Shown here piece after piece: positions 1 to 64,000 of a stretch of DNA of 64,000 nt. The notes below the pieces were generated by a model, which saw only the letters and a list, made by a program, of their open reading frames with translations, made no database searches and was not told where the DNA came from. Both the position numbers and the translations under genes were made by a program. Origin of the DNA: Tubulanus polymorphus (lineage: Eukaryota > Nemertea > Palaeonemertea > Tubulaniformes > Tubulanidae); NCBI RefSeq assembly GCF_964204645.1, contig NC_134035.1, positions 3,362,001 to 3,426,000 of the forward strand, written 5' to 3'. The stretch's first letter is position 1. Each line of letters starts with the position of its first letter.

Positions 1-463
1 GAACATGTCAGCTCTGAACGCAAACCTGGGTTCATCATATCTGTGTATTTAGAAACATTACTTTCATTATATTCGATATAAGTCAGATAAGTGTAACGTA
101 CGCAGTTCGTCGTACTGTTTTGGAAAGATGTGCGAATTGTTTTTAGGTTTTTTAGCACACGAGAGAATAATTAATCGATATCGTGATGGATCGACGGACA
201 AAAAAAAAAACGCGTAAAAATTTTCGTAATGAATGATAGTGATCATGATAGTGATATAGCGTATTACGATGGAGGAAGTGATCGGTTGTTTTGTTGTTGT
301 TGTTGTTGTTTACGTTTCGATTTCACTCATCAAATACTCACCGCCGTTACTTTTATCATTTTTAAAAATCTGATCATCCTGAAATGTCAAGCGAAACGTT
401 GAAATATACGACGAAGACTACTAGGCGAGAAATTACAGTTTCAACGAATTACAGTGGACTCCC

Positions 464-743
464 GGGGGCTGCAGTAGCTGAAAAGTTGGTTAACAATAAC
501 CGGTGGATAAATACGATAGTAACAATGAAGTTTTAATCGTCATAATGTCAACTATCCACAGGTTAACTCTAACCAACCTTTGAGCAACTGGCCCCTGTTC
601 AACAGTTCTGGGGCCAGTTGCTCAATAGTTAGTTAAAGGTAATCGGCGGATGGATATTGTAGTAACAAGGAAATTTCAAATGCCACTACGTCAACTATCC
701 ACTGGTTCACTCTAACCAACTTTTCAGCAACTGCAGCCCCTGC
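464..743. repeat. Foldback repeat, CAGTTGCTCAA family (two arms back to back)
   Basis: Ends resemble GGGGCCAGTTGCTCAA and its complement, with internal segments (AACTATCCAC..GGTT..CTCTAACCAAC) that recur in inverted form. Related copies lie at 3594-3734, 3735-3844, 8941-9066, 12080-12220 and 31326-31415. No open frame; presumed non-autonomous foldback element. Confidence 0.6.
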
Positions 744-949
744 TTACTCGGCGCCGGTCGAGTTAGTGAATTTACCGATATCTATTCGGAATAACATTCT
801 ATTTCGACGATTTTCAACTCAATCCAGTAAACTCTGCGAAATATCTACAGTCCAAACATTAACGAGTAAGGCGCAGTTAACTGCGTGAATTTTGGCCCGA
901 GAGATGATGAACTATCGGTTGTAACAAACAAGTTTTCTGGTCGTTAGGA

Positions 950-1030
950 TCCAGTTCCACAGTGTTGTGAGTTTGAGTTGAAATAAGTTCATTTTCAATG
1001 AATATCTTGAGTTAATAACTCAGGAACCGA
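950..1030. repeat. Foldback repeat, CAGTTCCACAG family (partial)
   Basis: Starts ATCCAGTTCCACAG and contains the TTCATTTTCAATGA centre seen in the complete copies at 12315-12404, 28701-28793 and 57934-58036. The right arm is degraded here. Confidence 0.5.
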
Positions 1031-2004
1031 AGCTACGCATAGCTACGTAGGTCCTGAAGTTTGTTTTTAACGAGCTTCGACTGTAATAGCGATTCAAGCG
1101 ATTTCAACGGCCGCGCCTACTGAATCATCAGCACCGCGATCATTCACACGAAACAAAAGCAATATTTCGCATTTTGTAGATAACGTAAAATCAATCATTC
1201 AGATTAATCAACGATTCCATTAGTGGTCGTTATATCATTTTGATAAACTCAATGTGCAAAACTATCACCATAATGATGTATATATATGCAACTGTTAACC
1301 ATTTGAAGCTTTATGGTCCCCGCGCCTAAAGATATTTAGGACTAGGTGCGATACCGTTAGGCGTACCGTATACCCTGTCCAAGGATTGATATCGGAATAC
1401 TGAATTTGGCGCAGTATTAGACCTAGTTTTACAGTTGTAAGATGAACAGTTAAAACTAGTTCATTTTCGGCCAGGTTTAAACGTGACAAACTCAGCCCTA
1501 AAATTCAGTCAGATCGGAAAACGCGCTAATTCTATGACTTTTTACATATCTATAACATAAAAGACAAAAAAAAACCAAAAATGCCTACGAGTTCAACAAC
1601 TGAAAGTAATGGGGGACCTACAAAACTAGAGATCCCGCCAGATGGCGTCACTAACAGTACGTCTTAGTGGGAAAAGTTCCTTCGGTTTCGATCATCTTAA
1701 ACATACGAATCAAATATCGAATGATCGTCAGAAAGATACAACGCAATCGATTGATTTTAAGGAGAAAAGTTCGATTCAACCTCGATCGAAACGTCGAAGA
1801 AATAGAAACGCGGAAGAGTTACGAGATACTAGCGACACCTGGCGGATCCCTACGGAATCCTCGCCCACGGTAGCAGCGTCGAAGCTTCCCCATGCGCACT
1901 CGAGGGAAAAAAATATGCGCAGCACAAAACCCGATTGAAAGATTGCGAACATCGAAGACTACGGTATAATTTGGGCATCACCTACGCTAGATTCGGGACG
2001 TCAT

Positions 2005-5000
2005 CTACGCTATATTCGGGACGTCGCCGTTTCGTTTAAGGTTCGATTTATCTAACTGTAGCAGTTCGACTGCCGCTTCGTCGTGACTCTGATTATCGCT
2101 GTGATGATACGGATGCACGAACGAATGATGCGACTGATGACTTACGCTCGACATTTCCGACAGCGTGCGCTTGCGTCTGTGGTGTTGGTGGTCGCCGGCG
2201 CCGCCCGCGACGAAGTCGTGGTGGTTGTCGAGACTCTTGACCGAGCTGCCCAGTCGCAGGTGCGACGTACACTGCTCCACCTGCTCGGACACGTGAAGAT
2301 CTTTCTGACAGAAGAAATAGACGAACGACGCGCAGTAAGCCGTCGACATCGCGTTACCCGTCGACCGCACCCGATCCCTGAAAATACAACGATATCATTC
2401 GTTTTTTGAAACACATTTTCCATTTCTTCGCAGTCGGGAGATGTTTGTGTTGGATTTTCCATCTCTTCCCAGTTGTGAGGGCTGATTACTTACAGGAACC
2501 ATTCAACCGTGAACAACATGGCGACATCGGCCACCGGTAAACCGATCGACTGACAAATAATCATCACTATCACGACGCTACCGCTCGGAATGTCAGGAAG
2601 GGCGCACATCAATATCGTAATCATCAACCTAAAATATACAAAAATATTATATAATGATAATATAATAATTGAGTTTCATTTGAATAACATTAACCCTTTC
2701 AGTGCGTCTACACTGCAGCGCGGTGTATGAATCGGTGATGGATTTTGCTAGTACACCGCGCTGCGGTGTATTGATGTAATCAGTAATTAGTTTTTATCTC
2801 TCTTGAAAAATGGCAGCTCCTGTCAAACATAGTTAAATATTAGTAACTACTGATACACCGCACTGTGGTGTAGACACACTATAGTGGTATTCCCGTTATT
2901 CAACACACTAGGGGTGGAATTTTTAAAAATTTTCAAATTATCTCCAGCATTAAAGGGTATTAATTAGTCAGCACTGAAAGGGTTAACATGAATATTGACA
3001 GCAAAGAAAAATGAAGTACAGCGAGAGCCTTAGGGGCTGTACCGGTCATCTCTTGACTTACGAACTGAATTCCGATCAGCGCGTCTTATTACCTACCATA
3101 GTATAAACATACCACCGGCGTCGGGCTGCATGTCGTTTCGCTGAGCTATCAACAGCACGCTACACGTCACGAAGATGGCGCTGCCCGCTTTATTCGTCGC
3201 CGAACAGAACGGCAACACGAACCGGATCACTCGTATGTCGATGCTGTATTTTTCGCAGCCCTTGTACAGATCGGGGATCGTGACGGCTCTGAAACAATGT
3301 AAAATGATAACGTATAATAAATCGAGCCTATGACAAGCCCGCCGCATACTAGGCCATTTCTAGCCGCGGGTTGTAATATTCTTAATCACCGGCAACTTTT
3401 GTTTTTATCGCAGGACCCCAAGTTACAAGGTGACGCTGCTAGTTGTTGGCACCACTTTTCGGCCTACAATTTTGATAGACAAAAGATGCCAGTGGCCGCA
3501 CACTAGGCGATATCACAGCAGATTTATCGCAGTGCCGGGGTGTATTATTTAACCTGTTCAATTGAGTAGCAGTAACCCTTCCGTTAAAAATCAGGGGCCA
3601 GTTGCACAGTCGTAACTTAAGTCCAAAAGTGGTCTTAAATCGTAAGACAGGTCTTAAATTGATAGATTGGCTATAGAACTAAGTTGGTCTTAGACTGGTC
3701 TTAAGTCTAAGCCATGACTATGCAACCGGCCCCTGGGGCCGAAGGTTGGTTACAGTTAACCAGTGGTTAGTTGACATAGCGACAATTGAAAGTTTATTTT
3801 TACTATGGTATTTATCCGCCGGTTATCTTAAACCAACTGACCCCAGTCTATTAAACCAAAACCTATCATTTCTATACGGTTAACAACCTAAACTTAAGTT
3901 TTATTAGGTCTCAGAACAACTGATACGGAAATAGGTTTCGATCAAAGCAATACTAGCGGTAGCAAAGTACCAGTAGCAAATGCGCACTAATTTCTAAAAC
4001 CAATTACTTTATATTTCAGTCAAAAAGTATAATATATAAAAGTTAACTGCCATAATTTAACGTTATATTAAAGCCGAAATAGGTCCTGCACGTGATAGTA
4101 AAAACGACATTTGCCATTATTTACATCTCCCATTATGAACAGCTCGTGACCAACTAATGAAGGGCACTTAATCATTAATGGGTACCATTTATCATTCAGT
4201 ACTAATAGTCAGGTAGTTATACATAGACACTATACAAACTGTATGATTCAAGCCATCTAATTAAGGGACTCATCTTTTATTTATATCATCAGGTATAAGA
4301 TATTTCCCTTAGGACAATATAATGACATTACTTTAACAAAACAATTGATGGGAAAATAGTTGGAGATTAATCGTAGAGAAATCGATAAGATTTTTCCTCC
4401 ATTAGCCGCGATTGCACGGAGACAATTTTGGCCCGGGTCAAATTGGCCTGGATCGGACCTGAGTCAAAATTAGCCCGTGCCTAATTTGAGACCACGTTCG
4501 CACTTAAACCACTCACGCGATATTAAAATGTTACGTATAAATAAGATGCTGTAGCAAGTGAGGTAAGTCACTTCCAAAACCACTGAAATTTGGCACAGGC
4601 CTGGTCCGACATTTATGACCAGGCCAAATTTGGCGCCATTTGGCACAAGTGTAAATAGTTGGACCGCATCAAAATTGCGACTATATCGTTGATATTCATC
4701 CCAGCCCCTGTCCAGCCACGATTCAAAACATGTACTCGATAAACTTCAGGTTTTATCGTCGCACCTTTTTTCGAAAAGCGGAATCAACGTCTAAACAAAT
4801 AACGGCAACCTGTCGGGATGAGAAGTAAAATGTAAGGCAGGTTTTAACGACGCGACAGCTGTGCGTTGTCGGTATACTTATATATATATATATATATATA
4901 TATAGTGTGGGTGTCACAGATGTTTTGGGTAAGGTGGAATTTAGATTTGGTCGCGATCTATTATCACGACTGTATGAGAGAACGAGCGATTAGTTGGTGA

Positions 5001-8000
5001 GCTAACGATTCTAAACCCGAATTCAATCGATATCTGGTGATATCTCTCCGCGAGCTCATTGTATATCGATTAGACGTACATACTCAACACGCACTTATTA
5101 AAATTCATTGCAAGCATCTGTTCAATGAAACTGATATGCTAGGATTCAATCAAACAAATCACTATGAGCTACTACAGGATGTGCAAGTCCCGTCTCACAA
5201 AGCCTGTTAACACTAAATACCTTTTAGTTTCACTAATTTTAGCTGAGAATGTCTCCGGTAAATGGATTACATTTTTTGTTCAAACTATTCAAATATCAAT
5301 AATTTCATTAATTGGCACTATATACCAATCCGATAAGCTGAAAAACCAGTGTAAGCTCATTTTAGTTCTATAGCCAATCCAACAACTTAAGACCTGTCTA
5401 AGTTCATTTTAGTTCTATAACCAATCTAACAACTTCATTCTAAGTTCATTTTAGTTCTATAACCAATCTAACAACTTCATTCTAAGCTCATTTTAGTTCT
5501 ATAACCAATCTAACAACTTAAGACCAGTCTAAGTTCATTTTAGTTCTATAACCAATCCAACAACTTCATTCTAAGCTCATTTTAGTTCTATAACCAATCT
5601 AACAACTTCAGACCAGTTTAAGCTCATTTTAGTTTTATAACCAATCTAACAACTTAAGACCAGTCTAAGCTCATTTTAGTTCCATAATCAATCTAACACC
5701 CTAAGACCAGTCTCATGATTTAAGTGTCACTAGTAGTGACTCAGTGTTCCAAGTTCCAGGCAAGGGACACAAATAAGAATGGAGTAACTAGTGATAGCGC
5801 GGGCAACAAAAACTTAGAACCACTCTCGAGAGAAGTATTCGCTGAAGACACACTTACACGCTCGTAGTCGCGAAACTCGTCAACCAACTCTTCAAGTTGT
5901 AAACGTACAACGTGAACGGATTGCGACGCCGCGTGATGAACTCGACGGCCGGAACGAGAATCAGCTGCTGGAACGTGACGCCGACGACGACGGCAAGAAT
6001 GAACAGACCGAGTTGACGGAACGTCGCTTCGATGTTGCCGATCCCGGCGATCGCGGCCGCCGTCAGACTGGCGATACCGATCGGCGAATACCTGCGTGTG
6101 AACAAAAAAAAATAAAGAAACCTATTTTAAAGAATTCCGATTCATTTACGGCCGCCATCTTTCTCACAGTTACATGCATTAAAAATTCCCAGGCTTTTTC
6201 CAAGTTTTGATGAGTGATTTTTCAATTTTCCCATATAGAAATGAACAGATACCATCATGCTACAGTAAACATTTTAGTGGTGACTGGTTGATAAAGCTGA
6301 TTCTAAAGGAAATTGCTGAAAGTTCCCCTTGGTAGATGCAATATTCAAAATGTAAACGAATTTGCCAAATATTTCCCTGATTTGAGGACAATTTCTCAAA
6401 TTCCCAAATATTTCCTTACTGGGAATCGTTATTTCAAAATTCCCAAGTTTTTCCCGATTTCCCTGTTCTGTGGGAACCATGAGCTTCGCGTATGTTCGGA
6501 TGGAGGACTATTCAGTTCTGTAGCATCTTACCACAGGAACCAGCCGAGAATTTTGATAATCAGTTCGCTAGCCGCGTTGAAAAACATGAAGAACGGCTGC
6601 CCGACCTCGCCGCTGTTACTGGTCGCGATACCGAACACCAACGAACAAAATATTATTCCTGCAATGAAATTAAAAAAAAAATATCAAAAACTGTTACAAA
6701 ATGTTTTTTTTTTTCATGTTCAAAGTTTTTTTCTTTTAAGCGATGCCCGACTTTCTGGACGACCCAATAAATTAGGTGAACCAGACACAACCTAGATCAT
6801 ATAGTCAATGGTTCATACTTCGTGATAAGGTCTAGGTTGAACCAATGTAATCTGCGTTATGATTTATCACTTTTTATCGGTTGTCATATTGAATAAATAT
6901 TTTTCGAGTCAAGTAAAGGTCGAAAATCAAGTTTTCATTTCCTGATAATTCTTTTTTTTCAAATACCCTGTGCTGATATTTCCGAAGCTGCGCATATTAG
7001 AGTTATACCTGCATTCAAATTATTCTTTATCCTTGACCGGTATTCAAAATGGTGTCACCAGGTAGTTCAATGGAGTTGAATTGATTAATTTTAAGAAGTT
7101 TAATTAATACATTTTTAATTGTTTAACTCCAAAAGTCAAATCTAAATAACTAATTGTGGAACTGATCGTTTAAACACTATTTCCTATTCAGCATCAGGTA
7201 AATGCTTTTTAAACTATTTTAATCTATTCATTTACTGTTGATTATAATCTTGCACATCTTTTTCTAAATTCTTCATCTTTCCCCTCAAAACAGACCTCCT
7301 AAGGATACTCATAAATGTATGAACTCGAAATACTGTTCAAACATTGTTCTCTACTACTAGACGGGGATGATTACTATCTACTACCAGTGCTCGGAAACCT
7401 GAGTCAAATCTGCTGCTGCTGCTGCTGCTGCCAGACTGACTGACTTGAGTAGAAATTATATATTCTTAGATATTTGAGTTCATGAACGTTATTTCTTATA
7501 TTAGCTTTAGGTTAAACTAGTTCATTTTCACTACTACATGTTCTACCTAGATATCAGTACAAATATCCCTATAACTACATCCCTCTATAAGCTGAAAACT
7601 AATTTGTGGCTTAACCTCCCCCTATAGAGAAGTCCCTTCACATATTCATATACTCACATATTCGCTATAGATGTCCTGCTATAGAAACTATGTTTTACCG
7701 TACAACAAAACCTCAAAACACACTAAATATAGCTGCAAAGCAGCGATAACGGGTTTTCCCGAAACATTGACCACGCTTTCCACAATGCATTATATCATAC
7801 TTTATAAGTCTTACCCAACATATTAGATCCATCTGTGAACCCGATTTGACGTATATACTCGATCAGCGTTTCGTTTGTGAAGAGCGACGATACGTTCGCC
7901 GCGGCGGTGGCCGCCGTGCCGTTACTCAGAAAGTACGACGTCACGTTTTCGGCGCTGACATTGACGGCCGGCATTAGAATCGCTTTAGATTCAGAGTTGT

Positions 8001-11000
8001 ACGACGTTTGAGTCTGAAATGAGTACAGGATAGTTTTACTTGAATTCTCTATCGGTTTCTGTTTTCTTATTCAGTTTTTAATAATTCAGGGAAAATATAC
8101 CGGTACATTTTAGTCCCATGATTTCAAAAGGATATCAAGTAAACTGCGCTTCACTCTGTGAGTGTTGGGACAGCTGTAAATATTTCACCGAGTTGCGAAA
8201 AGAAATTTTTTTCTAAATGGATTTTTGTAAAATTCATTGAGGTGACCAGTATTGAATTGACCAGTACTGAGTTGACTGAGCACTGAGTAAGGAAGAGTCT
8301 ACTTCAGTAAACTATGCCTCACTCGGTAAATGTTCAGTGGGAAAATCTGGGAAATAGATCATCCAAATAATTTTCTAGTAAAATACACCGACCGGTACCA
8401 AGTAAGGAGCAGTCTACTGTTATTCCTTCAACGCATGAAATACTAAGATTCTTTTCGTGTAAATCTAAACCGATTCGATAACCGCACAGTCTAAGGGCAG
8501 ACGGCACTTGGCTATATTCATACAAATATATACAATATCTTATCAATGGTTTATTTGATTTGAAAAAAGGTGCCGGTTGTTATTAACTTACCTGTCTAAA
8601 ACAAGCAGCGATAATATTATCCGGAAAAAGATTCCTAGAAATAGAAATATAAGTCGATGTGATAACAACACGCAGAATAAGTCGTCAAGGTCACAAACCA
8701 TGTGATAATATTTATAGATTTAGAGCGAATGTGTTGGTAAATATTCAAGTGAAACCTATCAGTAGAGGGCCGGCCACTTTCTGGCCATTTACAAATTCCC
8801 CGAGTTTTCTGAGTAAATCTGCTGCAGGTGAATCGGGGAAATTTCTAGGTTTAAAATGTAACAATTCATTTCTCTTTTATTGAATCACGTTCTGATAAAG
8901 AAATGCGTGGCATTATACGAATTCCCTGAGTTTTCCAGAAGCCAGTTGCACAAAAGTTTGTTTGAGTTAACCAGTGGATCATTGACATAGTGATAATTGA
9001 AATTGCATTGTTACTATGGTATTTATCCGCCGGTTTGCTTTAACCAACTTTTGAGCAACTGGCCCCAGGTGTTTACCAAAATTCATCCAATCGCCTGTAT
9101 TTTCCCTGATATTTTCTAGATTTCTCTGAATCTGAGTTTTCCAGGTTTCCAAGGTTGTCAGTGGCCACCATAACAATTTAGACAGGGATCTATATTATCA
9201 AATCCGGTCCTACAAATGGGGTACCCGCGATACGCAGCGCACAAGGTGTCGCTAGTGTAAAGTACAACTGCACGCCGGATATTCTCTAAAAATCCAATCA
9301 AAATCGAACAATAATTTCAAGTCGAAGGAACCATATTTGTGTATACACGTTTCAGATATGACCGGTATCAATTAATCTACCTAATCGGAATGGACGGAAA
9401 AACCAGCATACATTCAACAATTACACACATACTTGTACATAATTAACTCTCAATACGGCGCACGAGCAGATGTTGCTATACACATCGCGGACAAATATTT
9501 CACGTCAATAGACAGAAAATACCGCCGAAAACAATATACGAAATTTCACTCATGAAATAAGAGCAGATGTTTCCGCGAAATCTATATCAGCGTATACATA
9601 GGTAACGAACGTATTTCATTTCGGTTTTAAATGCGAAATCTATGCAAATCTATGAGACTGTTGTTTTCCCTTATTTGACATATTTATATAGAAAGTTCAG
9701 TTTTTTATATAATATCGGGGTCTGTAATGTTTGATAGCGTTCGGGTCAGTAAACCCTGACAAGCCATCTACCTTCACTGGGACTCGAACTTAATGGCATC
9801 ATGAGAATACAAGCCTCTTAAGGACACAGGGACTCAAAGCTGATAGCGTCATGAGATTCATGGCCGCACAAAGACATAAGGATTCGAACCTATGGCATCA
9901 TGAGACTGCCTGCCTCATAAGGACACAAGGATCAAAACTGGTGGCATCATGAGATCTCATGCCGTAGCAGTCTGGGTGTGCAGTTATTCACAATGGGTGG
10001 TCTAAAAGGCCGGACATTTTTGTGAAAAACCAAATGAAGTACTCCAGATATGTATCTGATGTCGGGGGACACCCCACTCTTGACACTCTTGAGATTTTCT
10101 GAGTTTCTTTCTGGTACAATCAAGGTCCTTGTATGTATAAGCATTCTCTTTTGCTTCTTCAAGACATTTCCCTTTTATGACAACACGATCATCATCATGG
10201 CACGAATAGATTTTGAGTTAAAGTAGTCTAAGATCATACCTATATTTGATAGTATTCTTTTGTTTATAAAATCTTATTGCAATTCATGGGAAATAAAGTT
10301 ATTACTATCATTATCAAGTCTACCTGAGCATGTCGGCGAATATATCTTGCGTTTGCATCAGTTGTTTTTCTTCGCCGTTTTTCTCGATCCCAGCCGCTTC
10401 GCCATATCCTCCTACAACGCGTATAAAATATATATATAAAAATATCGACGATTCAATTGATATCTACTGATAATGGCTAAAAACTAAGCCAGGGTCCCTA
10501 CAGATTGGTTATTCCTGGAGATACAAGGAGTTTCAATGAGTTTAAAAGGAGAAAATTTCAAATTTTATGTGAATTTAACTGTCGACTCCTCCTAAATCGG
10601 TATTGTTGATCTTGGTAAACCATTAATTCGGTGGTCTTGTAAGTTAGTGAACTTTTAAGGACTCAAAAGAGTCGCAGGGATCCTGCAAGCCCTGCAAGCC
10701 GCGCAAAAAAGATACTCGCCAGTGTTTTAAAAGTTGAAACTATGAAATATGTATAGGTTTTAATTATCACCACTAAACGCAATGAAAAAAAGTGAGTTAA
10801 CACAATCGACATCGGTTAATCCATCCATCCGTCCAGGGTTAAGCAATTAATCAGTACATAGATTAGCCCAGTTTTAACGTAATGTTAATTACCTAAAATC
10901 CATATTTTCAATTATTCCGTAGAAAAATATGTCACCCTGTTGTCTCGAATTTATATGCAATACCTTATCCATCAGCTGTCGGGGGCGGGCGGGGGGTGGG

Positions 11001-14000
11001 GGGTATATTTTTCAGTTAAAAGAATTCAGGCCCCAATCATCAATCTACTAAATCTGTACATTTCATGTATTCTTTTTGTAATTTTGTATTCCTTTCAATT
11101 AATGATGAAACAAATCTTATACCATAGTACATTCAAACAACTCAACATTTAGATTGTTCGGTTAGTAGTTTATGGATTTGAATCATAAAGGTGTTTTAAA
11201 GATAATAGCCCAGCCAAAAAGCGTAGCACTGGGCCTCCCGTGCTACACAATGGATATACATCCCCGATGGCTTATATTTTGAGGTATATCAATGCTTTAC
11301 AATGAGTACATTATTTATTTAGCTGAACCAATCATAGATCGGTATGGTATACTCCATGTTTATTTATTCTTGAACAGCCGAGTCCACGCTTTAGGGAAAT
11401 TTAGTGAAATAAGCAATAACTGTTTGATTTTATGCGCGATATAAATCTCAACAAATTTCCCCGATTTTCCCCTGATTTTTAGCCTCTTTCTTTTTAAACA
11501 AAATTCCCTGACTTATCCCGGATTTCCCGTAATTCCCGGTAAGAGCGAACCTCGTTGATATATATGTAAATACTTGAATTAAAATATGCAAAGCAGTGTC
11601 TGAATTTAAGGGACTATCCGGTATATATTAAAAATCTAGCCGTTATAATATCAAAGCTTCGGGAAAAGCTGAACACATTGCAAAGCGCGACACATTTTCT
11701 AAGTGTAGCGTTCATAAATTGTAGTCGCTTTTGATAAATGAGATTGTCGCCGCGTACCTTGTCTAATCGTCAACGACAGTATGATTCCGATCAGCGTACT
11801 GGTAGCGTTAGTTACCATCACGTAAGCCAGGGTCATTACGCTTACTTTACCGTTCGAACGGGAATCCAACGATGCTGCCCCTAAAAAAAAAAAAAAAAAT
11901 TAAGGCGTGTTTTTAGGAAATATCTCAAACGAATCAAATCGGATAGACGTAGAGTTTCATATCGAAATTCGCACTCGCAACTCAAGTCTAGACTCAGACC
12001 ATTCGGATTTCAGAGTTTATCACGAATCAATACTGTTCTACCCATAGGAACGTTGACCGAAGCTTGTTTTAAGTCATAAGGGGCCGGTTGCATAGTCGAA
12101 GCTCAGATTCAAGACCGGTCTAAGACCAACTATAGTTCTATAGCCAATCCAACAACTTAAGACCGCTCTTAGGATTTAGGACCATTTTTGGACTTCAGTC
12201 ACGACTGCGCAACCAGCCCCGGTTTATTGTAATTTGAAGTAGACTGGTCTGGAGTTGTTAGATTTTCTAAAGAGCCGTCTTTAGACTAAGACCGTTTTTT
12301 TTAAGACATCATGATCCAGTTCCACAGTTCTGAGTTAAGATTTGACTCTCGAGTTAACTCATTGAAAATGAACTAACTCTAACTCACAACTGTGGAACTG
12401 GGTCATCATAGTTACATCTTTCTAACATTTGACCAGTCTCAAGGCTAAGGCCGGGTTTTTTAGTTGTTATCAAATCAAAATTGGACTAACGTTGAACTAA
12501 AATTGATATCAACGCTACAGGCTCAAGACCAGCATTCAGTCGTGCGACTACAGAACCAAATCGAGCTTAAGACTGGTCAAAAAATCTTCAGTACTGTAAC
12601 AGTTGTAACAGCGCGAAATACTGGGCTTGGGTCGATGAATACTATATTGCTGCATGTATGTGACAAGCTGTATAACCACTGGCCAACTGGATTAGTTATA
12701 TTGGCCTACTGGTTAGCAGGCTTGTTTTGTCGGTACCTGGGTTCAATCTCCGGTGAGGGCGTGCAATCTAACTGCATCACTCCCTCATATTGTTACAACT
12801 ACATAATACTTACCTGATATTATACAAGACACGACAAGTGGAATGATCATCATTTTCAGCAAACGAAGAAATATGTCTCCGGGAATACCTAGAAATAGTA
12901 AACAACATTGAGCGGTTAACGAGTGATTTGCTAGAGATGTATTTTAGTCTTGGCCATGACTTCGCAACTGGTTCACGAGTCTGAAGCTAAGAGCCTCGAA
13001 TCACGTTGAACAAAGGTTATCTGCAGGACAAAACCAACAACCATGTTATATAGTTCATCAGACATGAGCGGTTAATTATATAATCGCATCTGATGATGAA
13101 TTCGTGAACGTTAATCCTGTGAAATGGGAGCATTTCGAATCGGAATAATTATACGCATAATAATCATCACGCGCAAAAACTGGGGGGGGCGGGTCTAGAA
13201 AATTTGAAACGGCGAGTCGCGCTTCAAATTTCGAAAAACATTTATGCTTTTAGATGGCGTTTCCTGCATTTAAAATCGTCATTTTAAAAAGGAAAGGAAT
13301 TCCGGTTTTATTCGTTACAATTTCGTGATGTTTATTTCATCAACGCTCAATTGAAAAATTTGGTGCCTCTGAATCATCCCCAAACCCAGAATCGGACTGA
13401 TAAAACAGCCTGAATCAGAGGTACAAGCACCTGGTCAGTCGGTATTCACTACAGAACGCCATTCTACAGTCCAGACAGTCCAGACTGAACAGAATTCCTT
13501 CCACAGTCCAGACTGAACAGAACTCCTTCCACAGTCCAGACTGAACAGAATTCCTTCCACAGTCCAGACTGGAACAGAATTCCTTCCACAGACCAGACTG
13601 GAACAGAATTCCTTCCACAGTCAAGACTGGACAGAATTCCTTCCACAGTACAGACTGAACAGAATTCCTTCCACAGTCCAGACTGAACAGAATTCCTTCC
13701 ACAGTCCAGACTGGACAGAATTCCTTCCACAGTCCAGACTGGACAGAATTCCTTCCACAGTCCAGACTGGACAGAATTCCTTCCACAGTCCAGACTGAAC
13801 AGAATTCCTCAAACCACCAGGTCTATTACAGACTTTATTTTGTTGACTTAGATCTTGAAGTTTGATATACAAACACAAAGGTCGAAATTGCTCGAAACGA
13901 CCACTTGAAATACCACTTGTTAAAGGTGGTTGAAATTTGAACTTCGGTTTTTCTTGTTTCACACATTAAACTACTGACCGATATTCTCGATGCCGAAGAC

Positions 14001-17000
14001 GATCAATTCTTAATCGAGCATCTCTGAAAATATTCATTATATCTCCTTTTCTTTTTGATAATTTCTTAGCGAAATCCATTCGGCGTGGCCACTTTTATTT
14101 GATTCGCTTTTAACCCAACTTTTCAATCAATTAATGCTGTCAAATATATAAAACATAGACAGAAACTGTTTGATTTTACATGTGATCTAGCGACATTATT
14201 CCCGGATATGAAACTTTTTTTCAAAATTCTACATGTCCCTGGCTATTCCCTGACTTTTCAATAGACAAGAAAATTCCCAAACTTTTCCCACTGATTTCCA
14301 GGTCAATGGCCATCCTGCTGTTTACACCTGAAGGACCTAGCGCACTGATCTAAAGGGATCCACTCACATTTTAAGCGTTCAAAATGGCGGAATATTTGCT
14401 AGTTTAGTAGACACAAGGTTGCTTCCAATTTCGCAAAAACCATGGAATCTAAATTCCGGGGCAGTCAGAATAGGAAAATCTGAAAACATTTTTCACCAGG
14501 GGGTAACGATAATGCGAGGCAATGGGGACTTGTGGCGAGATCTGTCTATTGTAATTACACCGAGCTAATCAGCTTAGAATATGTTACTAATACAGGCCTA
14601 TAGAATATGTTTTATTATCATTACAATGAAATTCGCAATCTGGAACCATTTCTGAAGTTCATTTAAGGTTTAAATTCTAAGTAATCGATTGAAAACCTTC
14701 GACATCTGTTCACGAGGATGGGAGTTATTAAAAAAAAATTAAAGGCTTAGATATTGTTGATATTTGTTTACAAGAATGTTTGGAGTTAATAAAAAAATAA
14801 AAACATGCATTTAAGGCTAAATAAATTGATACCTTGTTTCTCACATCTGCTGAGCTTTTAAGTTGACCGGCCGGTCGCCTATCTACCCTGTACATTACTT
14901 TTCTTTAAAAATCATGATCAATTTTATCATAACAGACAGCTATATCTAGAAATGAACCGATTACAAAATGACCCGGCCGCTGCGGAGAAACACGGTGTAT
15001 CATTTTTGTTTAACCTTAGTTTACATAGGTTTGAATTCAATTCATGTACAGGTTTAAATTCTTGATTCTCTGATATCTGTTTACAAGAACGATGGGAGTG
15101 GGAGTTAGTAACAAATCTTGCATTCTAGTTGACGCATACTTTTAGGTAGGCCTACATATATCCCTATTCAGAAATTTTCTCCACGAAAAAACCATCCCAA
15201 CATCTGTTTACAAGCAGCATAGCGTCTATAAATAACCGTGTATTCTTGTTGACACCTATAAATCTTATTAAACTCTGTGTATCGAAACGGGTTCAGAAAA
15301 AGTTTTCCCAACACTAGTAAACAAACGTAAAACCAGATGATAATATATCTCGTATAAGTCCGTTACAAAATATCCCACTTCAATGGGACAATTTTGACCC
15401 GATTTCGATTTCAAAGGGCCTAGGTCTATTCCCCGGCCGTTTCTTTTTTTTAAATACAGGTTTGATTGTCGTAAATGACATGTAGTACACGAAGATGCAT
15501 CGATTTTAGATATAGCGACTGTGGCTGATGCAATACACCTTCAACGAGTAACGGCTGAATGGGAGATCTAACCATGTGCTTCCATGTACTACACGTATAC
15601 ACCCTATGTATATAGCATTACGACTGAAATCATTAAAAAAATTTCAGCGAGCGCGGCGCAAAACGCTACAACTTTTATAGATTCTGGGATAGACTACCCC
15701 GTGTTCAGTAGCGTTTAGGACTGGACTTTCAAAGGGGCGTAACCAGAATTTCGACAGAAAAAAATAGAGAGAGAGAGATGAGTTTTTCGAAGGGTTTACG
15801 AGGTAAAAACTCCGTATATATCCTGACCAATATTTTAGGAATATTTCGGGAGCCCAAATACATCGGAACCGCTAGATTTGTTTGGGTGATTTCAATGAGA
15901 AACCTGTAAATCCACTGGTTACACCACTGCTGTTGACCAGATACCCCAACTGATGACGAAGAACAAAATTTTCAAATGATAAAACCAGTACTTAGTAAAG
16001 GAGTTAGGCTTTAGATGGTAATTAGGGTACAAGTAAATCGAAATTTCCCAAATTTTTGTTTTCCAATGCCTCAGAGAATTAAGTGTCTATTTTCGTGAAA
16101 ATATTTCATTCCTTGTACGGCCATTTCATGAACAACTTGTATCTGAATCTGGCTATCATTCCCAAATTTGTTCTGCTGATCAAAGAACTAACCAAACAGG
16201 CAACTCAAGATCTAAAACTATATCCGAATTCAAATGATCGACCATAAAAAACAGGCCCGGACAAGGCCAGCAATTCCAGACACATGTACTAGTAATTTAC
16301 ATTCATTTCATTTCAATTGAACGCAGGCTAGACCAGTGAGTAATGGGAATTACTTTGTAGAGTGGTCAAACGAGATTATAACCAGACTGCGAACTGCACT
16401 GACACATTGACTATCGCGGCCACAATGCCAGAATACGCGCAGAAAAAAAAACAGATGGTTTTCCCATCAATGTCTATTTAAAAGAATTAACTGTTAACTG
16501 AATAGGCCCCTATCAGCACACAATCCCCTGGCCCCCGGTAATGAGCTATTTCTCGAATAATGGCTGGACTTTTATTCACTTGCAGGTCCTATATCTAATG
16601 CATATTGCAAAGTTAGGAAATAGGTTTCAGAACCATGATGAGTAGGCACGAAAAAGGTATGGAGGATAGATTACTGACTGGGTAACTTGTCCGGTTACTG
16701 ACTTAACCTGCTTTCCAGTTACTGACTAAATCGCAGTGAGGTTACTGTCTGGTTAGGCCCACTGAATATAAAAAACTGGCCTAGTCCAGTTAGTGACTAT
16801 GCTGACTAAATCGTAGTCCAGTTACTGACGAAACTGTAGTCCAGTCACTGACTAGACCAGTCTGATTACCGACTAAACCATAGTCCATTTGCTGTCTGGT
16901 TGCTGAATTATCGTTGGCCTAGTCGGGTTACTGACCCCAAACCACAGACCAACTGATAAGGCATTAGGAAAATCAAATAATTGAAATTGACGACATGCTC

Positions 17001-17378
17001 TTCTTCGCCTGAAGTCATCGACCTGATTACACCGAACCTAGTCTGAACCTGTGAACCTCCTCATTAAAAATAATCACATGATATCTAATTAGGTCTCTCG
17101 AAAAAACAAAGCCCACACTTCAGATCCGACTTACCGATCCACATCAAAGCATCAGGTGACGGTTTGTAGGGTCGCACGACGAAACCGATGATAAATCCGA
17201 AAACTATTCCCACAGCAGTTAGAATCAGTAACAAATTCTCTTTGAGATTTTTAATGATGTTGTCTTTGGAACAATCACACGTGCAGCAAGAAGGTTTCTT
17301 TTTGTCGTCGTGATGAGGCGGGTCGCCGTCCATCATAACAACTCCTATTTTGCTGTCTTCGAATTCATCGGTAGCCAT
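2005..17378 (-). CDS. SLC1A-family (EAAT-like) transporter with a degenerate transport core, 11 exons
   Basis: Exons joined on the minus strand: 17135-17378, 12814-12888, 11758-11880, 10324-10411, 8592-8634, 7815-8013, 6532-6658, 5858-6091, 3097-3288, 2494-2628, 2005-2377. All phases agree and give 610 residues. Family hallmarks in order: N-terminal TM1 (about 45-70), GDIFLRLLKMMIIPL (TM2), AASLDSRSNGK, an Asn-glycosylation-rich extracellular loop (about 200-245), YSPIGIASL, and RFVLP before TM7. Relatives are plasma-membrane sodium-coupled glutamate/aspartate carriers with an associated anion conductance. Key core residues differ: the NMDGT motif is NKAGS (410-414), the HP1 SSSS is TSVA (376-379), HP2 lacks its glycines, the aspartate of NVLGD is Thr499 and the TM8 aspartate is Glu484. 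Arg491 and Asn495 are kept. The C-terminal tail of about 100 residues is His-rich. Fold assignment is firm; sodium-coupled transport is doubtful. Confidence 0.88.
2694..2982. mobile_element. piggyBac-like MITE, copy 1
   Basis: Flanked on both sides by TTAA (2690-2693 and 2983-2986). Inverted termini read CCCTTTCAGTGC and GCACTGAAAGGG. 289 bp with no coding capacity. Same family as 28289-28551 and 59845-60116. Lies in the SLC1A intron between exons 9 and 10. Confidence 0.85.
3594..3844. repeat. Two adjacent foldback repeats, CAGTTGC family
   Basis: First unit 3594-3734 begins GGGGCCAGTTGCACAGTC and ends ATGCAACCGGCCCC. The second, 3735-3844, carries the TTAACCAGTGGTTAGTTGAC and ATCCGCCGGTTA segments of copy 464-743. 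Head-to-tail junction at 3734/3735. Confidence 0.55.
4872..4906. repeat. TA dinucleotide microsatellite
   Basis: About 15 TA repeats inside an SLC1A intron. Confidence 0.9.
5345..5712. repeat. Minisatellite, unit about 36-48 bp
   Basis: About eight units of CTCATTTTAGTTCTATAACC followed by AATCTAACAACTT and, in some units, AAGACCAGTCTAAG. The unit matches the inside of the foldback copy at 12080-12220, so the array probably arose by amplifying part of such an element. It sits just beyond SLC1A exon 8 (5858-6091). Confidence 0.85.
7410..7431. repeat. CTG trinucleotide microsatellite
   Basis: Seven CTG units within an SLC1A intron. Confidence 0.9.
8765..9180. mobile_element. Degenerate DNA element with a foldback repeat nested inside
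   Basis: Outer element: starts near GGGCCGGCCACTTTCTGGCC and ends GTCAGTGGCCACC; a relative lies at about 60150-60420. It is interrupted at 8941-9066 by a foldback repeat running from GCCAGTTGCACAAAAG to TTGAGCAACTGGCCCC. Outer sequence (TTCCCTGAGTTTTCCAGA, then GTATTTTCCCTGA) resumes on either side, so the foldback copy is the younger insertion. Confidence 0.55.
9735..9960. repeat. Degenerate tandem repeat, unit about 52 bp
   Basis: About four units with the pattern ACACAGGGACTCAAA..TGGCATCATGAGA. One unit contains GATTCGAACC, which resembles a tRNA B-box complement, so the unit may derive from a SINE. Confidence 0.6.
10200..10320 (+). mobile_element. Possible LINE/SINE 3' end
   Basis: Ends in AATAAAGTTATTACTATCA followed by TTATCAA, a pattern typical of non-LTR retroelement tails. 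No reverse-transcriptase coding sequence was recognised upstream, so the call rests on the tail only. Confidence 0.3.
10490..10686. mobile_element. hAT-like MITE (short copy)
   Basis: Starts CAGGGTCCCTACAG and ends near CAGGGATCCTGC. Interior segments (ATTCCTGGA, AAGGAGAAAATTTCAAATTT, GTAAACCATTAATTC) match the longer element at 48509-48939 and the fragment at about 47830-48040. Confidence 0.55.
10981..11003 (+). other. G-quadruplex-prone G-rich tract
   Basis: Four runs of 3-6 G separated by single C, C and T bases on the plus strand, in SLC1A intron 3. Confidence 0.7.
12080..12220. repeat. Foldback repeat, CAGTTGC family
   Basis: Begins GGGGCCGGTTGCATAGTC and ends GACTGCGCAACCAGCCCC. Its interior TAGTTCTATAGCCAATCCAA matches the unit of the 5345-5712 minisatellite. 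Confidence 0.65.
12315..12404. repeat. Foldback repeat, CAGTTCCACAG family
   Basis: Arms read CCAGTTCCACAGTTCTGAGT and ACTCACAACTGTGGAACTGG around a TCATTGAAAATGA centre; about 90 bp. Confidence 0.75.
13480..13806. repeat. Minisatellite, unit 27-28 bp
   Basis: About 12 units containing CAGTCCAGACTGAACAGAAT and TCCTTCCA; nearly every unit carries GAATTC. The 27-bp period keeps frames open on the minus strand, which gives spurious overlapping peptides in more than one frame. Lies in SLC1A intron 1. Confidence 0.95.
14815..15015. mobile_element. PIF/Harbinger-like MITE, copy 1
   Basis: Termini GGCTAAATAAATTGATACC and GTGTATCATTTTTGTTTAACC, with internal GACCGGCCGG and GACCCGGCCGC blocks. Same family as the copies at 18379, 25420, 42755 and 44496. 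Target duplication is no longer clear here. Confidence 0.7.
16680..16945. repeat. Degenerate minisatellite, CAGTTACTGACTAAA type
   Basis: Irregular units of about 25 bp around GTCCAGTTACTGACTAAATC, in SLC1A intron 1. The same unit occurs at 34085-34310 in a DNAAF1 intron. Confidence 0.75.
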
Positions 17379-18378
17379 CGCGTTATTTTTGCTAGCGCTG
17401 AGAGTGAGAGTAGTAAAAAATCCAAGACCCTCAATCTAAGAAAAGCTGAATTGTTGAAAGCGTCTTTTACTAATTTGATCGAAGAAGAACCTCCAGATTG
17501 ACTTTCTTCAAACTCGGTGACAATCTAACACTGATGTTTTATTCCGTCGGAATCTAGTGAGAGAGTGTGTATTAGAAAAGGAATGCCTCGTGCCGTATGT
17601 GCGTCCAACGACTACAACGTCGCCATGATAAACACGCGACGACGTAAACCTCAGCGCCTACTACCGACCGAGCGACGAGCGGTCGGTACGTACTACGCGT
17701 TGTTTCGTTGTTTCCAGGAATTTTTTTCCAAGAATTCAAAATGGCGGCGCCCAGCGCTGTTACTTAACGTTAGTCGCGAAAACCCTTTTACAAATTCAAT
17801 TCAAATAACGCAATTTTGTTTTACCAAAAACACACTCTTTCTAATTATTAGATCTGCGTGCATGCCTTTTTTCCTTCTGTTCATTCCTTTCCCCTTTTCT
17901 TGCTTTTTGTGTGGTTGCATGGTGTGTGTTTGTGTGTATGCGCGTGTTCGTACTCGCTACACTCAGCCGCGGCACGAGTACCGTGGCAATCTCGATGCCA
18001 TCAGGTTCGAATCCCTGGCGGGGAAGATGTGCTGTGCTGGGAGAAACTAGATAATAGGATGGTTATATCAAAGCTGTGGGCACTGTGATCTGTGTGCATT
18101 TGTGGCCAGCACACAGATCCACAACGATCATAGTTAGTGAAGTAATACTACATCCAGGGAGAGGCAACATGTGAAATTCAGTTTATTTCCACACCACATT
18201 TTCCAATGCATTTCTTTGAAAGAATCGAATGATTTAGATTTCATATTTTATTTTCGATCACTCATCATCGTACGAGATAATAATTATGCATTTCAAGCAC
18301 GAGCGTCTAGAGGGATAAGGACCCGTATAAGCTTTAGCTTCTCCTTACTCCTCGCACTTTATATTGTTAAATCTTTTA

Positions 18379-18597
18379 GGCTAAACAAAAATGATACCTT
18401 GTTTCTCCGCAGCGGCCGGGTCATTTTTGTTAAATATGATAAAATTTATAAACAGTTCATTTCTATAGCGGCCGGGTCTGTTATGGTGAAATTGATCACG
18501 ATTTAAAAAAAAGTAATGTATAGGGTAGATAGGCGGCCGGCCGGGTCAACATTTAAGCTCAGCAGAGCGGAGAAACAAGGTATCAATTTTTTTAGCC
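18379..18597. mobile_element. PIF/Harbinger-like MITE, copy 2
   Basis: Bounded by TTA on both sides (18376-18378, 18598-18600). Termini GGCTAAAC..GATACCTTGTTTCTCCGC and GCGGAGAAACAAGGTATCA..TTTAGCC. Unit 2 has the empty site ATCTTTTATGTATAT, which confirms the borders and the 3-bp target. 219 bp, non-coding. Confidence 0.85.
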
Positions 18598-18692
18598 TTA
18601 TGTATAATATTTATATGTATGTATGTTTGTATGTGTATGTATGGTATGTGCGAATTATAATTCCATTCTGTGATCCTGTAATTATGTAACGA

Positions 18693-18710
18693 TTTATTTT
18701 GCAAAATAAA
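18693..18710. terminator. Palindromic, two-way poly(A) signal
   Basis: The perfect 18-bp palindrome TTTATTTTGCAAAATAAA supplies AATAAA on both strands: for the LINE on plus and, 240 bp after its stop, for the GPCR on minus. Unit 3 repeats it; unit 2 has one changed base. Use as a signal is inferred. Confidence 0.5.
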
Positions 18711-18951
18711 ATATATTCATTCAAGTACCTCATCTGGTAGGATGGACAGTTTGAGGATCATAGTGGTTCCAATTCGCCCTCGTCAACCTCGTTCAATTCA
18801 CTTACGAATCTGCGTTTAGGATTCCGCTATAAAGGCTGGGAATTTTGATAGTATTACTGACAAATACTGGTGTCGAATAGCGAGTTGTTTAGTGGTCAGT
18901 CGTATATTTCAATCCGGGTTTGATACGAGTCAAGCAATCATAGCCACGCCT

Positions 18952-20040
18952 TCATTCCGCCTTTCGTCGGCAAAAGCGACATTTCAGAATCAGCTCTTTA
19001 GCGGTAGCTCTAAAATGATCGTTGGCCACGTAATAGATAAAGAAATTTACCGACGAGTTCAAAGTTGGTAAAAGGTTGTCGAACATCATTTGAGTGATGT
19101 ATACCGCGTCGCCGTAGGGCTGAATTTTTGGAAGGTTTATAAAACGGGCTAGGAATTCATAGATAGATCGATAAGATGGCGGTATTTCGCAGACGACAAA
19201 TAGAACGACTATAGCTATAGCAATTTTGATAGCTTTCACGTCGAGACGCGATATATTTCTTTCGCCAGTCATTTCTTTTCTTTTCGCCGTCAGTTTACGA
19301 AGAATCCATATCAGGTAGCAATTGAAAATCATTAGTAAAATTGCCGGCAATAATTCCTTAATTAATGTAGCGATGGATCGGTTAATCCATATGAAAGCAC
19401 GGAAGAAGCCCGATCGTTTCCCTTTAGCTGGACCGATGCCCGTTATGTGAACATTGTTACAAGCGTCAAAGAACGAAATGTTTATGCTTGTGCCGATAAC
19501 GAAAGGCGAGTATAATAAACCAAAGCCAGCAAGCATACAACAAACAATGATTTGTATTCTGTATTTTGTAATGTGAGATCTGGCGAAAAATGGAAAAGTT
19601 AAAGATACACATCGTTCTAAAACTAACAGCACGGTTATCCAGTTGCGCGTCACCTGCGCCGAATATCGCGGAATCCAAGCCGTTTTATAGATCCACGGTC
19701 GCACGCCCCAGCTCAGGTACGGAATCCAAAACATGTGAGTTCCTTGCGTGAACCAGGACACGACGAAACGCAACGGTTCCTGAATCGTGTTGAAAATAAG
19801 GAAGAGTATATCGGCCAGCGCGAGACAGCGTAACAGGTACAACGAGATGTGATCAGACGACTGGCGACGTATGATGAAAATACTGAACGTATTCAGAATG
19901 ATACCGACGATGCTGATCGGTAGAGTGCCTGCTAGCTTTACGCTGACGAGAAGCACGTTTTTAAAAACGTACGGTCGATTACAGTCTGGCGTAGTTTCAG
20001 CTACTGTGGTCGTCGCACTATAATTCATGCCGATAGACAC
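18952..20040 (-). CDS. Class A (rhodopsin-type) GPCR, tandem copy 1, intronless
   Basis: 362 residues, seven hydrophobic segments: TM1 about 27-55, TM2 66-90, TM3 120-150, TM4 162-184, TM5 228-248, TM6 267-288, TM7 313-338. The DRY position reads LERCVSL (141-147) and the NPxxY region reads NSSVNFFIYY (328-337), a form I associate with invertebrate FMRFamide/peptide-type receptors. TM6 has CEIPP instead of CWxP. The N-terminus has two Asn-linked-type sites or fewer and Cys20; Cys194 lies in loop 2. The ligand is unknown. It differs from copy 3 at four positions (39, 131, 204, 251) but from copy 2 at about 32. Divergently oriented to the MRPS21-type exon 440 bp upstream. Confidence 0.88.
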   Translation of the reverse strand: MSIGMNYSATTTVAETTPDCNRPYVFKNVLLVSVKLAGTLPISIVGIILNTFSIFIIRRQSSDHISLYLLRCLALADILFLIFNTIQEPLRFVVSWFTQGTHMFWIPYLSWGVRPWIYKTAWIPRYSAQVTRNWITVLLVLERCVSLTFPFFARSHITKYRIQIIVCCMLAGFGLLYSPFVIGTSINISFFDACNNVHITGIGPAKGKRSGFFRAFIWINRSIATLIKELLPAILLMIFNCYLIWILRKLTAKRKEMTGERNISRLDVKAIKIAIAIVVLFVVCEIPPSYRSIYEFLARFINLPKIQPYGDAVYITQMMFDNLLPTLNSSVNFFIYYVANDHFRATAKELILKCRFCRRKAE

Positions 20041-20479
20041 TACATGTCACATACCACGAATACTGGCGGTTCTGACATCGATAGTTACAAGTTAAAGTTA
20101 CCTACGAGCAATCCCGTGATTACTCGTAGTAAGTACGAACGCTTCGTTGCTTCATAGAACTATTCCGAGTTCTATGGTTGCTTGCATTGCGTTCTCAACG
20201 AGACTGAATAGTAGAATTGTTTCAGTCCCTCTGAAAACCCTGGTGTGTATTCCAGCATGCAGGAATATGCGGCTTGATGATATTAGTGTCGAGGTCGATG
20301 ATCTGATACTAAAAAAAGCTCAGAAAAAGAAAAGCTCGAGGACTAAACCTATTCCAAACATGATTGGAACCACCCACTATCTATTCATCATTGATCCCTG
20401 AATGTGGATATTATCGGAACCATCCGTCATGAAATGAATAATCTATGATTTGCAAAAATCTGACAACCCGATTTGAATC

Positions 20480-20565
20480 ATGGTTAGAAGTCATTTAGGA
20501 TTCTTTGCTCGAACCGTTCTGGTGAAGAATAACGATATTGAACTGGCGTATCGAGCTTTGGACAA
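20480..20565 (+). pseudogene. Orphan copy of MRPS21 exon 1 (unit 1)
   Basis: Encodes MVRSHLGFFARTVLVKNND and on to ALD, as in the true exon 1 at 27528-27613. The donor CAG/GTAATACATGG of the true gene is replaced by CAACATTGATGG, so no GT donor remains. No second exon lies in this unit. Translation would run on into intron sequence and stop after 62 residues. Confidence 0.85.
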
Positions 20566-20799
20566 CATTGATGGATGGATTGTCCTCCTGACCTGTCGTC
20601 GTCGGTCAGGCCAGACAGTCAGTCTCCTCTGTCCGGTGTGTGTAGGCCTATCAGTACAGCTGCATTAAATAATAGTGTTATAGTCAAGTTAGAGATTAGG
20701 GATACCTTAGTCTGAACACCAGTCGTTACGGGTCGTCGTTTGGGGAATGACGGCTGTACCTGACTACATGGATACGCAATTTTGTTTTACCAAAAAAAA

Positions 20800-22140
20800 A
20801 AACTGGCGCGCCACGGATAGAACACAGTAGTTTTGCACGCCGTGAACACATCAAAATGACGGATTTAATGAGTGGCCAAGAAAAAAATCTAGCTGCTTCA
20901 TTTCAGAGGCTTCTCAAAATGTCAGCCTGAAAAATTCCTGAGATTGTTTTCAAATGAAACGGATGCCGAATTTGCCGCCCCTCAAAATGATCTATGAGCC
21001 AAAAAGATTTATCTGAGTTTATCTAAACGCGGATTGTATTATGTTCAAACGTGGATGGCAAATGAGATTATGCCATACTAGTGTTATGTGTAACGGGCTG
21101 GCACACACTTCACCGAATTTCAAAAAGTATTGAATTCTAAAATTAATTTCCATTTGCTAAACTTCGCTTTTTTCACAACTTAATGATCTCGTTCCCCCAG
21201 ATTTCAGCTATTTCTTCACAAATTCCGAAACGATTATCTAAGACATTCTGCACGTTGGCCAAATAAAAGATCTGCCAGTTAAATTTGAAATTTGCTATAA
21301 TTTCTAAATCAAGATGCACACCAATAAAAGCCCAAAAGGGGCGAAACTTTGGAACGAATTGCCGAATAAAATCAAACCTTTAAGAACAGCTAAGTCATTC
21401 TCAAATGGTATCAAAACTCACATTCTTTCTAATTATTAGATCTGCGTGCACGCCTTTTTTCCTTTTGTTCATTCCTTTCCCCTTTTCTTGCTTTTTTTGT
21501 GTGGTTGCACGGTGTGTGTTTGTGTGTATGCGCGTGTTGGTACTGGGAGCATCCTCCCACTGCAGGGATTCGAACCTGATGACATCGCTACATTCAGCCA
21601 CGGCACGAGTACCGTGGCTGAATGTAGCGATGCCATCAGGTTCGAATCTCTGCCGGGGAGGATGTGCTGTGCTGGGAGAAACTAGATAATAGGATGGTTA
21701 TATCAAAGCTGTGGGTACTGTGATCTGTGTGCATTTGTGGTCAGCACACAGATCCACAACGATCATGGTTAGTGAAGTAATACTACGTCCAGGGAGAGGC
21801 AACATGTGAAATTCAGTTTATTTCCACACCACATTTTCCAATGCATTTCTTTGAAAGAATCGAATGATTTAGATTTCATATTTTATTTTCGATCACTCAT
21901 AATCGTACGAGATAATGATTATGCATTTCAAGCACGAGCGTCTAGAGGGATAAGGACCCGTATAAGCTTTAGCTTCTCCTAACTCCTCGCACTTTATATT
22001 GTTAAATCTTTTATGTATATATTTATATGTATGTATGTTTGTATGTGTATGTACGGTATGTGCGAATTGTAATTTCATTCTGTGATCCTGTAATTATGTA
22101 ACGATTTATTTCGCAAAATAAAATATATTCATTCAAGTAC
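20800..22140 (+). mobile_element. LINE (non-LTR) 3' fragment, unit 2
   Basis: The stretch before the stop at 21437-21439 reads GAKLWNELPNKIKPLRTAKS in one frame, the usual C-terminal end of LINE reverse-transcriptase ORFs (WNxLPxxI..SxxxFK). Upstream of this the frame is broken by stops. The 3' UTR ends in AAAATATATTCATTC. No catalytic domain remains. Confidence 0.75.
21545..21665. repeat. Inverted repeat with tRNA B-box-like arms
   Basis: Arms of about 55 bp: CATCCTCCCACTGCAGGGAT..GAACCTGATG..CAGCCACGG and its near complement CCGTGGCTGAATGTAGCGAT..GGTTCGAATCTCTGCCGGGG. The centre is CACGAGTA. Each arm carries GGTTCGAATC or its complement, typical of tRNA-derived SINEs. Unit 3 has a partly degraded left arm; unit 1 has lost most of it. 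Confidence 0.75.
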
Positions 22141-22363
22141 CTCATCTGGTAGGATGGACAGTTTGAGGATCATTTTCGTTGTAATTCGCCCTCGTCAAAC
22201 TCGTTCAATTAACTTACGAATCTGCGTTTAGGATTCTGCTATAAAGGCTGGGAATTTTCATAGTATTACCGACAAATACTGGTGTCGAATAGTGAGTTGT
22301 TTAGTGGTCAGTCGTATATTTCAATCCGGGTTTGATACGAGTCAAGCAATCATAGCCACGCCT

Positions 22364-23452
22364 TCATTTCGCCTTTCGTCGGCAAAAGCGACATTTCAGA
22401 ATCAGCACTTTAGCGGTAGCTCTAAAATGATCGTTGGCCACGTAGTAGATAAAGAAATTTACCGACGAGTTCAAAGTTGGTAAAAGGTTGTCGAACATCA
22501 TTTGAGTGATGTATACCGCGTCGCCGGAGTGCCAAATTTCTGGAAGATTTATAAAACGGGCTAGGAATTCATAGATAGATCGATAAGATGGCGGTATTTC
22601 GCAGACGACAAATAGAACGACTATAGCTATAGCAATTTTGATAGCTTTCACGTCGAGACGCGATATATTTCTTTCGCCAGTCATTTCTTTTCTTTTCGCC
22701 GTCAGTTTACGAAGAATCCATATCAGGTAGCAATTGAAAATCATTAGTAAAATTGCCGGCAACATTTCTCTGATTAATACACTGAAGAACTGGTCAATCC
22801 ATTGGAAAGCACGGTAGAAGCCCGATCTTTTCCCTTTAGCTGAACCGATACCCATTACGCGAACATTGTTACAAGCGTCAAAGAACCAAGTGTTTACGTT
22901 TGTGCCGATAACGAAAGGCAAGTATAATATACCAAAGCCAGCAAGCATACAACAAACAATGATTTTTATTCTGTGTTTTGTAATGTGAGATCTGGCGAAA
23001 AATGGAAAAGTTAAAGATACACATCGTTCTAAAACTAACAGCACGGTTATCCAGTTGCGCGTCACCTGCGCCGAATATCGCGGAACCCAAGCCGTTTTAT
23101 AGATCCACGGTCGCACGCCCCAACTCAGGTACGGAATCCAAAACATGTGAGTTCCTTGCGTGAACCAGGACACGACGAAACGCAACGGTTCCTGAATCGT
23201 GTTGAACACAAGGAATAGTATATCGGCCAGCGCGAGACAGCGTAACAGGTACAACGAGATGTGATCAGACGACTGGCGACGTATGATGAAAATGCTGAAC
23301 GTATTCAGAATGATGCCGACGATGCTGATTGGTAGAGTGCCTGCTAGCTTTACACTGACGAGAAGCACGTTTTTAAAAACGTACGGTCGATTACAGTCTG
23401 GCGTAGTTTCAGCTACTGTGGTCGTCGCACTATAATTCATGCTGATAAACAC
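22364..23452 (-). CDS. Class A GPCR, tandem copy 2, intronless, with a distinct extracellular face
   Basis: 362 residues, same length and frame as copy 1. About 32 residues differ from copy 1: 20 lie in 175-230 (end of TM4, loop 2, start of TM5) and 4 in 305-309 (loop 3). Residues 5-81, 124-159 and 231-304 are identical. Because those loops usually form the ligand entrance, the copy may recognise another ligand. The start codon context and N-terminus (MFIS instead of MSIG) also differ. Confidence 0.88.
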   Translation of the reverse strand: MFISMNYSATTTVAETTPDCNRPYVFKNVLLVSVKLAGTLPISIVGIILNTFSIFIIRRQSSDHISLYLLRCLALADILFLVFNTIQEPLRFVVSWFTQGTHMFWIPYLSWGVRPWIYKTAWVPRYSAQVTRNWITVLLVLERCVSLTFPFFARSHITKHRIKIIVCCMLAGFGILYLPFVIGTNVNTWFFDACNNVRVMGIGSAKGKRSGFYRAFQWIDQFFSVLIREMLPAILLMIFNCYLIWILRKLTAKRKEMTGERNISRLDVKAIKIAIAIVVLFVVCEIPPSYRSIYEFLARFINLPEIWHSGDAVYITQMMFDNLLPTLNSSVNFFIYYVANDHFRATAKVLILKCRFCRRKAK

Positions 23453-23897
23453 TACACGTCACATACCACGAATACTGGCGGTTCTGACATCGATAGTTAC
23501 AAGTTGAAATTATCTACGAGCAAACCCGTGATTACTCGTAGTAAGTACGAACGCTTCGTTGCTTCATAGTAATATTCCGAGTTCTATGGTTGCTTGCATC
23601 GCGTTCTCTTTTCAACGAGACTGAATAGTAGAATTGTTTCAGTCTCTCTGAAAACCCTGGTGTGTATTCCAGCATGCAGGAATATGCGGCTTGATGATAT
23701 TAGTGTCGAGGTCGATGATCTGGTACTAAACAAAAGCTCAGAAAAAGAAAAGCTCGAGGACTAAACCTATTCCGAATATGATCGGAGCCACCCACTATCT
23801 ATTCATCGTTGATACCTGAATGTGGATATTATCGGAGCCATCCGTCATGAAATGAATAATCTATGATTTGCAAAAATCTGACTACCCGATTTGAATC

Positions 23898-23983
23898 ATG
23901 GTTTGAAGTCATTTAGGATTCTTTGCTCGAACCGTTCTGGTGAAGAATAACGATATTGAACTGGCGTATCGAGCTTTGGACAA
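23898..23983 (+). pseudogene. Orphan copy of MRPS21 exon 1 (unit 2), nonsense mutation
   Basis: Same sequence as the unit 1 copy, but codon 3 is TGA (AGA in the true gene) and the splice donor is likewise lost (CAACATTGATGG). Clearly non-functional. Confidence 0.85.
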
Positions 23984-24214
23984 CATTGATGGATGGATTG
24001 TCCTCCTGACCTGTCGTCGTCGGTCAGGCCTACAGACAGTCAGTCTCCTCTATCCGGTGTCTGTAGGCCTATCAGTACAGCTGTATTAAATAATAGTGTT
24101 ATAGTCAAGTTAGAGATTAGGGATACCTTATTCTGAACACCAGTCGTTACGGGTCGTCGTTTGGGGAATGACGGCTGTACCTGACTACAGGGTTACGCAA
24201 TTTTGTTTTACCAA

Positions 24215-25765
24215 AAAAAACTGGCGCGCCACGGATAGAACACAGTAGTTTTGCACGCCGTGAATGACGGATTTAATGAGTGGCCAAGAAAAAAATCTAG
24301 CTGCTTCATTTCAAAGGCTTCTCAAAATTTCAGCCTGAAAAATTCCTGAGATTGTTTTCAAATGAAACGGATGCCGAATTTGCCGCCCCTCAAAATGATC
24401 TATGAGCCAAAAAGATTTATCTGAGTTTATCTAAACGCGGATTGTATTATGTTCAAACGTGGATGGCAAATGAGATTATGCCATACTAGTGTTAAGTGTA
24501 ACGGGCTGGCACACACTTCACCGAATTTCAAAAAGTATGGAATTCTAAAATTAACTTCCAATTGCTAAACTTCGTTTTTTTTCCACAACTTAATGATCCC
24601 CTTCCCCCAGATTTCAGCTATTTCTCCACAAATTCCGAAACGATTATCTAAGACATTCTGCACGTCGGCCAAATAAAAGATCTGCCAGTTAAATTTGAAA
24701 TTTGCTATAATTTCTAAATCAAGATGCACACCAATAAAAGTCCAAAAAGGGGCGAAACTTTGGAACGAATTGCCGAATAAAATTAAGTCTTTAAAGACAG
24801 CTAAGTCATTATCAAATGGTATTAAAACTCACATTCTTTCTAATTATTAGATCTGCGATCACGCCTTTTTTCCTTCTGTTCATTCCTTTCCCCTTTTCTT
24901 GCTTTTTGTGTGATTGCACGGTGTGTGTTTGTGTGCATGCGCGTGTTGGTACTGGGAGCATCCTCCCACGGCAGGGATTCGAACCTGATGACATCGCTAC
25001 ACTCAGCCACGACACGAGTACCGTGGCAATCTCGATGCCATCAGGTTCGAATCCCTGCCGGGGAGGATGTGCTGTGCTGGGAGAAACTAGATAATAGGAT
25101 GGTTATATCAAAGCTGTGGGTACTGTGATCTGTGTGCATTTGTGGCCAGCACACAGATCCACTACGATCATAGTTAGTGAAGTAATACTACATCCAGGGA
25201 GAGGCAACATGTGAAATTCAGTTTATTTCCACACCACATTTTCCAATGCATTTCTTTGAAAGAATCGAATGATTTAGATTTTCATATTTTATTTTCGATC
25301 ACTCATCATCGTACGAGATAATAATTATGCATTTCAAGCACGAGCGTCTAGAGGGATAAGGACCCGTATAAGCTTTAGCTTCTCCTTACTCCTCGCACTT
25401 TATATTGTTAAATCTTTTAGGCTAAACAAATATGATACCTTGTTTCTCCGCAGCGGCCGGGTCATTTTTGTTAAATATGATAAAATTTATAAACAGTTCA
25501 TTTCTATAGCGGCCGGGTCTGTTATGGTGAAATTGATCACGATTTAAAAAAAAGTAATGTATAGGGTAGATAGGCGGCCGGCCGGGTCAACATTTAAGCT
25601 CAGCAGAGCGGAGAAACAAGGTATCAATTTTTTTAGCCTTATGTATAATATTTATATGTATGTATGTTTGTATGTGTATGTATGGTATGTGCGAATTATA
25701 ATTCCATTCTGTGATCCTGTAATTATGTAACGATTTATTTTGCAAAATAAAATATATTCATTCAA
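24215..25765 (+). mobile_element. LINE 3' fragment, unit 3, with MITE inserted
   Basis: Reverse-transcriptase C-terminal stretch GAKLWNELPNKIK ending at TAG 24848-24850, then 3' UTR with GGTTCGAATCCC and tail AAAATATATTCATTC. Broken by the MITE at 25420-25638. Confidence 0.7.
25420..25638. mobile_element. PIF/Harbinger-like MITE, copy 3
   Basis: Same site, same length (219 bp) and TTA target duplication as the copy at 18379-18597; it was duplicated with the unit rather than inserted independently. Confidence 0.85.
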
Positions 25766-25992
25766 GTACCTCATCTGGTAGGATGGACAGTTTGAGGATC
25801 ATAGTGGTTCCAATTCGCCCTCGTCAACCTCGTTCAATTCACTTACGAATCTGCGTTTAGGATTCCGCTATAAAGGCTGGGAATTTTGATAGTATTACTG
25901 ACAAATACTGGTGTCGAATAGCGAGTTGTTTAGTGGTCAGTCGTATATTTCAATCCGGGTTTGATACGAGTCAAGCAATCATAGCCACGCCT

Positions 25993-27081
25993 TCATTCCG
26001 CCTTTCGTCGGCAAAAGCGACATTTCAGAATCAGCTCTTTAGCGGTAGCTCTAAAATGATCGTTGGCCACGTAGTAGATAAAGAAATTTACCGACGAGTT
26101 CAAAGTTGGTAAAAGGTTGTCGAACATCATTTGAGTGATGTATACCGCGTCGCCGTAGGGCTGAATTTTTGGAAGGTTTATAAAACGGGCTAGGAATTCA
26201 TAGATAGATCGATAAGATGGCGGTATTTCGCAGACGACAAATAGAACGACTATAGCTATAGCAATTTTGATAGCTTTCACGTCGAGACGCGATATATTTC
26301 TTTCGCCAGTCATTTCTTTTCTTTTCGCCTTCAGTTTACGAAGAATCCATATCAGGTAGCAATTGAAAATCATTAGTAAAATTGCCGGCAATAATTCCTT
26401 AATTAATGTAGCGATGGATCGGTTAATCCATATGAAAGCACGGAAGAAGCCCGATCGTTTCCCTTTAGCTATACCGATGCCCGTTATGTGAACATTGTTA
26501 CAAGCGTCAAAGAACGAAATGTTTATGCTTGTGCCGATAACGAAAGGCGAGTATAATAAACCAAAGCCAGCAAGCATGCAACAAACAATGATTTGTATTC
26601 TGTATTTTGTAATGTGAGATCTTGCGAAAAATGGAAAAGTTAAAGATACGCATCGTTCTAAAACTAACAGCACGGTTATCCAGTTGCGCTTCACCTGCGC
26701 CGAATATCGCGGAATCCAAGCCGTTTTATAGATCCACGGTCGCACGCCCCAGCTCAGGTACGGAATCCAAAACATGTGAGTTCCTTGCGTGAACCAGGAC
26801 ACGACGAAACGCAACGGTTCCTGAATCGTGTTGAAAATAAGGAAGAGTATATCGGCCAGCGCGAGACAGCGTAACAGGTACAACGAGATGTGATCAGACG
26901 ACTGGCGACGTATGATGAAAATACTGAACGTATTCAAAATGATACCGACGATGCTGATCGGTAGAGCGCCCGCTAGTTTTACGCTGACGAGAAGCACGTT
27001 TTTAAAAACGTACGGTCGATTACAGTCTGGCGTAGTTTCAGCTACTGTGGTCGTCGCACTATAATTCATGCCGATAGACAC
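25993..27081 (-). CDS. Class A GPCR, tandem copy 3, intronless
   Basis: 362 residues; differs from copy 1 only at T39A, T131K, P204I and T251K, although copy 2 lies between them. Motifs as in copy 1 (LERCVSL, CEIPP, NSSVNFFIYY). It stands 446 bp from the MRPS21 start in head-to-head orientation, so a shared promoter region is possible. Confidence 0.88.
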   Translation of the reverse strand: MSIGMNYSATTTVAETTPDCNRPYVFKNVLLVSVKLAGALPISIVGIILNTFSIFIIRRQSSDHISLYLLRCLALADILFLIFNTIQEPLRFVVSWFTQGTHMFWIPYLSWGVRPWIYKTAWIPRYSAQVKRNWITVLLVLERCVSLTFPFFARSHITKYRIQIIVCCMLAGFGLLYSPFVIGTSINISFFDACNNVHITGIGIAKGKRSGFFRAFIWINRSIATLIKELLPAILLMIFNCYLIWILRKLKAKRKEMTGERNISRLDVKAIKIAIAIVVLFVVCEIPPSYRSIYEFLARFINLPKIQPYGDAVYITQMMFDNLLPTLNSSVNFFIYYVANDHFRATAKELILKCRFCRRKAE

Positions 27082-27527
27082 TGCATGTCACATACCACGA
27101 TACCCGTGATTACTCGTAGTAAGTACGAACGCTTCGTTGCTTCATAGAACTATTCCGAGTTCTATGGTTGCTTGCATTGCGTTCTCTTTTCAACGAGACT
27201 GAATAGTAGAATTGTTTCAGTCTCTCTGAAAACCCTGGTGTGTATTCCAGCATGCAGGAATATGCGGCTTGATAATATTAGTGTCGAGGTCGATGATCTG
27301 GTACTAAACAAAGCACAGCAGAAAAAGAAAAGCTCGAGGACTAAACCTATTCCGAATATGATCGGAGCCACCCGCTATCTATTCATCATTAATACCTGAA
27401 TGTGGATATTATCGGAGCCATCCGTCATGAAATGAATAATCTACGACTTCCGGGTTCTAAAAAATCGCTAGCGGAATCTATGAAGTTTTAAAATAATTTG
27501 CAAAAATCTGACAACCCGATTTGAATC

Positions 27528-28266
27528 ATGGTTAGAAGTCATTTAGGATTCTTTGCTCGAACCGTTCTGGTGAAGAATAACGATATTGAAGTGGCGTATC
27601 GAGCTTTGGACAGGTAATACATGGATGGATTGACTGTTTTACTCCCGCCGTGTCGTCGTCGGTCAGGCCTACAGACAGTCAGTCTCCTCTGTCCGGTGTC
27701 GGTAGGCCTATCAGTACAGCTGCATTAGATGACTAGAGATTAGGGATACCTTAGTCTGAATACCAGTCGTTACGGGTCGTCGTTTGGGGAATGACGGCTG
27801 TACCAGACTACAGGGATACAACTTCAGTTGCATTGATGGTGCTGACACCTACTATCTCTACCATTTTGTAGTGATGACGGTATTTTGTATTAAGCGAGAC
27901 AATTGTTCGCGTCATCTCATTTATGTCTTTTTATAGATAGTACTTAGGATACTGGGGTTAAAAACTTTTTGCATCAGGCTCCTGTGGGGTTGAGTAGTAT
28001 TATAGATTTTGGTAAGACGTTCGTATGTCTAGTAAAAGTCCTAACCGATATGATGTTAAAGAGACGTTTGTTTTTTTCGTCGTTTCAGAGTGTTGCGCAA
28101 TGACGGTATTATCGAGGCGGCGCGCCGGAATATGTACTACGAGAAGCCGTGTCAGATGAGGCGACGCGTGATGTACGAACGTCAAAAACGGATTTACAAC
28201 CAACACATGGACGATAAAATACAATTCCTGATGCGTAAAAATCGCACTAATCCGTGGCTGCGGTGA
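27528..28266 (+). CDS. MRPS21: Mitochondrial small-subunit ribosomal protein bS21m
   Basis: Exons 27528-27613 and 28089-28266 give 87 residues, the length I recall for the human protein. The first exon encodes MVRSHLGFFARTVLVKNND, the second the conserved YYEKPC, ERQKRIYN and FLMRKNR..PWLR stretch. The donor is CAG/GTAATAC, the acceptor TTTCAG/AG. The protein is a structural component of the mitochondrial ribosome small subunit. The intron holds the right border of the tandem duplication. A piggyBac-like MITE lies 22 bp after the stop, inside the likely 3' UTR. Confidence 0.93.
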
Positions 28267-28288
28267 CCGCGCTTTCTTTAACTATTAA

Positions 28289-28551
28289 CCCTTTCAATGC
28301 TGGCTAATTAATACCCTATAGTGCTGAAGATAATTTGAAAATTCTGAAAAAAGTGTGATGAATAACGGGAATAGCACTATAGTGCGTCTACACCCTGGTG
28401 CGGTGTATCGTTAGTTACTAATATTTCACTATGTTTGACAGGTGCTGCCATCTTTCAACAGAGATAATTAGTAATTACTAATTAAATCAATATACCGCAG
28501 TGCGCTGTACTAGCAAAATCCATCACTGATTCGTACACCGCACTGAAAGGG
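28289..28551. mobile_element. piggyBac-like MITE, copy 2 (in MRPS21 3' UTR)
   Basis: TTAA at 28285-28288 and 28552-28555; termini CCCTTTCAATGC and GCACTGAAAGGG. Inverted orientation relative to the other two copies as judged by the ACCGC..GTGTA blocks. Confidence 0.85.
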
Positions 28552-28700
28552 TTAAACGTAGATCGAGTGTAGATTATTGTGTTTTGCGAATTGTGTATAT
28601 TTTGTAGTCATTTCATTAAATTTTCGAACGTTTTGAATTTCGTCTCTATTTGTTGTTTTTCTCGTACTTGTTTTCCTATCTTCTACAATAGACTCCTGCA

Positions 28701-28793
28701 GGACCCAGTTCCACAGCTCTGAGTTGAAGTTAGTTCATTTTCAATGTTTTAACCCAGAGTCAAATCTTAACTCCGAACTGTGGAACTGGACCC
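28701..28793. repeat. Foldback repeat, CAGTTCCACAG family
   Basis: Arms GGACCCAGTTCCACAGCTCT and ACTGTGGAACTGGACC, centre TTCATTTTCAATG. Confidence 0.7.
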
Positions 28794-29402
28794 TGCTGCT
28801 TACTCGGTACTCGCTTACTAATTGGCCCGATACGGATTGTCGAACGCAAGAACAAAGAAATTTAGAAATGAACACATTTTAGAATTCTCTTCTAATCAAA
28901 AATACATATATATACATGTATATAATTCGTATAAATAGATTTTAATTATCTTTAAAAAAAAACGTATTAAAAATCAATTCTAAAATTGACAGTTATTCTC
29001 TGAAGAGAGAAGTAGGACGGTTTAACTGATTGACCGCAGTTGCATTAGACACTCTTCGTACACGTAACCTTCAGAACTGAAATTCTAATCAGATCGGTAC
29101 TTTCATAACGGGGAACCTTCCACAGCCGAGGATTCCTCCACTTGTGGCAAGTGAGAATCTTCATAGATCTCAAATCAAATCTAATCTCTTAGGATCTTCT
29201 CACTTCGATAAAAAATCTAATCAACTTTTTAAATATCAAACCAATTATCAATGAAAATATCTTTTTCGGCAACACGTATGATAATATTTTGAGGCGGGGA
29301 ATGGAAATCCAATTCAAAATTGAAAATGAACGAAGTAAGACCCACTGTTCGTCACGCCACCTGGTAACCGATTTCCGAGTTTCCAGATGAAACTAAATAG
29401 TT

Positions 29403-32400
29403 TCAATCTAAACTTTCGAATTCGTCGTCGATAATTAGCTCTTTCTTTAAATCGACGGCGGCGTCTACGTCGGTTTTAACGACTGTATCGCCGTTAATTA
29501 GTTCGCTTAACGCCGCTGCGTTTCCTAACGAACTGACGACATCGTCATTGCGGCGGCCATCTTTAACTTCTTCGATCAACTGCTTCGATACTTTGATTCC
29601 TTCTTTTTTCGAACCCGCGTTCGCGACTTTCTGCTTCGCGCTCGACGTGTCCTCCCGGATTTCGGGTTTCGGACTCGAAACGTCCTCGACGAGGATCTTC
29701 GACGATTTGTCGCTGGCGTCCTCGTCGTCTTCCTCGCTCGAGTCATCATCGTCGTCTAACACTTCGATTACCGGTCTGTACGATTCCTGCGACGAAAACA
29801 ATAAACACCGTTTAGTCTATTTTTTGTCTCGGATCGTTTCTTTTTCAGCGGGGAAGAATGAACTTTTATAATTTAATGATCAACTAATTATGAGTACTTG
29901 TCGCGCTGTATGGTGGGATAACAGCTATCCCCGTCCCCCATTCGAATTTGAAATTGACATTTTGATATTCCATTGCGCAACGGAGCAAGATCTGGGTTTG
30001 AGTTAAAGCAATAATTTGAGCTCTTAATGTAGCGATTACGTTTCACGAATTCAGTTAAATCCCACTTCAACAGAATCCGGTTCCATTTATATACGGGAGA
30101 TGAGAGTTGACTTGAGTCGGGGATTACAAGGCTTTTTAGATTAATTTTACTAACCAAGATTCTCCAAGGACTTGAGTGGTTTACCGAGTAAAGCGCAGTC
30201 TACTGTATATTTCATAAATACATTTACTCTCAACTGTGCACCACCACTACTGAGTTAAAACTATGTTTATAGGAGAAATGACAGTTGACTTGAGTCGGGA
30301 ATTACAAGGTTTTTTTTAGATTAATTTTACTAAGATTCTCCAAGGACTTGAGTGGTTTACCGAGTAAGCGCAGTCTACTGTATATTTCATAAATACATTC
30401 ATTCTCAACTGTGAACTACCAGCACCGAGTTAAAACTATGCGTCTACCTTTTGTTTGGTCGGAGTGATGATCATTTCGGCTTTATATTCACTTTCCACAT
30501 CGACATCTTCTAAATCCGGCAGATCCTGAAATACACCGTCATTTACTGATCAAATATCTTAGATTGACCATTTCAGTTTGTGAAGCACGTACAGGCAAGA
30601 TTTCAATATCATGTAAGTATAACGGCCAATTCCTTGTACTTGATTTATTCATATTCGACGTATCTACTTACGTCTAACATATTTTTGCTACGTGATTTCG
30701 CCGCAACATTTTCAATACGTAAACTCTCCACGCTGTTCTTATCTGCAAATAAATCGAAAATTATGAATTCGTATTTTTCCCAAATGGAAGCCATATCCAG
30801 TTGTACGGTTAACTGCAACGTGCCGGCAGTGTTGTGACTGTAAACATTCCACTGAGTTGAAAGTCAGCGAAATAGGTGATTATCCAAATATGTTTTAGTA
30901 AAATTCACTGATTTGAGAGCGGTGGAGACTGGTGCGCAGTAAGGCAAAAGTCTTCAGTAATATATATTCTTTAGGGCCTACCCAGAGTTTGATTTAGATA
31001 ACAGTAGTTCGTTTTTAATGTTTTACCGCATAAACTTAAGACTCGAAGTTTAACCTAGCACATTGGAACTGTGTAACGAATACATACCCACTGATCCACA
31101 TGTTTTTCCGGAAAAAATCCCAGCATCATCTTCTTTTGACTTTGGTTTGATAAACGGAATGTCTACGTCCGGAATGCTTTCTTTTATTTCTTCAATAACT
31201 AACTTAGTACTAGATTCGTCGCTCTCCTAAAATATTTTAATTTTCTAAGATTAGTGATGTAATGTCAGCAGTGCAAGGTAAAGAATCAATTCATTTTCAG
31301 ATAGAAATGTCTCAAGTCCGAGGCTGGGGCCGGTTGCTCAAAGGTTGTTTAATTTTAACCAGTCGTTAAGACTAACGACTGGTTAAAATTAAACAACCTT
31401 TGAGCAACCGGCCCCTGGTGTTGTTTTGACAATCAATTTTATGTCAATGGCAAAAGTCTGTTGACCGTCAGAGAGGGTGCAGAATACAGAGAGAGCAAAT
31501 TGTCTGAGAGCAAATAGAGTGCAGGGTACAGACAGCAGATTGTCTGAGAGGGTACAGACAGCAGATTGTCTGAGAGGGTGCATGGTACAGACAGCAGATT
31601 GTCTGAGAGGGTGCAGGGTGGACAGCAGATTGTCTGAAAGGGTGCATGGTACAGACAGCAGATTGTCTGAGAGGGTGCATGGTACAGACAGCAGATTGTC
31701 TGAGAGGGTGCAGGGTGGACAGCAGATTATCTGAAGGGGTGCAGGGTACAGACAGCAGATTGTCTGAGAGGGTGCATGGTACAGACAGCAGATTGTCTGA
31801 GAGGGTGCATGGTACAGACAGCAGATTGTCTGAGAGGGTGCATGGTACAGACAGCAGATTGTCTGAGAGGGTGCATGGTACAGACAGCAGATTGTCTAAG
31901 AGGGTGCATGGTACAGACAGCAGATTGTCTGAGAGGGTGCAGGGTGGACAGCAGATTGTCTGAGAGGGTGCAGGGTGGACAGCAGATTGTCTGAGAGGGT
32001 GCAGGGTGGACAGCAGATTGTCTGAGAGGGTGCTCTGGACACTAACCTGTTCAAGTTGTGCTTGATCTGCTGCCTCTTTCGTTCCGTACAACCAATCGAC
32101 GGTCTCCGGATCAACTTTAATATCGTCCGGATTTCGACCTTCTTTTATCGCCTCCTCTCTCAGTTTTTGTTCTTGTCGACGCGCTTCGGCATTTTTTCTG
32201 ACCTTCGACAACGCTGTAAACGAGGAAGACACTATAGTCAATGATGAATTCTTCACCGCCACAAATTAAAGGTCTCGAGGCATTACTGTACTGTACATTT
32301 CCCTATAAATCTATAACACTCTCACATACCGTCGACGCTGTCTTGAATGCGTTTGCGTTCTCTATTAACCCACAATTCACGTTCGGCTTTCTCCGCTTCG

Positions 32401-35210
32401 CGTCCGCCGGTCGACCAGGCTTCCGCGCACGCGCGATCTTTCGGAAACACCGGACGATCGTCGAGATACGTCAAATTTTTCTGTCAAGAAAATCGAAACA
32501 AGTCAATAATTAGGAGAAGTTCAATACAGTGCTTTATGACTGACAGACTGATCTCAGTATTCAGTAATTTATGAACAAAACCACAGTTGATGATGAAAAC
32601 ATTTGTTGTCCAAGTTTCGAAATTTTTTGATTTTGCTCAAATCGACAGTGTATTATTATGTTCACGATTTTCTAATCTAAATTTTGACTAAACTTCATCG
32701 TCAGAGAAATGAAAATCAAAAAGTTCCTAAGAATATGGACGAGTTTCTAAGCAAATGAATGAAGGATATGTATAAAAAAAATCTAGTTCAGTCCAAACTT
32801 CAGTCGAAACTGTCAAATTGTTAAATCATCAAATGCGAGGTGTTGCTCAATTTGACAGTGTATTATGTTCATGATTTTCTATTCAACGTTAAACGTACTC
32901 ACCAGGCGTACGGTCAATATCTTTCTGTAGTTCGAAATGCTCTTGATTACGCTGTTACCCATCAAATTCAAAACTCTCTGGAAAAAATAATTATCGCAGA
33001 TTATGAATGAAACATGTTTCTTCAAATGAACATAACGATAGCGACAACTGGCAAATACAGCAGACTCCATTATTCAACGTCAGAGAGATGGTCCAAAGAG
33101 AATTTAGAACAGAGTCTACTGTTGATATAAATTAGAAATTACCAGATTTGTCATTTTCTCTAAAACGTCGACGATCGCCGGATCGGAGAGTTTGTTGTGC
33201 GATAGATCAATCACGCTGATACTGTGACAATCGGCGAGATGTTCGATATCTTCGACGGTCTCCAATTTATTGTGCGCGATTTGTAGATTCTCCAGTTGCG
33301 GTAAACACGCTGTAACGAGAAATAAAACTTCACCGATCTGATGACAAATACGCTAGATTCAGGGTCTTACTAGGTAGCATTGGTTTAACCAGGGCCCAGT
33401 TTTGCAAAAAAATTTAACTCAAATGTTTGATGTAATCGCTATTGGTAACTTCATATCTTCGACGAATGCAGCAATTCAAACTTAACCGATTAGGCTTATA
33501 ACTTTTTGTGAAACTGGGCCCTGATACCGAAATGAAAATCAGAGAAATTGAAAATCTTTCAGAGAAAGTGTTTCTTATATTCATTTACTTGAGGGGATTT
33601 TTACCAAGCCGACTGGTAGTGAGTAAGGAGGAGTCTACTACGGCACATTACTCTGAAAGTGATGAAAAAACTGCTAACGCTACTGATCAATGCAAGCTAC
33701 TCACATAGATTTTCGATCTTTTTTATCGCGTTGTTGCTCAGATTCAGCTGATTCAACAGCGGCAGAGGCTCGAGATTTTCGATTTTCGTCAGCAGGTTTT
33801 TCTGTATGTATAAACACCGCAAGTTCGGCTGATTGTCGAGGTTTTCGATCTTTTTGATTCCGTTGCATTCGAGCCACAGACACTTCAAACCAGTGTATTC
33901 TTCGAGATTTTCAATGTAGTAGATTCCTGTATGAATGAATGAATGAAATGAGAATAATGGATGATAGAAGTGAGTACGCCTACCTGGAGTATCTGATAGA
34001 AGTGCGTACCAGTTGGAGTATTATCTGAAGAGTAACTGGACTAGGCCGTTAGTTTTTAAGCCCTATGTCTCAAACAAATAATGCTGAATAGTGAATTTAA
34101 ACCGCAATCTAGTTAGTGACTTAATCGCAGTCCAGTTACTGACTAGACAATCCAGTTACGGACTAAATCAAAGACCAGTGACTGACTAAACTGCAGTCGG
34201 TCCCATAACTGACTTAATTGCAGTCCGAGGGATCTATGACTAAATTGCAGTCCAATTTCTGACTAAACTGCAGTCCAATTTCTGACTAAACTGCAGTCCG
34301 GTCTGACAACTAACTAGCTATTGAAAATCCAAAATTCAAAAAGGTCTTAAAACCAATTCTTCGAAAGGTCTTTAAACTGGTTAAACCCAGAACAAACATA
34401 AACAAACCTTTATAATGTAAATAGAGTACATCGTTTAATTCGGGGGTTATATACAATTTGTTGTCTTTACAGTGTTGCTTCAGAAACGCTTTCGTCAATC
34501 GCGGCCAGTTGTTTTTCTCTTTCGTCGCGTCTTTCTTCTCATCGGCGCTGGGATCGCTATTTTCGTCATTACCGTCTGAATAAAAATGATTAATTATAGC
34601 AACTCTTTGAGAATAGCTTGTTCTAGTTCTAATTCTAGTTCTAGTTCTACCTATTACTGGCCAACTTCAACATGCTGAAGATTTTTGTCAGGTACAGACT
34701 TTAGTTGTTAAATCAGTGAGTCGACCGGCACTGATATGTGTCCTGCCTGAATGCATGGTTTCACTAGGATTCGAACCCTCAACCATTCAGATGTGAGTCA
34801 AACACCTAATCCACCATGCCACAGGGCAGGACTTTAGTGTACTAGGCCTACATCAACGCAGCTTTTTACCCAATTCTGCAGTTTTGAGCGACCCTTAGTA
34901 AACTCATGAAATAATTCAACTTGTAATTAAAGGAACCAGGTTAACGTGATTCAATTAAAACATGCTTACCACCGCTGCCAGCAGGGGTCACTATTTTATC
35001 GTTGTCGTTGACATTTTCTTTGTTTAAATTTTGCTCTTTCAAAATCGACGCGGAATCATCGGTAGATTTGATCGGTTCATCATGGTCGTCGTCGGTCGGT
35101 GAAGATTTCTTCGCTAGATTCGCGGACGTATCGTTATTCTGGTCGTCAACATTACCGTTTTTAGGGGTCTTAATTTCCGGCGTATCAATGATTTCTTCGA
35201 TTAGAGGCAT
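29403..35210 (-). CDS. DNAAF1: Dynein axonemal assembly factor 1 (LRRC50 / ODA7), 11 exons
   Basis: Exons: 34970-35210, 34408-34575, 33705-33926, 33143-33309, 32903-32977, 32330-32480, 32047-32213, 31088-31226, 30672-30742, 30448-30525, 29403-29786; all phases agree, 620 residues. The acidic N-terminus is followed by [18 protein letters not shown], a run of SDS22-type leucine-rich repeats (KIENL units) and the cap region [20 protein letters not shown], all as in vertebrate DNAAF1. Then come a charged coiled-coil-like stretch ([15 protein letters not shown]) and an acidic tail ([16 protein letters not shown]). The protein acts in the cytoplasm in pre-assembly of outer and inner dynein arms, so the animal has motile cilia. 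A 33-bp minisatellite starts 15 bp past the exon 7 donor. Confidence 0.95.
31326..31415. repeat. Perfect 43-bp inverted repeat (foldback, CAGTTGCTC family)
   Basis: Arms 31326-31368 and 31373-31415 are exact complements with a 4-nt centre (AGAC). Ends GGGGCCGGTTGCTCAAAGG and complement. Lies in the DNAAF1 intron after exon 7. The lack of mismatches suggests recent origin or repair between arms. Confidence 0.9.
31475..32035. repeat. Minisatellite, unit 27-33 bp, beside a splice donor
   Basis: About 17 units of GACAGCAGATTGTCTGAGAG followed by GGTGCA(T/G)GGT and an optional ACA. Two unit types alternate: a 33-bp one with GGTACA and a 27-bp-class one with GGTGGA. It begins just downstream (minus strand) of the DNAAF1 exon 7 donor. 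Period divisible by 3 leaves long open frames in several phases; these are not taken as genes. Confidence 0.95.
33393..33525. repeat. Foldback-type repeat, GGGCCCAGTTTTGCA family
   Basis: Termini GGGCCCAGTTTTGCAAAAA and TTTTTGTGAAACTGGGCCC; 130 bp, in a DNAAF1 intron. Confidence 0.6.
34085..34310. repeat. Degenerate minisatellite, CAGTTACTGACTAAA type
   Basis: Units of 22-27 bp around TGACTAAACTGCAGTCCA; same family as 16680-16945. In a DNAAF1 intron. Confidence 0.75.
34741..34831 (-). mobile_element. tRNA-derived SINE head
   Basis: On the minus strand TGGCATGGTGGATTAGGTG resembles an A box region and GGTTCGAATCC is a canonical B box 40 bp later. The flanks (TCCTGCC..GGCAGGA) do not form a proper acceptor stem, so a SINE is likelier than a tRNA gene. 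Confidence 0.6.
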
Positions 35211-36614
35211 TCTGTAAATTAAGAAAATAGAAAATAATGAAATTGCTTTTCAAAACTAACTTGCACATAGAGGTATTAGTAGACTGGTAGAGGTCTCTTA
35301 CGCATAAGGAACCTGGGAAAGTGGTTTCCTACCAAAATATGGAGATTTCTGCCCAGACTGGGAAGGTGGTCTCCTATAACTTACTCAGTCTGCTCAGACT
35401 TGTAAGTAGGCTGGGTTCTTGCCCCAGGCCCAGAGACTGTCTAGACTGGTAAAAATAATCCCATCCATATTTGCAGGGGAACAGCCATAGGCATAGGGAG
35501 AACGGGATAGTGCCAGCGCCAGCGGTCCTCTAATTTGACGGCATCCAGACCAGAAGACTAAGACTGCTGAGAAACTGATAATATTCTTAAAATTCTACTT
35601 TACGCGTATTACTTACTTGCATCTGGGTGTACGTGGACGTTTAGAACAGGCGGCTAGTCGTGATAATAACAGAATTCTCGAATATTCCACGAAAAATTCC
35701 CCAGGTTGTTTATCTTGACAACCGAGCTATGAAAGTATGTCCGGAACGTGCTGCCGCGGTGCGGTACTCACTCTCCAGGGTCGCATTGCAGACTGCTCCG
35801 AATAGACGCCGCCATTCGTGGCATGGCACTCGCTATCCGGGGACGCTTTGCAAGCTTGTCTATCAGTAGGTGCTGCCATCGCACGGCGTTGACTTACTGT
35901 GCTGCCACAGTGAACTTCTACTACATCTTGGAGCAAAAGATTACATGATACAGAATTCTATGATGATACGAACTAACCTGGACCGCTAATAAGTGCTGAT
36001 GAAAAAAACAGCCAATAAAAACATTTAGCTTGCCCCGGAAAACACTGATAACTTAGTAGTGTTAACTGTACCAGAATTTTCTTCAACTTCAACTGTTTCC
36101 AGTTTCTTTCGATATTGTGCGAAATACTTATCGTCGTGATCCCCCACATTGGAAATGCTGAAACAAAAGAATGCTTCAAGCGGAAAATCGGCGTTAATGA
36201 AAATTTCAACGTAATAAATCCCAATGTTCTAGCAGCAGAACACCCGGCGTTTGTCGTACTAACGAGCAATTATCTGTTGAGACTTGTAGGTCGTACAAAC
36301 GTTTTTAAATCTCGATCACATTACGGGTCAGATACAGTTCTTCGGACCTAATCTCGACGTATTCTCATAAGTGGAAATTCGTCGTAACTCACAAACAGAA
36401 TTCCATCGTCGTAAATCTCAAGTAACCCCGATATTTAAAACCACTTCAGCGCCGTGGCGGAATTAGATAATGTACAGAGTCGATATAGGCTTATCTTCCG
36501 AGGTACTCGGAAGATATATTTCCGCAATCTTCAGTCTCGAGGTCGGTGCCGCGGGATCAGGTAGGCTAACACTATGTACACGTGTTCAAAAATTCGGTGC
36601 AAACCGGATCAGCC
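35211..36614. other. Upstream region of DNAAF1, no firm gene
   Basis: Contains the probable DNAAF1 5' end. A possible terminal exon on minus at 36034-36156 is treated separately. Otherwise only overlapping short frames with no family match. Confidence 0.5.
36034..36156 (-). pseudogene. Possible orphan terminal exon, family unknown
   Basis: After the acceptor-like TTGTTTCAG there is one open frame of about 43 codons that reads SNVGDHDDKYFAQYRKKLE and later KLSVFSGAS before a TAA. The composition looks coding. No upstream exon or homolog was recognised. It may be a relic moved together with the nearby DNAAF1 fragment. Confidence 0.25.
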
Positions 36615-36910
36615 GGGGACTTTTTCCAGACAATCTGCGATGTTTATATATACAGACTGAAAATCTGCTGACGAAAATTGAAAATCTCGAGCCTCGGTCG
36701 ATGCTTGGAGTAATCAGAATCCAAAAGGTCGATGTTAATTAACTAAATCTTAGGAATAACGCCATAAAAAAGGATCGAAAATCTATGCGGGTAGCTTGGA
36801 GTAATCAGAATCCAAGGTCGATGTTAATTAACTAAATTTTAGGAATAACGCCATAAAAAAGGATCGAAAATCTATGCGGGTAGCCTACATTGATCAGTAG
36901 CATCGGGAGT
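36615..36910 (+). pseudogene. Broken inverted copy of DNAAF1 exon 3 and its downstream intron
   Basis: GATGTTTATATATACAGACT, then AATCTGCTGACGAAAAT and AATCTCGAGCCTC match exon 3 (33705-33926), on the opposite strand. Similarity runs past the exon end into intron (ACATTGATCAGTAGCAT vs GCATTGATCAGTAGCGT), so it is a DNA-level copy, not a retrocopy. A block of about 90 bp is duplicated in tandem (36704-36794, 36795-36884). Several frame breaks; non-functional. Confidence 0.85.
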
Positions 36911-37329
36911 TAGTTCATCCTCTTACCCGTCACCGGTACCTACTAACCGCGCCACTTCGTGCTGAAACCCATTGACTGTGGATTTCTAGGAGACCCGGTG
37001 ACTAATCGGCCCGGCACGACCTCTCTCTCTCTAAACTAAACCAGACGAGAGAACTTTTTATCACATTGTTGCTCCAGTTAAATTCGCCGCAACTCACGTG
37101 AGAGCGATCAGAGGGAAACCCCAGACAGTAATTATTATCACGTACGCCACTCTCTAAACGGTCGGTTATCACCCGGGTTTTTGGTGTCATTAGAAAGCGA
37201 GCAACCAACCGCAGTGGAACAGTAGCTACGCTGCCACTATGTTTCGAAGATTTTTACCCCGTCGTTCGACTATAAACAACGTGTCAATTATAAACAGCGA
37301 AAAATACGCGTAACACACAATTAGCTACA

Positions 37330-45758
<8,429 letters not shown>

Positions 45759-47311
45759 ATTCCCAGACTATTCGAGTAACATGTCGTCATTTTTTTTTTG
45801 AAACAAAAAATCACTTGCGCGCGATCGTTGTATTTTTACGTACGGAGTTAATTAATTCAGACAGAAGGTTAGGTGCACTCCAGTACTGAAGTTATACCAA
45901 TTCTATAATTCAATGTAGTGGTCTCATAAGTCCCCCTCAATCTACCCCTGCTCGTCGATCTACGTTTGAAGTGCACAGTTAGATTGCTCCTAAAAGTACT
46001 GGGCCCCGGTCAACTCGATGAATTTTACACAGCCACCGCTTTCAATTTCCCAGATTCTCATTTCGGAGAATTAACAAATTTACAGATTGCTTAGATGTCT
46101 CCGCATGAGGATTGTTCAGATTGTTCAGATGTATGTACGGTATTTTTAAAAAAGTCAAAACATTACAATTGCTTTGATATATTTGGCTGAGCTTGAATGA
46201 TAGTCAGTAACCGAACTGCGGTTTAGTGAGCTTCACGATCAGTTGGTTTTAAAGCTTTAATATAAATACGCAAAGCACACCGACACTGTTGGTAAACAAG
46301 TCGTCGTGCCAGTCTTCCCTTGTTTTCAATGTTTGTTAACCGATAAAATCCTAATTAAGATAATAAGTGATCTATCGATGTTAATACATCCTGTTGTAAT
46401 GATGTGTGTGTGTGTGTGTTAAAAATAACATCAACATGTCATCTCTTCCTATCAGATATAAATCATATCCTACTAACTGCAACGCAAACGCTTCCCCGCT
46501 GGTCTGAAGAGTATTTGCGAGGTCAGCGTTCATACGAACTGTATTTTTCTTGTAAATATTTGATCGCCTGTCTGGAAGTTTATCGTGTAACTGCTTTAAA
46601 TGGTTGTAAATAATAATCAATATTTTGTCAATATCAATTAAATGTAAATAAATAAACAGATAATTGTGACATTGGTAGATAATGTATAATCGTTCGTCAA
46701 ACAAGTTTCTACGTAGTTTGTTTAGTTTGTTTTAGTTTGACCTGTACAGTCACATCGACATCCTGCGGTTCCCGTGTCTACTGCATTCCTCAGATAAACC
46801 TCTGTTTATCAATTCATTTCATCGGAAATTCGATTTCATTCTCCATAACTTTTCCATACCCCGGTTATAAATTTTCCACAAACCTAGAACATAGGCAACG
46901 TGTAGGCCCATTCAAAGTATATTTGGGCCAATTATCGGATACCATTGACAGCGTTTTCATAAATATTATCTTCGAATGTCTCCTGTTATCTGGCACGTGA
47001 CATGTAAAACAATTAGGTTTAAAGCGTGAAGTTCAAAATGGAAGGAAAACTTTTTTCAGAACTGATTTTCCTTACCTTTTCCATTGCGTATAAAACAAAC
47101 GTTCCACAGCTTTTCCAGAAGTTGGAAGAAAAAAACTCCCATTTTCCGAATCTTTGTAAGAACCCTGCTTTTCGACTCTGGACACAAACGCAGTCGACTA
47201 TTAACGTTTTACCTTATTTATTCCTTCATTAAATCCGACACACTCAAAAATCTACAAACGAGTACTTTTTTCGCTCTCGGTTCTTAGAAACTCGGTCGCA
47301 GCGAGTTCGCG
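45759..47311. other. Intergenic between tail-to-tail GH1 and MRPL16
   Basis: GH1 3' UTR with AATAAA near 46647, a TG microsatellite at about 46402-46420, and an MRPL16 poly(A) signal on minus (TTTATT at 47217-47222). No gene seen. Confidence 0.6.
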
Positions 47312-49658
47312 CTAACGGAACTTCCCTTTCCACTCGAAATCGTAGCGACTCGCCCAAAAGTGACAACCGTGGGAGTTCGTCTTCAACAGATGCTCGAACG
47401 TGAACGGGTTCAGATTCTGGCGTTCGATACGCTCGAGTTCGCCGTCGCGTTCATCCAGAATCTCCTGACTGACGACCTCGGCGTTGAACGGCAACTTCAA
47501 CGCGACCATCGACATCCAGTCCTCGACCTCCTCGAACTCCGCGTGACCTCCGACCTCGATGATCACGCGACCGGCCTTCACCGGCGTGACGTAGTGGTCG
47601 ATCGAACCCTTTCCGCCGCCCATGCGGTGGCCTTGGCCTTTTTTCGTGATTGGTTTCCACGGCGCGTCGACGCGCCACACGGCGAACATGCGTTTCTCGT
47701 CGAGGTTGCGATTGATCGTCAGTCGTATCAGTTCTAAATGTCCGTGTCGCAGCTTGCCACCGGTGAGAGCCTTGGAAAAACAAACGAAAAAGAAGCACGC
47801 GTTGAAATTTCCGGTTAATACCCCGGTAAATGAAAATACAAGCTCCCTACGGATCAGTCATTCCCGGATACAAGGAGTTTTCAAGGAGAAAATTTCAAGG
47901 AAGGTCTGCATCACTTTCGTATCCCAAATACTGTAGACTCCTACTAAATTGGTAATGTTGTTTCTCGGTAAACCATTCATTGGTTTCATTCAACGGTTTT
48001 ATAAGCAAATTGTACCTTTAACTCAAATCATAGAGTCACTAACCCCTTCCAATGCAGACATTTTTTGCAATCATTCGATACAGTTTAAAATGGATTAAAA
48101 ATCAATGTTTTAGGTCAACTGCCAGTCCTTTCTCATCCTAATAAGACTTATCAGGTATTTACCACCATAAACGGACTGAGCTAGGCCACCTGGTATGCTC
48201 TCAAGTCAAGTTGAAATAGACATAAGTATTTCGTCATAGGCCAGAAAACCTACCCGTTATACACTACATTCAAGGGACAATAACAAAACCTTCGAAACTG
48301 CGCGATACTTACGATGATAGCATATTGTTTATGTATGAGTTTGTTGTGTACGAGTTCGGGGCCGCGCATGTCGATCAAACGCTTCGACATTTTCGGCACG
48401 CGCATCGTCGCCGGATACTGAGGAACTTTCTCCAATATCTTCAAACGCCGTCGTTCCGGAAATTCCACGTCTACGTTCGGGAAAACGAGAGAAAACTAAA
48501 TTCAGTACCAGGGTCCTTATGGAACAGTCATTCCTGGATATACAGGGTCCCTACAGATCAGTCATTCCTGGATATACAGGGTCCCTACAGACAGTCATTA
48601 CAGAATTTAAGGACTTTTAAAGGAGAAACTTTCAAATTTTGGGAAGCGTCTGCATTGCGTTCGTGTTCTGTTACAGTAGACTCCTCCTAAATCAGTATGA
48701 TTACTGTTTTTCTCAGTAAACCATTAATTCAGTGGAATCTGTGTGCAAGGCATAAGACGTCAATAAACTAGGCCTAAAACCTAAAAAGTTTCTAATTGTC
48801 GATTTATCTAAATTCAAGGAGTTTCTGAAGGATTTTAAGACCTTACGATCAAATTCAAAGATATTCACGGACTTTGAAAAACGTTTGGTTTGGAAAAGAG
48901 AATCAAGTTTCAAGGAATCGAGGTGTTGTAGGGACCCTGTGTACGGGTATCAAAAAAGGGACGCACTGAATTCACTTTATTTCTATTATTGTATGTTCGA
49001 TAGTACTTACGATCAAATTTGACGGGCGGTTTTAGATTCATCAGCGTCGCGCATGACACAGTCGTAGCACATCGGGGAATCTCTGTAAATAAATAATGGG
49101 AAATTAGAAATTTAGGCTGAAACAAAAACGGTCGCACGTAAAAACAGTCAAAGCAAATGGCATTCACGGCAAAACATAAAGAATAAGTTATATAAACATG
49201 ACCACAAATTTTGGCTAATTTATGTTTTTGACCGCAGTAGAAACTAGCCAACCACATTCTGGATCCTTTAGAAAAAGACGATATAAAATTCTCTGTGAGA
49301 GACGCAATTTTCAGAATTTGAGGGGATTTTGGGGGGCCAAGGGCTAAAACCCAGAATTTGAGGGATTTTGTACAGTCAAAAATGGATTATGGAATTTGAG
49401 GGGCTGTAGGAACCCCGCAGAAGCAGCCATTGGCAAAATAGCGAGTTAACAGGAATAATACTGCATTGGCAAAAAAATATCACCTGCCCTCCTAGTCCTA
49501 CTATCAAAAACCCAGAAACAAATAAAATCCAACAAGAAGACAGTTTACGAGCCCCTCCTGTGTTTTTACAACTGACCCAGCAACTTTCGCTGTATTGAAT
49601 CTATGTTTCTCCGCGAGCAGACGGCTAGTGGTCGCCTGATTATTGAGGACATCATCAT
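47312..49658 (-). CDS. MRPL16: Mitochondrial large-subunit ribosomal protein uL16m
   Basis: Exons: 49577-49658, 49011-49082, 48313-48470, 47312-47770; phases agree and give 256 residues, close to the human protein. Core L16 signatures: LIRLTINRNLDEK, FAVWRVDAPWKPITKKG, GHRMGGGKGSIDHYVTPVKAG and EVGGHAEFEEV. The protein is part of the mitochondrial large subunit near the peptidyl-transferase/tRNA corridor. Exon 1 is my weakest call: three ATGs, then Arg/Ser-rich, acid-poor RRPLAVCSRRNIDSIQRKLL, like a mitochondrial targeting peptide; its donor is GTCAGT and the phase fits. The 48470-49011 intron holds a hAT-like MITE. An AATAAA lies 90 bp past the stop. Confidence 0.92.
47830..48040. mobile_element. 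hAT-like MITE, truncated copy
   Basis: CTCCCTACGGATCAGTCATT, AAGGAGAAAATTTCAAGG, AGTAGACTCCTACTAAATTGG and GTAAACCATTCATTG match the element at 48509-48939. Both ends are decayed. Confidence 0.5.
48509..48939. mobile_element. hAT-like MITE in an MRPL16 intron
   Basis: Termini CAGGGTCCTTATGGAACAG and TGTTGTAGGGACCCTG. The left end carries two extra tandem copies of GGATATACAGGGTCCCTACA. 431 bp, no transposase. Confidence 0.65.
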
Positions 49659-50504
49659 TCTGTCGGATTTTATTAGTTAAATCTCCTGAGAAATGAATTT
49701 TTTTACTACAGCTAAATAAAATGACAAAATTGTTTCGCTGCGGCTGTATTGTTTTATGGTAGTCCTAAATAGCGACGAAAACCGACTCAATAAAATTAAA
49801 TAATAATTTTTGGCTGGCCGAGTCTAGAGACACATAAGGCGAAAACCGAGGTAAACTGGTACCATGTAATTTTTTAGGGGGAGGACTGCCAGAAATATGT
49901 GTAAGCAGTGACCCTAGGTGCCCCCTTGTTCAAACTGAACCTGGCGATCGATCCGCCCCTGTCTCAGTCTTGTCGAATCCAGTGAAGCCGATTAATATAG
50001 TAATGCTGATATTAAGAAAATGGTCTCTTTAAATTCCATTTCATTATTGAAGACTTATGATGGCAGGTCAATCATATTTTGATAGCAACTGGGTCTAGGG
50101 TCCTGACCGAGAGGCACTGTCGCAGGCCGAGAGCGGAGGCAGGGTCCAGGTTGCAGATTGTTCATGCATTAGTGGTCAGGAGTCTTGAAACGACGGATGT
50201 ACGACAACTCAACAGGTGGAAACTATAAAAGCATAGATTTTATTGAACAAGACTCATATTAATGTACTATGTATTTTGTATTGTGTATCATTTTGTCTCC
50301 TCTGTTTACATCACCAAGAATCTAGCTGAAACAAGTTAAGGAGCCGACGCTTTTGGACATTAGTTTTGTTCCATAGAACGTTGAAAATCGACAGATAAAT
50401 CGGCCCTGAAAAATAGAACGGGTTAATAAACACAGTAGTAAAATACATATATCTATAAATGTGTAACCGTAAGTTGTATGGAAACATCAAACTTGAAACC
50501 ATTG
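49659..50504. other. Intergenic, no gene recognised
   Basis: Includes a hAT-like terminus at about 49945-49970 (ATCGATCCGCCCCTG) and the 3' flank of the GPCR at 50505. The MRPL16 promoter should lie near 49660-49800. Confidence 0.5.
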
Positions 50505-51455
50505 TTATTTGACTGAATTTCTGCAACGAATTTTCGTACAGAAATATTCCCGAATTTCTCGTCCCAGTAAAAGATATATGTAGAAATTTACCACATAGTT
50601 ACACTGATGGAACTGAGTGAAAATATCTAAGAGAAAATCTTTCTGTTCCGTAGAGATTGGCAGGTATGCGGTAACAGTGGTGGGAAGTGTAAATATTGCA
50701 AATGCGAGTGAAACTGTTACAAGCATTATTGTCGTACGTTTTGATTTTGTAGTTTTCTTGTCAGACGAAACTATTTTTGAACCCCTGTATAACTGGAATA
50801 TTATAACAGAATTTGATGTAACAATGAACGTTAAGGGTAATATAAAAGCGTGAATGACAATCGTGATGAAATATGTAAATTGGTAAAATAATTCATAGTA
50901 ACACCCGAAAGACTGGTCGGTAAAAAGCATCGACATTGTAGGTAGAAGATATATAACCAGTACATTCACTGAAGTTATCGTCAATATGGCAAATCTAGCG
51001 AATCTCGGTGTACATATCAACCGAGATGTGAACGGGAAGAGAACAACTGCCGCACGTTCTAGAGATACAGCTACGATTAACCAGGAACTATTACAGGATA
51101 CTATAGTTGTTACGAATTCGTAGATTTGACAACTGATCAGTGAATTCATCACAAATATAGGACCAGTTGCTACGTACAACAGAACAAACTGCAAAACGGG
51201 CATCAAACATAGATTGATGCTGAACATAAAATCACTGACTGATAAAACGATAAGATAGTTAGCGTAAGATAAACTCCTGAATCTGCGACTTAACATTATC
51301 AGGAAAGTAGCCGAATTTCCAAAGGCTCCAAACAGAAACAATATAGGCAGCATGACCAATGACAGCTTACGGTATATACCAGACCTGTTCACTATAGACA
51401 TGATGACAATGTAACTATTATAACTTCGACCAATTTGCATCTGAGATGAATTCAT
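50505..51455 (-). CDS. Class A GPCR, second cluster, intact intronless copy
   Basis: 316 residues with seven hydrophobic segments: TM1 about 28-52, TM2 65-88, TM3 103-135, TM4 148-168, TM5 190-212, TM6 237-258, TM7 278-298. Landmarks: GNSATFLIM (TM1), LSVSDFMFSINL (TM2), SLERAAVVLFPF at the DRY position (no Asp-Arg-Tyr), TM6 FAIFTLP, TM7 NYVVNFYIYLL followed by GREIREYF. Three NxS/T sites near the N-terminus. Small loops suggest a peptide or small-molecule receptor; the ligand is unknown. Not closely similar to the 18-27 kb receptors. Codons are AT-rich compared with the housekeeping genes. Confidence 0.85.
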   Translation of the reverse strand: MNSSQMQIGRSYNSYIVIMSIVNRSGIYRKLSLVMLPILFLFGAFGNSATFLIMLSRRFRSLSYANYLIVLSVSDFMFSINLCLMPVLQFVLLYVATGPIFVMNSLISCQIYEFVTTIVSCNSSWLIVAVSLERAAVVLFPFTSRLICTPRFARFAILTITSVNVLVIYLLPTMSMLFTDQSFGCYYELFYQFTYFITIVIHAFILPLTFIVTSNSVIIFQLYRGSKIVSSDKKTTKSKRTTIMLVTVSLAFAIFTLPTTVTAYLPISTEQKDFLLDIFTQFHQCNYVVNFYIYLLLGREIREYFCTKIRCRNSVK

Positions 51456-52145
51456 GATTCGCAGGATGAGGCACCGGCGTGAGCAAGTCTATTCTCTCTT
51501 GTATTGGAAAATGAATTTTGATCGAAAATTCACTAAGATTTATACAATGTCTTATTCATGAAGTTATTTTTCAATGTAAGTCATTGAAATATCATCATTT
51601 CGATGAAACCATCGCTTTGTCCACCGCATTTAAGAGAATTGATTTTCATTCACTATAAACAATGAACGAATTTCATTTAATTTCTCTTAAATCCAACACA
51701 ATCCACTCAGATTTATGACGGATATTGATGTGCAAAATAAAAAACGTAACTATTTTAGATACAATTTCCGAGTATGAATCAATATCGATATTTCAAGAAG
51801 GAGTCCTTCATCTAATATTATTAAATTTGTATATTGTTTATTGATTCTCTTATTAATTCTGTAATAATTCCATATGAGAAATAAATCGTATCATGTGATG
51901 TCATGCTATCATACTATATTTGAATACGTAGTATACATGTCGTGGGTTTAGATAAAGAATCAAGAATAAGTTGAAAAGTTGACTGTACGATTCATAGGGG
52001 ATTTCAATTATCGACCTCCTTATTTTGTAAAAAGATCGGCAGCTACTGGAAGCCAATGAATCGTTGAATTGAACTTTTAATTGGCCGATGGATTTAGAGT
52101 GGTAGTGTAATTTTCTGGCGATCTGCGCAAGGTAGATTTCAATGG

Positions 52146-53073
52146 TTATTTGACTGAATTTCTACAACAAATTTTCATACAGAAATATTCCCGAATTTCT
52201 CGTCCCAGTAAAAGATATATGTAGAAATTTATCACATAGTTACACTGGTGGAACTGAGTGAAAATATCTAAGAGAAAATCTTTCCGTTCCGTAGAGATTG
52301 GCTGATATACAGTAACAGTGTTTGGAAGTGTGAATATTGCAAATGCGAGTGAAACTGTTACAAGCATTATTGTTGTAGGTTTTGATTTTGTAGTTTTCTG
52401 ATCGGACGAAACTATTTCTGAACCTCTGAATAACTGAAATATAACAGAATTCGATGTAACAATCAACGTTAAAGGTATGATATAACAATGGATGACAATC
52501 ATGATAAAATATATGAATTGATCAAACAATTCATAGTAACACCCGAGAGACTGGTTGGAGAAATGTATCGATAGAATAGGTAGAAGAACCAGTACATTCA
52601 CTCCGGTTATTATCAATATAGTGAATCTAGCGAATCTCGGTGTACATATCAAACGAGCTGTGAACGGGAAGAGAACAACTGCCGCACGTTCTAGAGATAT
52701 AGCCACTATTAACCATGAACTATTACCCGATGCTAGCGCTGTTAGGGATTCGTATATTTGACAACTGAACAAATATAGGACCAGTTGCTACTTGCAAAAG
52801 AACAAACTGTAAAACCGGCATCAAACATAGATTGATACAGTACATAAAATCACTGACTGATAAAACGGTAAGGTAGTTAGCGTAATATAAACCTCTGAAC
52901 CTGCGACTTATCATTATCAGGAAAGTAGCCAAATTTCCAAAGGCCCCGAACAGAAACAAGACGAATAGAATGACCAGTGATAGCGTACGGTAGATACCAG
53001 ACCTGTTTGCCACAGACATGATGACAATGTAACTGTTATAACTTCGACCAATTTCCATCTGAGATGAATTCAT
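52146..53073 (-). pseudogene. GPCR of the second cluster, broken by a 14-bp deletion
   Basis: Near-copy of the receptor at 50505-51455: starts MNSSQMEIGRSYNSYIVIM and ends YFCMKICCRNSVK. Between 52768 and 52769 the 14 bases TCAGTGAATTCATC of the intact copy (plus strand) are missing, which shifts the frame at the start of TM3. The N-terminal part then ends early (116 codons), while the remaining frame is open for 208 codons. No other break was seen, so inactivation is recent, or this is a polymorphism or an assembly error. Confidence 0.85.
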
Positions 53074-53699
53074 GATTCACGCCTGAACGGGGCACTGTCT
53101 CGTGTGATGCGGATGATAATTTCATCGTATTCGTACTATTTCAAATTCATTTTCCAACATTCACACGTAAACTTATCTTCATCCCGTCAATCAGATCCTT
53201 CGAGCAATTTGCAATTTGCATTTAAGTAAAATTCATAAGTGACAAGACGAAGAACTGTTTACGTGCGAGTGTTAGAAAATGAATATAGATGAAATAAATC
53301 GACAAATATATAGTAATGTCTTATTCGTGAAGCTATTTGGCGTTCAATTATACTACGATGAGTTTATCGTCCACGTTAACAGAAAATAAAGATCAATTTT
53401 CCACAGTATAGATTTAGCACAATTCACTCCGATTTATGAAAGTCTATTTATCAATGTGTGAAATCTAAAATATGTAACTTAATTGAGTTTAATTTTCGAT
53501 AACGACAGAATATCTCTGGTGACATATGTTCTATGGGTTATTAAATCAACTTACAATTGTAGAACTAGAACCAAACGAAATGCGTAAATTCAAGACCCAT
53601 AAGCCTCACCTCGATATGTTCGAAAATTACAGATCATGACACATTTGGGAGGGAACAATCTGACCAACCAGCATCTACTTGATATCGTTAAGGTGAAAT

Positions 53700-53770
53700 A
53701 TGAAGGTATAGATGGACATTGTTTACATAGATTTTGTCAAAGCTTTCGACCGAGTACCTCACACCGACAA
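53700..53770 (+). mobile_element. LINE reverse-transcriptase fragment
   Basis: One frame reads MDIVYIDFVKAFDRVPHT, the RT motif A region (YxDFxKAFDxVPH) of non-LTR retroelements. Stops flank it on both sides; only about 20 codons survive. Confidence 0.75.
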
Positions 53771-53870
53771 TTATTAATGAAGGTGTGATGTGGCATATTT
53801 GATGAAAGGATAAAAACCCACTTTGTACAAGTAAAAGAATTAAAAATCGAGAATTTATTTCTAAAATGTA

Positions 53871-53917
53871 AAAACACGACGTTTCGATCTCACACTAGAG
53901 ATCATCGTCAGGTGTGA
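53871..53917 (-). ncRNA. Hammerhead-ribozyme-like motif with plausible cleavage site
   Basis: On minus: ACAC, CTGACGA, stem II GATCTC/GAGATC with loop TAGTGT, then GAAAC, GTC and GTGT. ACAC/GTGT can form stem I; stem III would be only the AC/GT pairs without a loop, as in minimal hammerheads known from Penelope-like elements. The core base is CTGACGA instead of CTGATGA. Confidence 0.45.
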
Positions 53918-53999
53918 TTGAGTGTGGTTATCGTACTAACATTTGATGAAGTTTAATGATAATTGGTCACAAATTTTCTAACAACGAGGTTAGTTGTTA

Positions 54000-54215
54000 A
54001 TGGCCAGTGAAACTGTTATAAGCATTAATGTTGTACGCTTTGATTTTGCGGGTTTTTTTTATCAGAAGAAGCTATTTTTGAACCTCTGAATAAATGAAAT
54101 ATCATTGCAGAACAATCGACGCTAAAGGTAAAAGGTAATCGTGAATGGCGGCAAAAAAAGAATACATGAATTGGTCAGATAAATGATGGCAACATTATGT
54201 AGTTAATTATGGTGA
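54000..54215 (-). pseudogene. Fragment of a third GPCR of the second cluster
   Basis: GTGAAACTGTTATAAGCATT and TACGCTTTGATTTTG match 50707-50760, the TM5-TM6 region of the intact receptor. Several indels and no open frame. Upstream-flank similarity of the same kind reappears at about 54480-54760, so a whole copy once stood here. Confidence 0.75.
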
Positions 54216-54280
54216 ATAGAAACTTATTATAAGATAATCAAAACATCATATGCTTTGTCACGTTTGTTTTGTGGTCATTC

Positions 54281-54322
54281 CACCTGATGATAGCTGTTAG
54301 TCAACAGCCGAAACGGTGAGGT
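54281..54322 (+). ncRNA. Hammerhead-ribozyme-like core, cleavage site missing
   Basis: CACCTGATGA, stem II GCTGTT/AACAGC with loop AGTC, then CGAAACGGTG. CACC/GGTG could form stem I, but no GTH triplet stands between GAAAC and that strand. Confidence 0.4.
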
Positions 54323-54390
54323 TTCATTTTGATAAATTCATCGTGTAAAATTCTATTGTGGGACTCGTTCATTCATCTACAGTTGACATG

Positions 54391-54472
54391 GATTAGAATG
54401 TTTTATTTGACTACTAGCGTCTGGACAGCTGCGTGCTAAATATGTAACACAGTCAGTCAAATAAAACATTCT
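54391..54472. repeat. Short inverted repeat
   Basis: Arms TTAGAATGTTTTATTTGAC and GTCAAATAAAACATTCTAA, about 45 bp apart, inserted within the decayed GPCR unit. Confidence 0.8.
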
Positions 54473-55240
54473 AATGTACTCAGTCACGTATTGGAAATAG
54501 AATTTAGATTGATCTAGAGCCATAGATGTATACATTGTCTTATTTGTGAAGCCAATGCATGTCATTTGTTATTCAATTAGTTTTGATACGATGAAATTGC
54601 TGACATTGCTGCTGACTGAGAATGCAAAATCAATTCTATGAAATCTAGCATAATTTACTCGGATTAGTGAATGCGTTATTGTATAAAATATATATATATG
54701 AAATCTACTAAATTGAGTGAAATTCTCGAACACAAATCGATATCAATGGTGAAATATCTATAGTAAAATATCCGAGCAGGTTATAAAACTGTTACGCTAA
54801 TCCTACGGAAGTGGAAGTTCCGAGTTCAGAACTTCCCCTCCCATCAGTTCATCGTAAATATATTTTTTTCACATCCGCCTAACCGAAGGTATTTTCTCAT
54901 GGTGATAATTTGACTGAATTTCTTAAAAAATACATTGTTTAATCAAGAAATGAAAAAAATAGCCGTTTGAAAATTCAGAATGATGACAAGGATGTTTGCT
55001 CGTAGGACACATGCATCTCATAGGCTGGCACCCAAGCATAACATGGTGAACGAGCTTTGAATGCAATGACCTAATGGCCTAAAATTTTATGATTGTGTAT
55101 TCAATGGAATTGTCTGTCCAAAAAGATACGTATAATATTGAACAATGACTGATCAAATATCTATGTACTGAGATTAGTATGAATATACATAGGATAATGT
55201 AAATGAAGTAAAGTAAGCGGCAGAGCATCGAGTATTGATA

Positions 55241-55410
55241 CAGCGGAACCTCGTTACAATTAACTTCACGGGACTTGTGAATCTGTTCGTTATAACCGAT
55301 AGTTCGTTATATCCGATATGAAAATAATTAAATTGTCTTACTTGGAACAATTTTTTATTTAAATATGCGATGAACCGTTGTATCCGGAGTTCGTTATAAC
55401 GAGGTTCCGA
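55241..55410. mobile_element. pogo/Tigger-like MITE
   Basis: TA on both sides; imperfect termini CAGCGGAACCTCGTTACAA and TTATAACGAGGTTCCGA, typical of Tc1/pogo-type short elements. 170 bp, non-coding. Confidence 0.6.
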
Positions 55411-57616
55411 TACAGTAATAGTATTAGAACTTACTTTAAACCGGATCGGATCCGTGCTTTTCTTTTTGACCATTCGTACCCTATGGGGGCTTCGGGCTAA
55501 GATCCTACGGGCATGTCGTTCGGCTGCCTTCCTCGAGCTGTTTCCAATGTCAGATCCAAGCGAAAATTATAAATCCTTAGAAATTCCACATCGTCACCAC
55601 AAGGCAAACTTTCGACTGGAGAACTTGTATGTTGGAAAGGCCGTGGGTGATACGTTGATAGACAAGAGCCGGAGGCCATGGTTGTTTTATATATGATTCA
55701 AATGTTAAGTTCTCAGAAATACGTTTTGTTGAAATGATCATTGTATAGCGAGTTGGTGAACGAAGTCTATTGTCAGTTGAGATGTGAAGCGATTGGAATT
55801 GGGATCATGTGCGATGAAGCCAGACAGCCAAGTGCGGAAAAAGAGATGTCAATCGAAACGAACTTGTGAACGTCTCGCATAACGCATGGCAATTCTTTTT
55901 ATCAAATAAAAAACACATTTCGAACAAATAAATTCGGCGTTTCTTGCTAGGTGGGTTCAGCTGGAGGCACCAGTGTCTAAAGGGGTCATGTCCAGGGGAA
56001 CCTGTAAGATTTGTACGAGCCCATCAATCAACAGGTCGTGCATTTCAGTGTAGGAGTAAATGATGTGGCTTTTCTGGACGTATCAATCTGCCCTTTTTGG
56101 GATGTGGAAAGTCCTTCAAAATTGGCCTCTGGATCCGACGTACAAACAATCAGAAGTATTTCAGTTGCTGGACGGAGGTAAAAAGTCTTGGAAGATAAGG
56201 AAGAAATCCACGTCATCCCCAAACAAGAAAATTCGACGATCCGACTTTTATTTTCCAGTATTTTGATTTTTATTCGAGATTTCGTTGAGGAGAGCGCTAT
56301 CGTTTTACTGCATACACAATAATATACAATTGCAAATGATGACAGCGAAAACGAACACAAGTTTCATACAATAAACATTAGACACACGTACGACGCGCTG
56401 CTGTATAAATATCAGTGAAAAAAAAATACATTCACAATAAAACTCGACCCATGTTCATACATTATATTGTTGATCGATGAAGGGCTGGCGAGTTCCGATT
56501 AAAAAAAAAAAGTGCTTCCCTAGTTTTTTACGAAACGGCGAAAAAGTGCTCCCCTTATTTCATTTTACGATAAGCGCTTCCCTGATTTTTCTAAAATTTG
56601 TGAAGCACTTTTCACGGAAGCTCGTCAGCCCTACTTCGCGCAATCAGCGAGCGAGAATAACCGGCGAAATATTTTTCAGTTCAGGTTTGAACGCTGCAAT
56701 CAAATAGCGTATATGTAAACTTAACGGGATCGAGACTGCCCTCGATCCAGTTTCACGAAAAAGTTTACTGGAAATATTTGCAAATACTTCTTAGTAATGT
56801 AAGTTAATCATAAACTCGGCGCGATATTATTTTCCAGTCCCGAAGCGGTTAACGAGTCGGTGGTGCAGTTGACTGTATTTCTAGTTCTCAAATACACTAA
56901 CACATCACACTGGACGAGAAACTATCACTAACAATACGCAAAATTCATAATGTTTACATTAAAACAAAAAGAACAGAAAGCAAACCACGTAATCAGATGC
57001 GGTTCTGCGTTGGTTCATTTATTGCTTCGGCTGAAATTTGGTTCTGCGCATTGGTGGTTTATCCCGATGTGGTTCTGCGTGTTCGTTTATTTACTTCTCA
57101 CAGCCGGCGGAAACAAGTTGTTATTGTCCCGGCTCAAGTAAACGATCATATCTAAATATATATACCCATTTTTTAAACGGGTGTCTAAGGCTCTAGGGCT
57201 ATTAACAAGACCAAAGCTATGCTGCACCACGTTAAAGAATGGGCCTAACCTAAGGTAAAAAAAAAAAACATCTTCAAAATTATGTGCCCGGCCGAAGCCG
57301 CCCCTACTACACACCAGGCTTGCTTCTTCGATTCGTCACTAATTTTCGTCGATTAGCGCTATACGCAATATTTATTCATAATTTCATCGAGATCAACGGC
57401 GTTCTATACAAAAATCTCTTCGGCCAATCGTAAACTACGTACTAACGTTCGAGAACGAATCGGCGACATTTCGCAATCGACACCGCACCATTAATCGCTC
57501 GTTCATTCATAATTCATTATCGAAACGAAACGAAATCGAACACATCATGATTTCTTATATCGACTATATACAAAATATTAAGTAGAATGCAGCAACGGAT
57601 ATTCATCCGCACGTTT
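55411..57616. other. Intergenic, no gene supported
   Basis: A splice-flanked open stretch at about 56053-56180 (+) is noted among the rejected items. A possible poly(A) signal for the bromodomain gene (TTTATT, 57371-57376) lies 240 bp past its stop. No other supported feature. Confidence 0.5.
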
Positions 57617-60600
57617 TCAACTAGTTGTCACATCGTCGACGCCTATAACTGGTCCCGGATCTAGTTCCTGAAATCGAGAGAAAAAACGCAATTTAGAATA
57701 TCTGCAAATATGAAGTTCGGCTCATGATGTCTAATGTTTAGAATAGTTTAGAGACGAGATCTTTGCGGGTTAACAACTTAATTTGACCCATGCGCTTTCG
57801 CTATTAATGTATTGAAGCTTCAATCACTTGATGAAGATACTATACATAGACCGGTCCCAGTTTGTCCGGGTTAAGCGAGATTTACCGTAGCTTGTTTTAC
57901 CGACCCGTTGACTTGACGCAGATACCAGCAGACGGATCCAGTTCTACAGTTCTGAGTTAACTACGAGTTAGAATTATTTAATTTTCAATGAGTTAACACT
58001 AGAGTCAAATCATAACTCACAACTGTGGAACTGGGTTTAGGGGATTTACAAATTTCCGAGGGTCTGTCATAGAAATCACTTATTGCGTTCGACCCTCAAT
58101 ACGGCGTTGTCACCTCAAAAAATCAGATGGCTACACGACCTCTATGTTTACTGTACGTACCTGTGGATTTTGATTTGATAAACCGAGAAGTTTCTGTACA
58201 GAAGCTGCTGTCGTCTGCTCAGCGACGCCATTAGCGCGCGCGTCGCCGTCGTTATCCGAACGCGAGATCGCCGTATCCTGAACCCCGAGCGCTGCCTCCT
58301 GGTGTTCTAAATGCAAACCGTTCGTCGTCGCGGTAGTCACGCCGGCGGTGGCCGCGGCCATAGTCACAACGTCGGTCAACGAACTCGACACCTGAACGGG
58401 AACCATATTTACGGCGGAGAAGTTTTCTAGCCGCGGGGCAGCGCTGACCGTATTGAGAGTGATGTTTTGTAACAGGTTTTGAGTAGTAGTCGCACCGCCC
58501 CCTCCGGTATTATTCAGAGATATGTTTTCGAGCTGCGCGGCGCCTGCGACTAGGTTCTGCTGAGTACTATTCACGGCGATGTTTTGCAGTCCGATGTTGA
58601 CGATGTTTTGCGTAGACGCCGAACCGAACGATATCGGCACCGCGCCCGCGCCGGTGTTTATCGTAATGTTTTGTACTGCGGCTCCGACGAGGTTTTGATT
58701 ATTATTCGCCTGTTCTCCATACGCTCCGACGTAGCGAATGTTCAGGTTTTCCCCAGTGGCGCCGCCTACAGCCGGTATCGAGTTAAAAAACGAAATGTTC
58801 GCGTTGTTCGTTAATTTATTCACGTCTGCTAAACTCGGCGACTGATTGACGAGCGTCTGCGACACAACGACACCCGTCTGCTGCTGCTGCGTCGCCAAAA
58901 TCGGAACTAGCACGGAATTCGTCTGCGCGACCGGCGTCGATACGAACGCGTTTGCCGCGACCGTTTGAAGCGGTAACGCCGCCTGATTGGAAGTGGCGAG
59001 CGATACGGCCTGCGATAGAACCTGCGGAGAGACGATCATCGCCGGCTGCTGCGGCTGCGGGTTCACGACCGCCGACGACGAACGCACGATCTGACCGGAC
59101 AGTTGACCGGTCACTCGGTTCTGAACGGTGATCACGCGAATCGGACTCAAACACGAAGACGCCGCCTGGTTCGTATTGACAACGTTCAATGCGGTGTTCA
59201 CTGCGGCGGTGTTCAATGAGGCGTTCACTCCGGTGGTGTTCAATCCGGCGTTCACGACGGGTATCGCCGACACCAACGGACTACCGGCGACGACACCTGT
59301 CACCGCGGAACTGACTGGTCTCGAACTCGCGACGATCGGATTAACGACGCTCGAACTCGGCGCAGGAATTCGATTCGGCGCGGTGGCGATACTCCTGGGC
59401 GCGACCGCCGGCTTCTTCGGCAAATTCGCGTTCGATATTTTGATCATCACTTTCAAGTTGCGCGCGATGATGTCTTTGATTTGTTCGTCTTTGAATACGA
59501 GCGTGCGTTTCAACGAATCGGGGTCCATGCCCGGTTTGGCGTGCACGGTAAGAATACCGTGCGGCGTTTGTAGCTGGTACGGCACGAGCTCGGCGTTCGC
59601 CGCCGCGCTCGACGTTGCCGTAGAACTCGCCGCCGCCGGTTTCGCCGCGTTCACCACCGGCGGTTTCGGTAACCGCGGCAACACCTCGTCCGCCGACGGA
59701 ACTTGTCCGCGTTTTACCGTCGTGCCGTTTTCGTCGTCGCTTTGACTGTCGTCGGCGGTGGAGCCACCTGGTGACCAGTTGTGTTGCTGAAAAAATCGCA
59801 TCGAATAGTGAGATTTTAATCGAGTGTAACTGGTCTTCTCTTAACCCTTTCAGTGCGGTGTATAAATCAGTGATGGATTTTGCTAGTACACCGCACTGCG
59901 GAAAATTGATTTAATTAGTAATTGATTATTATCTCCCTTGAAAGATGGCAGCACCTGTCAAACATTGTGAAATATTAGTAACTAACGATATACCGCGCCG
60001 CGGTGTAGACGCACTATAGTGCTATTCCCGTTATTCGACACACTAGGGTGGAATTTTTCAGAATTTTCAAATTATCTTCAGCACTATAAGGTAATAATTA
60101 GTCAGCACTGAAAGGGTTAATTCTTACTGAAAGAAAATCTTGAAGTAGACAATTTCTATGTAAGGGCATATTTTAACCCATTTACAAGTTTTCCATCTCT
60201 TGGTGAATCTGCGGCAGGTAAATGAATTCAAAATGTGTCAATTCACTCATTTTCATTGAATCAAGTATTCATAAGGAAACACGTGGTCGGTAGCATTATC
60301 CAAATTCCCAGAGTTTTCCAGGTTTTTGGTTAAATTTGTTAAATTCCCCGAGTTTTCTAGAGTTTTCTGACTCTTCGAGTTTTCTGAGTTTTCAATGTCA
60401 GTGGCCATCCTGCATGCCAGGATATAGCAGCCAGGAGTAGATTTAATGCAGGTAATCAATCAATCCACTGCCCGGAACCACTCTCCTTGGACATTCATTC
60501 ATATTCGTCATATTGTCCATCAAATAGCAGTGAACAGTGACTTAAAATTCAGATTGCAAAATCACATGAACGAAGTCTATAACAAATAACACCAGTGCAT

Positions 60601-63600
60601 ACCTTCGGTCCGGCTCCGCGGTATAACTCCTGTTTGAGATACTGTTTGACGAGGTTCTGTTTGCGAGTAAGACTCGGCGAGTGGAATATCGGCTGACCGG
60701 GCGCGCGTACGATGCTGTATCGCGGTAAACGCTTCACTTTTATCACGTTCGGCGTCGTCGTTGTCGCGGTAGTCGTCTGCGGATCTGCGTCTGACGTCGC
60801 GGCAGACGGTTTGTCGAAGTCTTCTTCTTCGTTATTCGTAGGCGTCATACCTGCAATCAACAGAACCAGTTCAGAACCGAGTGATATCGATCTAAAAATG
60901 CTTATTTCGATTATACCTTTTGATTACATATGACCTCATCATTATCATTTAGGCCTACCGGTATATTGTATAATCATTATTGTAAATAATTTTCTTTATA
61001 CAGGGCACCCCCTTCAGATATAGTTCTTAGGGCTGAGGGGAGTCCTCCTCAAATATGTAAATTTTCAATTCATATGTACCGGGTAGTAATCAAAATTTTA
61101 CGTTCAAAACGGTAAAGTTTGAATCGTTGCCTTCATTGAAAACATTAATCAACCAATAGCAATCAAAGCAAATATTTGAGTGAAAACCCCAGAGTACCAT
61201 AGCTAAAATATCACTTCTCTCTAGGGAGAGATGACTGGTACACAGTTACAGATATAGACTAGGGGTAATAAAACCAATATCACTTCTCTCCAGGGAGAGA
61301 TGACTGATACACAGTTACAGATATAGGCTAGGGGTAATGATACCAATATCACTTCTCTCCAGGTAGAGATGACTGATAAACAGTTACAGATATAGGCTAG
61401 GGGTAATAATACCAATATCACTTCTCTCCAGGTAGAGATGACTGATACACAGTTACAGATATAGACTAGGGGTAATAATACCAATATCACTTCTCTCTAG
61501 GTAGAGATGACTGATACACAGTTACAGATATAGACTAGGGGTAATAATACCAATATCACTTCTCTCTAGGTAGAGATGACTGATACACAGTTACAGATAT
61601 AGGCTAGGGGTAATGATACCAATATCACTTCTCTCCAGGTAGAGATGACTGATACACAGTAACAGATATAGGCTAGGGGTAATAATACCAATATCACTTC
61701 TCTCTAGGTAGAGATGACTGATACACAGTTACAGATATAGGCTAGGGGTAATGATACCAATATCACTTCTCTCCAGGTAGAGATGACTGATACACAGTTA
61801 CAGATATAGGCTAAGGGTAATGATACCAATATCACTTCTCTCCAGGGAGAGATGACTGATACACAGTTACAGATATAGGCTAGGGGTAATAATACCAATA
61901 TCACTTCTCTCCAGGTAGAGATGACTGATACACAGTTACAGATATAGACTAGGGGTGATAATACCAATATCACTTCCCTCCAGGTAGAGATGACTGATAC
62001 ACAGTAACAGATATAGGCTAGGGGTAATAATACCAATATCACTTCTCTCCAGGGAGAGATGACTAATACACAGTTACAGATATAGGCTAGGGGTTATAAT
62101 ACCAATATCACTTCTCTCCAGGTAGAGATGACTGATACACAGTAACAGATATAGGCTAGGGGTAATAATACCAATATCACTTCTGTCCAGGGAGAGATGA
62201 CTAATACACAGTTACAGATATAGGCTAGGGGTTATAATACCAATATCACTTCTCTCCAGGTAGAGATGACTGATACACAGTAACAGATATAGGCTAGGGT
62301 TAATAATACCAATATCACTTCTGTCCAGGGAGAGATGACTAATACACAGTTTCAGATATAGGCTAGGGGTTATAATACCAATATCACTTCTGTCCAGGGA
62401 GAGATGACTAATACACAGTTTCAGATATAGGCTAGGGGTTATAATACCAATATCACTTCTCTCCAGGTAGAAGAGACGACTGATTGGTATACGCTGGTAT
62501 TACCAGTGTAATGAGTGTCACTGAATATATTCATTTAAGATATAAGCTATTGAAATGTTTCATAATTAACTAACAGTGTCCAGGAAGCCGCCTACGCGTA
62601 TACAACCACTTATGCATATGCTCCATTTTGAGAGCGGTAGCCTCTTTATCGTCGACGGTCGCGTTCGTTTTCACGTCAGTTTTCAATGAGTTCGACGCAG
62701 ACGTCAGTATAACGGCTTTCTTCCTCGCGGCGGCCATCATACGCTGAGTTAACGGACTGAGAAACTGGCTCGGAGTGCCTCCGCCTCGACGCTCCTCGGG
62801 ACTCATCGATCTCTGAAATGATAAATGATTACATAAGCTATTATAGGTCCGAGACATTTCCCCATTTTTTTAAACATAGGTTTCCAGTGGTAAGGCCAGG
62901 ACAGAAGAAGTACTACGAAATTACTACTGCAATTTTAGACCCAAAATGAGGGATATTTTGACACGGAAAGAAGTACTTTCCAGTAAAATGAGGACCCATA
63001 AGGAAGCATTTTTGCGATGCCTTCATGTGGACTAGTCATATTCCAGGATAAATCCGTAACACTTTCCTGTATAGGCCTATTCCATATTACTGACAATTGA
63101 ATTACCACCAGGCCCGAGTAATAAAATACTGCAACAGTCGAATTCGCGACAAAATTGTGCGTGAAAAATACATTAAAATAAAATTTGGAACAACTTTTTC
63201 ATCATAAGTGAGGACTTGGAGTGAAAAAGAATAAGGACAAAGATGATGTTTGTCCACACTTTTTCCAAAAGAAGGACTTGGAAGGACTGCTGGAAACAGC
63301 CGTGCTCGAACCTACCTTTCTCAGCGCGGTCGTTACTTGATGCAACGTCTCCTTCGCGCGGTTACTGGCGACGCGAGACGGACGCGGTTTCGCCGACGAC
63401 GCGACCACCGGCGCTCGCGTGAAGTAATCCTCGTCGTCGTTGCTCGTGTCCGACGTTGGCAGTTCGCGTTTCAACGTGCGATAAAACTGTTTGGCGACTT
63501 TTGTGCACATTTTCAACGCCTCTGAAAACGTAATCGAAGCATTTCGAATTAGTTCAACAAAGTTTCACAATAATGCTGTCCATGCACAGGGCATCTCCCT

Positions 63601-64000
63601 ATATAGGTACAGCGTTTAGGGGACATCATATCGATTATGTAGGACAGCTATAAAATGTTAAATTGAAATTTGTATTGGATGTATTCTGGTTTAAGAATAT
63701 CAATTCCGGATTACCAACTCTCTACATTACAGTTTATCTGGAAAAACCTTCTATTTGCCTATTTCTTATTCAGAGTTATGGCTATGATTTAAGACACATC
63801 TAAGGCTAAGCTAACTGAACACATTTAAAACCATTATTTGTGAACTTGAGCTACAAATGTGCCCATTATTATTCAAAGTGACTGATGTAATTGAGGGCGA
63901 GACGTTCGTACCTTGGTTGTTGGCGTTATATTTACGACAGTTGCTGAACATCAATTTGAAATCGTCGACGAAGTCATCGCGACACCGGTAATCCTTGGCG
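57617..64000 (-). CDS. Bromodomain protein, 3' part (5' end beyond the window)
   Basis: Exons in the window: 63912-64000 (open at the edge), 63316-63521, 62596-62812, 60603-60850, 58161-59786, 57617-57667; phases agree, about 812 codons. The first exon encodes the end of a bromodomain (FVDDFKLMFSNCRKYNANNQ); the Asn of the YN pair, which usually contacts acetyl-lysine, is present. Exon 2 (VAKQFYRTLKREL) finishes the last helix. Then come basic linkers (RKQNLVKQYLKQELYRGAGPK) and a 542-residue exon rich in Asn, Gln, Ala and Val with repeated QNITIN-like blocks, probably disordered. The C-terminus is ELDPGPVIGVDDVTTS. A nuclear chromatin reader is expected. Identity within the family is uncertain; BRD10/KIAA2026 is one guess. 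If the last intron is kept, the end becomes VRTVNIEVV. Confidence 0.82.
57934..58036. repeat. Foldback repeat, CAGTTCCACAG family
   Basis: Arms GGATCCAGTTCTACAGTTCT and CTCACAACTGTGGAACTGGG, centre TAATTTTCAATGAG. In the last intron of the bromodomain gene. Confidence 0.7.
59845..60116. mobile_element. piggyBac-like MITE, copy 3
   Basis: TTAA at 59841-59844 and 60117-60120; termini CCCTTTCAGTGCGG and CAGCACTGAAAGGG. 272 bp in a bromodomain-gene intron. Confidence 0.85.
60150..60420. mobile_element. Degenerate DNA element, same family as 8765-9180
   Basis: Shares TTGGTGAATCTGCGGCAGGT, TTCCCAGAGTTTTCCAGG and GTCAGTGGCCATCCTG with the element at 8765, without the nested foldback. Confidence 0.5.
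61195..62472. repeat. Minisatellite, 69-bp unit, about 18 copies
   Basis: Unit: CCAATATCACTTCTCTCCAG, GTAGAGATGACTGATACACA, GTTACAGATATAGGCTAGGG, GTAATAATA. Copies differ at a few positions, with GGAGAG/GTAGAG and TTACAG/TAACAG variants forming higher-order patterns toward the right end. 69 is 23 codons, so minus-strand frames stay open for four to five units, but there is no start or homolog. Lies in a bromodomain-gene intron between 60850 and 62596. Confidence 0.95.

Follow-up and report, generated by a model that had tools for sequence, protein, structure and literature searches.

Sodium ligands predicted to be lost and substrate ligands kept in an SLC1 protein of Tubulanus polymorphus: a possible release from sodium coupling

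The window analyzed here, 64,000 nucleotides of the nemertean Tubulanus polymorphus (contig NC_134035.1, positions 3,362,001 to 3,426,000 of the forward strand), contains an SLC1 gene that runs from 17378 to 2005 on the minus strand and is composed of 11 exons in the spliced gene model. A previous sequence-only reading had placed this gene at 2005-6100: its count of 11 exons was right, the range covers exons 8-11 only and misses the seven upstream exons. The exons are located as follows, with positions counted within the window:

Exon 1, 17135..17378, minus strand: ATG, N-terminus with a Cys-rich tail and TM1; GT donor
Exon 2, 12814..12888, minus strand: TM2 scaffold; AG/GT; junction common to the sister gene C11b
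Exon 3, 11758..11880, minus strand: end of TM2 and TM3; Na3 site residue T92 kept, S93 replaced by N
Exon 4, 10324..10411, minus strand: start of TM4; end junction common to all intron-bearing paralogs
Exon 5, 8592..8634, minus strand: placed by the gene model
Exon 6, 7815..8013, minus strand: variable extracellular TM4 loop with NxT/NxS sequons
Exon 7, 6532..6658, minus strand: TM4c-TM5
Exon 8, 5858..6091, minus strand: TM5-TM6 and first arm of HP1
Exon 9, 3097..3288, minus strand: second arm of HP1 and TM7 with NKAGS
Exon 10, 2494..2628, minus strand: HP2 and start of TM8
Exon 11, 2005..2377, minus strand: rest of TM8, His-rich C-terminal tail and stop

Other features were also observed in the window. 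Intron 1 of the SLC1 gene bears a tandem array (13418-13822), open in one frame, whose unit (cagtccagactggacagaattccttcca) is about 30 bases long. Three near-identical single-exon receptor genes follow each other in tandem at a spacing of about 3.5 kb (18955-20046, 22367-23458 and 25996-27087, minus strand); the first of them matches the Srw chemoreceptor family. Exons of a family 1 glycosyl hydrolase lie at 41478-42824 (plus strand), a ribosomal protein L16 exon at 47315-47857 (minus strand) and two similar tandem rhodopsin-type GPCR frames at 50508-51488 and 52149-52787 (minus strand), the second of which looks N-terminally shorter.

The SLC1 gene product has 610 codons followed by a proper stop, and AG/GT was found at every junction. 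Pfam SDF matches residues 51-506 with profile positions 2-384 of 387 (E 5.6e-79), and among solved proteins human EAAT2 comes closest (5e-87). When aligned with EAAT2, EAAT3, ASCT2 and GltPh, the helices, HP1 and HP2 are all in order and the transport domain is nearly gapless. Residue positions were compared via GltPh numbering: the substrate side chains T314, D394, R397 and N401 of the SLC1 fold family read S, D, R and N. Spliced alignment with human EAAT2 gave identical junctions around each motif. Furthermore, the junctions of exons 8-11 equal those of the canonical paralogs in this genome in alignment column and phase; for the paralog C6 they agree only after a 7-column offset that is caused by a mis-predicted HP1 insert in C6. 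The exon carrying NKAGS has the ancestral position and phase, and because its flanking junctions match the canonical genes in column and phase it is the true counterpart of the NMDGT exon; mis-splicing or a wrong exon was rejected on the same grounds. Alternative exons restoring NMDGT or the TM8 aspartates, which the sequence-only reading had named as fatal to its proposal, were not found by tblastn of all family members and a motif scan in the window's first 20 kb, where the matches were known exons and chance matches with E > 0.3; alternative exon choice was thus rejected. A pseudogene was rejected as well, by the open frame, the 11 well-formed exons, a dN/dS of ∼0.3 among paralogs within the genome (a rough value, as dS of 1.65-2.0 is near saturation) and a neutral-drift simulation in which 0.6 substitutions per site are expected to introduce ∼16 stops into 505 codons. 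The earlier view of an SLC1 protein with intact frame, not decayed, is borne out by these results, and a dN/dS near 1, which it had named as refuting when seen across species, was not observed among the paralogs. As far as can be read from the DNA, the gene is a real and intact member of the SLC1 fold family.

SLC1 proteins form trimers that work by an elevator movement, and the EAAT class carries out glutamate transport coupled to 3 Na+, 1 H+ and 1 K+. In GltPh, D390 holds R397 and Y317 stacks on R397, and a Phe at the latter position can still stack. Published structures show the NMD loop in contact with the substrate and each of the three Na+, and L-Asp coordinated by T314, D394, R397 and N401 (PMC12668577); M311 reaches towards substrate and Na2 (PMC7682989), and the acidic ligands are D405 of Na1 and D312 of Na3 (PMC5110648). 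The corresponding parts of the window gene are:

HP1 tip, part 1, 5858..5865, minus strand: T376, S377 and the start of V378, from the gene model
HP1 tip, part 2, 3273..3288, minus strand: up to P383; VAVTIP replaces SSATLP in the alignment
NKAGS, 3180..3194, minus strand: residues 410-414, replacing NMDGT; K411 (codon 3189-3191) equals GltPh M311, A412 equals D312
HP2 tip ALPDIPSG, 2580..2603, minus strand: residues 451-458; D454 equals GltPh G354
Start of TM8, 2494..2504, minus strand: E484 equals GltPh D390
TM8, 2341..2377, minus strand: D488 (D394 kept), R491 (R397 kept), S492 (T398), N495 (N401 kept), T499 (D405 lost)

The residues that define the EAAT class are changed in the window protein: TM7 reads NKAGS in place of NMDGT, the Na3 aspartate D312 is Ala412, the Na1 aspartate D405 is Thr499 and the Na2-contacting M311 is Lys411. 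HP1 reads TSVA at residues 376-379 with Val for S278, and T398 is Ser. The substrate side chains are retained as S414 (T314 as Ser, a conservative change), D488, R491 and N495; R491 corresponds to GltPh R397 and EAAT3 R447, and R489 is part of the DR pair. All motif residues given in the sequence-only reading (TSVA at 376-379, NKAGS at 410-414, ALPDIPSG, Glu484, Asp488, Arg491, Asn495 and Thr499) proved correct; its claim that most of the sodium and substrate motif set is lost applies mainly to the sodium ligands and fails for the substrate ligands. The Met to Lys exchange at the motif centre and the two sister genes had not been remarked. The window protein shares the full-length fold and D394, R397 and N401 with animal EAATs (SLC1A1-3, 6 and 7), as well as exon borders and phases when compared against the canonical paralogs of this genome, but lacks NMDGT, the Na1 and Na3 aspartates, Met311, HP1 serine 278 and the canonical HP2 tip, and carries Glu for Asp390. 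M311, D312 and D405 are retained in the four canonical paralogs of the same genome. M311 and D312 are also found in 80/80 sampled prokaryotic SLC1 proteins and D405 in 78/78 that cover it, in a sample that was seeded partly on N[MA]DG[TS] and is hence biased. In the predicted protein the Na+ ligands are selectively lost and the substrate ligands retained; judged by the defining residues, it falls outside the Na+-coupled EAAT class.

Pfam and protein searches of the 268 Mb genome yielded eight SLC1 genes: four canonical members (C1, C2a, C2b and C6), the paralog C2c, and three genes (the window gene, C11b and C5) that form one clade with a support of 100/100. C11b lies on the same contig as the window gene (C11:11483255-11487790, minus strand) and carries the motif NRNGS; these two genes have two introns in common that are present in no other paralog. 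C5 (G000:C5:19175833-19177540, locus L037) is intronless, with an open frame of 569 codons and the motif LNADGS. It is the sole intronless SLC1 gene in the genome and looks like an old retrocopy that is still functional, with no clear poly-A remnant in the 1.3 kb downstream; a horizontal origin was rejected, as C5 nests with the window gene in the tree. The clade joins the tree by a long stem close to the EAAT2-like C1 (98/95), with an exact root position that is subject to long-branch error, and more than one branching order within the clade is compatible with the data (AU p values of 0.19, for the window gene with C11b, and 0.09 for the alternatives). A single-protein search found no fourth member in the genome, and a description of the clade was not found in the open-access literature searched.

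Sixteen columns are fixed in the clade and differently fixed in canonical animal members, most of them in the binding core. Clade-specific replacements include S93N, G306C, T314S, Y317F, ALP at 351-353, G359S, D390E, G404S and G408C, and the window gene shows the clade signature of PFCxxxNxxGSAIF, ALPx[VI]PSxS and EWxLDRxRxTxN with D405 absent. All three members carry Asn for S93, Ser for T314, Glu for D390 and Phe for Y317 and keep N310; D394, R397 and N401 are retained in 3/3 and M311 and D405 altered in 3/3. In the order window gene, C11b and C5, M311 is Lys, Arg and Ala, D312 is Ala, Asn and kept, D405 is Thr, Thr and His, and S278 is Val, Ser and Thr, respectively; of the three, only C11b has lost T92, which is Asn there. 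A basic residue at M311 is thus found in both genes without D312, whereas C5, which keeps D312, has Ala. Judged by these columns, the binding core is remodelled in a way that is shared by descent and is not random wear.

Loss of the Na+ carboxylates, a new basic residue at M311 and retention of the substrate ligands are together best read as a putative release from Na+ coupling with a tethered cation. We assign a probability of roughly 40% to the reading that the window protein is an animal SLC1 carrier of acidic amino acids freed of Na+ coupling, with a pocket partly pre-formed by a tethered Lys/Arg cation. The narrower proposal, that Lys or Arg at the Met of NMDGT is a covalently tethered cation that permanently replaces the pocket-building Na+ and converts a Na+ pump into a Na+-independent glutamate exchanger or facilitator, is conceivable but doubtful. 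In the main reading, the amine of Lys411 would point into the pocket of Met311 and give the positive charge otherwise given by bound Na+. With D312 and D405 gone, the empty site would be charge-balanced without Na+ (E484 and D488 versus K411 and R491, counting these listed buried charges alone), and the pocket would then be pre-formed. Glutamate, aspartate or a close analogue could then be exchanged or passively equilibrated by the usual elevator motion without being concentrated, and Asp454 in the HP2 tip, which is specific to the window protein, may pair with Lys411 as a gate latch in place of Na2. That Lys411 stands in for Na+ and that acidic amino acids are exchanged is what we infer.

There are precedents for parts of this scheme. 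Lys, Arg or His occupies the Na+ site in LaINDY, ApcT and CaiT, carriers that do not need Na+ (PMC11782487); the proposed mechanism, a basic side chain replacing Na+, is alike, but LaINDY (INDY family), ApcT and CaiT (the latter two compared with LeuT) have other folds and are unrelated by descent to the window protein. Bacterial SLC1 proteins lost Na+ coupling through the stage of a Na+-independent exchanger, and the later H+ branch is altered at M311 and D405; the bacterial uncoupling mutations were allosteric and preceded the loss of site residues (PMC12668577), and proof of the mechanism therefore cannot come from the residues alone. The two allosteric positions linked to uncoupling in that study, 295 and 327, were uninformative: canonical animal members already carry Asp and Gln there. 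Against release from Na+ coupling, the replacement of S278 by Val and the rebuilt HP2 tip may have damaged substrate binding, and Lys411 might rather obstruct the pocket or cancel the charge of D394. Moreover, the Lys idea is not valid for the whole clade because C5 carries no basic residue at 311.

Alternatively, the window protein could have no coupled transport and act as a ligand-gated or leak anion channel, or as a glutamate receptor or transceptor, via the SLC1 scaffold and its interface pore. The gating hairpins show the lowest identity to canonical members (HP1 30% and HP2 18%, versus 38-46% for TM1-TM2), and the hydrophobic residues at the proposed anion pore are kept (GltPh F50, L54, V209 and L212 positions; F50, V209 and L212 are named in PMC5472439). 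However, ordinary transporters conserve the same pore residues, which are hence non-discriminating, and substrate binding would still seem to be of importance, given that the four substrate side chains are all retained; we regard this possibility as unlikely. It appears quite unlikely that the protein carries a different substrate, for instance a dicarboxylate or another anion, with Lys411 neutralising Asp488 or touching the extra carboxylate. A few pocket changes are documented to shift the substrate of SLC1 proteins: Culex CuqDCT, in which Asn and Ala replace D444 and T448, transports dicarboxylates (PMC3737229). The window pocket shows T314S, S278V, T398S and the HP2 rebuild. Like CuqDCT, the window gene is an animal SLC1 gene with binding residues altered after duplication; CuqDCT altered D444 and T448 for its substrate, whereas the window protein reads D and S there and has its sodium residues altered. 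Against this reading, all three clade members retain D394, the residue that favours amino acids over dicarboxylates, and T398 is altered only to Ser.

A proton-coupled carrier resembling the bacterial H+ branch, with Lys411, Glu484 or a His or Cys as proton site, is very unlikely in our estimate, even though two of the three signature positions that are altered in bacterial H+-coupled members, M311 and D405, are altered here (PMC12668577) and C5 carries a His at D405. The third position, T92, is unaltered in the window protein, the putative bacterial proton site S279E is Ala and the substitutions differ (Lys and Thr versus Leu and Asn). The window protein thus reads T, K and T for the bacterial H+-coupled (ExtH) signature [T/S]92[A/L/I/V/M/F], M311L and D405N, by which a bacterial-type H+ transporter was rejected. 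Loss of Na+ coupling within the SLC1 fold is common to the window protein, as predicted, and the bacterial AncInt and H+ branch; the animal origin is independent, and AncInt retains its Na+ sites, unlike the window protein. Finally, the gene might have been relaxed recently and be losing function, no longer giving a working membrane protein: 44/94 columns invariant among canonical members differ. This is extremely improbable in view of the open frame, exon structure, dN/dS and stop simulation described above, and of an exonic GC3 of 0.63 versus a GC of 0.38 in the large intron.

Building and loss of Na+ coupling in glutamate transporters have been studied in prokaryotic proteins and laboratory mutants. 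The three genes constitute a natural animal clade with graded loss of the Na+ aspartates (one left in C5, none in C11b or the window gene) and retention of the glutamate ligands, and hence a ready series for asking whether a fixed positive charge can do the job of Na+. By its residues, the window protein may be a naturally occurring animal carrier of glutamate with no need for Na+; if it is a channel or receptor instead, two EAAT functions would be separated in nature. Either way, homology alone is not a sufficient ground for annotating the clade genes as glutamate transporters.

The His-rich tail of the window protein contains 14 His in the last 110 residues and had been proposed to add a metal or pH response; it is absent from both C5 and C11b, which removes the ground for this proposal. 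The stretch is coded by ATG/GTG-rich triplet-like DNA at 2080-2200, which suggests repeat slippage as its probable origin. C2c (G000:C2:4292067-4294271, locus L035) is an unrelated altered SLC1 paralog with NIAGT, Tyr for D394 and Ala for T398; the Culex transporter became selective for dicarboxylates through changes at these same two TM8 positions.
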